Part shown: positions 1-64,000 of the stretch, piece after piece
Position numbering within the stretch: position 1 is the first letter of the stretch
How the letters are laid out: each line of letters opens with the position of its first letter
NCBI RefSeq assembly: GCF_000717875.1
Contig: NZ_JOCT01000018.1
Coordinates: 62,001 to 126,000, forward strand
Direction of reading: 5' to 3'
From: Streptomyces sp. NRRL S-455
Lineage (GTDB): Bacteria; Actinomycetota; Actinomycetes; Streptomycetales; Streptomycetaceae
DNA length: 64,000 nucleotides
Made by a program: the position numbers and the translations under genes
The notes under the pieces: model-generated
Databases searched by the model: none
What the model was told of the DNA's origin: nothing
Seen by the model: the letters and a program-made list of their open reading frames with translations, nothing else

Positions 1-125
1 CCCTCGAAGTCGGCGCAGACGGCCCAGAAGCCGCTGGATTCCAGGGCTTCGGGATCATCGGTGACATCGAGGAGCCCGGTGGCGACGCGGTCGCCGAAGC
101 GGGCGAGAGGAGGGAGGTCGAGCAC
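1..125 (-). CDS. N-terminal fragment, possible chorismate-binding (PabB/TrpE-like) protein
   Basis: Only the first 41 codons are inside the window, read leftwards from a GTG at 125; the gene runs off the left edge. The visible peptide begins VLDLPPLARFGDRVATGLLD and ends near FWAVCADFEG. This resembles, from memory, the N-terminus of Streptomyces chorismate-binding enzymes related to aminodeoxychorismate or anthranilate synthase component I, which sit beside a Gly-Cys-Val tRNA cluster in related genomes. No catalytic motif lies in the fragment, so the functional call is weak. It is transcribed away from the tRNA genes. Confidence 0.45.
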   Translation of the reverse strand, partial: MLDLPPLARFGDRVATGLLDVTDDPEALESSGFWAVCADFE

Positions 126-233
126 GCAGTCGAGTCTATGGCGGTGTCCTCCGGGTGACCGGGGCATGTCCCCTCAGGACGCTCTGCGACGCGCCTGAGC
201 AGGTGAGGCGCAGCACGCTGCACAAACGCGTTT

Positions 234-261
234 TTGTACTGGCCCCGGAATCCGCTAGAGT
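234..261 (+). promoter_or_regulatory. Putative sigma-70-type promoter for the tRNA cluster
   Basis: A TTGTAC hexamer (234-239) lies 16 nt before TAGAGT (256-261), close to the housekeeping HrdB consensus. Initiation would fall near 267, about 35 nt before the first tRNA. No other convincing promoter is visible before the tRNA genes, so the cluster may be one transcript. Confidence 0.5.
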
Positions 262-302
262 TCAACACGTCGCCGGGCCGCGAGAGCGGACCGAAACGAC
301 AG

Positions 303-375
303 GCGGACGTAGCTCAGTTGGTAGAGCGCAACCTTGCCAAGGTTGAGGTCGCGAGTTCGAGCCTCGTCGTCCGCT
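303..375 (+). tRNA. tRNA-Gly (anticodon GCC)
   Basis: A 73-nt cloverleaf. The 7-bp acceptor stem GCGGACG/CGTCCGC closes the molecule, the anticodon loop TTGCCAA gives GCC, and a GTTCGA T-loop is present. CCA is not encoded. It is first in a five-tRNA cluster read rightwards. Confidence 0.95.
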
Positions 376-412
376 CGAAGGAACAGGGGGCTTCCCGGCC
401 CCCTACACTCCT

Positions 413-486
413 GGTGGAGTGGCCGAGAGGCGAGGCAACGGCCTGCAAAGCCGTCTACACGGGTTCAAATCCCGTCTCCACCTCCA
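413..486 (+). tRNA. tRNA-Cys (anticodon GCA)
   Basis: Acceptor stem GGTGGAG pairs with CTCCACC. The anticodon loop CTGCAAA gives GCA and the T-arm carries GGTTCAAAT. Discriminator U is followed by an encoded CCA (484-486), unlike the neighbouring tRNAs. The first tRNA-Val starts two bases later, at 488. Confidence 0.95.
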
Positions 487-487
487 A

Positions 488-559
488 GGACGATTAGCTC
501 AGCGGGAGAGCGCTTCCCTGACACGGAAGAGGTCACTGGTTCAATCCCAGTATCGTCCA
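488..559 (+). tRNA. tRNA-Val (anticodon GAC), copy 1
   Basis: A 72-nt cloverleaf with acceptor stem GGACGAT/ATCGTCC, anticodon loop CTGACAC (GAC) and discriminator A. It starts one nucleotide after the encoded CCA of tRNA-Cys, so processing of the two must be coupled. Its body is identical to the two later valine copies. Confidence 0.95.
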
Positions 560-585
560 CTGGATCTGTTCGAAGATCCGAACCC

Positions 586-657
586 GCGCGATTAGCTCAG
601 CGGGAGAGCGCTTCCCTGACACGGAAGAGGTCACTGGTTCAATCCCAGTATCGCGCA
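586..657 (+). tRNA. tRNA-Val (anticodon GAC), copy 2 with a variant acceptor stem
   Basis: The body is identical to the other two valine tRNAs, but the acceptor stem is GCGCGAT/ATCGCGC instead of GGACGAT/ATCGTCC. Both sides changed together so pairing is kept, and discriminator A and anticodon GAC are unchanged. It therefore looks functional. Confidence 0.95.
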
Positions 658-700
658 CGCAGTGCCCATGATCCGCTCCTTTGAGTGGCCATGGTCCCGA

Positions 701-772
701 GGACGATTAGCTCAGCGGGAGAGCGCTTCCCTGACACGGAAGAGGTCACTGGTTCAATCCCAGTATCGTCCA
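701..772 (+). tRNA. tRNA-Val (anticodon GAC), copy 3
   Basis: Identical in sequence to valine copy 1 (acceptor GGACGAT/ATCGTCC, anticodon GAC, discriminator A). It is last in the cluster and is followed 11 nt later by a strong GC hairpin. Confidence 0.95.
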
Positions 773-782
773 CATCACACCG

Positions 783-815
783 GAGCCCCCGGCCGAACGA
801 ATCGGCCGGGGGCTC
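783..815 (+). terminator. Hairpin terminator of the tRNA cluster
   Basis: A perfect 14-bp stem (783-796 with 802-815) around the loop ACGAA directly follows the last tRNA. It also lies just beyond the stop of the convergent zinc-ribbon gene, so it may serve both strands. There is no clear U-tract, which is common for Streptomyces hairpin terminators. Confidence 0.75.
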
Positions 816-836
816 GGTCGTGTCCGCCTCGCCCCG

Positions 837-1127
837 TCATGACGAGAACAGCATGTGCCCGAAGCTCTTGTGGCGGTGGTGTCCGTGGTGGCCGTGATGA
901 CCGTGGCCGCCGTGCGGTGCGCCCCAAGCGGGGGCCGGAGGAGCCGGGTAGGCCTGCGGGGCGGGCGGAGGCGGCGGGGCGGTCTGTGACCACTGGGCCT
1001 CCAGGCGGGTCAGCGACTCCAGCTCGCCGTAGTCGAGAAAGATCCCACGGCAGCCGCTGCACTGCTCGATCTGGACGCCGTTGCGGTTGTACGTGTGCAT
1101 CGGCGCATGGCACTTCGGACACTGCAT
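837..1127 (-). CDS. TFIIB-type zinc-ribbon protein with His-rich tail
   Basis: A 96-residue protein. The N-terminal half carries two cysteine pairs, CPKC (residues 3-6) and CSGC (about 23-26), with the downstream FLDYGELE segment typical of the zf-TFIIB family (PF13453). A proline-rich linker follows, and the C-terminus is His/Gly-rich (HGGHGHHGHHGHHRHK), which could bind further metal. The role of the family is unknown. The gene stands alone between the tRNA terminator and the phosphotransferase gene. Confidence 0.8.
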   Translation of the reverse strand: MQCPKCHAPMHTYNRNGVQIEQCSGCRGIFLDYGELESLTRLEAQWSQTAPPPPPAPQAYPAPPAPAWGAPHGGHGHHGHHGHHRHKSFGHMLFSS

Positions 1128-1205
1128 GGTCGTTCACTCCTCGCCGGTCGGTCCTGCTTCGTGTGTCGACAGGACAGACTCTGTCCCGCTGTGGTCGGTT
1201 GCACC

Positions 1206-2141
1206 CTACTTCGCGTGCTCCCGCGTCAACTGCGGCGGGACGGTGGCCATTCGGTCACAGGCGTCCACGACCGACTGCTCCACCTCGTCCAGGGGCCGGC
1301 CGGCCGCTACCGCCTTGGCGACGGCCCTGGCCGCGGTCTGCACGGTGATGGCCCGGGCGGGGACGTCCAGGGCGGGCCAGGGATCGCCGTCGACGGGGAC
1401 GGCGGGGCCTCCGGCCGCACGGTAGGCGGCGAGGAAACGGCCCCACTCGTCGGGCGGGAGCAGTCCACAGGCGTACCAGGCGGCGGGACGGGCGAGGTCC
1501 CAGGCGGGGACGCCGACGCCGAGGTCGTCGACATCGATCAGCAGCCAGGGGCCGTCGGGAGCGGGGTGGCGTACGAGCTGGCCCAGGTGAAGGTCGCCGT
1601 GGCACAGCGTCGTGGTGTCCGGCATCGGGGCCTCGGCGCGGGCCCAGGCAGGGAGCGTGTCCCAGGCCCGGTGGACGGGGGCGGCGGCGGGATGCCGGCC
1701 GGCGTCCCGGAGCCGGGCGACGGCGCGGGCCGCCTTGGCCGGGCCCCGCATGACGGGCAGGGCCTGCGGGGCCGGGGTGCGGTGGAGCCGGGCGAGGAGT
1801 GCGGCGGCGGCTTCCCAGGGGGCGGCGTCGGGGGTGTCCGGGTCGACGGGGGATCCGTACGGCCAGAAGGTCACGAGGCGGCCGTGCAGGTCGGCCGGGG
1901 TCGGAGCGAGTGGGGGCAGCAGGATGCCGGGGTGGCCGGCGGCGACTGTGAGGCGGCCGGCCAGTTCGGTGGGGTCGGTGTCCGGAGGGTGGGCCTTCGC
2001 GACGGTGTCCGCGTGGCGGACGACGGTGCCGTCGGAGCGGTCCGCCAGGGTGGCTGCTTCGCAGGGGCAGGCCGGTGAGCGGGCGTGGGCGGTGGCTCGG
2101 GCCTGGGCAGTGAGATCTCGCAGGAGCAGGGTCGGGTTCAC
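1206..2141 (-). CDS. Aminoglycoside/choline-kinase-fold phosphotransferase (APH family)
   Basis: A 311-residue protein from a GTG at 2141 (VNPTLLLRDLT). The catalytic loop LCHGDLHLGQLV and the metal-binding loop LLIDVDDLGVGVPAWDLARP match the HGDxH and IDxD signatures of small-molecule kinases of the APH/ChoK fold. The reading frame stays open upstream as GC-rich shadow, but conserved content begins at this GTG and the dispersed repeat lies beyond. Substrate is unknown; resistance cannot be inferred from the fold. Confidence 0.8.
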   Translation of the reverse strand: MNPTLLLRDLTAQARATAHARSPACPCEAATLADRSDGTVVRHADTVAKAHPPDTDPTELAGRLTVAAGHPGILLPPLAPTPADLHGRLVTFWPYGSPVDPDTPDAAPWEAAAALLARLHRTPAPQALPVMRGPAKAARAVARLRDAGRHPAAAPVHRAWDTLPAWARAEAPMPDTTTLCHGDLHLGQLVRHPAPDGPWLLIDVDDLGVGVPAWDLARPAAWYACGLLPPDEWGRFLAAYRAAGGPAVPVDGDPWPALDVPARAITVQTAARAVAKAVAAGRPLDEVEQSVVDACDRMATVPPQLTREHAK

Positions 2142-2235
2142 GCGGGCGAGGGTACGCGCAGGCGAGATCAGGGCCGTAGGAAACGGTCGACTCCAGGTAC
2201 CCGGTGTGGGTGCTGGGGCCGGGGGTGGTCCGCAG

Positions 2236-2324
2236 CCCGGCGGAGCGGGGTGCCGCTGCGCCCACCCTCCCCCAAGCTCTCGGCTTCGCTCGAGCAGGGG
2301 GGACCCCCATCGCCCCAGCGGCAC
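2236..2324. repeat. Dispersed 89-bp intergenic palindromic repeat, copy 1
   Basis: This block matches 33606-33694 colinearly with only about four differences over 89 positions. Its ends pair as GTGCCGCTG (2250-2258) with CAGCGGCAC (2316-2324), and an inner half-palindrome surrounds CTCGAGC. It is non-coding and lies between two leftward genes. From general knowledge, similar elements recur in Streptomyces intergenic DNA. Confidence 0.75.
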
Positions 2325-2350
2325 GGCCCAACCTCCCGGGGGCAAAAGCA

Positions 2351-2382
2351 ATGCCGGCGCAGCTCCCCAGCTGCGCCGGCAT
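2351..2382 (-). terminator. Strong hairpin terminator
   Basis: A perfect 14-bp stem (2351-2364 with 2369-2382) closes a CCCC loop. Read leftwards it is followed by TGCTTTTG, a partial T-tract, so it probably ends transcription of the small membrane-protein gene at 2471-2680. Confidence 0.75.
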
Positions 2383-2470
2383 CTGTGCCGTCCGCCGCAC
2401 CCCCGTCCCCACGGGGTTTCATGGGTGGATGTCCCCGCCCGGACCGCTCTTCCGGGCCTGGGGTCGCCGC

Positions 2471-2680
2471 TCAGCGCCCCAGCATCTCGCCCACGGACGA
2501 CGCCTGTGTGGCCACTGTCTCCCAGCCGTCGAAGACGACGAGGAGCAGGACCGCCAGGGGGAGGGCCATCAGCGTCGCCACCACGGGGTGGCGACGGCCC
2601 TGGCGGCGGGGGCGGAACGCGGCGGCGTACACCTTGCGTCCCTCCTCGCGGATCATCGTCCGCGGTGCCGTGTGGGCCAT
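2471..2680 (-). CDS. Small single-pass membrane protein of unknown function
   Basis: The start at 2680 (MAHTAPRTMIREEGRKVYAA) is chosen because GGAGAGGG lies just upstream; the open frame to 2770 lacks such a site. The 69-residue product has a basic N-terminal half and one hydrophobic helix, VVATLMALPLAVLLLVVFDG (about residues 36-55), then a short polar tail. I recognise no family. It lies alone between a terminator and a long non-coding stretch. Confidence 0.6.
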   Translation of the reverse strand: MAHTAPRTMIREEGRKVYAAAFRPRRQGRRHPVVATLMALPLAVLLLVVFDGWETVATQASSVGEMLGR

Positions 2681-3283
2681 GGTCCCTCTCCTGACCGTTC
2701 TCAGTTGTCGTTGGCAGCGGCGGGTGTCTGACCTCGGGGGACGAGTGCTGCACCCGCCGCTTGACCTCAAATCTAGGCTCCCGGCCCCCCTCGGGGCGTC
2801 ATGCCCTCGTACCGATTGCCGGGCCTCCCCGAGGATGAGCCGTCATCCGGGATGTACTCCCCTGGTTGGAGACGCGGCCCCCGGTCTCAGGGTCTTCCCC
2901 GAGGGGACGCCGGACTCCCCCACCCTGGCGAGCTGTCCGGGCACACTCCATCGCGTGACTTCGCTCACTCCCACGGGGCCCCGGCGTGCCGCAGTCTCCG
3001 CCCTGCGGCCCGTCCGTCCCGCCACCACCTCGTACCTCCGCGTCGGGTGGCCCGCGTTCACGGCCGTCTCCGCACGATCCCTCGTGACGGATCCAATCGC
3101 CCCTATCTAGCAGCTGGTTGGGTTACCCATCCGTGTGAACGCGTGCTGCCCGCAGGTCCCCTGACCGCCCTTCACGTTTCCGGCGCAGCACTGACAATCC
3201 GTCGCCCCGAGAGGGCGCGGCCTCTGCGCGCGGGCGGCCGTGGAAACGTAAGCTGTGGCTCGTCACAGGACCGGGCAGCGGGG
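2681..3283. other. 603-bp stretch without a recognisable gene
   Basis: No open frame here has a ribosome site and a plausible protein. A short hairpin (GGATGA/TCATCC, 2833-2848) is visible. The 13-mer GGTTGGGTTACCC at 3116-3128 recurs at 6021-6033. The right end must carry the promoter of the kinase gene at 3284. Confidence 0.4.
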
Positions 3284-4723
3284 ATGAACATGGCGATGAT
3301 GCGCCTGAGGCGCGAGGACCCGCGCGTCGTCGGCTCGTTCAGGCTTCACAGACGGCTCGGCGCGGGCGGGATGGGCGTGGTCTACCTGGGCTCCGACAAG
3401 AAGGGCCAGCGGGTCGCTCTCAAGGTCATCCGGCCCGATCTCGCGGAGGATCAGGAGTTCCGCTCGCGGTTCGCCCGTGAGGTGTCGGCGGCGCGCCGGA
3501 TCCGCGGCGGCTGTACGGCACGTCTCGTGGCCGCCGACCTCGACGCGGACCGCCCGTGGTTCGCCACGCAGTACGTACCCGGCCCCTCCCTGCACGACAA
3601 GGTCGCCGCCGAGGGACCGCTCGGCGCGGCCGACGTCGCGGCCGTCGGAGCCGCGCTGTCGGAGGGCCTGGTCGCCGTGCACGAGGCCGGGGTCGTGCAC
3701 CGAGACCTGAAGCCGTCCAACATCCTGCTGTCCCCGAAGGGGCCGCGGATCATCGACTTCGGCATCGCCTGGGCCACCGGCGCCTCGACGCTCACCCATG
3801 TCGGCACGGCGGTCGGCTCGCCCGGCTTCCTCGCACCGGAACAGGTGCGCGGGGCGGCCGTCACCCCGGCCACCGACGTGTTCTCGCTCGGCGCCACGCT
3901 CGCGTACTGCTCCATGGGCGACTCTCCCTTCGGGCACGGCAGTTCGGAGGTGATGCTGTACCGCGTCGTGCACGAGGAACCGCAGCTTCAGGGCGTGCCC
4001 GACGCGTTGGCCCCACTCGTCCGGGCCTGCCTGGCCAAGGACCCCGAGGAGCGGCCCAGCACGCTCCAACTCTCCCTGCGCCTCAAGGAGATCGCCGCTC
4101 GTGAGGCGCACGATCTGGCCGGCGTACGGCCGCCCGGGCCGCGCGGCGCCGAGACCGAGCGGCATGCCGACACCTACCCCGAGCGCACCCGGCGTCCACA
4201 GACACAGCAGGGTGCCGGCGCGTCCGGCGCGCAGCGGGGCCGTGGTACTCCGTCGCGGGGGGCCTCTCCCGCGGGGGACGGCGTGCCCCGGCGGGCGAAC
4301 GGTACGCAGGGCAGCGGCAAGCCCACCGGGCGCGGCTCCCGCGGCGGAGCGCCGACGGGTGGCGGCGCCCCTCGCGGCGGCTCGCCGTCACGGTCCGGGG
4401 CGCGGCCGACGCCCACCGGGCGCAACGGGACGCGTTCGGGCAGCGGCAGCCGCACCGCTCCGCACAGCGGCACCGGGCGCCCGGCGTCCAGGAACACGGG
4501 GTCCCGGTTGCGGCCCGCCAATCCGCGGCTGCTCCGGCAGCGGCTGTTCGTGTTCGTCGTGGTCACCCTGGTGGTGGCCCTGGGAATCGCCCTGATCCAG
4601 GGCTGCCAGGGCCCGGCGCGGGGGCTCGGCGACGACGGAGACGGCGTACGGGAACGGCAGGTTCACCGCTCGCAGCCGCTGAACGGCGCGGCTGCGAGGC
4701 CGGGTGCCCCGAGCCGGGGCTGA
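3284..4723 (+). CDS. Membrane-anchored serine/threonine protein kinase
   Basis: A 479-residue Hanks-type kinase. The glycine loop GAGGMGVVYLG (about 25-35), ATP lysine in VALKVI, catalytic loop HRDLKPSN (about 139), metal motif IIDFG and the APEQ motif are all intact, so it should be active. A basic Pro/Gly/Arg-rich linker (about 290-420) leads to one transmembrane helix, LFVFVVVTLVVALGIALIQG, and only a roughly 35-residue outer tail. There are no PASTA or other sensor domains, so external sensing is not obvious. ATG codons at 3290 and 3299 are alternative starts; the 5-prime end is uncertain by a few codons. Confidence 0.88.
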   Translation: MNMAMMRLRREDPRVVGSFRLHRRLGAGGMGVVYLGSDKKGQRVALKVIRPDLAEDQEFRSRFAREVSAARRIRGGCTARLVAADLDADRPWFATQYVPGPSLHDKVAAEGPLGAADVAAVGAALSEGLVAVHEAGVVHRDLKPSNILLSPKGPRIIDFGIAWATGASTLTHVGTAVGSPGFLAPEQVRGAAVTPATDVFSLGATLAYCSMGDSPFGHGSSEVMLYRVVHEEPQLQGVPDALAPLVRACLAKDPEERPSTLQLSLRLKEIAAREAHDLAGVRPPGPRGAETERHADTYPERTRRPQTQQGAGASGAQRGRGTPSRGASPAGDGVPRRANGTQGSGKPTGRGSRGGAPTGGGAPRGGSPSRSGARPTPTGRNGTRSGSGSRTAPHSGTGRPASRNTGSRLRPANPRLLRQRLFVFVVVTLVVALGIALIQGCQGPARGLGDDGDGVRERQVHRSQPLNGAAARPGAPSRG

Positions 4724-4752
4724 GCCGGCTCGACGGCGGCCCGGGCCGGCGC

Positions 4753-5145
4753 TCACATACCCGGCAGGATCCGCTCGAAGAACTCGCGGTCGCCGTCGAA
4801 CACCGGGTCCAGGGCCAGGAACTCCTCCGGCGTGACCCAGCGGGTCTCGGCCACCTCGCCCGGGTCGGGAAGCACCTCCCCCGTGTCCGCGCGGGCGGTC
4901 CACCAGTGGAGGCGGAACCGGTGGTCGTCGGTCTCCGACTCCCAGGCCTTCGCCAGCGGCACGACGGTGAGGCCGACCTCCTCGCGGACCTCCCGGGCGA
5001 CCGCCTGCTCCTGGGTCTCGCCCGGTTCGATCTTGCCGCTGATGGGTTGCCAGTAGCCGGGGCGGGCGACGGCCGGTCCGCGCCGGATCGCGAGGACGCG
5101 GTCCCCGCGCCGCAGTACCGCCACGATGGCCTCGCGCTGCTCCAC
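4753..5145 (-). CDS. Nudix hydrolase
   Basis: A 130-residue protein of typical minimal Nudix length. The box GKIEPGETQEQAVAREVREE followed by VG fits GX5EX7REUXEEXGU, including the metal-binding glutamates. The early segment RGPAVARPGYWQPISG is usual for nucleotide-diphosphate hydrolases. Substrate unknown. It starts 9 nt after the stop of the methyltransferase gene, so the two are probably cotranscribed. Confidence 0.85.
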   Translation of the reverse strand: MEQREAIVAVLRRGDRVLAIRRGPAVARPGYWQPISGKIEPGETQEQAVAREVREEVGLTVVPLAKAWESETDDHRFRLHWWTARADTGEVLPDPGEVAETRWVTPEEFLALDPVFDGDREFFERILPGM

Positions 5146-5154
5146 GTACGGCCC

Positions 5155-5973
5155 CTAGGTCCGGGGGCGGCCGGTGGCCACGGCGTAGAAGGCCACCGCG
5201 GCCGCGGCGCCCACGTTGAGGGAGTCGACGCCGTGGGACATGGGGATGCGGACCCACTCGTCGGCGGCGACCAGTGCCTGGGTGGACAGGCCGTCGCCCT
5301 CGGCACCGAGCATGAGGGCCACCCGGTCCATGGTGTGCGGGGCGGCCTCGTCGAGGGGGCGGGCCTTCTCGTCGGGGGTGAGGGCGAGGAGCGTGAAGCC
5401 CGCCTCGCGGACCGACTCCAGGCCCTTGGGCCAGGTGTCCAGACGGGCGTACGGCACGGAGAAGACCGCGCCCATGGAGACCTTCACGCTGCGGCGGTAC
5501 AGGGGGTCGGCGCAGTCCGGGGAGAGCAGGACGGCGTCCATGCCGAGGGCGGCGGCCGAGCGGAAGATCGCCCCGATGTTGGTGTGGTCGTTGACCGACT
5601 CCATGATCACGACGCGGCGGGTGGTGCGGAGGAGGTCGGCCGCCGTGGGCAGGGGCTTGCGCTGCATGGAGGCGAGCGCGCCGCGGTGCACGTGGTAGCC
5701 GGTGACCCGCTCGGCGAGTTCCGGACTGACGGCGTAGACCGGGGCGGGGAGCTCGTCGATGACGTCGCGCATGACGTCGACCCATTTGGCCGAGAGCAGC
5801 ATGGACCGCATCTCGTAGCCGGCTTCCTTGGCCCTTCTGATGACCTTCTCGCCCTCGGCGATGAAGAGGCCCTCGGCGGGTTCGCGCTTGCGGCGCAGCT
5901 CCACGTCGGTCAGGCCGGTGTAGTCGTGCAGGCGCGGGTCGTCGGGATCCTCGACGGTGATGAGATCGGCCAC
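5155..5973 (-). CDS. SpoU/TrmH-family RNA 2'-O-methyltransferase
   Basis: A 272-residue SPOUT enzyme expected to use S-adenosylmethionine to methylate a ribose 2'-OH in rRNA or tRNA. All three family motifs are visible: NIGAIFRSAAALG (motif 1), ALMLGAEGDGLS (motif 2) and IPMSHGVDSLNVGAAAAVA (motif 3). The N-terminal part (FIAEGEKVIRRA) is the small RNA-binding substrate domain. The RNA target cannot be read from the sequence. It heads a two-gene unit with the Nudix gene. Confidence 0.88.
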   Translation of the reverse strand: MADLITVEDPDDPRLHDYTGLTDVELRRKREPAEGLFIAEGEKVIRRAKEAGYEMRSMLLSAKWVDVMRDVIDELPAPVYAVSPELAERVTGYHVHRGALASMQRKPLPTAADLLRTTRRVVIMESVNDHTNIGAIFRSAAALGMDAVLLSPDCADPLYRRSVKVSMGAVFSVPYARLDTWPKGLESVREAGFTLLALTPDEKARPLDEAAPHTMDRVALMLGAEGDGLSTQALVAADEWVRIPMSHGVDSLNVGAAAAVAFYAVATGRPRT

Positions 5974-6037
5974 AGGGTGATACTGCCTTGTCCTGGGTAC
6001 GGTGCCAACGGCTTGGGACGGGTTGGGTTACCCCGGG

Positions 6038-7279
6038 TTACTCACTTGTCGCCGCAGCCGTGGGGCCGACCTTCACGACCTCGCCGATGACGATGACCGC
6101 CGGAGGCTTCACATCCTCGGCCCGCACGGTCTCGGCGACGGTCGCCAGCGTCGCGTCGACGCGGCGCTGGGCGGCCGTCGTGCCCTCCTGGACGAGCGCG
6201 ACGGGGGTGTCGGCCGGCTTTCCGTGCGCGACGAGCGTCTCCGCGATCTTTCCGATCTTGTCGACGCCCATGAGGATCACCAGCGTGCCGGTCAGCCTGG
6301 CCAGGGACGGCCAGTCGACCAGGGAGCGCTCGTCGTCGGGCGCGACATGGCCGCTGACCACGGTGAACTCGTGGGCGACGCCGCGGTGGGTGACCGGGAT
6401 GCCGGCCGCGCTCGGGACCGAGATCGAGCTGGAGATCCCGGGGACGACCGTGCAGGCGATGCCGGCCTCGGCGAGAGCCTGCAGTTCCTCCATGCCACGG
6501 CCGAAGACGTAGGGGTCGCCACCCTTCAGACGGACGACCGACTTGCCCTGCTTCGCGTGCTCGATGAGCGCGTTGTTGATGGCCTCCTGGGCCATGTAGC
6601 GGCCGTAGGGGATCTTCGCCGCGTCGATCACCTCGACGTGGGGCGGGAGTTCGGCGAGGAGGTCGCGCGGGCCGAGGCGGTCCGCGATGACGACGTCCGC
6701 CTCGGCGAGCAGGCGGCGACCGCGCACCGTGATCAGGTCCGGGTCGCCGGGGCCACCGCCGACCAGGGCGACGCCGGGAGTACGGGTGCGGTGGTGCGGG
6801 GCGACGAGCGTGCCGTCGCGCAGGCCCTCGACGACGGCGTCGCGGATGGCCGCGGTGTGACGGGGGTCGCGGCCGCGCGCGTCGGTGGTCAGCACGGCGA
6901 CCGTGACGCCCTCGCTGTGGCCGGTGGCCGGGGTCCAGGCCGTCGCCTCGTCGGCGTCGTCGGAGCGGACGCACCAGACACGGTGGCGCTCCGCTTCGGC
7001 GGAGGCCCGGGTGTTGGCCTCGCTGTCGCCGGTGGCGATCAGGGCGTACCAGGCTCCGGTGAGGTCGCCCTCCTCGTAGGGGCGCCGGTGCCAGGTGATC
7101 TCGCCGGCGTCGGCCATGGCCTCGACGGACGCGGTCGCCTCGGGGGAGACGAGGTGGATGTCCGCGCCGGCCGCGATGAGGGCGGGGAGACGGCGCTGGG
7201 CGACCTGACCACCGCCGAGGACGACCACGCGGCGGCCGGTGAGGCGGAGGCCTACGGGGTAGGCGGGGTGTTCGGCCAT
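6038..7279 (-). CDS. cobA: Bifunctional siroheme synthase / uroporphyrinogen-III C-methyltransferase
   Basis: A 413-residue CysG-like fusion starting at MAEHPAYPVGLRL. Residues 1-150 form the precorrin-2 dehydrogenase/ferrochelatase domain with the NAD-binding motif VVVLGGGQVAQRR. The C-terminal half is the SUMT domain, with VALVGGGPGDPDLITVRG, RLKGGDPYVFGRG and VVPGISS. It makes precorrin-2, the branch point to siroheme (sulfite and nitrite reductases) and cobalamin, which fits the neighbouring cobT and cobL. Homologues are called cobA or cysG. Confidence 0.92.
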   Translation of the reverse strand: MAEHPAYPVGLRLTGRRVVVLGGGQVAQRRLPALIAAGADIHLVSPEATASVEAMADAGEITWHRRPYEEGDLTGAWYALIATGDSEANTRASAEAERHRVWCVRSDDADEATAWTPATGHSEGVTVAVLTTDARGRDPRHTAAIRDAVVEGLRDGTLVAPHHRTRTPGVALVGGGPGDPDLITVRGRRLLAEADVVIADRLGPRDLLAELPPHVEVIDAAKIPYGRYMAQEAINNALIEHAKQGKSVVRLKGGDPYVFGRGMEELQALAEAGIACTVVPGISSSISVPSAAGIPVTHRGVAHEFTVVSGHVAPDDERSLVDWPSLARLTGTLVILMGVDKIGKIAETLVAHGKPADTPVALVQEGTTAAQRRVDATLATVAETVRAEDVKPPAVIVIGEVVKVGPTAAATSE

Positions 7280-7401
7280 GACGGTGTGGCTCCTGTTGTG
7301 GCGGTTATCGGTGCCCTGACGTGCGGATTTTAGGCTGCGGGTGGGTTCGGGCGCACAGGTGTCCGGTGGCTGGGCATGGTTGCCGGGTGCGGGCCCCACA
7401 G

Positions 7402-7451
7402 GACCCGCGGACCCGGAACACCCGGACCCACGGGACCCAAGGACCCGCGAG
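7402..7451. repeat. Degenerate GGACCC-type short tandem repeat
   Basis: Six or so imperfect copies of a 7-9 nt unit built on GGACCC(G/A) lie between the cobT stop and the cobA start. No inverted symmetry is evident. It may be a simple-sequence expansion or a transcript feature of the leftward cob genes. Confidence 0.45.
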
Positions 7452-7454
7452 CGC

Positions 7455-10400
7455 TTACTTCTCGGTGACTCCCGCCGAATCGAACGTCGCCACCTCGTGC
7501 ATCGCCCTGGCCGTGCTCTGGACCAGCGGGAGGGCCAGCAGCGCGCCCGTGCCCTCGCCCAGCCTCAGGTCCAGATCGACCAGAGGGCGCAGGCCGAGCT
7601 TGTTGAGGGCGGCCACGTGGCCCGGCTCGGCGCTGCGGTGGCCTGCGATGCAGGCGGCCAGCACCTCGGGGGCGATGGCGCGGGCCACCAGGGCGGCGGC
7701 GCCGGCGCTGACGCCGTCCAGGATGACCGGCGTCCGCAGGGACGCTCCGCCGAGGAGGAGACCGACCGTGGCGGCGTGCTCGAAGCCGCCGATCGCGGCG
7801 AGCACACCGATCGGGTCGGCCGGGTCCGGCTGGTGGAGTTCGAGGGCGCGGCGGACGACCTCGGTCTTGCGGGCGAGGGTCTCGTCGTTGATGCCGGTGC
7901 CCCGGCCCGTGACCTCGGCCGGCTCGGCACCCGTGAAGACGGAGATCAGGGCGGCCGAAGCGGTCGTGTTCCCGATGCCCATCTCGCCGGTGAGCAGCGC
8001 CTTGTTACCGGCGGCGACCAGGTCGCGGGCCGTCTCGATACCCACCTCGATGGCCTGCCTGGCTTCGTCACGGGTCATCGCGGGGCCGGTGGTCATGTCG
8101 GACGTACCGGCACGGACCTTGCGGGGCAGCAGGCCCGGCGTGGCCGGGAGGTCGGCGGCGACGCCCACGTCGACGATGCAGACCTCGGCACCGACCTGGG
8201 TGGCGAACGCGTTGCAGACGGCGCCGCCGCCGAGGAAGTTGGCCACCATCTGGGCCGTGACCTCCTGCGGCCAGGGGGTGACCCCCTGCGCGTGGACGCC
8301 GTGGTCACCGGCGAAGATCGCGACGGCGGCGGGCTCCGGGATGGGCGGCGGGCACTGGCGGGACAGGCCGGAAAGCTGTGCGGAGATGATCTCCAGCATG
8401 CCCAGCGCTCCGGCCGGCTTGGTCATGCGCTTCTGGCGCTCCCACGCCTCGCCGAGCGCCTTGGCGTCCAGCGGGCGGATCTGCGCCACGGTCTCGGCGA
8501 GCAGGTCGTGCGGTTCCTCTCCGGGCAGGGCGCGTCGGCCGTACGTCTCCTCGTGCACGACCCAGGACAGCGGGCGGCGCTTGGACCAGCCCGCCTGCAG
8601 CAGCTCGGGCTCGTCCGGGAACTCGTCGACGTATCCGACGCACAGGTAGGCGATGACCTCGAGGTGCTCGGGCAGCCCGAGCGAGCGGACCATCTCGCGC
8701 TCGTCGAAGAAGCTGACCCAGCCGACGCCGAGGCCTTCGGCGCGGGCGGCGAGCCAGAGGTTCTCCACGGCGAGGGCGGCCGAGTACGGCGCCATCTGGG
8801 GCTGGCTGTGGCGGCCGAGGGTGTGGCGGCCGCCACGGGTCGGGTCGGCGGTGACGACGATGTTCACCGGCGTGTCGAGGATGGCCTCGATCTTCAGTTC
8901 CTTGAACTGCTTGGCCCGGCCCTTGGGAAGGGACTTGGCGTACGCGTCACGCTGGCGCATGGCCAGTTCGTGCATCGCGCGCCGGGTGTCGGCGGAGCGG
9001 ATGACGACGAAGTCCCAGGGCTGCGAGTGGCCCACCGAGGGCGCGTGGTGGGCGGCCTCCAGGACGCGGAGCAGCACCTCGTGCGGGATCGGGTCGCTGC
9101 GGAAGCCGTTGCGGATGTCGCGGCGTTCGCGCATGACCTTCAGCACGGCCTCGCGCTCGGCGGGATCGTAGCCGGGTGCGGCGGGGCCGGTGGGCTGTCG
9201 TGCTTCTGGCACTTCGGCCGCGCTCTCCGACCCGTGGCGTTCCTGGTCCGCCGGGTCTTCCTGTTCGGCGGCCCGGGTGTCCAGGTCGTCGGCGTTCTGT
9301 GCGAGTTCGGCGTCGCCCTCGCGGGGGGCGGGGACGATGACCACGGGTTCCGCCTCGGGTCGGGCCGGCTGAGCGGCGGGGGGCTGGGACTGCTGCGGGC
9401 CCTGGAGGACGGGCTGTGCGCCTTGTTCGCCGACGGCCGGCGGGGTGACGTTCTCGGCGGGAGCCGATGTGGAGGCGGTCGGCTCGGGTGCGGGTCGTTC
9501 CGTCTCCACGGGCGTCTCGGCTGCCGGGTCGGGGACGGGCGATTCGGTTGCCTGAGCAGGTGCGGGGGGCTCCGCCGAGGGGTCCGGGGTGACCGTCTCG
9601 GCGGGCTGAGCGGGCGCGGTGTCAGCGGCCTGAGCGGGCGCGGATTCCACGGGCTGAGCCGGTGCGTCGGCGGGTGCCTCGGGGGTGGGCGCGTCGGCGG
9701 GCACAGCAGGGGCCACCGTCTCGGCGGCCGGAGCGGCGGGGGCGTCTGCGGGTGCTTCGGGAGCGGTGGTCTGCTCCGGCGTCGCCTCCTGCGCGGCTGC
9801 CGCGACGTCAGTTGCCTCGGAAGCCTGGGAGTTGGCCTGCGGGGCGACCTGCTCGGCAGGGTGCGTGGCAGGCTCGACGCCGGTGGCGTCCGGCTCCGGA
9901 GCCGCGGCCTCCACATCCTCTGCGTCCGGCGCCTGCGCGGCAGCCCCGGAGGCGCCCACGGCCCCACCCGGAGCGGCGGCCTCGGGACCAACACCGGTCA
10001 CCTGGGCCGGAGCCGCGGCCTCGGCACCCGGCGCGTCCGGCTCCGGGGCGGCGGCCGCGGCCACATCCGGGGCGGCGGCCTCGGGACCGGCACCGGTCGC
10101 CTGGGCCGGTGCGGGGGCCTCGGCAGCCCCGGGCGCGGCAACCGCCTCTCCGGCACCAGCCGCGGGGGGCGCCGTGACGGCGGGCTCGGGCATGACGGGA
10201 GCCTCCGGGGAGGGGACCGCTTCGGCGGCCTGGACGGCCTCGGGGACAGGAGCGGGCGCCACACCCTGCTCCGCGGCGGCGGCCGCCGGGCCCTGTGCAG
10301 CACCGTCGGCGAAGTCGTCGGCGACGGCCGCGCCGGGGGTTTCGGGGGCAGCGGCGGCCGCCCCTTGCTCACCGTCCTGACCGGCACTGTCCACCGGCGC

Positions 10401-11468
10401 CGACTCATCGGTCTGCGCAGGCACGATCCCGGCCTCTGTGGGGTCAGCCGCGACTTCGGCGCCCTGAACGGACGCCACCTGCCCGGCCTGGGCGGCTACC
10501 GGAGGATCTGCCTCCGGCCCGGTGCCCGTTCCGGCGGCGTCGGTCACACCAGGCGTGGGCGCGGCCTGCCCGCCCTCGGCGTCGGCCACCTGGCCGGCCT
10601 CCGGGCGGACCTCCGCCGCACCCGGCTCGCCGGCAACCTCGGCACCCTGCGCAGGCACCGGCGACTGCGCCTGGGCGGCACCCGCCTGGGCAACGTCCGG
10701 GGCGGCGCCCGGCTCGCCGACGACCCCGGCGCCCTGCACGGGCACCGCAGACTCCGCCTCGGCGGCAGCCGCCTGGGCCTCGTCCGGGCCGGGGGCGGCC
10801 GTGGGTTCCGTGCCCTGCGCGGTCGCCGGCAGCTGTTCGGTTTCGGCCGGGTGCGCCGGTGCCGGCTCGGCCGTGTCCGTCGCCACGGCCTGGGCCGTGC
10901 CCGTCGGATGCGGAGCCGGAACAACCGTTTCCGCAGGTGCCGCCCCGGCGCTCACCTGGGCCTGGGGCGTCGGCTGCGCGCCCCAGGGAGCCGCCGGGGG
11001 CGAGAGCGGCTCGGCAGCGCGCGGGGCATCGAGGTACTCGGGGCCGGCCGACGCCGGTGCGGGCTGGCGTACCGGCGCGTCCGCAGGGCCGCGGTCGGCG
11101 AGGGAACGGACCGGGCTGGCGGAGCTGTCGGGCAGGGGCGGGCCGAGGTGCAGGGGCCTGCGCGGGGTGGTGGGCGGGATGGGCGGGGGGTCGGGGAGGC
11201 GTACGCCGCCGAGGTCGACCGAACCGCTGTCGCGGCCGGAGAGCTCATGCGGACCCGGCTGGTGCACGGCCTCGACGACCGGCTCCGGCGCGGGCGGGGT
11301 GACCTCGTTGCCCCAGGCACCGTGGGAGCCCGGCAGCAGAAGGTCCTCATCCTCGACGGTGTCCTCGGAGAGGTAGGCGTACGCACCGTGCGCGGGGGCG
11401 CCCGGCTGCTCCACCATGCCTGCGCTCTCCGGCAGTCCCTCGCCCGGGACCTGGCCGGTGTCGGTCAT
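7455..11468 (-). CDS. cobT: BluB-CobT fusion: DMB synthase domain plus DMB phosphoribosyltransferase, with a long Ala/Pro-rich N-terminus
   Basis: A 1337-residue protein from MTDTGQVPGEGLPE, preceded by GAGGGG. Residues 1 to about 760 are low-complexity Ala/Pro/Glu with imperfect repeats such as PAQATGAGPEAAAPD. About 766-975 is a BluB-type nitroreductase domain retaining RRDIRNGF, whose Asp corresponds to the essential BluB Asp, and PSVGHSQPWDFVV. About 985-1337 is CobT, nicotinate-nucleotide:DMB phosphoribosyltransferase, with the catalytic-Glu motif LRLGEGTGALLALPL. One chain could thus make 5,6-dimethylbenzimidazole from FMNH2 and activate it to alpha-ribazole phosphate for B12. Typical CobT is about 350 residues. 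Confidence 0.9.
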   Translation of the reverse strand: MTDTGQVPGEGLPESAGMVEQPGAPAHGAYAYLSEDTVEDEDLLLPGSHGAWGNEVTPPAPEPVVEAVHQPGPHELSGRDSGSVDLGGVRLPDPPPIPPTTPRRPLHLGPPLPDSSASPVRSLADRGPADAPVRQPAPASAGPEYLDAPRAAEPLSPPAAPWGAQPTPQAQVSAGAAPAETVVPAPHPTGTAQAVATDTAEPAPAHPAETEQLPATAQGTEPTAAPGPDEAQAAAAEAESAVPVQGAGVVGEPGAAPDVAQAGAAQAQSPVPAQGAEVAGEPGAAEVRPEAGQVADAEGGQAAPTPGVTDAAGTGTGPEADPPVAAQAGQVASVQGAEVAADPTEAGIVPAQTDESAPVDSAGQDGEQGAAAAAPETPGAAVADDFADGAAQGPAAAAAEQGVAPAPVPEAVQAAEAVPSPEAPVMPEPAVTAPPAAGAGEAVAAPGAAEAPAPAQATGAGPEAAAPDVAAAAAPEPDAPGAEAAAPAQVTGVGPEAAAPGGAVGASGAAAQAPDAEDVEAAAPEPDATGVEPATHPAEQVAPQANSQASEATDVAAAAQEATPEQTTAPEAPADAPAAPAAETVAPAVPADAPTPEAPADAPAQPVESAPAQAADTAPAQPAETVTPDPSAEPPAPAQATESPVPDPAAETPVETERPAPEPTASTSAPAENVTPPAVGEQGAQPVLQGPQQSQPPAAQPARPEAEPVVIVPAPREGDAELAQNADDLDTRAAEQEDPADQERHGSESAAEVPEARQPTGPAAPGYDPAEREAVLKVMRERRDIRNGFRSDPIPHEVLLRVLEAAHHAPSVGHSQPWDFVVIRSADTRRAMHELAMRQRDAYAKSLPKGRAKQFKELKIEAILDTPVNIVVTADPTRGGRHTLGRHSQPQMAPYSAALAVENLWLAARAEGLGVGWVSFFDEREMVRSLGLPEHLEVIAYLCVGYVDEFPDEPELLQAGWSKRRPLSWVVHEETYGRRALPGEEPHDLLAETVAQIRPLDAKALGEAWERQKRMTKPAGALGMLEIISAQLSGLSRQCPPPIPEPAAVAIFAGDHGVHAQGVTPWPQEVTAQMVANFLGGGAVCNAFATQVGAEVCIVDVGVAADLPATPGLLPRKVRAGTSDMTTGPAMTRDEARQAIEVGIETARDLVAAGNKALLTGEMGIGNTTASAALISVFTGAEPAEVTGRGTGINDETLARKTEVVRRALELHQPDPADPIGVLAAIGGFEHAATVGLLLGGASLRTPVILDGVSAGAAALVARAIAPEVLAACIAGHRSAEPGHVAALNKLGLRPLVDLDLRLGEGTGALLALPLVQSTARAMHEVATFDSAGVTEK

Positions 11469-11835
11469 GCGTACCCCTCGCCCATCGGTTAGTGCTCCTA
11501 CGACCAGCTCGCCTGGAACGGCGCACCGACCGCCCCACAGTGAAGAACGAGCGTGCGTCCCCAGCGGCACGAACGGCCCGCCCGGAAAAGGCGACAAAGC
11601 CACTCACTGGCATTGTTGCGGCCGAACCACCGTCACGGCACCTTGATCCGCGACGGTTCCGCTGTGGACTGCGCCACGTTGCGCGTCCTCCGGTTGTGCC
11701 GTACCACACTCACCCCAAAACGGGCGGGTTTTCCGGACATTGACCGACGAACTGCCGGGCGTCCTGGTGCGGTGCAGCGATCGGCCAGCCTACCGCGCGC
11801 GGTACGACAAACCGATCACGGGGACGGCGGCGGGG
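11469..11835. other. 367-bp gap between cobL and cobT without a recognised gene
   Basis: The leftward cobT transcript must start here or come from cobL. I looked for a cobalamin riboswitch B12 box on the leftward strand and did not see one. No frame in the gap has both a ribosome site and a protein-like sequence. Confidence 0.4.
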
Positions 11836-13050
11836 TCAGGCGCTGCGCCGGGGCAGTACACCGCTGAGCAGGAACGTGACACTCCGTTCCTTCTCCGACC
11901 AGGCCCGGGTGTCGAGTTCGACGGACTGGAGAAGCGCGCACTCGACACGGTAGCCGTGCTCCGTCAGGTCCCGGCCGATGAGTTCGGCGGCGTCGCGGGT
12001 GGCGGCGTGGGTGACGATGCGCTGCGGGCGACGGTCGGCCACCGAGGAGACGACGGCCGCTCCCCCACCGCCCACGCGGACGACATCGGGTTCGGGGAGG
12101 TTCTCCAGGATGTGCGGGGCGGTGCCGTGCACGATCTGGAGCTGGACACCGAGGCGGCGGGCGGTCGCGTCGGTGCGGGCACAGGCCGTCGGGTCGCTGT
12201 CGACGGCGATGACGGCGGCGCCGGCGCGCGCGGCCTCGATGGCGAAGGCGCCGCTGCCACAGCCGATGTCCCACACGAGGTCACCCACGCGCGGCCCGAG
12301 ACGGGCGAGTTGGGAGTCGCGCAGCAGCTGGTTCTCGCCCTCGCCGAGGTCACCGCCGTACGCCTCGGCGGGCAGGGTCCAGCCACGTGGCCCGGCGGAC
12401 GGGTCGCGGCCGGCGATCCAGCCGCCGGACTCCGAGCTGGGGCGGGCCGGACCGCCGAGGACGATGACGACGTTGGGATCGCGCCAGGTGTGGTCGGCGG
12501 CCCTGTCGGAGGTGACGACGGTGACCCGCTCGCGTTCGGTGCCGAGTTCCTCGCAGATGACGAAGGAACGGTGGACTCCTTCGAGGAGCAGGCCGAGTTC
12601 GGCGGGGCCGGCGCCGGGTGAGGTGAGCACGGCCACTTTGGTGTGGGCTCGGCACACGTTGACCGCGCGACGCAGGGTGCGGCGGTGTGCGACGACCACC
12701 TGGGCGTCGTCCCAGGGCATACCGGCGCGCGCGAAGGCGGCGGCGACCGACGAGACGGCGGGGACGACCTCGACCTCGAGGCCGAACTCGGGGGCGCGCA
12801 GGGTGCGTACCACGCCGAAGAAGCCGGGGTCGCCGTCGGCGAGCACGACGGCCGTGCCGCGGTGGGCGGCGATACGGCGGGCGGCGAGGGCGACGCTGCC
12901 GAGGCGGATGCGCTCGGCTCCGGCGGGGACCTCCGGCAGCGCCAGGTGGTGGGCGGCACCCGCCACGAGCGTGGCGGCGCCCAGGGCGGCGCGCGCCGCG
13001 GCGGTCAGCGGCGAACCGTCCCAGCCGATCACCGTGACCCGGTCGGCCAT
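11836..13050 (-). CDS. cobL: Precorrin-6Y C5,15-methyltransferase (decarboxylating)
   Basis: A 404-residue bifunctional enzyme of cobalamin synthesis. The N-terminal CobE-like domain (about 1-205) has the corrin-methylase features VLADGDPGFFGVV and VPAVSSV. The C-terminal CobT/CbiT-type domain has a Rossmann SAM motif, WDIGCGSGAFAIEAAR (about 256-271), and is expected to methylate C15 with decarboxylation. The length matches fused CobL proteins. It precedes the BluB-CobT gene in the same direction, separated by 367 bp. Confidence 0.92.
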   Translation of the reverse strand: MADRVTVIGWDGSPLTAAARAALGAATLVAGAAHHLALPEVPAGAERIRLGSVALAARRIAAHRGTAVVLADGDPGFFGVVRTLRAPEFGLEVEVVPAVSSVAAAFARAGMPWDDAQVVVAHRRTLRRAVNVCRAHTKVAVLTSPGAGPAELGLLLEGVHRSFVICEELGTERERVTVVTSDRAADHTWRDPNVVIVLGGPARPSSESGGWIAGRDPSAGPRGWTLPAEAYGGDLGEGENQLLRDSQLARLGPRVGDLVWDIGCGSGAFAIEAARAGAAVIAVDSDPTACARTDATARRLGVQLQIVHGTAPHILENLPEPDVVRVGGGGAAVVSSVADRRPQRIVTHAATRDAAELIGRDLTEHGYRVECALLQSVELDTRAWSEKERSVTFLLSGVLPRRSA

Positions 13051-13186
13051 CGTCGTCAGTCTCCAGGGGTTCTCGCAGGTCGTCTGCGTGTCGTGTGGTG
13101 AGCGGCCCGCAGGCGGGGCTCCGTGAGAGTACCCGGTGAAGGCGGCGGAAGGAGCGGCGGTGCCGTGGCGCGCGGGATCCGTCCGG

Positions 13187-13819
13187 TCAGTTCCAGTCGC
13201 CGAAGGACGTGAAGCCGCCGGGCAGCTGCTCGCCCACGCCTTCCAGGTCCTCGGGGAGCAGGCTCCACACGATGAAGTCGGTGCGCACGTCGGTCCAGGT
13301 GCCGTCCTCGGTACGCGCCCGGGCTATACAGGCGTTGCGCAGCACGCCCTCGCTGATACAGCCGATCTTCTGGGCGACCTGCTGGGAAGCGGTGTTGCCG
13401 GCCGCCGTGCGCAGTTCGATGCGCTCGAACTTCTGGTCCGAAAAGAGCCACCGGGCGGTGACGAGGGCGGCCTCGGAGGCGTAGCCCTCGCCGCGGGCCC
13501 AGGGGGCGATGATGTACGACAGTTCGGTGGAGCGCACCTGCCAGTTGGTCTTGCCGAGCCGGATGACGCCGACCAGACGCTGGGTGAGGAACTCGGTGAC
13601 CGCGAAGTCCAGGCCGCGTCCCTCGGCGCGCTCGGTGGGGGCGCACTCGGTGATCCAGGTACGGGCTCCGGCCTCCGTGAAGGGCTGGGGGACGGAGGTC
13701 CACGCCACCACCTGCTCGTCGTTCATCATCGCGGTCAGGGCGGCGACGTCGTCTTCGTCGAGGGGACGCAGCACCAACCGCTCCGTGCTGATGGAGACGT
13801 TGGGAAAGGTGCTCGTCAT
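13187..13819 (-). CDS. GNAT-family N-acetyltransferase (RimJ/RimL type)
   Basis: A 210-residue protein from MTSTFPNVSISTERLVLRPL. The opening STERLVLRPLDEDD, the central LSYIIAPWARGEGYASEA acetyl-CoA-binding loop and the ELRTAAGNTASQQVAQKIG segment are characteristic of RimJ/RimL-like acetyltransferases (PF13302). The acceptor could be a protein N-terminus or a small amine. It sits in the same orientation as cobL but 136 bp upstream of it, so cotranscription is uncertain. Confidence 0.82.
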   Translation of the reverse strand: MTSTFPNVSISTERLVLRPLDEDDVAALTAMMNDEQVVAWTSVPQPFTEAGARTWITECAPTERAEGRGLDFAVTEFLTQRLVGVIRLGKTNWQVRSTELSYIIAPWARGEGYASEAALVTARWLFSDQKFERIELRTAAGNTASQQVAQKIGCISEGVLRNACIARARTEDGTWTDVRTDFIVWSLLPEDLEGVGEQLPGGFTSFGDWN

Positions 13820-13898
13820 GCGCCGCTCCGTAACCTTCGGTGAACCTTCGGGACCTGCTGAACTGCCCAGCATGCAGCATGAAAGCACTGCTCCGCAC

Positions 13899-13948
13899 CA
13901 CGGGGCCCTCCCCCGTCCGGCAGTCGTCCGGTGCGGGAGGACCCCGTG
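13899..13948 (-). terminator. Hairpin terminator after metQ
   Basis: CACGGGGCCCTCCC (13899-13912) pairs with GGGAGGACCCCGTG (13935-13948) with a single mismatch in 14 positions. It lies 24 nt beyond the metQ stop and would terminate the leftward metNIQ transcript before the GNAT gene. Confidence 0.65.
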
Positions 13949-13971
13949 CGTGGCGGGTGCCGGGCGGGGGC

Positions 13972-14790
13972 TCAGAAGGAGGCGAGCACGGAGCCGGCGT
14001 ACTTGTCCTGGATGAACTTCTTCACCTCGGGCGAGGTGAGGAGCTTCGCGAGCTTCTTCACGCGCGGGTCGTCCTCCTCGCCCTTCTTCACGGCGAGGAA
14101 GTTGCCGTACGGGTTGTTCTTCGGGGACTCGAGGACGAGGGCGTCCTTCGAGGGCTTGAGGTCGGACTCGATGGCGTAGTTGCCGTTGACCACGGCGGCG
14201 TCCACGTCGTCGAGGGAGCGCGGGGTCTGGGCCGCCTCCAGCTCCTTGAACTTGAGCTTCTTCGGGTTCTTGGTGATGTCGGCGGGGGTGGCCTCGCTGC
14301 CGACGCCGTCCTTGAGGGTGATGAGCTTGTGGGCGGCGAGGAGCTTGAGGGCGCGGGCCTCGTTGACGGTGTCGTTGGGGATGGCGACGGTCGCACCGCT
14401 CTTCAGGGCGTCGGCCTTCTTGACCTTGTGGGAGTAGAGGCCGAGCGGCTCCAGGTGGACCGTGACGACGGGCACGATGTCGGTGCCGTTCTTCTTGTTG
14501 AAGTCGTCGAGGTACGGCTGGTTCTGGAAGTAGTTGGCGCCCACGGAGCCGTCCTGCGTCGCCGTGTTCGGCGTGACGTAGTCGGTGAACTCCTTGACCT
14601 GGAGGTCGAGGCCTTCCTTCTTGGCGAGGTTGTCCTTGACGTAGTTCAGGATCTCGGCGTGCGGGGTGGGGCTGGCGGCGACGATCAGGGGTCCGTCGGA
14701 GCCGGAGGCGCCCGCGCCGCAGGCGCTGAGCCCGAGGGTGAGGGCTCCGGCGGCGAGGGCGGCAGTGGTGATCTTGGCGGTGTTACGCAC
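13972..14790 (-). CDS. metQ: Methionine ABC transporter substrate-binding lipoprotein MetQ
   Basis: A 272-residue lipoprotein. The signal peptide ends in the lipobox LSAC, so the mature protein is lipid-anchored at about Cys24. The NlpA/MetQ fold is shown by VAASPTPHAEILNYVKDNL, QDGSVGANYFQNQPYLDDFN and PNDTVNEARALKLL. It delivers D- or L-methionine to MetI. It is the last gene of metN-metI-metQ and is followed by a hairpin terminator. Confidence 0.93.
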   Translation of the reverse strand: MRNTAKITTAALAAGALTLGLSACGAGASGSDGPLIVAASPTPHAEILNYVKDNLAKKEGLDLQVKEFTDYVTPNTATQDGSVGANYFQNQPYLDDFNKKNGTDIVPVVTVHLEPLGLYSHKVKKADALKSGATVAIPNDTVNEARALKLLAAHKLITLKDGVGSEATPADITKNPKKLKFKELEAAQTPRSLDDVDAAVVNGNYAIESDLKPSKDALVLESPKNNPYGNFLAVKKGEEDDPRVKKLAKLLTSPEVKKFIQDKYAGSVLASF

Positions 14791-14852
14791 GAAAAGTGCC
14801 TTTCCTTATGGCCTTGCGAGTGGTGCGACCTCGTCGTGGGTGGACGAGGGGA

Positions 14853-15560
14853 TCAGGAGGCGGCTTTGAGCAGCCGCAGTTTCGGGGCGGGGCCCGAGTG
14901 GGCGCCGCGGCGGTGCAGCGAGCGGGCCGCGTAGTCGCCGGCGAACTGGATGAGGGAGATGACGACGGCGAGGATCGCGACGGTGATCCACATCAGCTGC
15001 GTCTCGAAGCGCTGGTAGCCGTAGCGGATGGCGATGTCGCCCAGGCCGCCGGCGCCGACGGTGCCCGCCATCGCGGAGTAGCCGATGAGGGCGACGATCG
15101 TGGTGGTGGTGCTGGAGATCAGCGACGGCAGCGACTCGGGCACCAGGACCTTGCGGACGATGGTCCAGGTGTTGCCGCCCATGGACTGCACGGCCTCGAC
15201 GAGCCCGTGGTCCACTTCGCGGACGGCCGTCTCGACCAGGCGCGCGAAGAAGGGGATGGCGCCGATGGCGAGCGGCACGATGGCGGCCTCGCGGCCGATG
15301 GTCGTGCCGGTGATCCAGCGGGTGAAGGTCATCAGCGCGACCATCAGGATGATGAACGGCAGGGAGCGGGCGATGTTCACGACCTGCCCGATGACCTTGT
15401 TGGCGGCGAGGTTCTGCAGGAGGCCGCCGCGGTCGGTCAGGACGAGCAGGATCCCGAGCGGGAGTCCACCGACGACGGCGATGAGCGTGGACCAGCCGAC
15501 CATGTAGAGCGTGTCCCAGCACGCCTGTTCCAGCAGGGGCTGCATCTCGGACCAGGTCAC
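14853..15560 (-). CDS. metI: Methionine ABC transporter permease MetI
   Basis: A 235-residue permease with about five membrane helices. The start is GTG at 15560 (VTWSEMQPLLEQ), which overlaps the metN stop as GTGA, indicating translational coupling. The coupling loop EAVQSMGGNTWTIVRKVLVP and the region SLISSTTTTIVALIGYSAMA are typical of MetI. It forms the membrane channel of the importer with MetN dimers and MetQ. Confidence 0.92.
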   Translation of the reverse strand: MTWSEMQPLLEQACWDTLYMVGWSTLIAVVGGLPLGILLVLTDRGGLLQNLAANKVIGQVVNIARSLPFIILMVALMTFTRWITGTTIGREAAIVPLAIGAIPFFARLVETAVREVDHGLVEAVQSMGGNTWTIVRKVLVPESLPSLISSTTTTIVALIGYSAMAGTVGAGGLGDIAIRYGYQRFETQLMWITVAILAVVISLIQFAGDYAARSLHRRGAHSGPAPKLRLLKAAS

Positions 15561-16591
15561 TTGGCACCCTCCTTCACCAGTTCGGCCTGGTGGCCCAGGA
15601 CGTCGATCTGCAGGCCCTTCTCGCGGAGGAAGCCGATGGGGACGACGTTGTCCTCGTAGCGGCCGGGAAGTTCGATGCGCATGCGGCCGACCTGGAGCCC
15701 GCCGACGGTGTCGATGGCGGCGCCGAGGATCGATATGTCGATGTTGTAGGTGCGGGCGAGCTGTGAGATGACCGGCTGGGTCGCGCTCTCGCCCTGGAAG
15801 GTGACGTCGACGACGGTGCGGTCGTCGCCGGAGGCCTCGCCGCCGAGCGGGAACAGCGCGGCGGCCAGTTCGGAGCCCGGGGTCGCCAGGAGCTCGCTGA
15901 CCGTGCCCGACTCGACGATGCGGCCGTTCTCCATGAGCGCGGCCGAGTCGCAGACCGACTTCACGACGTCCATCTCGTGGGTGATGAGGAGGACGGTCAG
16001 GCCGAGTTGCCGGTTCAGGTCGCGCAGCAGGGCCAGGATCGAGCGGGTGGTCTCGGGGTCGAGGGCGCTGGTGGCCTCGTCGGACAGCAGCACCTTCGGG
16101 TCGCCGGCCAGGGCGCGGGCGATGCCGACGCGCTGCTTCTGGCCGCCGGAGAGCTGGGCGGGGTAGGCGCCGGCCTTGTCGGCGAGGCCGACCAGGTCGA
16201 GCAGCTCCAGCGCCTTGCGGGAGCGTTCCTTCCCGGACTTGCCGAGGATCTCCAGCGGCAGCTCGACGTTGTCCTGGACGGTCCGCGAGGACAGCAGGTT
16301 GAAGTGCTGGAAGACCATGCCGATCCTGCTGCGCGCCTGCCGGAGTTCCTTTCCGGCGCGCGGGCCCCTGCCCGCCAGGGCGGTGAGGTCCTGTCCGGCG
16401 ACCGTCACGGTGCCGGAGGTGGGGCGTTCCAGCAGGTTGACGCAGCGGATGAGCGAGGACTTGCCGGCGCCGGACTGGCCGATGACGCCGTACACCTCGC
16501 CTTCGCGGACGTGCAGGTCGACGCCGTCCAGGGCGGTGACCTCGCGGCCGCGCGAACGGTAGACCTTGGTCAGGTCCGTTGTGGTGATCAC
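15557..16591 (-). CDS. metN: Methionine ABC transporter ATP-binding protein MetN
   Basis: A 344-residue ATPase. Walker A is GQSGAGKSS, the signature is LSGGQKQR, and Walker B is KVLLSDEATSALD. A C-terminal NIL domain (about 265-344, from VVDVTFQGESATQPV) is the methionine-sensing inhibitory domain of MetN. GTG at 16591 (VITTTDLTKVY) fits the family N-terminus; GTG at 16606 is an alternative. It is the first structural gene of the operon, about 210 nt after a small upstream ORF. Confidence 0.92.
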   Translation of the reverse strand: MITTTDLTKVYRSRGREVTALDGVDLHVREGEVYGVIGQSGAGKSSLIRCVNLLERPTSGTVTVAGQDLTALAGRGPRAGKELRQARSRIGMVFQHFNLLSSRTVQDNVELPLEILGKSGKERSRKALELLDLVGLADKAGAYPAQLSGGQKQRVGIARALAGDPKVLLSDEATSALDPETTRSILALLRDLNRQLGLTVLLITHEMDVVKSVCDSAALMENGRIVESGTVSELLATPGSELAAALFPLGGEASGDDRTVVDVTFQGESATQPVISQLARTYNIDISILGAAIDTVGGLQVGRMRIELPGRYEDNVVPIGFLREKGLQIDVLGHQAELVKEGAK

Positions 16592-16799
16592 GTGGGTTTC
16601 CGTCACTGTCGAGTGCGCGGGCGCGGGTGTGCCCGGGCACGGGTGCGTTCGTTCAGGGACGCGACACGGTTCTCGCGGGGGCGTGGAACCGGGGAGAACA
16701 TGTGCGCGGGGCGGCTGGGCGTCACGCATCGCTCAGGGCGTGCGGACATGCCGCGGTCTCGCTTCGGGGCGCGAGCTCAGGGGGTGGTGCGGGGGCCCT

Positions 16800-16886
16800 C
16801 TAGAAGGCGCACATTCGACACGTACAACGAGCACCGGGCGTCATGGTCGCCTCGGTCGCGGGGATGCGGTCGCTCGTCGTGGTCAT
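16800..16886 (-). CDS. Candidate leaderless 28-residue leader peptide upstream of metNIQ
   Basis: ATG at 16886 opens 28 codons ending CTCRMCAF, with three Cys and two internal Met residues in the last 14 positions. The ATG falls about 4 nt after a -10-like TACTGA, where transcription from that promoter should begin, so the ORF would be leaderless and needs no ribosome site. The stop lies about 208 nt before metN. Leaderless Cys-rich leader peptides are known to control sulfur genes in actinobacteria; this one could sense Cys/Met or tRNA charging. This is inference: there is no family match. Confidence 0.45.
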   Translation of the reverse strand: MTTTSDRIPATEATMTPGARCTCRMCAF

Positions 16887-16890
16887 GCCG

Positions 16891-16919
16891 TCAGTAAAAC
16901 ATGCGTACGGTCCTGACAA
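16891..16919 (-). promoter_or_regulatory. Putative promoter of the metNIQ transcript
   Basis: Read leftwards, TTGTCA (16919-16914) and TACTGA (16896-16891) are separated by exactly 17 nt, close to the housekeeping consensus. Initiation would fall at or next to the ATG of the 28-codon ORF. This leaves roughly 290 nt of leader before metN. Confidence 0.5.
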
Positions 16920-16969
16920 GCCGCCGCTGTCCGGATGGTGGACAGCGGTGGACAGGCAGGCGGGACGCG

Positions 16970-17620
16970 TCAGCCGCGGAGGGAGATCTCCACTCCGTGG
17001 TCGGTGACCTGTGCCGACAGGGCCGACAGGTCCTCGACGACCAGGTCGGCCCGCAGCTCGTGGGCCTGGTGGGTTGTGGTCAACGCCACGGTGGTCATGC
17101 CGGCGGCGCGCCCGGCCGCGAGGCCCGCGGGAGCGTCCTCGAAGACGACGCAGTGGGCGGGGTCGACGCCGAGGGTGCGGGCCGCGAGCAGGTAGGGCTC
17201 GGGGTCGGGCTTGCCCCGGGTGATGTCGTCGGCGGCGACGAGCGTCTTGGGCAGGATGCCGACGGCGTCGAGCCTGGCCTCGGCCAGCCGCCGGGTGGCG
17301 GAGGTGACGACGGCCCAGCGCTCGGCCGGCAGGGAGTCGAGGAGGGCGCGCGTCCCCGGCAGCAGGTGCACGCCGCCGTGAGGTACGTCCTCCACCTCCA
17401 GGTCCTCGATCCGCGCGACGGCCCGCGGCACGACCTCGGCGGGCAGCAGGTCGGCGGCTATCTCGGCGGCCGGCCTGCCGTGCAGCTCGACCCGCGCGAA
17501 CTCCTCGGCCGTGATCCCGTACTCGGCGGCCCATCGCGTCCAGCAGCGGTCCACGGAGGCGAGGGACGAGACGAGGGTTCCGTCGTTGTCGAACAGCAGG
17601 GCGTGCGCGTGGATCTTCAT
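16970..17620 (-). CDS. HAD-superfamily hydrolase (phosphoglycolate/sugar-phosphatase-like)
   Basis: A 216-residue HAD enzyme starting at MKIHAHALLFDNDGTLV. Motif I (FDNDGTL, nucleophile Asp), motif II (VVTSATRR), the motif III lysine in GKPDPEPYL and motif IV (VVFEDAPAGL) are complete, with an alpha-helical cap between motifs I and II. The sequence resembles sugar-phosphate or glycerol-phosphate phosphatases of subclass IA. Substrate unknown. It is transcribed towards metNIQ but a promoter-like sequence separates them. Confidence 0.85.
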   Translation of the reverse strand: MKIHAHALLFDNDGTLVSSLASVDRCWTRWAAEYGITAEEFARVELHGRPAAEIAADLLPAEVVPRAVARIEDLEVEDVPHGGVHLLPGTRALLDSLPAERWAVVTSATRRLAEARLDAVGILPKTLVAADDITRGKPDPEPYLLAARTLGVDPAHCVVFEDAPAGLAAGRAAGMTTVALTTTHQAHELRADLVVEDLSALSAQVTDHGVEISLRG

Positions 17621-17689
17621 GTCCTCGACCCTACGGGGCGGGCCAGGGCCGGAGGCATCGGGCCTTTTCGGCCGTAATAAGGTCGCACC

Positions 17690-18049
17690 ATGCTTGATGC
17701 CCTGACGCTGGTGACCGGCGTCGCCGCGCTGCTGCTCGCCGCCTGGTGCGGCTGGGCCGCCTACCGTGACCAGCCGACGAAGGACTGGCACTTCATCGGG
17801 ATGGCCGTCGTCACGCTGCTGTCGGCGATCCAGCTCGTGGTGGGGATCGTGCTGCTGGCGCAGGGCGAGGATCCGGAACAGGGCACGACGATCTTCGTGG
17901 CGTATCTCCTGGGGGCGTTCGCATGCATCCCCGCGGCCGGGTTCATGTCGCTGGCCGAGCGAACGCGGTGGGGCTCGGTCACGGTCGCCGCGGGTGGTGT
18001 GGTGCTGGCCGTGCTGGAGGTGCGGCTCTATGACATCTGGGGAGGCTGA
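17690..18049 (+). CDS. Small integral membrane protein
   Basis: A 119-residue protein with four hydrophobic segments: ALTLVTGVAALLLAAWCGWA, FIGMAVVTLLSAIQLVVGIV, TTIFVAYLLGAFACIPAAGF and SVTVAAGGVVLAVLEVRL. I recognise no catalytic motif or family. It is followed one nucleotide after its stop by the start of a second membrane protein, so the two are probably translated together and may form a complex. Confidence 0.7.
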   Translation: MLDALTLVTGVAALLLAAWCGWAAYRDQPTKDWHFIGMAVVTLLSAIQLVVGIVLLAQGEDPEQGTTIFVAYLLGAFACIPAAGFMSLAERTRWGSVTVAAGGVVLAVLEVRLYDIWGG

Positions 18050-18050
18050 G

Positions 18051-18461
18051 GTGAGCCGGCGACGGCTGACCAGTGGGCCGGGCACGCTGCTGGTGTGGCT
18101 GTACGGCGTGATGGTCGTCGGGGCGGTGTCGCGATCGGCGTACCAGATCGCGACGGAGTTCGACCGGGCGCCGCTGGCGTACTCGCTGTCGGCCGTGGCC
18201 GGTGTCGTGTACGGGTTCATCACGTACACGCTGGTGCGGGGTGGGGAGAGGGCTCGGCGAGCGGCGCTGGTGTGTTGTGTCGCGGAGCTGGTGGGTGTGC
18301 TGACGGTGGGGACCTGGACGCTGGTCGAGCCGTCGGCGTTTCCCGACGCCACCGTGTGGTCGGACTTCGGGATGGGGTATGTGTTCATCCCGGTTCTGTT
18401 GCCGTTGTCGGCGATCTACTGGCTACGGATCTCGCGTACGCGAGATGGGGATGCCGCCTGA
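18051..18461 (+). CDS. Small integral membrane protein, coupled to the previous gene
   Basis: GTG at 18051 (VSRRRLTSGPGTLLVWLYGV) is preceded by GGGGAGG, which lies inside the end of the upstream gene; ATG at 18030 is a less likely in-frame alternative. The 136-residue product has four likely membrane helices, around LLVWLYGVMVVGAVS, AYSLSAVAGVVYGFITYTL, ALVCCVAELVGVLTVGTW and VFIPVLLPLSAIYWL. Function unknown. Confidence 0.68.
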   Translation: MSRRRLTSGPGTLLVWLYGVMVVGAVSRSAYQIATEFDRAPLAYSLSAVAGVVYGFITYTLVRGGERARRAALVCCVAELVGVLTVGTWTLVEPSAFPDATVWSDFGMGYVFIPVLLPLSAIYWLRISRTRDGDAA

Positions 18462-18496
18462 GGTGATCAGGCGGCCGCGGGCAGTGTGTCGCTGTT

Positions 18497-18550
18497 CGCG
18501 CCCACGCGGCGGAGCCGCACTTCGCTATAGCCCCGCGCCCCTCAAGGGCG
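18497..18550. repeat. Dispersed GC-rich intergenic repeat (variant form)
   Basis: The stretch includes a CGGCGGAGCCG palindrome followed by CCCCGCGCCCCTCAAGGGCG. The second half is shared with the GTTCCCCGCGCCCCTGAGGG family seen at 22016, 25336, 33722 and 56266. It lies at a convergent gene junction, a typical position for these elements. Confidence 0.5.
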
Positions 18551-18554
18551 AGCT

Positions 18555-19052
18555 TCAGGCTGTCGCCGCGTACGTCCCGGCCGGCTTCTCCAGGACGATC
18601 ATCGGTACTCCGTCCGCCCCCTGGGACGTGCCCACCGTCTGATAGCCCACCTTGCGGTAGAGGCGGAGGTTGCCCTCGCTGCGGTGGCCCGTGTGCAGGC
18701 GGAAGCGGGTGGCGCCGTGCTGGCCGGCGAGGGCCGATTCGGCCGCCCGGAGGAGGCGGGCGCCGATGCCGTGGCCCTGGAGTCGCGGGTGCACGCAGAG
18801 CTTGCCGATGGCGGCCGCGCCGTCCTCGGTGACCGAGCCGCGGACCGAGCCCACGACCTCGTCGCCGAGCCGGGCCACGAAGACGCAGTCGCGGGCTACC
18901 TCCTCGCGGACCGAGTCGAGTGTTTGGACGAGCGGGTCGATGCGGTAGTTCCCGTACAGCGCCGCCTCCGGCTGGAAGCACAGGTACTGCAGCCTGAAGA
19001 TCTGCTCCGCGTCCTGCTCGGTCGCCGCAGAGATGGTCACACTCATGCCCAT
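18555..19052 (-). CDS. GNAT-family N-acetyltransferase
   Basis: A 165-residue acetyltransferase, MGMSVTISAATEQDAEQIFR, with GGGAGG upstream; ATG at 19046 is the alternative start. The acetyl-CoA motif is VHPRLQGHGIGARLLRAAES, and the final LYRKVGYQTVG with IVLEKP is the usual GNAT C-terminal strand. The acceptor is unknown. It lies immediately downstream of the sigma-like gene in the same direction. Confidence 0.82.
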   Translation of the reverse strand: MGMSVTISAATEQDAEQIFRLQYLCFQPEAALYGNYRIDPLVQTLDSVREEVARDCVFVARLGDEVVGSVRGSVTEDGAAAIGKLCVHPRLQGHGIGARLLRAAESALAGQHGATRFRLHTGHRSEGNLRLYRKVGYQTVGTSQGADGVPMIVLEKPAGTYAATA

Positions 19053-19108
19053 GTGCGCACGCCTCCCGCTCATCTGATCACTATCGTCCCTCACTCCTAT
19101 CCCCGTCC

Positions 19109-19603
19109 TCAGCGGGCCGCAACCTCCGGCGTGAGCAATCTGCGGAGACATCCCAGGCATCTGGAACGTTCCGGACCAAGACTCCCCTGTGAGATACCCA
19201 ACTCCCCTGCGATTTCCTGGTATGTCAGGTCCTCGGGCGAGAGCAGGGCCTCCATCAGCCGGGGGCAGCGGCCCGGGAGGCGCCGTACGGCCTCCCGCAG
19301 AGCACGGCCGCGAGCCGCGGCGAGCGCGAGCTGTTCGGGGCCGCGCCGATCGTCGTCGACCGGCTCGACGGCGTACGGCTGTTCGAGGCGGCTGGTACGG
19401 CGGGTGCGGCGGGCCTCCGAGCGGATGGCCCGGCGGAGCCATTCCTGCGGGTCGGACGGCGGATCCTCGGCGTCGAGACGCTCCAGCAGGCGGAGCCAGA
19501 CCGCCTGCTCCAGATCGCCCGGTTCGGCTCCGGCGGCAGGCGCCTCGGCGCAGGCCTCGGCGTTGAGCAGCGGGCGCAGGTCGGTGACCAGGTCGTGCGT
19601 CAT
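19109..19603 (-). CDS. RNA polymerase sigma-70-like (ECF-type) protein
   Basis: A 164-residue protein with the layout of a short sigma factor. The N-terminal part has a region-2-like segment (LEQAVWLRLLERLD with DPQEWLRRAIRSEARR), and the C-terminal part has a region-4 helix-turn-helix (LTYQEIAGELGISQGSLG). It is shorter and more divergent in region 2 than typical ECF sigma factors, so it may be a regulator or a divergent sigma. No anti-sigma gene is adjacent. Confidence 0.65.
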   Translation of the reverse strand: MTHDLVTDLRPLLNAEACAEAPAAGAEPGDLEQAVWLRLLERLDAEDPPSDPQEWLRRAIRSEARRTRRTSRLEQPYAVEPVDDDRRGPEQLALAAARGRALREAVRRLPGRCPRLMEALLSPEDLTYQEIAGELGISQGSLGPERSRCLGCLRRLLTPEVAAR

Positions 19604-19695
19604 ATGCGGAGCGACGCGGCCGCCCGGGTGGCGGGTTGCCCGGACGGCCGGAGCTCACCCCACCGGGTGGATGTGGGGCTCGGTCATTGACGCGC

Positions 19696-20871
19696 TCAGC
19701 CGTTGAGGAAGTCCTCGCGGGCCAGCAGGCCCGTGTCGGGCTGGTCGGTGAAGACGCCGTCGATGCCGGTCGCGAAGTACGCCCGGTACGCGCCGAAGAC
19801 GTCACCGTAGGCGTCGGCCTCCGTGCCCTTGCGGAAGTCGGCGGGGAGGAAGGGATTCTCGTTGCGCAGGGTCCACGGGTGCAGGATGAGGCCCACCTTG
19901 TGCGCGTCCGAGACCAGCGTCGTCGGCTCGGTGAGGTTGCCCTCGGCATCCCGCGGGATCACCAGGTCCAGCGTCGGGCCGATGCCCTGCGCGTAGGAGG
20001 CGATCTCCCTCAGGCCGGCCGGCTTGACGAGGTCGGCGACGGTGCGCGGGTCGCCCGACTCGACGAAGTCCCAGGGGCGGGTGTTCGCCGAGGACAGCAG
20101 GACGACCAGGGGGTTGTCGACGAGCTTGTTGAGGCGTTCGATGCTGGTCGGCTCGAAGGACTGGATGACGACCGGGGACGTTCGCTCGCACTTGCGGTAC
20201 TTGCGCAGCAGCTTGGCGACCCGCTCCTCCAGCGGCAGGCCCTGCTTGCGGAAGTAGGTGGGGTGCTTGAGTTCGGGGTAGATCCAGACCTGCTTGCCGC
20301 GCTCACGGGTCTGCTCGCCCTGCCACTCCAGGACCTCTTCGAAGGTGGGGATCTCCCAGCGCCCGTTGTAGAGGGTGTTGTGCGGGCGGTTGGCCGGGAT
20401 GCGCTCGACCGCGCGCAGGGTCTTCAACTCGGCGAGGGTGAAGTCCTCGGTGAACCAGCCGGTGGTGGAGACGCCGTCGAGGAGCTTGGTCGTCTTGCGG
20501 TCGGCGAACTCGGGGTGGTCGGCGACGTCCGTGGTGCCGCCGATCTCCGGCTCGTGACGGCAGACGAGGTGCCCGTCCTTCGTCGGCACCAGGTCGCCGG
20601 CCTCGACGATGTCCGCGCCCATGTCGAGAGCGAGCTGGTACGAACCGATGGTGTGCTCCGGGCGGTAGCCACTGGCCCCGCGGTGGCCGACGATCGTCGG
20701 CTTGGGAAGGCTCTCCAACCCCCCGTGCGCGCCGCCGCGCAGCCGGGCGCCGTCCGCTCTCGCCGTGCCGGTCACGCCGAGGACCGCTCCGCCGGCGCCG
20801 AGCACCGCCGCCCCGAGCAGGGCCCGCCGTCCGGTGCCGCTCGTTTCCTCGTTCGACTTCTGCGTACCCAT
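19696..20871 (-). CDS. Secreted glycerophosphodiester phosphodiesterase
   Basis: A 391-residue protein. The N-terminus carries a Tat-like signal, TGRRALLGAAVLGAGGAVLG, with cleavage probable near TARA. The GDPD domain starts VGHRGASGYRPEHTIGSY, with HRG as the general acid/base site, followed by metal-site residues in VEAGDLVPTKDGHLVCRHEP and the PELKHP motif. It should hydrolyse deacylated phospholipid diesters outside the cell to glycerol-3-phosphate and an alcohol. It diverges from the acyltransferase gene across a 416-bp gap. Confidence 0.88.
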   Translation of the reverse strand: MGTQKSNEETSGTGRRALLGAAVLGAGGAVLGVTGTARADGARLRGGAHGGLESLPKPTIVGHRGASGYRPEHTIGSYQLALDMGADIVEAGDLVPTKDGHLVCRHEPEIGGTTDVADHPEFADRKTTKLLDGVSTTGWFTEDFTLAELKTLRAVERIPANRPHNTLYNGRWEIPTFEEVLEWQGEQTRERGKQVWIYPELKHPTYFRKQGLPLEERVAKLLRKYRKCERTSPVVIQSFEPTSIERLNKLVDNPLVVLLSSANTRPWDFVESGDPRTVADLVKPAGLREIASYAQGIGPTLDLVIPRDAEGNLTEPTTLVSDAHKVGLILHPWTLRNENPFLPADFRKGTEADAYGDVFGAYRAYFATGIDGVFTDQPDTGLLAREDFLNG

Positions 20872-21287
20872 GAGCGGCCTCCCTGCCGTCGGCTCGTCAG
20901 TGCGGGCTGATCGTAAGGGCGCGTACATGACGAGTGGGAGACGCCGCGCGGAACACGCGGGTGACGAGGGATGTCACGGTGGCCCGTGTGGGGGAGAACT
21001 GACGGACCGTCGCATTTCTCGGGCCCCGATCGGCGCCCCGGTGGATTCGGAGCGGCTGTGCTGGGAACGCGTGCGGGGCCGACGGCGGCGCGCCCGGGGC
21101 GATGTCCGTCACATCGTGGCGGCTGTGTCACCGGCCATCGACGGTGCGTCACCGCAGGTAAACACGCGTCAACAGTACGTAAGGCCTCGGTTAAGTCGCC
21201 GTGCCGATGTGCGCGACCCCCGGGGCCGCGAGTATCGTCCTCACCTGCACAGACTCATAAAGCAATCCCTTGACACCGGAGGGTCCG
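20872..21287. other. 416-bp divergent intergenic region
   Basis: This gap separates the leftward GDPD gene from the rightward acyltransferase gene and must hold both promoters. I found no convincing small gene, long inverted repeat or PHO-box-like direct repeats on inspection. The acyltransferase ribosome site (GGAGGG) lies at its right end. Confidence 0.4.
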
Positions 21288-21962
21288 TTGTCCCGCTTCG
21301 CGCTCATCAAGGCAGTGCTCGGCCCGATCATGCGCCTGATGTTCCGCCCACAGGTGGAAGGCGCGGAGCACATTCCCGCCGACGGTCCGGTCATCCTGGC
21401 CGGCAACCACCTGACGTTCATCGACTCGATGATCCTTCCGCTGGTCTGCGACCGGCAGGTCTTCTTCATCGGCAAGGACGAGTACGTGACCGGCAAGGGC
21501 CTCAAGGGCCGGCTGATGGCCTGGTTCTTCACGGGCGTCGGCATGATCCCGGTCGACCGGGACGGCGGCCGGGGCGGCGTGGCCGCGCTGATGACCGGGC
21601 GACGGGTCCTGGAGGAGGGCCGGGTCTTCGGTATCTACCCGGAGGGCACGCGGTCGCCCGACGGCCGCCTGTACCGGGGGCGTACCGGCATTGCCCGGCT
21701 CACGCTGATGACGGGGGCGCCGGTGGTGCCGTTCGCGATGATCGGCACGGACAGGCTCCAGCCGGGCGGGGCGGGTCTGCCCCGCCCCGGCAAGGTCACC
21801 GTGCGGTTCGGTGAGGCGATGGAGTTCTCCCGGTACGAGGGGATGGACCGGGACCGTTACGTGCTGCGGGCCGTGACCGACTCGGTGATGAGTGAGGTCA
21901 TGCGGCTGTCCGGGCAGGAGTACGTGGACATGTACGCGAGCAAGGCGAAGGAAGCGGCGTAG
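21288..21962 (+). CDS. 1-acyl-sn-glycerol-3-phosphate acyltransferase family (PlsC-like)
   Basis: A 224-residue acyltransferase. The start is taken as TTG at 21288 (LSRFALIKAVLGP), four bases after GGAGGG; TTG at 21270 is in frame but has no ribosome site. The catalytic NHLTFIDS (HX4D), the substrate-binding YPEGTRSPDG and VVPFAMIGTD are all present. It should acylate lysophosphatidate or a related acceptor at the membrane in phospholipid synthesis. Confidence 0.87.
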   Translation: MSRFALIKAVLGPIMRLMFRPQVEGAEHIPADGPVILAGNHLTFIDSMILPLVCDRQVFFIGKDEYVTGKGLKGRLMAWFFTGVGMIPVDRDGGRGGVAALMTGRRVLEEGRVFGIYPEGTRSPDGRLYRGRTGIARLTLMTGAPVVPFAMIGTDRLQPGGAGLPRPGKVTVRFGEAMEFSRYEGMDRDRYVLRAVTDSVMSEVMRLSGQEYVDMYASKAKEAA

Positions 21963-22015
21963 TTCCGACCGGGCGCGCGCCGTGGCCGGTGGGTCTCGCG
22001 GCCGCGGGAGGGCGT

Positions 22016-22067
22016 GGCCTGGTCGCGCAGTTCCCCGCGCCCCTGAGGGTGGTCACCCTCAGGGGCG
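22016..22067. repeat. Dispersed repeat forming a bidirectional hairpin terminator
   Basis: The block contains GCGCAGTTCCCCGCGCCCCTGA, written here as its two halves GCGCAGTTCCCC and GCGCCCCTGA. From 22038 to 22067 it is a near-perfect palindrome: CGCCCCTGAGGGTG and CACCCTCAGGGGCG with two bases between. It sits between the convergent acyltransferase and MFS genes and probably terminates both. Confidence 0.75.
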
Positions 22068-22085
22068 TTCCGTCGGGCGGGCGGG

Positions 22086-23618
22086 TCAGGTGTGGTCCGG
22101 GGTCGATTCCAGTTTCTGGTGGCGCAGCAGGAACCAGGCCACCGCCGCCGCGGCCAGCAGGACCGCCGCGCCGACGCCCGACGCGAGTGCCAGTCCGTCG
22201 ACGAACGACGTGCGGGCCGCGTCCAGCATCACGGAGGCGCTGTGCGGGGGCATGCCCGCGGCCGCCTCGACCGCGCCGCCCAGCGACTCGTGGGCCGCGG
22301 CGGGTGTGCCCGCCGGGCCGGTGAAGTCGCGGTAGACGCCGGTCACGATCGAGCCGAGCACGGCGATGCCGAGGGCGGCGCCCAGTTCGTAGGCCGTCTC
22401 GGACACGGCGGAGGCGGAGCCCGCCTGCTCCCTGGGCACGCTGGAGAGGATCACGTCGGCGGTCACGGTGAACGAGAAACCGGCACCGGCGCCGACCACC
22501 AGCAGCGCGGCTCCGAGCAGCGGGTAGCCGGTGGACTGGTCGATCACCGTGAGCGCGGCCAGGGCGAGGCCGATCGCCGCGAGGCCGCCGGAGACGACGG
22601 CACGCACCGAGAAGCGGCGTGCCGTACGCCCCGCGACCAGACCGGCCACCACCGCGCCGATCGCGGCGGGCAGTTCGGCCAGACCCGCCTCGAACGGCCC
22701 CCTGCCCTGCACGAGCTGCAGGTACTGGGAGAGGAAGAACACCAGTCCGGACAGGCCGAGGATGGTCAGCAGGTCGGCCAGCACCGCCCCGCTGAAGCCA
22801 CGGCTGCGGAACAGCCGCATGTCCAGCAGTGGGGCCGGGAGCCGGAACTGCCGGCGGACGAACCCGTACAGGGCGGCGAGACCCAGCAGGCCGGCGGCCG
22901 AGGCGGCCCAGGCGAAACCGTGGGTGGCGGTCTCCTTGATCGCGTACACGACACCGACCATGCCGACCAGTGACAGCACGACGCTGCCCAGGCCCCAGGG
23001 GCCCGGGTTCGCCGTGCGCGACTCGGGCAGCAGCTTGATTCCGACGAGGACCAGCACGGCCATCACGGGCAGGTTGATCAGGAAGACCGACCCCCACCAG
23101 AAATGCTCCAGCAGGAACCCGCCGACGATGGGGCCGACGGCGGTGCCCGCCGATGCGGTGGCGCCCCAGATGCCGACGGCGAGACTGCGCTCCCGTGCGT
23201 CGTGGAAGAGGTTGCGGATCAGCGCGAGCGTGGCCGGCATCAGGGTCGCGCCGGCGACGCCGAGCAGCGCCCGCGCGACGATCATCATCTCGGGCGTGGT
23301 GGCGTAGGCGTTGAACACGGATATCGCGCCGAACGCCGTGGCACCGGCCAGCAGGATCCGCTTGCGGCCGATGCGGTCGCCGAGGCTTCCCATGGAGACG
23401 AGCAGACCGGCGATGACGAACGAGTAGACGTCGCCGATCCACAGCAGCTGGGTGCCCGAGGGGTTCAGGTCCTCACTGATGTAGGGGGTCGCGAGACCGA
23501 GGACGGTCGCGTCGACGGCCACCAGCAGCACGGCGAGCACGAGAACGCCGAGCGCTAGCCAGCGGCCCGGGCGCTTCACCGCCTCGGTCGTTGTCGCCGT
23601 CTGCAGGGTGCTGGTCAT
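22086..23618 (-). CDS. MFS drug efflux transporter, DHA2 (14-helix) family
   Basis: A 510-residue membrane protein starting MTSTLQTATTTEAVKRPGRW. The motif GDRIGRKRILLAG after helix 2 is the MFS motif A, DATVLGLATPYI fits motif D1, and GPIVGGFLLEHFWW is the antiporter motif C in helix 5. Length and 14 predicted helices fit the EmrB/QacA proton antiporters. The start overlaps the TetR stop as ATGA, so the pump is coupled to its probable repressor. Confidence 0.9.
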   Translation of the reverse strand: MTSTLQTATTTEAVKRPGRWLALGVLVLAVLLVAVDATVLGLATPYISEDLNPSGTQLLWIGDVYSFVIAGLLVSMGSLGDRIGRKRILLAGATAFGAISVFNAYATTPEMMIVARALLGVAGATLMPATLALIRNLFHDARERSLAVGIWGATASAGTAVGPIVGGFLLEHFWWGSVFLINLPVMAVLVLVGIKLLPESRTANPGPWGLGSVVLSLVGMVGVVYAIKETATHGFAWAASAAGLLGLAALYGFVRRQFRLPAPLLDMRLFRSRGFSGAVLADLLTILGLSGLVFFLSQYLQLVQGRGPFEAGLAELPAAIGAVVAGLVAGRTARRFSVRAVVSGGLAAIGLALAALTVIDQSTGYPLLGAALLVVGAGAGFSFTVTADVILSSVPREQAGSASAVSETAYELGAALGIAVLGSIVTGVYRDFTGPAGTPAAAHESLGGAVEAAAGMPPHSASVMLDAARTSFVDGLALASGVGAAVLLAAAAVAWFLLRHQKLESTPDHT

Positions 23619-24166
23619 GATTCCTCTCTCCGTAGTGCACCGCCGAGCAGCAGCTCGACGATCATGTGCTGGAAGTCCTTGGGGGCGCCCTTGCCGCTCT
23701 GCACCATCCAGGCGCCGGAGGCGATCAGCCCGTACAGCGCCTCGGTGAGCCAGGCCGGCGTGAGGTCGATGCGGAACTCGCCGCTGAGCTGGCCGCGCCG
23801 GAACAGGGCGGAGATCCGGTCGTCGATCAGGGTCCAGCCCGCGTTCTGTTCCTCGCCCTCGAACAGCTGGTTCTCGGTGTAGAGGAAGGCGAGCAGTCCG
23901 GCGGCCGGCTCGACGGCCCCGACCAGCCGGCGGACGGCCTCGCTCGCCGCGCCCTCGTCCAGCCGGGCCGCGTCCAGGGCGGCCTGGCACTCCGCGATGC
24001 AGAGCGTCTCCAGTGCGCGGACGAGGGCGTCCCGTCCGGCGACATGGCGGTGCAGCGTGGCCCGGCTGATCCCGGCGGCCTTGGCGACCTCGTCCATCGT
24101 CGCGGTGGATTTGTGCGTCAGCAGGGCGGCGGCGGAGCGCAGCACATGGTCAAGGTCGACAGCCAT
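23615..24166 (-). CDS. TetR-family transcriptional regulator
   Basis: A 183-residue regulator from MAVDLDHVLRSAAALL. The helix-turn-helix is TMDEVAKAAGISRATLHRHV (about residues 24-43), and the C-terminal helices form the ligand-binding and dimer region. Earlier in-frame ATGs at 24184 and 24193 are possible, but the operator palindrome covers the latter. It is the first gene of a two-gene unit with the MFS pump and probably represses it until a toxic ligand binds. Confidence 0.87.
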   Translation of the reverse strand: MAVDLDHVLRSAAALLTHKSTATMDEVAKAAGISRATLHRHVAGRDALVRALETLCIAECQAALDAARLDEGAASEAVRRLVGAVEPAAGLLAFLYTENQLFEGEEQNAGWTLIDDRISALFRRGQLSGEFRIDLTPAWLTEALYGLIASGAWMVQSGKGAPKDFQHMIVELLLGGALRREES

Positions 24167-24185
24167 GAGACGAGCATAGACCATA

Positions 24186-24203
24186 TGAGACATGAATGTC
24201 TCA
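24186..24203. promoter_or_regulatory. Perfect palindromic operator, probably for the TetR regulator
   Basis: TGAGACATGAATGTCTCA has 8-bp arms with a 2-bp centre and lies 20 bp upstream of the TetR start, where it would overlap the promoter. Perfect short palindromes here are the usual autoregulatory operators of TetR proteins. Confidence 0.7.
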
Positions 24204-24254
24204 CACAGGGCATGCGTGACTCATTGCTGCCGAGTCACGGAGGGAGAGGGGTGA

Positions 24255-25226
24255 TCAGTGCCAGGGCAGCTGTCCGCGCCGCTCCCAGTACGCGCGTGGT
24301 TCCTCGGCCAGCGTGGCGAGGCGGGCCAGCTGGTCGTCGTCGAGGTCCACGACCGCGGCGTGCAGGTTGGAGGCGAGCTGGCCGGTGGTGGCGGCGCCGG
24401 AGAGGACGACCCCGGCCCAGGGCTGACGCAGGATGACGGCCAGGGCGACGGCGTCACAGCCCAGTCCCGTCCGCTCGGCGATCTCTTTCATGACGTCCGG
24501 CGCGTGCGGGCCCGCCAGTCGGCCGTTGGCCATGCCCTCCTTGACGATCACGGTCAGGCCGGCGTCGTGCGCCTCGGCGAGCGCGGGGGCGGCGGAGGTC
24601 TCCAACGCGTTGTACGTGGACTGCACCGTACGGAAGAGGGGTTCGCCGTCGACCGTCACGGCCAGGGCGGCGCGGATCGCGTCCGCCTGCGCGGGGCCGC
24701 TGGTGGAGAAGCCGACGGTGAGGCCCTGGGCGGCGGCCTCCGCGAGCTTCGCGTGGAGCTCCTTGTCGCTGAGGGCCGGGCTGTCGGGGGTCACCGAGTG
24801 GATCTGGTACAGGTCGAGCCGGTCGCCGAGCAGGGCGTGGCTCTCCGCGCGCTGCCGCTCGTAGGCGGCCAGGGTGTGGTCCTTGACCTCGTGCGTCTCG
24901 GCGTCGGTGGACCAGTCGGCGGTGTAGGTGTAGCCCCACTTGCTGCCGATGACGATGTCATCGAGGCCGGGCCTGTTCCGCAGCCAGTCGGCGAGGAACT
25001 CCTCCGAGCGGCCGTAGGAGCGGGCGGCGTCGAAGTAGCGGACGCCCTGTGCGTAGGCGGCGTCGAGGAGTTCGTGGGTGCGCTCCCGCAGGGCATCGAC
25101 CGTGCGCTCCGAAGGAAGGTCCTCGTCTCGGCCGAGGTTGATGTAGCCGGGGCGTCCCACGGCGGCGAGGCCCAGGCCGATGTGGCAGGTGGGGGTCGTC
25201 GCTGTGGCCAGGCGGGCGAAGGGCAT
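24255..25226 (-). CDS. Aldo/keto reductase
   Basis: A 323-residue NADPH-dependent oxidoreductase of the (beta/alpha)8 AKR fold. The catalytic tetrad is visible: Asp and Tyr in YFDAARSYGRSEEF, Lys in IGSKWGYTY and His in YQIHSVTPDSP. The C-terminal LSGAATTGQLASNLHA forms the cofactor phosphate-binding region. Substrate unknown. It is upstream of, and in the same direction as, the TetR-MFS pair, but the operator lies between them. Confidence 0.87.
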   Translation of the reverse strand: MPFARLATATTPTCHIGLGLAAVGRPGYINLGRDEDLPSERTVDALRERTHELLDAAYAQGVRYFDAARSYGRSEEFLADWLRNRPGLDDIVIGSKWGYTYTADWSTDAETHEVKDHTLAAYERQRAESHALLGDRLDLYQIHSVTPDSPALSDKELHAKLAEAAAQGLTVGFSTSGPAQADAIRAALAVTVDGEPLFRTVQSTYNALETSAAPALAEAHDAGLTVIVKEGMANGRLAGPHAPDVMKEIAERTGLGCDAVALAVILRQPWAGVVLSGAATTGQLASNLHAAVVDLDDDQLARLATLAEEPRAYWERRGQLPWH

Positions 25227-25335
25227 CGGGGGCTCCGTTCGGTCGGCTGCGGCTTTCGACCAACGTAACGCCCGGGATGACCTTCGCCCCTGACCTCGGG
25301 GCTTGTCGCGCTCTTGCGGATGCGGGGCTTCTGGG

Positions 25336-26807
<1,472 letters not shown>

Positions 26808-26828
26808 TCAATGGGTGTGGATGTGCCG

Positions 26829-26857
26829 CCGCCTCCTCACCCCTGGTGAGGAGGCGG
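26829..26857 (-). terminator. Hairpin between argG and argH
   Basis: CCGCCTCCTCACC pairs perfectly with GGTGAGGAGGCGG around three bases. It lies 35 nt after the argG stop and 33 nt before the argH start. No T-tract follows, so it could be a partial terminator or an RNA-stability element. Confidence 0.6.
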
Positions 26858-26892
26858 TCATCACGCTACTGCTTGCGCGAGGCCCCGCCGGG

Positions 26893-28089
26893 TCACGCCC
26901 GCTGTTGACGCTGCGCCGCGATCTTCGACGACAGGCTGTAGATGTCGATGAAGCCCTTGGCCGCGGACTGGTCGAAGGTGTCGCCCGTGTCGTAGGTCGC
27001 GAGGTCGAAGTCGTACAGCGACTGCGCCGAGCGGCGACCGGTGACCACCGCGCGGCCGCCGTGCAGGGTCATCCGGATGTCTCCGGTGACGTACTGGCTC
27101 GCCTCGTCGACGAAGCCGTCCAGGGCGCGCTTGAGCGGGGAGAACCACTGGCCGTCGTAGACGAGCTCGCCCCAGCGCTGCTCGACCTGCCGCTTGTAGC
27201 GGGCGAGTTCGCGCTCGACGGTGACGCTCTCCAGCTCCTGGTGGGCGGTGATCAGCGCGATCGCTCCCGGAGCCTCGTACACCTCGCGCGACTTGATGCC
27301 GACGAGCCGGTCCTCGACCATGTCGATCCGGCCGACGCCCTGGGCGCCGGCGCGTTCGTTGAGCCGCTGGATCGCCTGCAGGACGGTGACGGACTCGCCG
27401 TCGACGGCGACCGGGACGCCCTGCTCGAAGGTGATGACCACCTCGTCGGGCTCGCGGGCGAGGGCCGGGTTCTCGGTGTACTCGTAGAGGTCCTCGATCG
27501 GCGCGTTCCAGATGTCCTCCAGGAAACCGGTCTCGATGGCGCGGCCGAAGACGTTCTGGTCGATGGAGTACGGCGACTTCCTGGTGGTCGCGATCGGCAG
27601 GCCCTTCTCCTCGCAGAAGGCGATGGCCTTGTCGCGGGTCATGGCGTAGTCGCGGACCGGGGCGATGCACTTCAGGTCGGGAGCGAGGGCGACGATGCCG
27701 GCCTCGAAGCGGACCTGGTCGTTGCCCTTGCCGGTGCAGCCGTGGGCGACCGTGGTGGCGCCGTGCTTCTCGGCTGCGGCGACGAGGTGCTTGACGATCA
27801 CCGGCCGGGAGAGAGCCGACACGAGCGGGTAACGGTCCATGTAGAGGGCGTTGGCCTTGATCGCCGGGAGGCAGTACTCCTCGGCGAACTCGTCCCTGGC
27901 GTCGGCGACTTCGGCCTCGACCGCACCGCAGGCGAGGGCTCGCTTGCGGATGACGTCCAGATCCTCACCGCCCTGGCCGACATCCACCGCTACCGCGATG
28001 ACCTCGGCGCCCGTCTCCTCGGCGATCCAGCCGATGGCGACGGAGGTGTCAAGACCGCCTGAGTAGGCGAGTACGACGCGCTCGGCCAC
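26893..28089 (-). CDS. argG: Argininosuccinate synthase
   Basis: A 398-residue enzyme joining citrulline and aspartate with ATP. The PP-loop motif [13 protein letters not shown] (residues 9-21) binds ATP, and [16 protein letters not shown] and KSPYSIDQN are hallmark segments. Length is normal for the family. It heads the argGH unit. ArgR-like boxes lie 33-66 bp upstream of its start, consistent with repression by arginine. Confidence 0.96.
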
Positions 28090-28121
28090 GGGTTCTTCCC
28101 CTCATACTGCAACCACTGACA

Positions 28122-28155
28122 TGCATGAGTATGCAGTGTTCTGCATGATTCGTCA
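28122..28155. promoter_or_regulatory. ARG boxes upstream of argG
   Basis: TGCATGAGTATGCA (28122-28135) is an inverted repeat with 5-bp arms, followed six bases later by TGCATGATTCGTCA (28142-28155). Tandem imperfect palindromes with this spacing are the usual ArgR operators. A further TGCA-containing half site occurs near 28108. They lie just upstream of argG. Confidence 0.65.
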
Positions 28156-28311
28156 ATCCGCTGAGCAGGGGGCGGGGGCCTGCTTCCGGCCACGCGAGAG
28201 AAATTTGAAGATCCTTTGAACGCGAGAAATCGCTTACCCGTACCTCTCGCCGAACGCAGGCGCCGCGTTGCACCACCCACAACACCCCCCGACCCCGAGT
28301 GAGGCATCCGC

Positions 28312-28869
28312 ATGTCCAGGGCTCTTCCGAAGTACAACAAGCGTCGCGTCACGTTCATCGGCGGCGCCGCCGCGGTGGCGCTGTCCGGCACGGTGATCGC
28401 CGGCTTCGCCCTCGCCGGGGAGACGCCCGAGGGCGGCGGAAAGAACGCGCGGACGCTGGCCGGTCCCGGCAGCATCTCGTGCCCTGACGTCACCGGCCAG
28501 CTGCCGGCGATCCCCGCCTCGGCGCAGGCGGAGGTCGACCGCAACCTTGCCGATCTGAACAAGCAGATCGAGGAGGCCAACAAGCGCCTCGTCGACACCG
28601 TCGGCCAGGGCGGACCCAACTTCGTCCAGAACGCCATCCTCGGCCCGCTCGAGGCGCCGAGGCGGGAGCGGGTGCCGAGGCCGGAGCCGGCGCGGAAGCC
28701 GGAGCGGGCGCGGAGGCCGGGGCCGGGGAGGACGCGGGTGCGGGCGCGGGTGCGGGTGAGGCGGGGAACGCCGACGCGGGCACGATCAGCTGCCCGGACG
28801 TCGCCTCCCAGCTGCCGGCCGTCCCCGCCTCCGCGCAGGCGGAGGTCGACCGCAACCTGGGCGACCTGA
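28312..28869 (+). CDS. Secreted protein of unknown function, interrupted by a frameshift
   Basis: The intact frame gives MSRALPKYNKRRVTFIGGAA, a secretion signal, then a unit ISCPDVTGQLPAIP with coiled-coil-like sequence to NFVQNAILGPLE. After codon LE (about 28653) this frame turns into Arg/Pro-rich shadow and stops at 28869. The adjacent frame continues with Gly/Ala/Glu repeats and a second copy of the unit, so the natural protein probably ends at 29075. Function unknown. It diverges from argG. Either a real mutation or an assembly error is possible. Confidence 0.6.
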   Translation: MSRALPKYNKRRVTFIGGAAAVALSGTVIAGFALAGETPEGGGKNARTLAGPGSISCPDVTGQLPAIPASAQAEVDRNLADLNKQIEEANKRLVDTVGQGGPNFVQNAILGPLEAPRRERVPRPEPARKPERARRPGPGRTRVRARVRVRRGTPTRARSAARTSPPSCRPSPPPRRRRSTATWAT

Positions 28870-29075
28870 ACAAGCAGATCGAGGAGGCCAACAAGCGCCT
28901 CGTCGACACCGTCGGCCAGGGCGGACCCAACTTCGTCCAGAACGCCATCCTCGGCCCGCTCGAGCCCCGTTCGAGCGCCGGCCGGGGCGGCCACAGGCAG
29001 GCGCCGGGGGCGGGATCCGGCAGAGGTGACCGGATCCCGCAATTCCTTAGACGGTCGAAGGACTCGCGCCCATGA
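28652..29075 (+). pseudogene. Out-of-frame second half of the repeat-containing secreted protein
   Basis: In the frame one base behind the first half, the sequence reads GAEAGAGAEAG repeats, then ISCPDVASQLPAVP and a second copy of the roughly 55-residue unit ending NAILGPLE, and a basic tail closing at 29075. The two units are almost identical in DNA from GACCTGAACAAGCAGATCGA onwards. There is no ribosome site, so this part is only expressed if the frame is restored. Confidence 0.6.
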
Positions 29076-29084
29076 TCCTGAGGC

Positions 29085-29671
29085 ATGGGAACGACTCATG
29101 AGGCCATAGAAGGCCGGCTCCGCTCGTTCATCGAGGCGCAGCCGGTCTTCTTCACCGCCACCGCTCCCCTGTCCGCCGACGGCACGGTCAACCTCTCCCC
29201 AAGGGCCTCAAGGGCTCTCTGGTGGTGCTCGACGAGCACACCGTGGCCTATCTCGACTTCGCCGACTCCAACGCCGAGACCATCGCCCACCTACGGGAGA
29301 ACGGGCGGATCACCCTGATGTGGTGCGCCTTCCAGGGGCCGCCGAACATCGTGCGGGTGCACGGCAAGGGCGAGCCGGTGTTCCGCGACGAGCCGCGGTT
29401 CGGAGAACTGCTCGCGCACTTCCCGGACATCGACCCGACACAGCACGGCCTGCGCGCGATCATCGTCGTCACAGCCGAACTCGTCCGCGACACCTGCGGC
29501 TACGCGGTGCCCTTCATGGCGTACGAGGCGGAGCGCGATCTGGACGGCAAGCGTTTCGCCCGTGAGGACGACGCCTCGCTGAGCGCCTACTTCACCAAGA
29601 AGGAGCACATCGCGACCAGCCTGGACGGACTACCCGGGCTGCCGTTGCCGCTGCCTCCCTCTACGGTCTGA
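29085..29671 (+). pseudogene. PNPOx-like (pyridoxamine 5'-phosphate oxidase family) gene with a one-base frameshift
   Basis: The frame from ATG 29085 reads MGTTHEAIEGRLRSFIEAQP to VNLSP, then fails. The next frame continues exactly from KGLKGSLVVLDEHTVAYLDF to the stop at 29671. The break is a run of four C at 29197-29200 where five would restore VNLSPKGLKG. The 195-residue restored product is an FMN-binding split-barrel protein of the PNPOx group, of unknown substrate. A dropped C in a homopolymer is a common sequencing error, so the gene may be intact in the organism. Confidence 0.75.
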
Positions 29672-29674
29672 GGC

Positions 29675-30376
29675 ATGCGCCCCGGTGCCGTCGCCCTCGC
29701 CGTCTCCTCCCTCGTCGTGCTCGGCGTCGGGCCCCCGCCCCCCTCGTCACAGCCACTGCCGGCCCGGATGGCGGACACCGGCGGCGGCACCCAGCTGATC
29801 ACCGCGGTGGCGCCGAGGTCCACCTCGACGACGGGCACCGTCACCTGGTGGGACCGCAGGGGCGGACGGTGGGTGAAGGCGGGCTCCACACGCGCCCGCT
29901 TCGGGGCGAACGGGCTGGCCCAGGGCGCCTCCCGCAAGCAGGGCACGAACACGACACCCACGGGTCTTTACGGCCTGCCGTACGCCTTCGGCATCGAGGC
30001 GGCGCCGCGCGGGACGGCGTACCGGTACCGCCGGGTGCACCGGGACTCCTGGTGGTGCCAGGACAACGAGTCCCGCTCCTACAACCGCTGGACCGAGCCC
30101 CGCGCGGCCGACTGCCGGGCCGCCGAGTCCGAGCACCTGATCACCTACGGGGAGCGGTACGCGCACGCGCTCGTCATCGGCTTCAACTACCGCCGTCCCG
30201 TACGGGGGCGCGGGGCCGGCATCTTCCTGCACGTCCACGGCCGCGGGGCGACAGCCGGTTGCGTTTCCGTGCCGAAGGAGGCGATGCGGCGGATCCTGAC
30301 GTGGGCCGACCCGGCGCGGCGCCCTCACATCGCGGTCGGGACGACGAGCGGCGCCACGGCCGTCACCCGGTACTAG
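29675..30376 (+). CDS. Secreted L,D-transpeptidase-family (YkuD-like) protein
   Basis: A 233-residue protein with an N-terminal signal (AVALAVSSLVVLGVG). The C-terminal half holds HVHGRGATAGCVSVP, which fits the YkuD HG...GC active-site arrangement, with Cys as nucleophile. Related small Streptomyces proteins carry this catalytic core without a peptidoglycan-binding domain. It could form or trim peptidoglycan cross-links, but the His spacing is non-classical. It begins 4 nt after the PNPOx-like stop. Confidence 0.75.
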   Translation: MRPGAVALAVSSLVVLGVGPPPPSSQPLPARMADTGGGTQLITAVAPRSTSTTGTVTWWDRRGGRWVKAGSTRARFGANGLAQGASRKQGTNTTPTGLYGLPYAFGIEAAPRGTAYRYRRVHRDSWWCQDNESRSYNRWTEPRAADCRAAESEHLITYGERYAHALVIGFNYRRPVRGRGAGIFLHVHGRGATAGCVSVPKEAMRRILTWADPARRPHIAVGTTSGATAVTRY

Positions 30377-30512
30377 GGCCGGCAGACCACCCGGGCACCC
30401 AGACGTGTTACCCCCGGTCACGCCTGTGCGCACATGACTCGGCACGTGGCTGAACACTCCCGTGTCCCGGCACGTATCTGTGGGCCAAGGGTCAAGTCCC
30501 CACGGAGGAACC

Positions 30513-31895
30513 GTGACCACCACGCTCGCAGGCGGACGTGCCGCCCGCCGCCAGACGATGCGCCGCATCCGCCCGCGCCGCTCCCCGGCCGTCCCGCTGC
30601 TGATCGCCCTGGCGGCCGGTGCGGCGGCCGTGCTGTGGCTGTGGTGGGACAACACACCGTCCCTCGCGGACACCTCGAGCAAGATCCTGGCCGCGGGCCG
30701 GATCACCGGACTGCTCGCCGGCTACCTGATGGCGCTCGTGGTGCTCCAGATGGCCCGGGTGCCGGCGCTGGAGCGGCGGGTGGGCAGCGACCGGGTCGCG
30801 CGCTGGCACGCCATGAGCGGCCGCTACACGCTCTGCCTGGTCCTCGCCCATGTCTTCCTCACCATGTGGGGCTACGCCCTCCAGGCGGGCAAGGGGCTCG
30901 GCGACATCGTCCAGCAGACCATCGACTCCATCAACCAGCTGCCGGACATGGGCAAGGCCGCCATCGGCACGGGCCTGCTGTTCGTCATCGGGATCCTGTC
31001 GATCGGCGGGGTCCGCCGGCTGATCGGGTACGACACCTGGTACCACGTGCACCTGCTGACGTACGCCTCGGTGTACATGACGTTCTGGCACCAGATCACC
31101 ACCGGCAACGAGTTCGCCGTCGAGCCCGCCGCGAAGACCTTCTGGTACGGGCTGTACGGGGTGGTGACCGCGCTGGTGCTCTGGTACCGGATCCTCACCC
31201 CGATCCGGCTGAACCTGCGGCACCGTATGCGCGTCGCGGCCGTCATCGAGGAGACCCCGGGCATCGTGTCCGTGCTGATCAGCGGGCGCAAGCTGCACCG
31301 GATGGGCGCGGAGGCCGGGCACTTCTTCCGCTGGCGGTTCAAGGCACCGGGCATGCGCTTCAGTTCGCACCCCTACTCGCTGTCGGCGGCGCCCCGCCCG
31401 GACATGCTGCGGATCACCGTCAAGGCGATCGGTGACCACACCTCCCGGCTGCGTGACCTCGAGCCCGGCACCAAGGTGTGGGCCGAGGGCCCGTACGGCG
31501 CGATGACCGCCCAGCGCCGCAGCCGCGGCAAGGTGCTGCTGGTCGCGGGCGGTGTCGGCATCACCCCGATGCGGGCGCTGTTCGAGACGCTGCCGGGCGC
31601 GTCCGGCGACATCACCCTGCTCTACCGGGCCAACACCACCCAGGACCTGGCGCTGTGGGGCGAACTCGCGAAGATCGCCGAGGAGCGCGGAGCCCGGCTG
31701 ATGTACGCGGTCAACAGCCCGGACGGGGAACGCCCCGACATCTCCGCGGAATCCCTCCAGCGGAAGATCCCGGACATCGACAACCACGACGTCTTCATGT
31801 GCGGGCCGCCCGGCTTCGCGCAGTCGGTGTACGAGGCACTGCGCGGCGCGGGAGTCCCCGCCCGCCGTATCCATCACGAGTCGTTCGAGATGTGA
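30513..31895 (+). CDS. Ferric-reductase-like transmembrane flavoprotein (FAD/NAD-binding oxidoreductase)
   Basis: A 460-residue protein from GTG 30513, preceded by GGAGGAACC. The N-terminal half has about six membrane helices with haem-ligand-like histidines in RWHAMSGRYTLCLVLAHVFL and YHVHLLTYASVYMTFWHQ. The C-terminal half is a ferredoxin-NADP-reductase-type domain: HPYSLSAAP binds FAD, VAGGVGITPMRALFE binds NAD(P) and FMCGPPGFAQSV is the terminal cofactor motif. It probably passes electrons from NAD(P)H through haem to the outer face, to the FMN-binding protein encoded next. Confidence 0.88.
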   Translation: MTTTLAGGRAARRQTMRRIRPRRSPAVPLLIALAAGAAAVLWLWWDNTPSLADTSSKILAAGRITGLLAGYLMALVVLQMARVPALERRVGSDRVARWHAMSGRYTLCLVLAHVFLTMWGYALQAGKGLGDIVQQTIDSINQLPDMGKAAIGTGLLFVIGILSIGGVRRLIGYDTWYHVHLLTYASVYMTFWHQITTGNEFAVEPAAKTFWYGLYGVVTALVLWYRILTPIRLNLRHRMRVAAVIEETPGIVSVLISGRKLHRMGAEAGHFFRWRFKAPGMRFSSHPYSLSAAPRPDMLRITVKAIGDHTSRLRDLEPGTKVWAEGPYGAMTAQRRSRGKVLLVAGGVGITPMRALFETLPGASGDITLLYRANTTQDLALWGELAKIAEERGARLMYAVNSPDGERPDISAESLQRKIPDIDNHDVFMCGPPGFAQSVYEALRGAGVPARRIHHESFEM

Positions 31896-31934
31896 GCGAC
31901 GGGACATCAACGGCCCTTCAGGAGCTTGAGGAAC

Positions 31935-32781
31935 ATGAAGAAGAGTCACCCCGTCCGGCGTGCCGTGCTCGCCGGCGCAGCCACCGTCTCCGGCATCGTG
32001 CTGCTGCTGTCCATGAAGCCGGCCTCCGACCCGGGCGGCGCCCAGGCCGCGGGCGGTCAGGTCCCGCCCGCGGCGGCCGGTCAGGCCCCGCAGGGCGGCG
32101 TGAACGGCGCGGTCACCGGGGACGCGGCGCAGACCGAGTACGGCGCGGTGCAGGTCCGCCTGACCATGAGCAACGGCAAGATCACCCAGGCCGAGGCGGT
32201 GCAGGCGCCCAAGGGCGGGCGCAGCGACCAGATCACCGCCAGCTCGGTGCCCCGCCTCAACCAGGCGGCGGTCGCCGCGCAGAGCGCGGACATCGACGCC
32301 GTCTCCGGGGCGACGTACACCAGCGCCGGTTACAAGAAGTCCCTCCAGTCGGCGCTGGACAAGGCCAAGGCCTCGGCGGGCGCCTCGCAGGGCTCGGGCA
32401 ACGCCCAGACGGTCACGGGTGACGTGGCGCAGACGCAGTACGGGCCGGTGCAGGTCCGTATCACGGTCGCCGGCGGGAAGATCACCAAGGCCGAGGCCGT
32501 CCAGGCCCCCAAGGGCGGACGCAGCGACCAGATCACCTCCTCCTCGGTCCCCCGCCTCAACCAGGCGCGCGGGCTCCGGCGCGGGCAGCGCCCAGGCCAG
32601 GACCGTCACGGGCAGTGTCGCGCAGACGGAGTACGGTCCGGTCCAGGTCCGCATCACCGTGGCCGGCGGGAAGATCACCAAGGCCGAGGCCGTCCAGGCC
32701 CCCAAGGGCGGACGCAGCGACCAGATCACCTCCTCCTCGGTCCCCCGCCTCAACCAGGCGCTGGACCAGGCCGGTGGCTGA
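31935..32781 (+). CDS. Extracytoplasmic FMN-binding-domain protein, frameshifted at a repeat
   Basis: ATG at 31935 follows GGAGCTTGAGG. A signal/anchor (VRRAVLAGAATVSGIVLLLS) precedes repeated FMN-binding domains (PF04205). Unit 1 is complete and has VSGATYTSAGY, whose Thr (codon 32313) is the expected covalent FMN site. Unit 2 breaks at about 32568 into another frame, and unit 3 ends LNQALDQAGG at 32781; neither has an SGAT motif. About 98 nt are identical between units 2 and 3, so repeat collapse in assembly is a strong alternative to real deletion. The first frame otherwise runs on to 32993. Confidence 0.7.
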
Positions 32782-33577
32782 CACGGTGGCCGACTCCGCA
32801 CAGGCTCCCGCCGCGGTGCGTCATGTGGAGGAGACGATGGGGACCGTCTTCTCCTTCGACGTCCGCGGCGGGGAACCGGCCGCCGTGCGCGCGGCGGTGG
32901 ACGAGGCGGTGGCCGGGCTGCACCGGGTCGACGAGGTGTTCAGCACCTATCGCGAGGACAGCCAGATCTCCCGGCTGCAGCGCGGCGAACTGACCGTCGA
33001 GGAGTGCGACCCCGAGGTCGCCGAGGTACTGGAGCTGGCCGCCGAGGCGGAGCGGCTGAGCGACGGCTGGTTCAGCACGTCGTACCAGGGCCGCCTCGAT
33101 CCGACCGGCATCGTCAAGGGCTGGGCGGTCGAGCGGGCGGCGCGGCGGCTGGCGCGTACGCCCGGCGTGAGCGGGGTGAACATCAACGGCGGCGGCGACG
33201 TGCAGATGCTCGGCGCGCCGGAGGCGCAGCGGCCGTGGCGGGTCGGGGTGTCGGACCCGCTGCGTCCGGGGGGCCTCGCGGCGGTCGTCACGGCGGCCGG
33301 GGTTGATGAGCTGGCGGTGGCCACGTCCGGTACCGCGGAGCGGGGCGCGCACATCCTCGACCCGCGTACGGGGCGTTCGGCCGTGACCGACCTGGTCGCC
33401 GTGACCGTGGTGGGGCCGCGGCTGACGTGGGCGGACTGCTGGGCGACGGCGGCGTTCGCGATGGGGTCGCGGGAGGGGCTGGCGTGGCTGGAGTCGCTGC
33501 CGGGGGTTGAGGCGTTACTCATCACGGCGGGTGACGAGGTGCGCTGCACTGGGGGGCTGGCAGCGAGGCTGGGGTGA
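32774..33577 (+). CDS. apbE: FAD:protein FMN transferase (ApbE family)
   Basis: A 267-residue enzyme from GTG 32774, overlapping the FMN-binding gene by 8 nt. Motifs GIVKGWAVERAA, VNINGGGDVQMLG, HILDPRTGRSAVTD and WADCWATAAFAMG match the substrate and Mg sites of ApbE. It attaches FMN from FAD to a threonine in an SGAT-type motif, and the neighbouring FMN-binding protein is the obvious target. No signal peptide is evident. A rare TTA leucine codon at 33515 suggests dependence on bldA tRNA. Confidence 0.88.
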   Translation: MADTVADSAQAPAAVRHVEETMGTVFSFDVRGGEPAAVRAAVDEAVAGLHRVDEVFSTYREDSQISRLQRGELTVEECDPEVAEVLELAAEAERLSDGWFSTSYQGRLDPTGIVKGWAVERAARRLARTPGVSGVNINGGGDVQMLGAPEAQRPWRVGVSDPLRPGGLAAVVTAAGVDELAVATSGTAERGAHILDPRTGRSAVTDLVAVTVVGPRLTWADCWATAAFAMGSREGLAWLESLPGVEALLITAGDEVRCTGGLAARLG

Positions 33578-33605
33578 GTGGGGGCCGGGGCGGGGCGTTG
33601 CGCAA

Positions 33606-33694
33606 CCCGGCGGCGCGGGGTGCCGCTGCGCACACCCTCCCCCAAGCTCTCGGCTCCGCTCGAGCAGCGGGGACCCCCATCGCCCCAGCGGCAC
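33606..33694. repeat. Dispersed 89-bp intergenic palindromic repeat, copy 2
   Basis: Colinear with 2236-2324, same orientation, about four mismatches. The pairing ends GTGCCGCTG and CAGCGGCAC are conserved. It lies between the convergent apbE and argR genes and could act as a transcript end. Confidence 0.75.
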
Positions 33695-33721
33695 GACTGC
33701 CCGCAGCTGAGTTGGCTTCTT

Positions 33722-33751
33722 GGGGGCGCGGGGAACTGCGCGATCAGCCAC
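33722..33751. repeat. Dispersed GGGGCGCGGGGAACTGCGCG repeat
   Basis: The element GGGGCGCGGGGAACTGCGCG followed by ATCAGCCAC is one of about five related copies in the window. It lies 43 bp beyond the argR stop, 27 bp after the 89-bp repeat, so the apbE/argR junction carries both families. Confidence 0.65.
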
Positions 33752-33793
33752 AGTCCACCCGCACACCACCACAGGCCCGCATCCCTACGGCGC

Positions 33794-34339
33794 TCAGTGC
33801 CCGTTCTGCGCCAGCCTCAGCAGGTGATCCGCCAGCGCCTGCCCCCCGACAGGGTCCCGGCTGATCAACAGCAACGTGTCGTCACCGGCGATCGTCCCCA
33901 GGATGTCGTGCAGCTCCGCCTGGTCGATCGCCGAGGCCAGGAACTGCGCCGCCCCCGGAGGGGTGCGCAGGACCACGAGATTCGCCGAAGCCTCCGCCGA
34001 GATCAGCAGCTCCTGCGACAGCCGCCGCATCCGCTCCTCCTTCGCCGACCCGCCCAGCGGCGCGCGCGGCGTGCGGAAACCGCCCTCGCTCGGCACCGCG
34101 TAGATCAGGTCACCGTCGGCGTTGCGGATCTTCACCGCGTTCAGCTCGTCCAGGTCCCGGGAGAGCGTCGCCTGCGTGACGCTCAGCCCGTCGTCGGCGA
34201 GCAGCTTCGCCAGCTGGCTCTGCGACCGCACGGGCTGCCGGTTGAGGATGTCCACGATCCGGCGGTGGCGTGCGGTGCGGGTCTGCGGCACGGCGGGCCC
34301 GTTCGCCCCCGGCTGCTCGTGGTCCTGCGCCTGGCTCAT
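33794..34339 (-). CDS. argR: Arginine repressor
   Basis: A 181-residue regulator from [15 protein letters not shown]. The N-terminal winged helix contains the ArgR signature [19 protein letters not shown]. The C-terminal domain, [20 protein letters not shown] with [12 protein letters not shown], is the hexamerising arginine-binding part; GDD contacts the ligand. It is last in argCJBDR and probably autoregulates through the ARG box upstream of argC as well as controlling argGH. Confidence 0.94.
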
Positions 34340-34346
34340 CGTCGTC

Positions 34347-35579
34347 TCATTCCCCGGATCGTCCGTCCCCGTAGGCTGCGTCGAGGACGCCGGGCAGCGC
34401 CCGGAGGAAAGCGTCCACCTCGGCATCGGCGATGTTCAGCGGCGGCATGAGCCGTACGACATCGGGGGCGGGCGCGTTCACCAGGAGACCGGCGTCCTGA
34501 GCCGCCTGCTGCACCTGGGGCGCGAGCGGCTCGGTGAGCACGATACCCAGGAGGAGGCCCGAGCCCCGGACGAAATCGATCAATCGGTGGCCGAGGCCCT
34601 CGATCCCGTCGCGCAGCTTCTCGCTCTGCCGCTTGACGTTCTCCAGCAGCCCCTCGTTCTCGATGGTGTCGAGGACGGCGAGCCCGGCGGCGCAGGCGAC
34701 GGGGTTGCCACCGAAGGTCGTGCCGTGGTGGCCGGGCCGGAGCAGCTCGGCGGCCCGCCCGAAGGCGACGGTCGCGCCGAGCGGCAGTCCGCCGCCGAGG
34801 CCCTTGGCGAGGGTCACGACATCGGGCAGCACACCCTCGTGGGCCTGGTACTCGAACCAGTGCCCGGTCCGGCCGACGCCGGTCTGCACCTCGTCGAGGA
34901 CGAGCAGCGCCCCGGTCGCGGCGGTGATCGCGCGGGCCGCCTTGAGATAGCCGGCGGGCGGGACCACGACCCCGTTCTCGCCCTGGACCGGCTCGATGAC
35001 GACGAGGGCGGTCTCCTCCGTCACCGCGGCGGCCAGGGCCTGCGCGTCGCCGTACGGTACGTGCGTGACGTCGCCGGGCAGCGGCAGGAAGGGTTCCTGC
35101 TTGCCGGGCTGGCCGGTGAGCGCGAGGGCGCCCATGGTGCGGCCGTGGAAGCCGCCCTGGGTGGCGACCATGTGGGTCCGGCCGGTGAGCCGGCCGATCT
35201 TGAAGGCGCCCTCGTTGGCCTCGGCTCCGGAGTTGCAGAAGTAGACCTTGCCGTCGCGGCCGAAGAGCCGCAGCAGCCGCTCGGCGAGCGCGACCGGCGG
35301 CTCGGCGACGAACAGGTTGGAGACGTGGCCGAGGGAGGCGATCTGCCGGCTCACGGCCTCGACGATCGCCGGGTGGGCGTGGCCGAGCGCGTTGACCGCG
35401 ATGCCGCCGACGAAGTCCAGGTACTGGTTGCCGTCGGCGTCCCACAGCTTCGTGCCCTCGCCGCGGACGAGCGGGAGCCTCGGGGTGCCGTAGTTGTTCA
35501 TGAGCGCGCCCTGCCACCGCGCGGTCAGTTCCTGATTGCCCGCGACGTTGCCCGTGACCTTGTCCACGGCGTTGTTCAC
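34347..35579 (-). CDS. argD: Acetylornithine aminotransferase
   Basis: A 410-residue PLP enzyme starting with GTG at 35579 ([16 protein letters not shown]), overlapping the argB stop by 4 nt. The PLP lysine lies in [20 protein letters not shown], and [20 protein letters not shown] is the class-III signature. It converts N-acetylglutamate semialdehyde to N-acetylornithine. Seven nucleotides separate its stop from argR. Confidence 0.94.
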
Positions 35580-36498
35580 GACTCCCCCTGTTCGCCCGGT
35601 CCGCCGGGCTTCTCGTCGGGCACGACCATCGTGCCGATGCCTTCGTCGGTGAAGATCTCCAGCAGGATCGAGTGCTGGACCCGGCCGTCGATGACGCGGG
35701 CGGTGGTGACGCCGTTGCGCACGGCGTGCAGGCAGCCCTCCATCTTCGGCACCATGCCGGAGGACAGGTCGGGCAGCAGCCGCTCCAGCTCGGAGGCGGT
35801 GAGGCGGCTGATCACCTCGTCGCTGTGCGGCCAGTCCTCGTAGAGTCCCTCGACGTCCGTGAGGACCATGAGGGTTTCGGCGTCCAGTGCAGCAGCGAGT
35901 GCCGCAGCCGCCGTATCAGCATTGACGTTGTAGACATGTCCGTCGTCCTGGGAGCGGGCGATGGAGGAGACGACCGGGATGCGGCCGTCGGCGAGGAGGG
36001 CCTCGATCGCGCCCGTGTCGATCGCGGTGATCTCGCCCACCCGCCCGATGTCGACGAGCTCGCCGTCGATCTCGGGCTGGTGCTTGGTGGCGGTGATGGT
36101 GTGCGCGTCCTCGCCCGTCAGGCCGACGGCGAGCGGCCCGTGCTGGTTGAGCAGCCCGACCAGTTCGCGCTGCACCTGACCGGCCAGCACCATCCGTACG
36201 ACGTCCATGGCGTCCTCGGTGGTCACCCTGAGGCCCGCCTTGAACTCGCTGACGATGCCGTGTTGATCGAGCGCCCGACTGATCTGCGGGCCGCCGCCGT
36301 GCACCACGACGGGCTTGAGGCCGGCGTGGTGCAGGAACACCACGTCCTGGGCGAAGGCGGCCTTGAGGTCCTCGTCGACCATGGCGTTGCCGCCGAACTT
36401 GATGACGACGGTCTTGCCGTTGTGCCGGACCAGCCAGGGCAGCGCCTCGATGAGGATCTGGGCCTTGGGGAGGGCGGTGTGCTTCCGCGTCGGACTGC

Positions 36499-36502
<4 letters not shown>
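35576..36502 (-). CDS. argB: Acetylglutamate kinase
   Basis: A 308-residue amino-acid kinase from [20 protein letters not shown]. The ATP-binding KFGGNAM and the substrate motif [16 protein letters not shown] are intact. It phosphorylates N-acetylglutamate and is usually feedback-inhibited by arginine; the N-terminal helix associated with that inhibition ([20 protein letters not shown]) is present. ATG overlaps the argJ stop as ATGA. Confidence 0.95.
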
Positions 36503-38687
<2,185 letters not shown>

Positions 38688-38699
38688 TTAGAGAGCATG

Positions 38700-38732
38700 A
38701 CTATACGTTCTGCTGCACGTTTATGCAATCCG
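38700..38732. promoter_or_regulatory. ARG box upstream of argC
   Basis: Leftwards the region reads TTGCATAAACGTGCA, then CAGAACGTATAGTCATGC. The TGCA arms and AT-rich centres resemble the boxes upstream of argG. Its position 25-57 bp before the argC start fits repression by ArgR. Confidence 0.65.
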
Positions 38733-38750
38733 CGATCGCTGGCCATGACT

Positions 38751-38766
38751 CACTCGTACGAGTGAC
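38751..38766. promoter_or_regulatory. Perfect 16-bp palindrome upstream of the CHAT gene
   Basis: TCACTCGTACGAGTGA is a perfect palindrome with no spacer, lying 79 bp before the CHAT-gene GTG and downstream of the ARG box. It is a likely operator, but which protein binds is unknown. Confidence 0.55.
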
Positions 38767-38845
38767 TTCCCTGGCTCTGGCGGGGGGAGCACGACAAGCT
38801 CACACTGTTTGTGCCGTTGCGGCTCGTCATCGGAGGGGGCGAAGC

Positions 38846-41800
38846 GTGTTCGTAGCGACGCTGGCGTCGTGCTGGTCCCGCCTGGTGACGGTGCCGTCCG
38901 CGCCCCCGGACCCCGGCGCCGAGGCCTGGGTGGACCGTCTGAGGACCGCCGACCCTCGCGCGGTGCGTGACGCCGTGGTCGCCGCCGATGACGACCGTGT
39001 GGTGAGCGCGGTGATCACCCTGCTGACCAGGGCGCTCTCCGCCACAGCCGCGGGGGACGGCACAGTCCGGCTCGACGGCGCCGGGCGGTTGCTGCTGCGG
39101 ATCGTGGCGCACGGACACGGCACCGGCTTCCCGGGAGGCGAGCTGGCATCCGCGCACGCACACTTCCTGATCGGGCTCGACGAGCATCTGACGTCCCCCA
39201 GCGAGGCGCGCCGGACCTACGAACTCGCGGCGCTCGCCTACCGCAGCGACGGCGCGGAGGCCCTGGGTCTGCTGGCGTCGTTCGCTTCTTCCACCGCGAG
39301 CCAGGCTGCACTGTTCGACGCCGACTTCACCGAAGCCCACGAGCGACTGGAGCTGCTGGCGGCCGGCGACATCGACGCCGCTGCCGCCCTGCGGCGAACG
39401 CTCCAGCCGTACCAGAGGGTCGTCTCCTGGGCCGCGGACGTACGCGCCGGACGCGGCGCGGAGGAGCGCGGTCCGGCGGACGCCGACGAGGAATGCTCAG
39501 CCCTGCTGCACTACTTCGCACTGTCGGCACTCGACGACCCCCGGGTGGCCGCGCGGATGTCGCATGCCGCCGACGCCGCCCGACCGGAGTCCATCACGGC
39601 GGAGTCGAGTCTGCGGGAACTGACGCGCGCCTTGTTCCGGAGGCGGCAGTGGGCCGACGCCGAGATGCTGCTGTCCGAACTGCTCGCCAGGGACCCGGAC
39701 AACAGGACGGACCTGAAGACCCTGGCAGTGGTCTACGCCTCGATGGGCCGCTGGCCGGAGGGCAGGGCACTCCTGACCGGGCTGCTCGGCGACCCACCGG
39801 AACGCAACGACCTGCCGGTTCTCGTGGACCTGTGCATGCTGGCACACCTGAACGGCGACACCGAGGACGCCCTGCGGTGGCGTCAGGCGATCGTGGAGCT
39901 GGACCCGGACTCCGACCCGTTCCGAGGACTACCGGGCGTCGTCGTGGAGCCGGACGAGCCCCCACCGCTGCTCGCCGCCCTCAGCGACGGCAAGCTGCAC
40001 GTCAGCGAGGAGCTCTTCGAACTGCCGCAGGAAGAGATATCCGCCCACATGACGGCGGCGGTCGTCTCGGGCAGTCCGGACGGCGGCGAACTGCTCGACA
40101 CGCTGTTCCGCGACGATCCCACCCTGGCCGAGCGGGTACTGGCCCTGCTCGGACTGGTCCGGGTGACTCCCGAACAGGCCGAGGCCATGGAGCACTTCCG
40201 TACCGCCGAGGAACACTTCGCGGCCGGCCGCCTCGACGACGCCCAGACCGAGTACGAGGCCACCCTTCGGCTGCAGCCCGACCACGTGCAGGCCATGACG
40301 TACCTCGGGGACACGTGGTACCGGCGGGGCGCTTACCACATCGCTCAGGCCTACTTCGAGGAGTCCCTGGCCATCGAACCGACGCCGGAGGCCTACCGCT
40401 TCCTCGGCGACGCGCTTCGGTACGGCGGTCACGGCGCCCGGCGGGCACGTCCCTGCTACGAGAACGCGCTGCGCCTCGCGCCGGAATACCGGGGCGCCCG
40501 GCAGGCACTCGCCGCTCTGGAGGAGCAGGAGCCGCCGGACGGGCCTGAGCCGCCGGACACCGGTGACACGGTCGTCGCGCCGGCCGTCCGGCAGGCGCAG
40601 TCCGGAGGACCTGAGCCGGCCGGTCCCGGCCCGGCTGCTGCTCCCGGCACCGCGGAGCAGACGGATCCCACCGAGCGACGGGAGTCCGTCTGGTCGTCAC
40701 CATCGGCCGAGGTGGCGCCGGGAGGTACCGGCCACGGCGACCGCCTGGTCTCCGTCCTTCTCGACCGGGACGGTCCCGACGGCTTCGTCGGCGCGGTCGA
40801 CGACGACGAGCGGTTCGCACGCTGGGTCGAGGCGGCCGCTCCCGAGGATCTCGTGCGAGCCGGTCTGACGGCCGTGGCCGTCAGCTTTCAGTACCACGTC
40901 AAGGACCGCGACCTGCCCCGCTGGAAGCTGTGGGTGAGGCGGCAGGTGGAGCTGGCACAGGCGTTGCCCGCGGACTTCGGCCCGGCCGGCAGCCCTGTGG
41001 AACTGGGCCGCGACCGTCTCCTGGCGGACGCGCTGACGTCCCTGGCGGGTGTGCGGGTGTCGGAGGGGCTGCTCCCGGAGGCACGGGCCATTTACGAGCA
41101 CTGTCTCGAACTGCTGACCGCGGAGAAGAACGCCCGCGCACGGGCCGGGCTGGCAGGCGAGGCACAGTTCGACCGGCTGTTCCACCAGACGAGCGTGCGG
41201 TCCGGCATCCTCGACTCACTGGCCGAGGTCTGTCACCAGTTGGGGGACCACGTCGCCGCACAGCGACACCGGAGGGAGGCGAGGCGGCTGGACGAGTCCC
41301 GGCCCACCACCGAGGCGGAGGTCCAGGGGTTCATCGCTGCCGCGGACTCGGCCCTCGACAGCGGCCTGACCGACCAGGCGCTGGGCCTGTTCCAGCATGC
41401 GCTCCACCTTGCCGAGGACGACGATCCGGACCCGTTGGTACCGCGCATGCTGACCACGGCACTGAACGGTCTGGGGCGGGGACACCTGCGGCTGGGCACA
41501 GCGCGCGCGGCACTGGCCTGCTTCGACCGGGCCCGACTGCTCAACGAACGGACCGGCAACGCCGATCGTCTCGCGTACGACCACATGCACATCGCCGACG
41601 TGTTGCGGCAGCACCCCGAACTGGCCGACGCGGTGAGCGCCTCCGGTGCGGCCACCGCCCCCGAGGCCCGGGACGCGCGCGGTCACCTGGAACAAGCGCT
41701 GACCTACGCGAGCGTGCCGGATCCCGGCCATGACGCGTTCGGCTGGACGGCAACGGACGGCACACGGTATCGGATCAGCGCGCCGAACCGTGCCTGGCCT

Positions 41801-43327
41801 GTCCTGTTACGGCTCGGCCGGTTCCTTCAGGAGTCCGGGGACGATCCGGCGGCCGTCCGCTTTCTGACCCTCGCCACCCGGCTGGCGGACCTGATGCGGA
41901 CCGGGCTGGTGGACGACCGTCAGCGGATCGCGGTGCAGAACCAGCGCATCGAGGCCTTCGCCGACCTGACAAAGGTGCTGGTCCGTCTGGCGTGCAGCGG
42001 CGGGCGGGAATCCGACTTCTACGCCGAGGAGGCCTGGCTGGCCAACGAGTCCATGCGGGCGCGTGCCTTCCTCGACGAGCTCGGCGACGCCGAGCTCTCC
42101 CCTCCGCCCGGCGTTCCTGCCGACCTCCTGGAGCGGGAAAGGGAACTGCTGATCCGTCGGCGCCGCCTGCGGCAGGCCGAGGAGGCGCAGGACCTCGGTT
42201 TCTGGGCGGAGTACCGGGACCTCACCCAGGAGCTCGACGGCGTGTGGGAGGAGATGCGCAGGACGTCCCCGTCCGCCGAGGGGTATGTGGAGGTGCGGCA
42301 GGCCCGGCCGGCGGATCCGGCGGACCTGACCTCCCTTCTGGACCAGGGCGGCCGTCCGGCCGTGCTGGCCAGTCTGGTTCGGCTCGACGACGGGCTGCTC
42401 GGTGTGATCGCGTTGCGGGGAGACCGGCCGACCCCGGTCGTGCAGACCCGTCCGGTCGACATGGCACGGCTCACCAGGTTCGTCCGGATGAACTTCGGCT
42501 CGGCCGGGCGGGTGCGGGAGCTGGCGGTGGACGCCGAGGACCTGTTCCAGCACGAGATGGCGCCGGTGGCCGACCTGCTGACAGCGGTCTGCGACCCGGA
42601 GGAACTCCTGATCGTCTGCCCCGTGGGCGCCCTGCACCATGTTCCTCTCGGAGCGCTGCGGACGGGAGAGCGGATCCTGCTGGAGCGGAACCCTCTCGCC
42701 CTGCTGCCGGGCGCCTCCCTCCTGCGGGCCCTGCGTTCCGCGGCCCCTGTGCCGGCCGCGGAGCCCGCCGCGGTGTTCGGCGATCCGGTCGGGGACCTGC
42801 CGGGCGCACGGGACGAAGCCGTGTCCGTCGCGGCGAGGTTCGCGACGACGCCCCTGCTCGGCGGGGACGCCTCGACGGCTGCCGTACGGCAGGCCCTGAC
42901 GACGGTGGACCTGCTGCATGTCGCCGCGCACGCCCGCTTCGACCCCAGGGACGCCCTGGCATCCGGACTGGTCCTCTCCGACGGTGTGCTCAGTGCTCGG
43001 GAGATCCTCAGGCTGAAGGCACCGTCGCTGTCCCTCGTCACCCTGTCCGCCTGCGAGACCGGCGTGTCCGAGACGGACGCCGCCGAGGAGTTGATCGGTC
43101 TCACCCGGGCCCTGCTGTTCGCGGGTGCCGGTGCCATGGTGGTCAGCCTCTGGAAGGTTCCGGACCTGGCGACGAGGGACATGATGAGCCAGTTCTACGA
43201 CGGCCTCCAGAGCGGCGCCGGCAAGGTCGACTCGCTGCGCCGTGCGGTGCTGAACGCCAGGGACACCTACGGACCGGACCGGCTGGACCGATGGTCCGGC
43301 TTCCAGCTGATCGGCGACTGGCGCTGA
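38846..43327 (+). CDS. TPR-CHAT protein (caspase-like CHAT peptidase with tetratricopeptide repeats)
   Basis: A 1493-residue protein from GTG 38846, preceded by GGAGGGGG. The frame is open further upstream but has no ribosome site there and overlaps argC. TPR helices are clear around residues 450-555 (AEEHFAAGRLDDAQTEYEAT, AYHIAQAYFEESLAIEPTP) and again around 800-960. The C-terminal third (from about 1150) is a CHAT domain: the catalytic His region is LLHVAAHARFDP (about 1356) and the Cys lies in LSACETGVSETDAAEEL (about 1402). Both catalytic residues are retained. CHAT proteins are clan-CD cysteine proteases linked to cell-death and defence systems. A TTA codon at 41807 implies bldA control. 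No signal or membrane segment is visible. Confidence 0.85.
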   Translation: MFVATLASCWSRLVTVPSAPPDPGAEAWVDRLRTADPRAVRDAVVAADDDRVVSAVITLLTRALSATAAGDGTVRLDGAGRLLLRIVAHGHGTGFPGGELASAHAHFLIGLDEHLTSPSEARRTYELAALAYRSDGAEALGLLASFASSTASQAALFDADFTEAHERLELLAAGDIDAAAALRRTLQPYQRVVSWAADVRAGRGAEERGPADADEECSALLHYFALSALDDPRVAARMSHAADAARPESITAESSLRELTRALFRRRQWADAEMLLSELLARDPDNRTDLKTLAVVYASMGRWPEGRALLTGLLGDPPERNDLPVLVDLCMLAHLNGDTEDALRWRQAIVELDPDSDPFRGLPGVVVEPDEPPPLLAALSDGKLHVSEELFELPQEEISAHMTAAVVSGSPDGGELLDTLFRDDPTLAERVLALLGLVRVTPEQAEAMEHFRTAEEHFAAGRLDDAQTEYEATLRLQPDHVQAMTYLGDTWYRRGAYHIAQAYFEESLAIEPTPEAYRFLGDALRYGGHGARRARPCYENALRLAPEYRGARQALAALEEQEPPDGPEPPDTGDTVVAPAVRQAQSGGPEPAGPGPAAAPGTAEQTDPTERRESVWSSPSAEVAPGGTGHGDRLVSVLLDRDGPDGFVGAVDDDERFARWVEAAAPEDLVRAGLTAVAVSFQYHVKDRDLPRWKLWVRRQVELAQALPADFGPAGSPVELGRDRLLADALTSLAGVRVSEGLLPEARAIYEHCLELLTAEKNARARAGLAGEAQFDRLFHQTSVRSGILDSLAEVCHQLGDHVAAQRHRREARRLDESRPTTEAEVQGFIAAADSALDSGLTDQALGLFQHALHLAEDDDPDPLVPRMLTTALNGLGRGHLRLGTARAALACFDRARLLNERTGNADRLAYDHMHIADVLRQHPELADAVSASGAATAPEARDARGHLEQALTYASVPDPGHDAFGWTATDGTRYRISAPNRAWPVLLRLGRFLQESGDDPAAVRFLTLATRLADLMRTGLVDDRQRIAVQNQRIEAFADLTKVLVRLACSGGRESDFYAEEAWLANESMRARAFLDELGDAELSPPPGVPADLLERERELLIRRRRLRQAEEAQDLGFWAEYRDLTQELDGVWEEMRRTSPSAEGYVEVRQARPADPADLTSLLDQGGRPAVLASLVRLDDGLLGVIALRGDRPTPVVQTRPVDMARLTRFVRMNFGSAGRVRELAVDAEDLFQHEMAPVADLLTAVCDPEELLIVCPVGALHHVPLGALRTGERILLERNPLALLPGASLLRALRSAAPVPAAEPAAVFGDPVGDLPGARDEAVSVAARFATTPLLGGDASTAAVRQALTTVDLLHVAAHARFDPRDALASGLVLSDGVLSAREILRLKAPSLSLVTLSACETGVSETDAAEELIGLTRALLFAGAGAMVVSLWKVPDLATRDMMSQFYDGLQSGAGKVDSLRRAVLNARDTYGPDRLDRWSGFQLIGDWR

Positions 43328-43365
43328 CCGGCGGCACCCCACGGACCAACGGGAGGGATCAACGG

Positions 43366-44043
43366 ATGACCGACGACACACTCTTCACGCCTCTCACCGA
43401 ACTCGCCTTCGACGTGGACGAGGAGGAGACCGATCGCGCGGCCACCGAAGTGATCGACGACGCCACGCTGCGCCTGCTCAAGCGTGAGAACCGGGTGGCC
43501 ATCGCCCGTGCGCCCAGCAGACGCGTGTCCGCTCCCGGCCAGGCGGCGGACCGGTGCGGCCACGACGTGCCTCTGATGTTCGCGCTGCACGCCCACCCCG
43601 AGTGCACGTTCGCCTGGTCCCGGTTTCTGGTCGACCTCAGCCCGACACCGGACTGCGTCATCGCGGACATGGCCCCGCGCGAGGTCGAGGACCTGCCGGT
43701 CGAGGTGGAGACGACGGTCGGTCTCGACCTGTCCTTCTCCGTCGCCGCGTCGGTGGTCGATCTCTCCGGCGCTCCGCAGGTCGGGCGGCGACGCACGGTC
43801 TACCACCCGATGGTCCTGGCCTCGGGCGTCGGCTTCCGCAAGGCGTACTGGGACTTCTATCCCAAGGCGGGCGACTATCTGCACTCCGACAAGGAGCTGC
43901 GGCTGCTCGTGGACGCCCCGGCCGGCACGCCGGTGCACGCCGCCTTCACGGTTCGGGTCAAGGTCCGTTTTCGGGGGCTGCCACGGCTCATCCCGCTCCT
44001 GGCGAGGACCAGCACCACCGAGAGGACCGTCCGGCTCGCGTGA
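43366..44043 (+). CDS. Uncharacterised protein partnered with the CHAT gene
   Basis: A 225-residue protein from ATG 43366, with GGGAGGG upstream, 38 nt after the CHAT stop and surely in its operon. I recognise no family. Beta-strand-like blocks run through FALHAHPECTFAWSRFLVDL, VEDLPVEVETTVGLDLSFSV and VHAAFTVRVKVRFRGLPRLI. There are no cysteines except Cys59-like and Cys75-like positions, no signal peptide and no clear membrane helix. It may be a substrate, adaptor or inhibitor of the CHAT protease; this is inferred only from position. Confidence 0.72.
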   Translation: MTDDTLFTPLTELAFDVDEEETDRAATEVIDDATLRLLKRENRVAIARAPSRRVSAPGQAADRCGHDVPLMFALHAHPECTFAWSRFLVDLSPTPDCVIADMAPREVEDLPVEVETTVGLDLSFSVAASVVDLSGAPQVGRRRTVYHPMVLASGVGFRKAYWDFYPKAGDYLHSDKELRLLVDAPAGTPVHAAFTVRVKVRFRGLPRLIPLLARTSTTERTVRLA

Positions 44044-44068
44044 GTCACGTCAGACGGACCAGGGACGA

Positions 44069-44103
44069 GCGCGGGCCGCCGCCCCTCGGACAGCGGCCCG
44101 CGC
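44069..44103. terminator. Bidirectional hairpin terminator
   Basis: GCGCGGGCCGC (44069-44079) pairs perfectly with GCGGCCCGCGC (44093-44103). It lies between the convergent CHAT-partner gene and the arabinofuranosidase gene and can serve both. Confidence 0.7.
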
Positions 44104-44116
44104 CCCGGCCCGACGG

Positions 44117-46600
44117 CTACCTCTGCTTGATCCTCAGGAACGTGACGGAGTTCGCCGGGAAGGTGTAGCTGAACTTCCCGGCCACGCCGCGGAACGTGGA
44201 CGTCACCGGGGTCACCGGCGTGTCCGTCTCGGTGTTCACCGCGTCCTCGTCGGCGGCCAGCGTGGTCACCCGGGCCGTGGAGGCGACTTTCGCGCCACCC
44301 AGGTCGATCGCGGTACGGGCCTCGGCCGCCTGGGCGTTGACGACCTTGACGATCAGGTCGCCGGTCTTCGCGTCCTCGGTGACGACCTGGCGGAACGGCT
44401 CGGCCGGCTTGTCGTCGGTGAAGCTGCCCCACTCCTCGCCGTCCAGGAACAGCGTCACCTGGCGGCCGCGCACCTTGATGTCGATGTCGTAGGCGCGGCC
44501 CGTCTCGATCGATCCGGCCTTCGTCATCAGCGTGCCCTTGCCGCCGTCCACGGCCTGCTCGATCGCGGACTGGGTGTTGTTCCAGCCGCCCAGGTTCCAC
44601 CAGTAGTAGTTGCCGGTGTCCTTGACGCCGAAGGCGACCAGGAAGCCCTCCTTGCCGGACTTCTTGGTGGCCTTCACGTGCAGGTCGTAGTCCTTCCAGG
44701 CGGGGTCGCCCGCCGTGACCATGGTGTTCTCGGCGGCGGTGTCGGTCTGGACGTACTGGCCGTCCTGGATGCTCCAGCTGCCGGCGCCTGTGTGCTTCCA
44801 CTTCGCGGCGTCACCGGAGAAGTCCTCGTCGAGCAGGACCGCGCCGTCCGCCGAGGTGACCTTCACGTCGTCGTACGCGGCGCTGGTCGCCCAGGTGGAG
44901 AGGCCGACGGCGCCGGTGATGGGGCCGCTGACGCCGGGAGTGGTGGTGGCCTTCGACGGGACGACGCGGTCGCCGACGTTGGTCATGAACAGCTTCTGGA
45001 CCTCGTAGTTGGCCGAGTTCCAGGAGGCCCGGTTGTTGAACCAGATCATGTCCGGCCGCCACTGCACGTAGTCCTCGTTGGCGAGCAGCGGGGCGTACGA
45101 GGCGAGTTTGACGATGTCCGCGTTGCGTTCCAGGCCGGTCATGTAGGCGGCTTCGGCGAGGCCGTTCTTCCAGGCGTTGCCCTGGGAGGCGTACTCGCCG
45201 AGGAAGACCTTGGGGCCACTGCGGTCGTAGGAGTCGTAGCGGTCGTTGTTCTGCAGGAACCAGTTCGGGCTGTTGTAGTAGTGCTCGTCGACCATGTCGA
45301 CCTTGCCCTCGCGGTTGAGCTGCCAGGCGGTGTCGAAGGTCGTTCCGGCGTCGTCCGGGCCGGAGTTGGAGATGACGGTGATGTCCGGGTACTCGGCCTT
45401 GATGGCGGCCCGGAACTGCTGGAAGCGGGCGAAGAACTCCCTCGGGAGGTTCTCCTCGTTGCCGACACCGATGTGGGTCAGGTGGAAGGGCTTCGGGTGG
45501 CCCATGCGGGCGCGCACCTTGCCCCACTTCGACGTCGCCGGGCCGTTGGCGAATTCGATGAGGTCCAGGGTGTCCTGGATGTGCCGCTTGAGCAGGGCGT
45601 CGTCGTCGGTGGCCTTGTTCTGGCCGCAGCCGGTGACCAGGGCCGGGACGACGGGCAGCGGCATGGCGCCGATGTCCTCGGAGAAGCGGAAGTACTCGTA
45701 GTAGCCGAGGCCGTAGCTCTGGTTGTAGCCCCAGACGTTGGCGTTGGTCGCGCGCTCCTCGACGGGCCCGATGGTGTCCTTCCACTGGTAGCTGCGCTTG
45801 CGCTGCCAGCCGCTGGCCTCGCTGTAGTCCTCCATGGAGCCGGTGTTGACCAGGCAGCCGCCGGGGAAGCGCACGAAGCCCGGCTTCAGGGCGGCGATCT
45901 TCTCGGCGAGGTCCTTGCGCAGGCCGTTCGGCTGGTTCTTGTACGTCTCGCGCGGGAACAGCGACACCATGTCGAGCGCCGCGGCGTTCACCGAGGCGAC
46001 GGCGAGTCGGCCGCGGTTGCTGGTGCGGGTCGCGGTGAAGGTGGCCTCGTACTTGGCCCAGCCGCCCTTGACGGCGACCTGGCGGGCGGTCGCCAGGGAG
46101 CCGGCGGCGTCCTTCAGGGAGACGGCGAGCGTGGTGCCGCTCTCGGCGCGGGCCCACACGGAGAAGTCGTACCGCTTGCCCTGCTCGACCCGGATACCGG
46201 TGTTGTAGCCGGTGTTCGTGACGGACGAACCGGCGCCCAGGGACAGGTAGTTGCGGTTGCGCTCATTGAGCCGGCCGGAGTCGTTGACGACTTGGGCCGT
46301 GCCGCCGACCGTCCAGGAGGTCAGGGGCGTGTACGAGCCGTTGTCGGCGGTGGAGTACTCGAAGGACCGGTTCTGCACGAGCTCGGCGTAGAGACCGCCG
46401 TCGGCGGCCCGGTTGATGTCCTCGAAGAAGACGCCGTACATCGTGTCGTCGATCTTCGCGCCCCGGGCGGACGGGTCGACGGTGATCGCGTAGTCGGTGA
46501 CGTCCTCGGCGTGCGCGGGGACCGGTACGAGGGCTGCTGCCGTCAGGAGTGCGGTGGTCGTGAGACCGGCTCTCCATCGGGTGCGGGCGGTGCGTGGCAT
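44117..46600 (-). CDS. Secreted alpha-L-arabinofuranosidase (GH51-like) with carbohydrate-binding regions
   Basis: An 827-residue protein starting MPRTARTRWRAGLTTTALLT, a signal peptide cleaved near VPAHA. The catalytic GH51-type barrel contains GVFFEDINRAADGGLYAELV, the acid/base Glu in HIGVGNEENL and the nucleophile Glu in VFLGEYASQGN. A concanavalin-like module follows (DEDFSGDAAKWKHTG to VTLFLDGEEWG), and a carbohydrate-binding segment lies in the N-terminal part. It should release arabinose from arabinan or arabinoxylan outside the cell. The start follows GCGGAG; the frame opens earlier without a ribosome site. Confidence 0.88.
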   Translation of the reverse strand: MPRTARTRWRAGLTTTALLTAAALVPVPAHAEDVTDYAITVDPSARGAKIDDTMYGVFFEDINRAADGGLYAELVQNRSFEYSTADNGSYTPLTSWTVGGTAQVVNDSGRLNERNRNYLSLGAGSSVTNTGYNTGIRVEQGKRYDFSVWARAESGTTLAVSLKDAAGSLATARQVAVKGGWAKYEATFTATRTSNRGRLAVASVNAAALDMVSLFPRETYKNQPNGLRKDLAEKIAALKPGFVRFPGGCLVNTGSMEDYSEASGWQRKRSYQWKDTIGPVEERATNANVWGYNQSYGLGYYEYFRFSEDIGAMPLPVVPALVTGCGQNKATDDDALLKRHIQDTLDLIEFANGPATSKWGKVRARMGHPKPFHLTHIGVGNEENLPREFFARFQQFRAAIKAEYPDITVISNSGPDDAGTTFDTAWQLNREGKVDMVDEHYYNSPNWFLQNNDRYDSYDRSGPKVFLGEYASQGNAWKNGLAEAAYMTGLERNADIVKLASYAPLLANEDYVQWRPDMIWFNNRASWNSANYEVQKLFMTNVGDRVVPSKATTTPGVSGPITGAVGLSTWATSAAYDDVKVTSADGAVLLDEDFSGDAAKWKHTGAGSWSIQDGQYVQTDTAAENTMVTAGDPAWKDYDLHVKATKKSGKEGFLVAFGVKDTGNYYWWNLGGWNNTQSAIEQAVDGGKGTLMTKAGSIETGRAYDIDIKVRGRQVTLFLDGEEWGSFTDDKPAEPFRQVVTEDAKTGDLIVKVVNAQAAEARTAIDLGGAKVASTARVTTLAADEDAVNTETDTPVTPVTSTFRGVAGKFSYTFPANSVTFLRIKQR

Positions 46601-46630
46601 GGATACTCCGCGGCTCTCTGGTAGAGGAGT

Positions 46631-46665
46631 GTTCGAAATATCAGACATTGATCAGCACTTCGAAC
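46631..46665. promoter_or_regulatory. Inverted repeat GTTCGAA...TTCGAAC upstream of the arabinofuranosidase gene
   Basis: Seven-base arms (46631-46637 and 46659-46665) are separated by 21 bp, and each contains the self-palindrome TTCGAA. They lie 31-65 bp before the secreted glycosidase start, where a sugar-responsive regulator could bind. No regulator gene is adjacent. Confidence 0.45.
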
Positions 46666-46737
46666 GGCAAGATAGGGAGGGGGGCCAAGTGCGTCAATGG
46701 GTCGCGCGGCAACGGATGTGACGGAAAGCGGGACGGT

Positions 46738-47178
46738 ATGGGCGAGTTCTGGCCAGTGCCCGATGCCCTGGCGTATCTGGCCGGACGGTGGCGCGTGGCG
46801 CGGTCGGTGCGGGATCTCGCCGAGGGCGTGCAGGGCGAGTTCACCGGAACCACTCTCTTCGAGAAGCAGGAGACCGGCGGGTTGCTGCACGTCGAGTCCG
46901 GCACCTTCACCTGGCACGGCGTCGCCCGGCCCGCCGAGCGGACCCTGCGGTTCCTGCCGGGGCCGGACGGCACGGCCGACGTGCGGTTCGCGGACGGGCG
47001 GCCGTTCCACGAACTGGACCTGAGGTCCGGGCGGCATGTCGCCGGCCATCCCTGCGCGGCGGACCTCTACCGCGGCGAGTTCACCGTTCGCGACGCCGGC
47101 CACTGGCGGACGGTGTGGCGGGTCCGCGGCCCCGCGAAGGACCTCGTACTGCGCACCGACTACGCGCGCGAAGGCTGA
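46738..47178 (+). CDS. DUF6314-family protein
   Basis: A 146-residue protein from MGEFWPVPDALAYLAGRWRV. The pattern of an early GRWRV followed by beta-rich blocks (GEFTGTTLFEKQ, FHELDLRSGRHVAGHPCAAD, YRGEFTVRDAGHWRTVWRV) fits the small lipocalin-like DUF6314 family, function unknown. The last 19 nt overlap the end of the convergent phosphatase-fold gene. Confidence 0.7.
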   Translation: MGEFWPVPDALAYLAGRWRVARSVRDLAEGVQGEFTGTTLFEKQETGGLLHVESGTFTWHGVARPAERTLRFLPGPDGTADVRFADGRPFHELDLRSGRHVAGHPCAADLYRGEFTVRDAGHWRTVWRVRGPAKDLVLRTDYAREG

Positions 47179-47753
47179 GCGGACACCCCGTCGAAGCGCA
47201 GGTTCCAGCGCCCCGCGCGGCCCGTCACAGCGGTCGTCGACAGGGGGCGGACATCGATGTTCCAGTACGTGGAGGGCGGGGCCTTCAGGGCGTACACCAG
47301 GGCGGCCCGGATCACCGACGGCTCGGCCACCGCCACCACCCGGCAGCCGTCCTCGACGGGCCGGGTGTCGAGCCATCCGCCGACGCGGGTGATGAAGTCC
47401 ACCAGCGACTCACCGCCGTGCGGTGTGGCCCGCGGGTCGGCGAGCCAGATGTCCACGGCTTCCGGCTCCCGGGCCATCGCCTCGCCCAGGGTCAGGCCGC
47501 CCCACCGGCCCATGTCGCAGTCCCGCAGACCGAGTTGCACGAGCGGCGCGTAACCGAGCCCTTCCCCCGTGGCACGGCTGCGCGGAGTCGGCGAGCAGTA
47601 CCGCAGCTCGGCGGCGGCGAGCGGCAGCAACTCGTGGGCGACGCGCTCCACCTCGCCCCAGCCGGCCTGGTCCAGCGGCCGGTCGTCCTCGAAACGCTCG
47701 GCGAGCAGCGGGGAGCTGCGAGCGGCGGCGACGAACGTGACCCTCAGTGGCAT
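47160..47753 (-). CDS. Histidine-phosphatase-fold protein lacking catalytic histidines
   Basis: A 197-residue protein from MPLRVTFVAAARSSPLLAER. The layout matches the phosphoglycerate-mutase/histidine phosphatase superfamily: an N-terminal strand, LDQAGWGEVERVAHELLPLA, YCSPTPRSRATGEGLG and HGGESLVDFITRVGGWLD. However, the RHG motif is replaced by AARSS, and the second His motif is EPSVIRAAL. It is probably a pseudoenzyme or has changed chemistry. Its 3' end overlaps the DUF6314 gene. Confidence 0.7.
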   Translation of the reverse strand: MPLRVTFVAAARSSPLLAERFEDDRPLDQAGWGEVERVAHELLPLAAAELRYCSPTPRSRATGEGLGYAPLVQLGLRDCDMGRWGGLTLGEAMAREPEAVDIWLADPRATPHGGESLVDFITRVGGWLDTRPVEDGCRVVAVAEPSVIRAALVYALKAPPSTYWNIDVRPLSTTAVTGRAGRWNLRFDGVSAQPSRA

Positions 47754-47826
47754 GCGGGGATCGTGCGTCCCGCAAGTGCGCAGGTCAAGAGGTGTTATCC
47801 GGGAGTTACCCAGGGTGGGCCCGACC

Positions 47827-48267
47827 TCACTGGCCGAAGATGAGCGCCATCCAGTGCTCGGGGTGTTCCAACTCGCCGAAACCGAGCCTGCTGTAGACGC
47901 CGTGTGCGTCGTGCGTGGCGAGCAGGATCCGGCGCACCCCGTAGGAGCCCAGTTCGTCCCGTACGGCCGCCACGAGCGCCGAACCGACTCCCTTGCCGCG
48001 CACCGACCGGTCGATGTACACGTCACAGAGCCAGCCGAAGGTCGCCCGGTCGGTGATGACCCGGGCGTACGCGACCTGCTCCCCCGACACCGTTTCGTAC
48101 ACGCCGAAGTTGAGCGAGCCCGCGATCGCCCGGTCCTGCTTCTCACGGGAGCGGCCCAGCGCCCAGTACGCGTCGGTGGACAACCAGTGGTGCACGCGTA
48201 CGGCGTCGATACGGGCGGGGTCGGTGGAGAGTTCGTAGCCCTCGGGCAGGGGCGGGGTGTCGGTCAT
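47827..48267 (-). CDS. GNAT-family N-acetyltransferase
   Basis: A 146-residue protein from MTDTPPLPEGYELSTDPARI. The acetyl-CoA site is VYIDRSVRGKGVGSALVAAV, with the conserved C-terminal LATHDAHGVYSRLGFGEL. The sequence resembles the small YitI-like acetyltransferases with a DVYIDRS loop. The acceptor is unknown. It lies between the phosphatase-fold gene and the MocR gene, all leftward, with short gaps. Confidence 0.83.
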   Translation of the reverse strand: MTDTPPLPEGYELSTDPARIDAVRVHHWLSTDAYWALGRSREKQDRAIAGSLNFGVYETVSGEQVAYARVITDRATFGWLCDVYIDRSVRGKGVGSALVAAVRDELGSYGVRRILLATHDAHGVYSRLGFGELEHPEHWMALIFGQ

Positions 48268-48307
48268 GGCGCGATGCTCGCAAAAACCCGGCCACGGCGT
48301 CGAACGC

Positions 48308-49744
48308 TTATCCCAGCACCTCGTCGCAGGCGGTGCGCAGCCGCCGCACGCCCTCCGCGATCTCACCGGTCCCGGCGACCGCCGCGAAGCTCAGCCGGAT
48401 GTGCGGGGCCGGCGGCTCGGCGCTGAAGTAGGGGCGGCCCGGGGTGATCGCGACGCCCGCGCGCAGGGCCGCGGCCGTCAGGGCGGCTTCGTCCGTTCCG
48501 TCGGGCAGACGCGGCCACAGGTGGTAGCCGCCGGACGGGACGTGCGGCAGGGCGATTTCCGGCAGGTGCAGCGCGAGCGCGCCGGTCATGGCGTCGCGGC
48601 GCGCCTTCAACTCGGTGGCGACGGCCCGCAGATGCCGCGGCCAGGCGGGAGAACCGACGAGTTCGAGCGCTGCCTCCTGAAGGGGCCGCGGCACGAAGAA
48701 GGTGTCGACGACCTGGATGGCGCGCAGCCGCTCCAGGATCGGGCCGCGCGCGGCCAGGGCGCTCACCCGGAAGCTCGGCGAGGTCGCCTTGGTCAGCGAG
48801 CACACGTGGACCACGACGCCGTCGGGGTCGTCGGCGGCCAGCGGCCGTGGCAGGGGCCCCGCGTCCTCGTGCACGAGTCGCCGCACGAAGTCGTCCTCGA
48901 CGACGAACGCCCCCGCCTCACGGGCGATGCGCAGCACCTCGCGGCGCCGCTCGGGCGCGAGCACGGCGCCGGTGGGGTTCTGGAAGAGCGGCTGACAGAC
49001 GAAGGCCGGGGCCCCGCTGGCCCGGAACGCGTCGGCGAGCAGCGCCGGTTTCACGCCGTCCGGGTCCACCGGCACGGGCACCGGGCGCAGTCCCGCGGCA
49101 CGGGCGATGGCGAGCATGCCGGGGTAGGTCGGCGACTCGACCAGCACGGGGGCGCCTGGCGGGGCGAGGGCGCGCAGTGCGGTGGTGAGCGCGGACTGCC
49201 CGCCCGCGGTGATCAGCACCTCGGCCGCCGTGTAGGACCCGCCGATACCGCGCGCGAACCACTCGCGCAGTTCCGCGAGCCCCTCCATGGGCGGGCGCCC
49301 CCAGGCTCCGGGGCGGCGTCCCGCACGGGACAGGGCGGCGGCCATCGCCCGCTCCGGCTGCAAGGACGGGTGCAGATAGCCGCCGTTGAACTCGATGACG
49401 CCGGGCGGCGGAGCGGCCAGCGAGACCAGGACCCCGGAGGCGTCCACCGAGCGCGGCACGAGCTCGGCGGCACCCTCGGCGCTGAGCGCGACCTCCTGCC
49501 AGGACGTGTCGCCGGCCGGGGCCGGTGTCGTCCGGGCCGGTGCGCGGAAAGCGCCCGCGCCCGGCCGGGTGACCACCAGACCCTCGGCGGCGAGCTGGGC
49601 GAGGGCCCGCGACACGGTCACCGGGCTCACCCGGAACCGCTCGACGAGGGTCCGACTCGACGGGAGCTTTCCACCAGGCGAGTAGCGGTCGAGCTCCCGC
49701 CGCAGTTGTTCCGCCAGTTCACCGACGCTGCTACGCTCTTGCAT
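48308..49744 (-). CDS. MocR-family GntR/aminotransferase transcriptional regulator
   Basis: A 478-residue protein. The N-terminal winged helix (about 1-70) contains LPSSRTLVERFRVSPVTVSR, and the C-terminal fold-I aminotransferase has the PLP lysine in CSLTKATSPSFRVS with YPGMLAIARAAG upstream. MocR proteins sense PLP or an amino-acid-PLP adduct and control adjacent genes. It diverges from the EamA exporter gene with overlapping start codons, the typical target arrangement. Confidence 0.9.
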   Translation of the reverse strand: MQERSSVGELAEQLRRELDRYSPGGKLPSSRTLVERFRVSPVTVSRALAQLAAEGLVVTRPGAGAFRAPARTTPAPAGDTSWQEVALSAEGAAELVPRSVDASGVLVSLAAPPPGVIEFNGGYLHPSLQPERAMAAALSRAGRRPGAWGRPPMEGLAELREWFARGIGGSYTAAEVLITAGGQSALTTALRALAPPGAPVLVESPTYPGMLAIARAAGLRPVPVPVDPDGVKPALLADAFRASGAPAFVCQPLFQNPTGAVLAPERRREVLRIAREAGAFVVEDDFVRRLVHEDAGPLPRPLAADDPDGVVVHVCSLTKATSPSFRVSALAARGPILERLRAIQVVDTFFVPRPLQEAALELVGSPAWPRHLRAVATELKARRDAMTGALALHLPEIALPHVPSGGYHLWPRLPDGTDEAALTAAALRAGVAITPGRPYFSAEPPAPHIRLSFAAVAGTGEIAEGVRRLRTACDEVLG

Positions 49745-50660
49745 GAGAGCAGAGAGTAGCGCTACTGCCGCACCACGGATAGCAGTCAGCACCGAGCGGG
49801 ACCGTCCCGGCTTCGGCACCCTCCAGGCCGCCCTCGGCGTCGTCGCCTTCTCCCTCACGTTCCCCGCCACCGCTTGGGGGCTGGAGGGATTCGGGCCCTG
49901 GTCGCTCGTCGCGGTGCGCAGCGTCCTGGCCGCGGTGATCGCGGGCATCGCGCTCATGGCGGTGGGGGTACCGCTGCCCGCCCGCCACCACTGGCCGGGC
50001 CTCGCCGTCGTCGCGGCCGGTGTCGTGCTCGGCTTCCCGCTGCTGACCACGCTGGCGCTGCAGACGTCGACCACCGCGCACGCCGCCGTCGTGGTCGGAC
50101 TGCTCCCGCTGACCACCGCGCTCTTCTCCGCCCTGCGCGTCGGCAGCCGCCCCTCGCGCACCTTCTGGACGGCGGCCCTCGCGGGCGCGGCGGCGGTGCT
50201 CGCCTTCACCGTGCAGCAGAGCGGCGGTGCCCTGACCGCGGCCGACCTGTACCTCTTCGCGGCACTGCTGGTCTGCGCGGCCGGCTACACCGAGGGCGGC
50301 CGGCTGGCCCGGATCATGCCGGGCTGGCAGGTCATCGGATGGGCTCTGGTGCTGTGCCTGCCGCTCACCGTGCCGGTCGCCGCCCTCGCGCTGGCACAGG
50401 AGCCCGTACGGCTCACCGCGCACAGCGTGACCGGGCTGCTGTGGGTCGCGGCGGGTTCGCAGTTCCTCGGGCTTGTCGTCTGGTACCGCGGCATGGCGGC
50501 GATCGGCATTCCCAAGGCCAGCCAGTTGCAGCTGGCCCAGCCCCTGCTCACACTGGTGTGGTCGGTGCTCCTGCTGGGCGAGCACCTGACGGTGGCCGCA
50601 CCGCTGACGGCCGCGGCGGTGCTGGTCTGCATCGCCGTCACACAGCGGGCGCGCGGCTGA
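49743..50660 (+). CDS. EamA/DMT-family exporter
   Basis: A 305-residue membrane protein with about ten helices in two EamA repeats (LGVVAFSLTFPATAWGLEGF and AGYTEGGRLARIMPGWQVIG regions). Related exporters move amino acids or metabolites. ATG at 49743 overlaps the divergent MocR start by two bases. The AGTAGCGCTACT palindrome would then lie in the coding sequence, so the true start is perhaps a later codon, such as near RIAVSTERDRPGFGT. Confidence 0.85.
   Translation: MRAESSATAAPRIAVSTERDRPGFGTLQAALGVVAFSLTFPATAWGLEGFGPWSLVAVRSVLAAVIAGIALMAVGVPLPARHHWPGLAVVAAGVVLGFPLLTTLALQTSTTAHAAVVVGLLPLTTALFSALRVGSRPSRTFWTAALAGAAAVLAFTVQQSGGALTAADLYLFAALLVCAAGYTEGGRLARIMPGWQVIGWALVLCLPLTVPVAALALAQEPVRLTAHSVTGLLWVAAGSQFLGLVVWYRGMAAIGIPKASQLQLAQPLLTLVWSVLLLGEHLTVAAPLTAAAVLVCIAVTQRARG
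49755..49766. promoter_or_regulatory. Palindrome AGTAGCGCTACT, candidate MocR operator
   Basis: A perfect 12-bp palindrome lies 11 bp from the MocR start. The flanking CTACGCTCT/AGAGTAGCG repeats strengthen it. The placement between divergent genes fits an operator controlling both. Confidence 0.5.
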
Positions 50661-50752
50661 GGGAGGCGGCCACGGCCCCCTGCCGACCCGCGCCCCCCGC
50701 CGTAGACTCGTGGCCACGGACCGCTGCTCCGCACCCCGTGAGGAGGCCCCAG

Positions 50753-50953
50753 ATGCGCGCAACCGTGGGTGACCAGCTTGTCCAGCACGGCAGGGTGGTC
50801 GGTCAGCACGACAAGGTGGGCGAGATCGTCGAAGTGCTCGGCCAGGAGGGCACTCCCCCGTACCGCGTCCGCTTCGAGGACGGGCACGAGGGCATCTGCT
50901 CACCGGGACCCGACACCGAGATCCGGCACCGGGAAACCACCACCGGGCCGTGA
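50753..50953 (+). CDS. DUF1918-domain small protein
   Basis: A 66-residue protein from ATG 50753, with GAGGAGG upstream. MRATVGDQLVQHGRVVGQHD and the following DKVGEIVEVLG with PPYRVRFEDGHEGICSPGPD are the full DUF1918 domain, an SH3-like barrel of unknown function. It stands alone; its stop is next to that of the convergent hydrolase gene. Confidence 0.85.
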   Translation: MRATVGDQLVQHGRVVGQHDKVGEIVEVLGQEGTPPYRVRFEDGHEGICSPGPDTEIRHRETTTGP

Positions 50954-50954
50954 C

Positions 50955-52199
50955 TCAGCGCGGGGAAGGCGCCGGCTGCCCGTAGTGGTCGGCGACCACC
51001 CGCGCCATCGCCCCGATCCGATCGGTCGCCAGGTCCTTGGCGGCGAAGAAGACGTGCCCGCGCACCTGTGCGTGCTCCCTCGCCAGCGTCAGGTGCCGGG
51101 ACAGCTCGGCCGGGTCCTGCCAGGCGGCGGGCTGCGCCGGGTCACCGGCCTTGTACAGCGCCTCTCCCACGTAGAGCCGCGTCGAGCTGCCGCGCGCGAC
51201 GTCCGCCCACCACCGCACGAGTTTCTCGTAGTCGGCGGCGGTGAAGCCGATGTTCCAGTACAGCTGCGGGACGATGTAGTCGATCCAGCTCTCCCGCACC
51301 CACGTGCGGGTGTCCGCGTGCAGGTCGTCGTACGTCTGGACGCCCGCCCTGGTGTCCGAGCCGAGCGGGTCGGTGGCGGCGTTGCGCCACACGCCGAAGG
51401 GGCTGATGCCGAAGTGGACGCCGGGACGCACCTGCTTGATGTGGTCCGCCGTCTCCCGCACCAGCTTGTCGATGTTGTCGCGCCGCCATGCGGCCCGGCT
51501 GGGGAAAGCGGTGCCGTGCTCCTCGTAGGCCGTGTCGTCGTCGAAGGTCTGGCCCGCCACCGGGTACGGGTAGAAGTAGTCGTCGAAGTGGACGCCGTCG
51601 ACGGGGTACCTGGCCACCGCGTCGAGCATCGCCTTCCGCACGAAGGCACGGACCTCGGGCAGACCCGGGTTGTAGTAGAGCTTCCCGCCGTACGTGACCA
51701 CCCAGTGCGGGTTCCTGCGGGCGGGGTGCCCGGCGGCGAGCCGGTCCGGATCGGCGTGCACGGCGACCCGGTACGGGTTGAACCAGGCGTGCAGCTTCAA
51801 GCCCCGGGCGTGCGCCTCCTCGACGGCGGTGCCCAGCGGGTCCCAGCCGGGGTCCTTGCCCTGGGTGCCGGTGAGGTACTGCGACCACGGCTCGTACGGT
51901 GAGGGCCACAGGGCGTCCGCCGTGGGCCGGACCTGGAAGATCACGGTGTTGAGCCGGTCGCGGACCGCCCTGTCGAGGTGGCTGATCAGCTCGGCGCGCT
52001 GCCGCGTGGCGGTCAGGCCCGGCTTCGACGGCCAGTCGCGGTTGGCCACGGTGGCCAGCCATACCCCCCGCATCTCCGAGGCCGCCCCGCTGCCCCCCTT
52101 GCCGTCCCCCCTGGGCGCGGCCGACGCCGGAGGCATCATCGTGAAAGCCGACAGCGCCGCCACCGCGAACGCCCTGCGTGACACTCGTCCCATCCGCAT
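50955..52199 (-). CDS. Secreted GHL10/DUF187-type glycoside hydrolase-like protein
   Basis: A 414-residue protein starting MRMGRVSRRAFAVAALSAFT, a Tat-type signal (SRRAF) ending near ASAA; ATG at 52193 is an alternative. The barrel is marked by MRGVWLATVANRDWPSKPG, NTVIFQVRPTADALWPSPYE, VDGVHFDDYFYPYPVAG and IDYIVPQLYWNIGFT. The acidic pair HFDD fits the active site in the GHL10 family (PF02638), whose members act on glycans or peptidoglycan-like material. Substrate unknown. Confidence 0.85.
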   Translation of the reverse strand: MRMGRVSRRAFAVAALSAFTMMPPASAAPRGDGKGGSGAASEMRGVWLATVANRDWPSKPGLTATRQRAELISHLDRAVRDRLNTVIFQVRPTADALWPSPYEPWSQYLTGTQGKDPGWDPLGTAVEEAHARGLKLHAWFNPYRVAVHADPDRLAAGHPARRNPHWVVTYGGKLYYNPGLPEVRAFVRKAMLDAVARYPVDGVHFDDYFYPYPVAGQTFDDDTAYEEHGTAFPSRAAWRRDNIDKLVRETADHIKQVRPGVHFGISPFGVWRNAATDPLGSDTRAGVQTYDDLHADTRTWVRESWIDYIVPQLYWNIGFTAADYEKLVRWWADVARGSSTRLYVGEALYKAGDPAQPAAWQDPAELSRHLTLAREHAQVRGHVFFAAKDLATDRIGAMARVVADHYGQPAPSPR

Positions 52200-52373
52200 G
52201 CCCCAGAAAGCCGCGGATCCGCCCGGTCGCGGATCGTCCCTGGGCCAGGATGCCCGAAGCTGTCCCGCCCCACTCGATCGATCATCGATACTTGGGAGTA
52301 ACGTGCACGAACGGAGCAGGCACCGGAACCCGGCGCACCTGCCCAGAAGTGGATCAGCAGCGAAAGGGACGAT

Positions 52374-53246
52374 GTGACGGACATCCCAGCGGGAGACATT
52401 GCACGCGTCGGAGTCGTGGGCTGCGGTCAGATGGGCGCGGGGATCGCCGAGGTCTGTGCCCGCGCCGGCCTGGACGTCATGGTCGCCGAGACCACCGGCG
52501 AGGCGCTGGAGATCGGCCGGACCCGGCTGTTCAGCTCTCTGGCCAAGGCAGCGGAGCGCGGCAAGATCACCGAGGAGGAGCAGGAGGCGACGCAGGCCCG
52601 GCTCAGCTTCACCACGGATCTCGGCGAGTTCGCCGACCGTGACCTCGTGATCGAGGCCGTCGTCGAGAACGAGCAGGTCAAGACGGAGATCTTCCAGGTG
52701 CTCGACCAGGTCGTGACCCGGCCCGACGCCATCCTGGCCTCCAACACCTCCTCCATCCCTCTGGTGAAGCTGGCGGTGGCGACCTCGCGGCCCGACCAGG
52801 TCATCGGCATCCACTTCTTCAACCCGGCGCCGGTGCAGAACCTCGTCGAGCTGATCCCGGCGCTCACCACGTCCGAGGGCACCCTCAGCCGGGCCCAGCT
52901 GTTCACCGAGAAGGTGCTGGGCAAGCACGCGATCCGCGCCCAGGACCGGTCCGGCTTCGTGGTGAACGCGCTGCTGATCCCGTACCTGCTCTCCGCGATC
53001 CGCATGTTCGAGACGGGTATCGCCAGCCGCGAGGACATCGACAACGGCATGGAGATGGGCTGCGCCCACCCGATGGGCCCCCTGAAGCTCTCCGACCTCA
53101 TCGGCCTGGACACGGTCGCCTCGGTCGCCCAGTCGATGTACGAGGAGTACAAGGAGCCCCTGTACGCCGCTCCCCCACTGCTCCAGCGCATGGTCGACGC
53201 CGGCCGCCTGGGCCGCAAGACGGGCTCGGGCTTCTACGCCTACTGA
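52374..53246 (+). CDS. 3-hydroxybutyryl-CoA dehydrogenase
   Basis: A 290-residue enzyme from GTG 52374 (MTDIPAGDIARVGVVG). The NAD site GVVGCGQMGAGIAEVCARAG, the Ser in ASNTSSIP, catalytic His in GIHFFNPAPVQNLVE and the Asn of GFVVNALLIPYL are all present. It interconverts acetoacetyl-CoA and 3-hydroxybutyryl-CoA, feeding crotonyl-CoA, PHB or beta-oxidation. The closest named families are Hbd, PaaH and FadB2. Confidence 0.92.
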   Translation: MTDIPAGDIARVGVVGCGQMGAGIAEVCARAGLDVMVAETTGEALEIGRTRLFSSLAKAAERGKITEEEQEATQARLSFTTDLGEFADRDLVIEAVVENEQVKTEIFQVLDQVVTRPDAILASNTSSIPLVKLAVATSRPDQVIGIHFFNPAPVQNLVELIPALTTSEGTLSRAQLFTEKVLGKHAIRAQDRSGFVVNALLIPYLLSAIRMFETGIASREDIDNGMEMGCAHPMGPLKLSDLIGLDTVASVAQSMYEEYKEPLYAAPPLLQRMVDAGRLGRKTGSGFYAY

Positions 53247-53262
53247 GCCCCCCGGGCCACGC

Positions 53263-53493
53263 TCAACGCCGCCGCTCCTCCGGCCACGGCCGGAACCGGC
53301 GGCGTCCCCATTCCTGCGCCTGCTCGTTGAGGCGGCTGCGGAGCCAGCCCATCCAGAGGGCGAGCGGAGTGGCCACGAGAGCGATCAGCAGCGCCGTACC
53401 CCACCCGGCGCCACCGGATGAGAACCGGAACACCACGACCAACAGCGCATAGAGCGCCAGCGCGAACGCCGCGTTCTTCTGCCACTTCGTCAT
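53263..53493 (-). CDS. Small membrane protein
   Basis: A 76-residue protein with two membrane helices, NAAFALALYALLVVVFRF (about 6-23) and GTALLIALVATPLALWMGWL (about 32-51), then a basic Arg-rich tail (WGRRRFRPWPEERRR). No family is recognised. It is convergent with the dehydrogenase gene 16 bp away. Confidence 0.65.
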   Translation of the reverse strand: MTKWQKNAAFALALYALLVVVFRFSSGGAGWGTALLIALVATPLALWMGWLRSRLNEQAQEWGRRRFRPWPEERRR

Positions 53494-53546
53494 GGTGGCC
53501 CGGGTACCCCCGGAGGCCGGTTACGGACGGTCAGATTTCGGCCAAC

Positions 53547-53584
53547 CCGCGGGCCCGGCACCGGCTCTGGTGCCGGGCTCGCGG
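53547..53584. terminator. GC-rich hairpin
   Basis: GCCCGGCACC pairs with GGTGCCGGGC around GGCTCT, extended outwards by further pairs including one G-U, 16 bp in all. It lies upstream of both the leftward small membrane gene and the rightward gene at 53713, so it may end an upstream transcript or form part of a leader. Confidence 0.5.
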
Positions 53585-53586
53585 CA

Positions 53587-53603
53587 TTCACACACCGTGT
53601 GCG
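53587..53603. promoter_or_regulatory. Candidate operator related to TTCACAC-N3-GTGTGAA
   Basis: TTCACACACCGTGTGCG resembles the perfect palindrome at 56021-56037, with 5 of 7 bases kept in the right arm. It lies about 110 bp before the gene at 53713. The same regulator might bind both sites. Confidence 0.4.
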
Positions 53604-53712
53604 CGTCGGGCTCGCATATGCCCGTCGCACACTCTCCCCAGGCGCCCACCAGGCGAGTTGACTCCACTGCGCACACCAGGGATGTGAAACGACTACGGAA
53701 AGGAGCGGACTT

Positions 53713-53970
53713 GTGACCGCCGATCCCGAGCATCCCGTCGTCCATGGAGAACTCGCAGAGTTACGACGCCGCCTCGATGTGGCGTACGCCCGCGTCGAGG
53801 GCGGGCTGGCTCTGCTCAGCCACCGCACCGAGGAGACCGCCAAGGAGATCGAGGAACTCAACACCCGGATCCACACGCTCGAACACGCGCGCTGGCCGCT
53901 GCCGGCGGTCGCCGCCCTCACCGCCGTGGGTGCCCTCGTCATGGCGATCTGGCAGGCACTCGGACGCTAG
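53713..53970 (+). CDS. Coiled-coil membrane-anchored small protein
   Basis: An 85-residue protein from GTG 53713, with AAGGAGCGG upstream. Residues about 10-60 form amphipathic heptads (LAELRRRLDVAYARVEGGLA, TEETAKEIEELNTRIHTLEH), followed by one membrane helix (LPAVAALTAVGALVMAIWQA) to the end. A C-terminal tail anchor exposing a coiled coil in the cytoplasm is likely. Function unknown. The stop is 12 nt from the convergent Nudix stop. Confidence 0.7.
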   Translation: MTADPEHPVVHGELAELRRRLDVAYARVEGGLALLSHRTEETAKEIEELNTRIHTLEHARWPLPAVAALTAVGALVMAIWQALGR

Positions 53971-53981
53971 GTCACGTCGTG

Positions 53982-54527
53982 TCAGGGCAACGTGTCCTGT
54001 CCGAGCCTGAGATGGTGCAGCAGAAGCAACGCGGCCGCCATGTTGGCGGCCGGGACCTCGCCGCGGGCGACCATGTCGGGGACGAGCTTGAGGGGGACCC
54101 ATTCCCTGCGGTCCGACTCGAAGTCGTCCACGGGGTGCCCGACGTACTCGCCCCGGTCGGCCCAGTACACGTGGTGCCGGGCGTCGGTGAGCCCGTTGGA
54201 CGGCTCCACGCTCATCAGGTGGCGTAAGGGTCCCGGCCGCCAGCCGGTCTCCTCCTCCAGTTCCCTGGCGGCCGCGCGGGCCACGTCCTCGCCGTCCTCG
54301 ACGACGCCCGCCGCGAGTTCCCACCCCCAGCTGTCCGTGATGAAACGGTGCCGCCAGAGCAGCAGCACCTCGTTGGCCTCGTTCACCACCGTGGCCACGG
54401 CTACGGGCCGCAGCCGGATGAGGAAGTGGTCGAGGTGCCGGCCGTCCGGCAGTTCGACATCAGCGAGATTGACGCTGAACCAGCGGTTTGAGTACACACC
54501 TTGTTCGTTGTGTTTCGTCCACTGCAC
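53982..54527 (-). CDS. Nudix hydrolase
   Basis: A 181-residue protein from GTG 54527 (VQWTKHNEQGVYSNRWFSVN). The box is GVVEDGEDVARAAARELEEE followed by TGW, fitting GX5EX7REUXEEXG. The pattern of NRWFSVNLADVELPDG before the box and the acidic loop after it resembles ADP-ribose pyrophosphatases, but the substrate is not certain. It is convergent with the coiled-coil gene and downstream of the HTH/TPR regulator. Confidence 0.85.
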   Translation of the reverse strand: MQWTKHNEQGVYSNRWFSVNLADVELPDGRHLDHFLIRLRPVAVATVVNEANEVLLLWRHRFITDSWGWELAAGVVEDGEDVARAAARELEEETGWRPGPLRHLMSVEPSNGLTDARHHVYWADRGEYVGHPVDDFESDRREWVPLKLVPDMVARGEVPAANMAAALLLLHHLRLGQDTLP

Positions 54528-54634
54528 GGTTCTGCCACCTTCCGTCGAGTAAGTGGCAATATCGCAGCAGGGACGTGCTGACAGCAGGCGCACAGGAAGC
54601 GGCTCGGGATCAGGCGGGTGCCGCTGTCCGGCAT

Positions 54635-55975
54635 CTACAACGGTACGCGCAGCGCCCCGTCGATGAGTTCGGCCGCCTCGCCCGTGCCCCCGCACCCGCT
54701 GCGTACCAGGTGGTCGCGCACCGCGCGCAGCCGGTCGCGCAGCCGCTGGGACTCCATGCCGCGGGCCTGCTCGGCCATCTGCACGGCGATGGCCACCGCC
54801 TTGTCGGCGTTGCCCTGGCGCAGTTCGATGGTGCTCAGCATGGCCAGCCGGTGCACCCGGCCGCGGTCGTGCGCCGGGTTGTCGACGGCGGCCGCGGCAT
54901 GCTCCCCGGCGGCCGCGATCTCCCCGAGGCTGAGCAGTGCCTCCGCCACCTGGACGTTGACCAGCCCGGGCTGGACATAACCGGTCTCGTCCGGCTCGTG
55001 ACCACGCCGGATGCGCTCGGCTGCCTGCTCGGCCCGCCGGATGCACGACAGGGCGCTGGTGCCGTCGCCGAGGTGCGCGTACGCCTTGGCCTGCATCGCG
55101 TACAGGTCGGAGGCGAGCGCCGGGGTGATGTGCTTGCCGGCGGCCCGCAGCGCGGCCTCCGCGAAGGCGACGGCCTGCCGGTACTCCCGCATGAACAGCG
55201 ACTGGTTGACGAGCAACGCGATCACATACGCGCCCAGTCCGCGGTCCCCGCTGGCCTTCGCGAGCCGCAGCGCCTGGTGGAAGTAGCGCTGTGCGAGGCC
55301 GTGCGCGTCGGAGTCGTAGGCACAGATCCCGGCGACGGCCACCAACCCTCCGGTGGCCCGGTGCAGTTGACGGCCCGTCTCGTCGGTGTAGCTGCCGCGC
55401 AGCAGCGGGGCGGCCTCGGCGTTGAGGAACCCGACGATGCGGGCGCGCGTCACGATGCCTCCGGCCTTGCGGTACATCTGCTCGTAGTGCGTACGGGCGG
55501 CCCGCAGCATCTCCAGATCGCCCGGGGTGACCCGGTGTCTGCCGCCGCGGGAGACGTCCACGTCCTCGGGCGGGTTCTCCCACTCCCACACCGGCATGAC
55601 GGCGGGCGTGCCGGTGAGCGCGGGCGCGCCGAGGATGTGAGGGCGCTGCTGCTGGTCGGAGCGCCACAGGGCGGTGGCCCGCTCGACGAACCCGGACAGC
55701 GAGCCGGTGTGCGGGGCGGACGGCTCGCCGGGCACACCGAGGCCGATGTCGTCGAGGGTGACCTGCCGCCCGAGCCGGGCGGCGAGCACCTCGCAGATCA
55801 GGTCGGGCACCTGGCCGCGCGGGCGCTGCCCCTTCAACCACCGGGCGACGGCGGTGTGTTCGTACCTCAGGGACAGACCACGGGCCCGTCCCGCCTGATT
55901 GACGTGTGCGGCCAGCCCCGCGTGCGAGACCCCGGCCTCGTCCAGGATCGCGTCGAGCAGAGTGTTGGGCTGCAT
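54635..55975 (-). CDS. HTH/TPR transcriptional regulator, NsdA-like
   Basis: A 446-residue protein from MQPNTLLDAILDEAGVSHAG. The N-terminal region (about 5-75) is an XRE-type helix-turn-helix (GLAAHVNQAGRARGLSLRYE, TAVARWLKGQRPRGQVPDLI), and the rest is a TPR-like superhelix with ALRLAKASGDRGLGAYVIAL and VQVAEALLSLGEIAAAGEHA. This plan matches the NsdA/NsdB-like regulators of Streptomyces differentiation. A palindromic operator lies just upstream and may be its own. Confidence 0.82.
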   Translation of the reverse strand: MQPNTLLDAILDEAGVSHAGLAAHVNQAGRARGLSLRYEHTAVARWLKGQRPRGQVPDLICEVLAARLGRQVTLDDIGLGVPGEPSAPHTGSLSGFVERATALWRSDQQQRPHILGAPALTGTPAVMPVWEWENPPEDVDVSRGGRHRVTPGDLEMLRAARTHYEQMYRKAGGIVTRARIVGFLNAEAAPLLRGSYTDETGRQLHRATGGLVAVAGICAYDSDAHGLAQRYFHQALRLAKASGDRGLGAYVIALLVNQSLFMREYRQAVAFAEAALRAAGKHITPALASDLYAMQAKAYAHLGDGTSALSCIRRAEQAAERIRRGHEPDETGYVQPGLVNVQVAEALLSLGEIAAAGEHAAAAVDNPAHDRGRVHRLAMLSTIELRQGNADKAVAIAVQMAEQARGMESQRLRDRLRAVRDHLVRSGCGGTGEAAELIDGALRVPL

Positions 55976-56020
55976 CTGGGCCCCCCGGTGGCTCGGTGCG
56001 GACAGATTAGTGGTTCCGCC

Positions 56021-56037
56021 TTCACACGGGGTGTGAA
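56021..56037. promoter_or_regulatory. Perfect palindromic operator TTCACACGGGGTGTGAA
   Basis: Seven-base arms with a GGG centre lie 46 bp before the start of the HTH/TPR regulator. A second GTGTGCACAC palindrome follows at 56059-56068. Autoregulation is likely; a related site occurs upstream of the coiled-coil gene at 53713. Confidence 0.6.
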
Positions 56038-56265
56038 CGGAGTGCCCGAATCCGGACTGTGTGCACACTGTCGCTCACAGTCGCCGACCGGTTGACTGAA
56101 ATGCCTCGCAAGAGGCCGGCCGGGCCGCCGGCTCCCCCTCGTACAGTGCGGCGGCCCGCACCCGCCGTCCGCCCGGCTGCCTGCCCGACACTCCGTGGCG
56201 GGGCGGACGGCTCCGCCGGCCCATCTCCGTTGCGTCATCGGTGGGGTGTCGGCTGCTGGTGCCCC

Positions 56266-56402
56266 GTGGCTTGTCGCGCAGTTCCCCGCGCCCCTGAGGG
56301 ACGTGCGCGCACCGGCCGTACAACACAAAACCGGACCGGCCCAAAATGACCGGTCCGATTCTGTCCCTCTCAGGGGCGCGGGGAACTGCGCGGCAAGCCA
56401 CC
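56266..56402. repeat. Inverted pair of dispersed repeats around the pheST terminator
   Basis: GTGGCTTGTCGCGCAGTTCC (from 56266) and its partner GGAACTGCGCGGCAAGCCAC (to 56402) are two copies of the same intergenic repeat in opposite orientations, arms of about 35 bp. An 8-bp hairpin (56332-56357) lies between them. The whole could fold as one large cruciform-like stem. Confidence 0.7.
56332..56357 (-). terminator. Terminator hairpin downstream of pheT
   Basis: CGGACCGG pairs with CCGGTCCG around a ten-base loop, inside the larger inverted repeat and 86 nt after the pheT stop. Leftwards it is followed by TTTTGTGTTG, a fair T-tract, so termination of pheST is probable. Confidence 0.7.
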
Positions 56403-56442
56403 GCGACCCCGCAGTCGGCGACAGGGCGCAGCCCCCACGGCG

Positions 56443-58955
56443 CTAACTCCGCAACACGGCCCCCACGCGCTCACCGGCGAGCGCGACCGCCGCATCCCGA
56501 GCCGCGGAAGCCTCATCCACGGTCAGGGTCCGGTCAGCCGCCCGGAACCGCAACGCGTACGCCAGCGACTTCCGGCCCTCACCCAACTGCTCGGCGTTCT
56601 CGTACACATCGAACAGCCGGATCGACTCCAGCAGCTCCCCGGCCCCGTCACGCAGCGCCTCCTCGACCTCCGCCGCCGGAACGACCGCGTCGACGACCAG
56701 GGCGACATCCTGCGTGGCGACGGGGAACGTGGAGATACGCGGCGCCTTCACGGTCGCGTCACCGGCCGACTCCACCGCGTCCAGGTCGATCTCCATCGCG
56801 CAGGTCCGCGCCGGAAGCCCCAGCGCCTTCACGACCCGCGGGTGCAGTTCACCCGCGTGTCCCACGACCCGCTCGGCACCGTCCACGGTGATCGCCAGCT
56901 CGGCGCACCGCCCCGGGTGCCACGGCCCGTACTGCCCGTTGCGGATGATCAGCTCGGCACCCGCCTCACGGGCGACGGCCCGCGCCGCCTCGACCGCGTC
57001 GGCCCAGTCGGCCGGCCGGCCCTTGCCCCACCAGCCGGCCTGCTCACGGGCGCCGGCGAGCACGACCGCGGCGTACCGCGGCTGCTCGGGCAGCGCCGCG
57101 TTCAGCTCGGCGAGCTCCTCGTCGGTCGGGCGGCGGTCGACGGGGAGCACCGCGGCGATCCGCCGCTCCTCACGCGGCCGGAAGACCAGGCCGGTCTCGA
57201 ACAGCGCGAGGTCGTGCGAGCCACGGCCGTCGTTGCGGCGCAGGGCGGCGAGCAGGCCGGGGAGCAGCGAGGTGCGCAGCGCCGGCTCCTCGTCGCTCAG
57301 CGGGTTGCTGAGCTTGACGACACGGCGGGCCGGGTCGTCCGCCTCGAGGCCGAGCTGGTCGAAGACCTGCTCGCCGATGAACGGGTAGTTCAGCGCCTCG
57401 ACGTACCCGGCACCAGCGAGGGCCCGGCCGACGCGGCGGTGCAGCCGCTGCCGGTCCGTCAGGCCGAGGCCGGCGGGCGGCTTGGGCAGCGTGGAGGGCA
57501 GGTTCTCGTAGCCCTCCAGGCGGATGACCTCTTCGGCGAGGTCGTTCGGGTCGGTGAGGTCGGGCCGCCAGGACGGCACGGTGACGATCAGCTCGTCCTG
57601 CCCGTACACGTCGCAGCCGATCTCCTGGAGCCGCCGTACGACGGTCTCGCGGCCGTAGGCGACGCCGGCGACCTTGTCCGGGTGGTCGGCCGGGATGGTG
57701 ATGGTGCGCGGCGCGGTCGGCGCGATCACCTCGGTGACGCCGGCCTCGGCGGTGCCGCCGGCCAGCAGGACCAGCAGATCCACCGTGCGCTGCGCGGCGG
57801 CAGCGGCGGCCTGCGGGTCGACGCCGCGCTCGAAGCGCCGGGACGCCTCGGAGGACAGCTTGTGGCGGCGGGCCGTGCGGGCGATCGACGTGGCGTCGAA
57901 GTGCGCGGCCTCGATGACGACGTCCGCCGTGGCATTCTCGACGTTGTCGTGGTCGGCGATCTCCGTGTTGGCGCCGCCCATGACGCCCGCGAGGCCGATG
58001 GGGCCGCGGTCGTCGGTGATCACCAGGTCCTCGGCGTCCAGCGTGCGCTCCACGCCGTCGAGGGTGGTGAGCTTCTCGCCCGGCTCGGCCCGGCGCACGC
58101 CGATGGTGCCCTGGACCAGGCCGCGGTCATAGGCGTGCAGCGGCTGGCCGAGCTCCATCATCACGTAGTTGGTGACGTCGACGGCGAGCGAGATCGGGCG
58201 CATGCCGACCTTCTGCAGGCGGCGCTGGAGCCAGATCGGGGAGCGGGCCTCGGCGCTCAGACCGGTCACGGTGCGGGCGGTGAAGCGGTCGCAGCCGGTG
58301 GGGTCCGAGATCCGCACCGGGTAGCCGTAGGCGTTCGGGGCGGGCACGTCGAGCAGGGCCGGGTCGCGCAGCGGCAGGCCGTAGGCGATGGCGGTCTCGC
58401 GGGCGACGCCGCGCATCGACAGGCAGTAGCCGCGGTCGGGGGTGACGGCGATGTCGAGGACCTCGTCCACCAGCTCCAGCAGCTCGACGGCGTCCTTGCC
58501 GACCTCGGTCTCCGGGGGCAGCACGATGATGCCCTTGGTGCCGTCGTCGCCCATGTTCAGCTCGTCGCTGGAGCAGATCATGCCGCGGGACATCCGGCCG
58601 TACGTCTTGCGTTCGGCGATCTGGAAGTCACCGGGCAGGACGGCGCCGGGCAGGGCGACGACGACCTTGTCGCCGACGGCGAAGTTGCGGGCGCCGCAGA
58701 TGATCTCCTGGGGCTCGCCGGTGCCGTTGGCCTGGCCGACGTCGACGGTGCAGAAGCGGATCGGCTTCTTGAACTCCGTCAGCTCCTCGATCGTCGCCAC
58801 CTGGCCCACGACCAGGGGGCCCTTGAGGTCGGCGCCGAGCTGCTCGACGGTCTCGACCTCGAGCCCCGCCGAGACGAGCTTCTCCTGGACGTCGCGGCCG
58901 GATTCCGTCGCCGGCAGGTCGACGTACTCCCGCAGCCAAGAAAGCGGGACCCGCA

Positions 58956-58956
<1 letters not shown>
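56443..58956 (-). CDS. pheT: Phenylalanyl-tRNA synthetase beta subunit
   Basis: An 837-residue subunit of normal length. It shows the tRNA-binding OB domain ([20 protein letters not shown] region, about 40-150), the B3/B4 editing domain (about 210-400), B5 (about 405-480), the core catalytic-like domain and the C-terminal anticodon-binding fold (about 740-837, [20 protein letters not shown]). ATG overlaps the pheS stop by one base (TGATG), so the two subunits are coupled and form an alpha2-beta2 enzyme. Confidence 0.96.
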
Positions 58957-61372
<2,416 letters not shown>

Positions 61373-61425
61373 CCCCGTACCCCACCTCCAAGGCTCGCAG
61401 AGGGGTCCCTGAGCTGGTCACCCTA

Positions 61426-62280
61426 CTAGTTCCCGGTGACGGAACGGCACCCTCCGGCGGCGCGCTGTGCACGCGCCGACGCATAGAGACATACGGCGGC
61501 GGCGGTGGCGAGGTTCAGGCTCTCGGCCTTCCCGTGGATCGGGACGCGGACGACGGCGTCGGTGAGGGCGCGGGTCTCCTCCGGCAGGCCCCAGGCCTCG
61601 TTGCCGAACACCCAGGCGGTCGGCCCGCCCATGGCGCCCTTGTCGAGCTCGTCGTCGAGGTCGCGGTCGCCGGCACCGTCGGCGGCGAGGACCCGGACGC
61701 CGGCGTCCCGCAGGCCCGCGACCGCCTGCTCGACGGGGACGCCGACGGCGACGGGCAGGTGGAACAGGGAACCGACCGAGGCGCGGACGGCCTTCGGGTT
61801 GTACACGTCGACGGAGGCGTCGGTCAGCACCACGGCCTCGGCACCGGCGGCGTCGGCGCAGCGCAGCACGGTCCCGGCGTTGCCGGGGTCACGGACGTTC
61901 GCCAGCAGGGCGACGAGCCGGGGGCGTGCCGCCAGGACCTCGTCGAAGGGCGTGTCGAGGAACCGGCAGACGCCGACGAGGCCCTGCGGGGTGACGGTGG
62001 TGGAGATGTCGGCGATCACCTGCTCGGAGGCGAGGTGCACCCGGGCCCCGGCATCCCGGGCGGCCCCCACGATGTCGGCGTACCGCTCGGCGGCCTCCAG
62101 CGTCGCGAAGAGCTCCACGAGGGTGGCCGCGCCCCCGGCCAGGTGCCCGGCCGCTTCCCGCACGGCCTGCGGACCTTCCGCGAGGAACAGCCGCTCTTTC
62201 CCCCGGAAGTTCCGCTTGGCCAGCCGACGCGCCGCCGAGACACGGGAGGAGCGGGGGGAGATGAGCTCGGGGGTGGGCAT
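61426..62280 (-). CDS. TrmH-family RNA 2'-O-methyltransferase
   Basis: A 284-residue SPOUT enzyme starting at MPTPELISPRSSRVSAARRL; the upstream frame is read-through of the gap. The three motifs are NVRDPGNAGTVLRCADAAG, WVFGNEAWGLPEE and VPIHGKAESLNLATAAA. It probably methylates rRNA (TsnR/RlmB-like); the target is not known. It lies downstream of rplT, beyond a terminator hairpin, in the same direction. Confidence 0.9.
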   Translation of the reverse strand: MPTPELISPRSSRVSAARRLAKRNFRGKERLFLAEGPQAVREAAGHLAGGAATLVELFATLEAAERYADIVGAARDAGARVHLASEQVIADISTTVTPQGLVGVCRFLDTPFDEVLAARPRLVALLANVRDPGNAGTVLRCADAAGAEAVVLTDASVDVYNPKAVRASVGSLFHLPVAVGVPVEQAVAGLRDAGVRVLAADGAGDRDLDDELDKGAMGGPTAWVFGNEAWGLPEETRALTDAVVRVPIHGKAESLNLATAAAVCLYASARAQRAAGGCRSVTGN

Positions 62281-62312
62281 GCGTTTCACCTTGTCACTAA
62301 CTCGGACACAGC

Positions 62313-62344
62313 AGGACCCGCAGGCGTTTCCACCTGCGGGTCCT
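62313..62344 (-). terminator. Terminator hairpin of infC-rpmI-rplT
   Basis: AGGACCCGCAGG pairs perfectly with CCTGCGGGTCCT around CGTTTCCA. It starts 30 nt after the rplT stop and 33 nt before the methyltransferase start. Confidence 0.75.
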
Positions 62345-62373
62345 TCAGTCACGTCGGCTGAGAGCCGGAGGCG

Positions 62374-62757
62374 TCACGCCGCCTTGGGGGCGTTGACGTC
62401 GCTCGGCAGCGCCTTCTGGGCGACCTCGACGAGCGCGGCGAACGCGCCGGCGTCGTTGACGGCCAGCTCGGCCAGGATCTTGCGGTCGACCTCGACGTTC
62501 GCGGCCTTCAGACCCTGGATGAAGCGGTTGTAGGTCATGCCGTTGGCGCGGGCAGCGGCGTTGATGCGCTGGATCCACAGCTGGCGGAAGTCACCCTTGC
62601 GCTTCTTGCGGTCGTTGTAGTTGTAGACCAGCGAGTGGGTGACCTGCTCCTTGGCCTTGCGGTACAGGCGCGAACGCTGACCGCGGTAGCCGGAGGCCTG
62701 CTCGAGGATCGCCCGGCGCTTCTTGTGGGCGTTGACTGCCCGCTTGACGCGTGCCAC
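62374..62757 (-). CDS. rplT: 50S ribosomal protein L20
   Basis: A 127-residue protein of normal length starting with [14 protein letters not shown] after Met, followed by the universal [20 protein letters not shown] and [20 protein letters not shown]. It binds 23S rRNA early in large-subunit assembly and, in some bacteria, represses its own operon. It is third in infC-rpmI-rplT, as in most bacteria. Confidence 0.98.
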
Positions 62758-62851
62758 TTCTTAACTCCTTGTAGCGGGGCCGCGGTGGTCCTCACACGGC
62801 CCGAAATCGATTGGGTCCCGGTCCTGACGTACGGCGCTCACGCGCCGGGCG

Positions 62852-63046
62852 TCACTTGCCGAGAAGCTTCTTGATCTTCTTGGCGTCGCCCGGGGCCATC
62901 TCGGCGTTGCCGGTGAGGCGACGCGTCACACGGGACGACTTGTGCTCGAGCAGGTGGCGCTTGCCGGCGCGCTCACGGAGCACCTTGCCGGAGCCGGTGA
63001 CCTTGAAGCGCTTGCTGGACCCGCTGTGCGACTTGTTCTTCGGCAT
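62852..63046 (-). CDS. rpmI: 50S ribosomal protein L35
   Basis: A 64-residue protein, start [20 protein letters not shown]; the upstream extension of the frame is not part of the protein. [14 protein letters not shown] is the family signature. It lies 94 nt before rplT and 108 nt after infC, in the same unit. Confidence 0.97.
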
Positions 63047-63154
63047 AGCGCCGTACTCTCCTCGTCGGTGGCGCTCCGGTGCCCGGTCGCGAAAACCGGG
63101 CACGGTGGAGCGTCGTCTTGTTTCGATTGCTTCCTGGGACTCGCGTCCCGGGAG

Positions 63155-63793
63155 TCACGCCTCGGCGGGCTCCTCGGCCGGCGCCTCGGCTTCCGCGGCG
63201 TTCTGCGAACGGCCGGGGTGGGCCTTCGCCTCCGCCTTGCGGGCCTCCTGCGCCTGGCGAGCCTCGGCCATCGCCTCGGTCTTCTTCTTGTGCGGACCGA
63301 GGACCATGATCATGTTCCGGCCGTCCTGCTTCGGGTTCGACTCCACGAAACCGAGGTCCTGGACGTCCTCCGCGAGACGCTGCAGCAGTCGGTAGCCCAG
63401 CTCGGGCCGGGACTGCTCGCGACCACGGAACATGATCGTGATCTTGACCTTGTCGCCCTGCTTGAGGAACCGGACGACGTGACCCTTCTTGGTGTCATAG
63501 TCGTGCGGGTCGATCTTCGGCCGGAGCTTCATCTCCTTGATGACCGTGTGCGCCTGGTTCTTGCGCGCCTCACGGGCCTTCATGGCCGACTCGTACTTGA
63601 ACTTCCCGTAGTCCATGAGCTTGCACACGGGCGGACGGGCGTTCGCCGCGACCTCGACCAGGTCCAGGTCGTACTCCTGCGCAAGCTCCAGTGCCTTGGC
63701 CAGCGGGACGATGCCCACCTGCTCGCCACTGGGACCGACAAGTCGCACCTCGGGAACGCGAATCCGGTCGTTGATGCGGGGCTCGGCGCTGAT
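63155..63793 (-). CDS. infC: Translation initiation factor IF-3
   Basis: A 212-residue factor. The conserved N-terminus [20 protein letters not shown] begins at an ATC codon (63793), 4 nt after GAGGAGG; there is no ATG, GTG or TTG in frame between that ribosome site and 63748. IF-3 genes often use a non-canonical AUU/AUC start for autoregulation, so AUC is the preferred start. GTG at 63748 would remove essential N-domain residues. The N-domain, linker ([17 protein letters not shown]) and C-domain ([20 protein letters not shown]) are complete, with an Ala/Glu-rich tail. Confidence 0.93.
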
Positions 63794-63797
63794 GGAT

Positions 63798-63804
63798 CCT
63801 CCTC
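63798..63804 (-). promoter_or_regulatory. Strong ribosome site deciding the infC AUC start
   Basis: GAGGAGG on the leftward strand is a near-perfect anti-SD match followed by ATCC and then the AUC codon. It is the only strong site in the leader. Upstream to 64000 there is no gene; the infC promoter and leader must lie there. Confidence 0.7.
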
Positions 63805-64000
63805 GGTAGCACCACGCGACGGTCTGGCGGACGGCCGCGTAACGTCTCTTTTCGATAGACCTAACCGCGCCGAAGCAAGAAAAATGCCCCGGACGATTCC
63901 CAGGCGGGCTCCTCGAACTACCGGAGCACCGCCGCGGGGGCCGCGGGGCGCGATTTCGGACGGATCGCCGCCGCTGGGACGGGACCGTCTGACCGGTGAC

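Follow-up and report, generated by a model that had tools for sequence, protein, structure and literature searches.

What does a long TPR-CHAT protein do beside a small gene of no recognised family, when the two are set between metabolic genes? The question is raised by a pair of genes on the same strand at positions 38846-44043 of the window (the whole stretch of 64,000 nucleotides of Streptomyces sp. NRRL S-455 DNA that was analysed), in which a TPR-CHAT protein of 1493 residues is followed, after an intergenic stretch of 38 nt (43328-43365), by a partner of 225 residues; both frames lie where a preliminary description of this DNA had placed them. The frame of the first gene could begin as early as 38444, but GTG 38846 is a reasonable start because the ribosome-binding-like GGAGGGGG stands directly upstream of it and, by sequence reading, each gene of the pair is preceded by a ribosome-binding-like sequence. 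The flanking genes, an argC-type semialdehyde dehydrogenase and an alpha-L-arabinofuranosidase, are both on the opposite strand.

38846..43327, plus strand: TPR-CHAT protein, 1493 residues, GTG start; open reading frame with upstream GGAGGGGG and Pfam TPR and CHAT matches
43351..43357, plus strand: ribosome-binding-like GGGAGGG 5' of the partner ATG, from sequence reading
43366..44043, plus strand: partner, 225 residues, ATG start; AF2 model, PDB fold matches and a family of homologues

The long protein is divided into two TPR regions and a C-terminal peptidase domain, as follows.

39635..40384, plus strand: TPR region 1, residues about 264-513; best stretches of Pfam TPR_19, TPR_2 and TPR_1
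41216..41416, plus strand: TPR region 2, residues about 791-857; best stretch of Pfam TPR_12
42533..43318, plus strand: CHAT peptidase domain, residues 1230-1491; Pfam PF12770, 190.8 bits
42929..42931, plus strand: codon of catalytic His1362 (HVAAH); His in 34/34 aligned CHAT domains
43052..43054, plus strand: codon of catalytic Cys1403 (SACETG); Cys in 34/34 aligned CHAT domains

The score of 190.8 bits with PF12770 (clan CD), against a curated cut-off of 24, assigns the domain to the CHAT family by profile. Both catalytic residues are present, as had been claimed, and they recur together in every one of the 34 aligned main-type CHAT domains, those of the window and of locus L087 included; two CHAT pieces scoring below 100 bits (L065 and L077) were left out of this alignment. 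With its catalytic residues intact the CHAT domain is a putative active protease, and TPR region 1 is likely to act as a sensor or scaffold. Elsewhere in the same genome there is a second, weaker CHAT gene (G000:C10:155631-156029; 37.6 bits), and no partner was found in the 20 kb around it.

The association of the two genes was examined in 52 loci of partner relatives (L005, on the same contig as L017, was not counted). A CHAT domain is found within 177 nt of the partner in 32 of them, the gaps being measured between the edges of the domain matches and not between ORF ends; CHAT lies upstream on the same strand in 29 and is convergent in three (L026, L061, L077), and since these three pairs are nevertheless adjacent, the linkage of partner and CHAT is independent of co-transcription. 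The CHAT domain of L087 lies 1126 nt from the partner, an EAD1-CHAT-type gene stands just downstream of the partner in 12 loci, and no CHAT or EAD1-CHAT-type gene was found in seven (L075, L076, L089, L092, L093, L094, L095), the partner matches of L075, L094 and L095 being partial. A CHAT or EAD1-CHAT-type gene therefore stands beside the partner relative in 44/52 loci, and both catalytic residues are found at the 32 loci with a main-type CHAT within 177 nt and at five more with an intact EAD1-CHAT. A total of 206 CHAT genes were counted in 101 Streptomyces genomes, about two per genome, with 77 of the genomes carrying one, and the estimated odds of chance adjacency within 200 nt are about 1 in 10,000 for each locus; since a CHAT or EAD1-CHAT-type gene adjoins 44 of the 52 loci despite only about two CHAT genes per genome, the pairing is not due to chance. 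The outcome that would have spoken against a partnership, namely that the two genes are always separate in other genomes, is thus contradicted by the 32 close pairs. In the reverse direction, when 30 loci were selected for their CHAT scores, the window's among them, three had a detectable partner within 1.5 kb, so that most such CHAT genes are otherwise employed or have unknown partners. Pairwise distances among CHAT domains and among partners are correlated with an r of 0.91 over 32 pairs (loci whose partner match exceeds 550 nt and whose CHAT lies no more than 200 nt away), with values of 0.974 in subfamily A (11 pairs) and 0.914 in the rest (21 pairs), and none of 2000 label shuffles reached the observed correlations, which argues for shared descent of CHAT and partner, not for contact between them. 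The pair is almost certainly a real functional unit.

That the pair is inserted between argC and a glycosidase gene, as first suggested from the window, is borne out by the relatives. All 31 genomes examined, of which one is the window's and 30 are from relatives, have argC, and 30 argC loci, one of them the window's, were compared with 1.5 kb flanks. Three of the 29 other loci (L099, L105, L101) extend to the arabinofuranosidase and lack the pair, and the remaining 26 have neither the pair nor the arabinofuranosidase within the examined stretch. All three are homologous to the window across argC and as far as 38730-38739, where homology breaks, to resume at 44072-44117; this delimits the following feature.

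38740..44071, no strand assigned: accessory insertion carrying the pair; absent from three relatives

In place of the pair, L105 has about 0.16 kb, L101 0.35 kb and L099 0.8 kb of other sequence. Because the site is free of the pair in these three relatives, both genes have been gained or lost together at a variable spot, and the different sequence of about 0.8 kb in L099 (L099:2590-3395) marks the gap between argC and the arabinofuranosidase as a variable cargo spot.

A database search with the partner returned 57 proteins including the window's own (56 others), of which 54 make up alignment A1, or subfamily A, the fragments P0041, P0056 and P0057 being left out. A second subfamily was reached via two weak matches, from which a broader alignment search led to 69 further proteins; 58 of these were kept in alignment A3 (subfamily B) and 11 were left out. 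A1 matches at least 11 of 392 sampled Streptomyces genomes, A3 at least 46 and the two together at least 48, and across the phylum A1 matches at least one of 396 sampled genomes, namely the window's own, these counts being lower bounds with seven candidates scored per genome; a phylum-wide spread of subfamily A was discarded on this single match. The subfamilies are related by profile comparison, A1 against A3 giving a probability of 96.9 (E 1.9e-10) and A1 against A4, a third, mixed alignment, 97.6 (E 4.6e-12), and A1 has no rows in common with either; the probability of 100 for A3 against A4 is inflated by four common rows (P0118-P0121). In all, four groups are distinguished in the partner superfamily: A, B, C, whose members stand beside EAD1-CHAT-type genes, and D, seen in L096 and L097. 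The named members seen are all actinobacteria, which is not proof of an actinobacterial restriction, as a relative had to share short words to be reached by the searches and many members are metagenome proteins with no name.

The small gene had been called unrecognised, and this description is upheld: Pfam, NCBIfam and PADLOC return no family for the partner at E <= 1, which leaves it without a match to a known unrelated family and led to the rejection of a gasdermin, inhibitor or enzyme identity by sequence. PDB sequence matches, at chance level (E 0.18 or worse), and a link to SPDY (DUF317), matched by 16 of the 58 subfamily B members with a best E of 0.0041 and too weak for use, were likewise set aside. 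The PF07968 profile matches neither the window partner nor any of the 58 subfamily B members, and one of the 54 A1 homologues at E 0.24. Structure prediction, the check proposed for the partner at the outset, points to a pore-former fold of the toxin class. The AF2 model has a pLDDT of 80.5, and all 50 matches listed among PDB structures belong to the leukocidin/alpha-haemolysin toxin class, with alignments that span residue 1-10 to 225; the model thus supports a predicted overall fold of the leukocidin/alpha-haemolysin type. No gasdermin is among the matches listed for the partner models, an absence from the list that is not exclusion. With the subfamily B model, the scores of other beta-sandwiches come close to those of the leukocidin class, and among viral structures the best match to the partner is an uncharacterised insect-virus protein at a weak E of 8e-4, the rest being at E 0.005 or worse. 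The original guess of a protease with a substrate or pore-former therefore stands as a partnership, whose two genes are conserved, inherited together and gained as one unit, and the model lends it a pore-former-like fold; a gasdermin match was not seen among the matches listed. None of the three outcomes named beforehand as refutations came about.

A pore of this type would need a segment able to unfold into a hairpin, and a candidate is found in the middle of the partner.

43696..43815, plus strand: putative pre-stem (partner residues 111-150), modelled with low confidence

Block means of pLDDT over these residues are 62, 62, 45 and 52, and a segment of about 40 residues is of low confidence in the window and subfamily B models alike, at a position that fits a pre-stem. 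The alternation of hydrophobicity at residues 112-124 (VEVETTVGLDLSF) scores 2.51, below the 95% null value of 2.52 and so not significant, and it was dropped as evidence; the putative return strand is Arg-rich, and the corresponding segment of subfamily B lies outside the top windows for hydrophobic alternation. The type D partners (L096:7469-8209 and L097:7849-8592), which stand beside CHAT, have a differing, glycine/lysine-rich segment at this position. A simple hydropathy scan of the first 40 residues of 54 family members gave no evident signal peptide (best 12-residue hydropathy: median 0.58, maximum 1.40), and the partner is likely to be located inside the cell. A pore-forming role is thus suggested by the predicted fold, the likely intracellular site and the neighbouring genes, with the hairpin kept out of its basis.

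The neighbourhoods of subfamily C differ from that of the window pair. Five of the 12 EAD1-CHAT-type genes were searched with Pfam, which found EAD1 and CHAT in L078, L079 and L080, CHAT in the submitted part of L082 and EAD1 alone in L083; the other seven were assigned by likeness to these five. Both catalytic residues are retained in five of the 12 (L078, L079, L080, L082, L085), and the other seven (L081, L083, L084, L086, L088, L090, L091), all within one closely related group, have Arg for the catalytic His (HLVCRR) and a shifted Cys, as for example in L083:8684-9505. These seven are likely dead proteases retained beside the partner, so that the conservation of Cys and His proposed for homologues holds in the main type and breaks down in seven of the 12 EAD1-CHAT-type genes; confined as they are to one group of close relatives, these losses do not alter the probabilities given below. 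Three loci of the L083 group have the partner (L089:8070-8759, L092:7377-8057, L093:7350-8027) and lack the EAD1-CHAT-type gene; the gene next to the partner there is, we assume, aldo-keto-reductase-like. The three-gene cluster L078:3136-8520 consists, in this order, of a partner-family gene, EAD1-CHAT and an EAD1-DEAD helicase, and in L079 the genes after the partner encode EAD1-CHAT, a WD40 protein and a radical SAM protein. Weak PADLOC matches to HamB, a component of Hachiman, were obtained with the helicases of L078 (58.6 bits) and L082 (59.3 bits). Protease and TPR lie in different genes in L022:3985-8795, where a free-standing CHAT protein of 343 residues, the partner and an unknown gene of 210 residues come first and a separate TPR gene follows, as the second gene after the partner. 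These arrangements suggest one effector pair coupled to exchangeable sensors. The proximity to defence genes for which the preliminary description had asked is seen in subfamily C only, with EAD1-CHAT and, in L078, the EAD1-helicase, and the flanks of the window pair are metabolic; the suggestion of a defence role comes from the subfamily C neighbourhoods.

Computation supports the pairing and the co-inheritance of the two genes, a protease whose catalytic residues are intact, and a partner that has the predicted fold and no evident export signal. The reading that we prefer, with a probability of about 0.5, is that of a protease-switched intracellular pore-former module, built like a caspase-gasdermin pair with a different pore-former. 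The TPR part would receive a trigger, perhaps from a phage, until which the C-terminal CHAT cysteine protease would be held inactive. Once activated, the protease would act on the partner, most likely by a single cut in an exposed segment, at a guess within the N-terminal 20-40 residues or in the loop that precedes residue 62. The cut would free the leukocidin-type fold to oligomerise on the cytoplasmic side of the cell membrane, where the pre-stem might unfold, insert and form a beta-barrel pore by which the cell is killed or stalled, possibly in defence against the phage.

The same data can be read with a partner that forms no pore, as a beta-sandwich adaptor or inhibitor docking on the TPR-CHAT protein and either keeping the protease inactive or recruiting the true substrate, the likeness to leukocidins then reflecting just the cap beta-sandwich. 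Tight pairing and matched divergence fit such a protein equally, the pre-stem is unconfirmed by the alternation analysis, other beta-sandwiches come close in subfamily B, and the partner stays in the subfamily C group in which the CHAT-type His is lost at seven loci and the gene absent at three. We nonetheless think an adaptor rather unlikely, as the toxin-class matches listed for the window model extend beyond one sheet and both models place a segment of about 40 residues where a pre-stem is expected.

That the pair serves Streptomyces as a switch for programmed cell death or development, with the pore-former lysing hyphae in differentiation, and not as an anti-phage device, is quite improbable. 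The place of the window pair between metabolic genes and the frequency of CHAT genes in the genus (77/101 genomes) are in keeping with such a role, but an accessory conflict system agrees better with the patchy presence (at least 48/392 Streptomyces genomes), the empty site in three relatives and, at a subfamily C locus, the neighbouring EAD1-helicase gene. Regulatory proteolysis without killing, in which cutting of the partner would release a signal as in Csx29-Csx30, has a precedent in the available part of a report on Csx29 (PMC10028731) and an echo in a weak match of the CHAT part to the NCBIfam model of Csx29 (NF041237). That match, at 33.7 bits, is far under the cut-off of 300 and leaves the protein outside the Csx29 family, no sigma-factor gene lies directly beside the window pair (its direct neighbours being argC and the arabinofuranosidase), and the predicted fold indicates a pore-former, all of which makes this explanation very improbable.

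The protease-switched pore-former reading may be extended, tentatively and with somewhat less than even chances, to an actinobacterial superfamily of intracellular leukocidin-fold death effectors that are switched by CHAT proteases and served by exchangeable sensors, either TPR arrays or EAD1 adaptors that have helicase or WD40 genes as neighbours, in a gasdermin-independent bacterial pyroptosis. If true, a fold familiar from secreted toxins, that of the leukocidins, would become a regulated effector inside the cell, and the secreted leukocidins of pathogens and the internal effectors would be one fold in opposite uses, a weapon outwards and self-destruction inwards. A cell-death plan of protease and pore-former occurs in animals, fungi and bacteria, with a gasdermin as the pore-former in the cases reviewed in the sources as far as available; a second, unrelated pore-former with the same protease class would imply that evolution keeps the plan and not the part. 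The compact two-gene system of Streptomyces is suited to joint tests of cleavage, leakage and phage protection.

Among known systems, the leukocidin/alpha-haemolysin beta-pore-forming toxins resemble the partner in predicted fold over nearly its full length; unlike them, it has 225 residues against 251-307 in most listed chains, has no PF07968 match or evident export signal, and is encoded with a protease. No pair of CHAT with a leukocidin-type partner appears in titles or abstract openings among the literature matches listed, weak evidence of absence from a search with preprints and most subscription journals outside its scope, and neither leukocidin nor hemolysin occurs in the main texts of PMC7159879 and PMC8195603. 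EAD1 is described, in the part of the former source available, as an adaptor by which the core components of prokaryotic conflict systems are joined to effectors, caspase-like ones among them (PMC7159879), and similarly subfamily C partners adjoin EAD1-CHAT-type genes, plus an EAD1-helicase in L078. Borvo, according to a table entry in PMC10952713, employs a CHAT protease in anti-phage defence, and the CHAT part has a weak PADLOC match to BovA (17.4 bits, E 4.3e-4), which covers only 86 residues of the window protein. In Craspase, the type III-E CRISPR system, Csx29 cuts Csx30 and frees a sigma factor, as stated in the available sections of the report (PMC10028731); there too a TPR-CHAT protease has a neighbouring gene, which in Craspase encodes the substrate, and the catalytic His and Cys are 43 residues apart in Csx29 (H615/C658) and 41 in the window protein, but Cas7-11/gRAMP is absent among the direct neighbours of the pair. 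Bacterial gasdermins are cleaved by neighbouring proteases, and their operons, in the accessible text, join a caspase-like protease gene to a small intracellular predicted pore-former (PMC9612521); here, too, a CHAT gene for a putative protease stands beside the partner, whereas the predicted fold is of the leukocidin type, the protease is a TPR-CHAT protein, and the fold matches listed include no gasdermin. In Podospora anserina, as far as the available part of the source goes, a TPR-CHAT protease activates a gasdermin from a two-gene cluster (PMC12881547), which likewise sets a TPR-bearing CHAT protease beside a pore-former, activated there and predicted here; that cluster is eukaryotic and its pore-former is a gasdermin.
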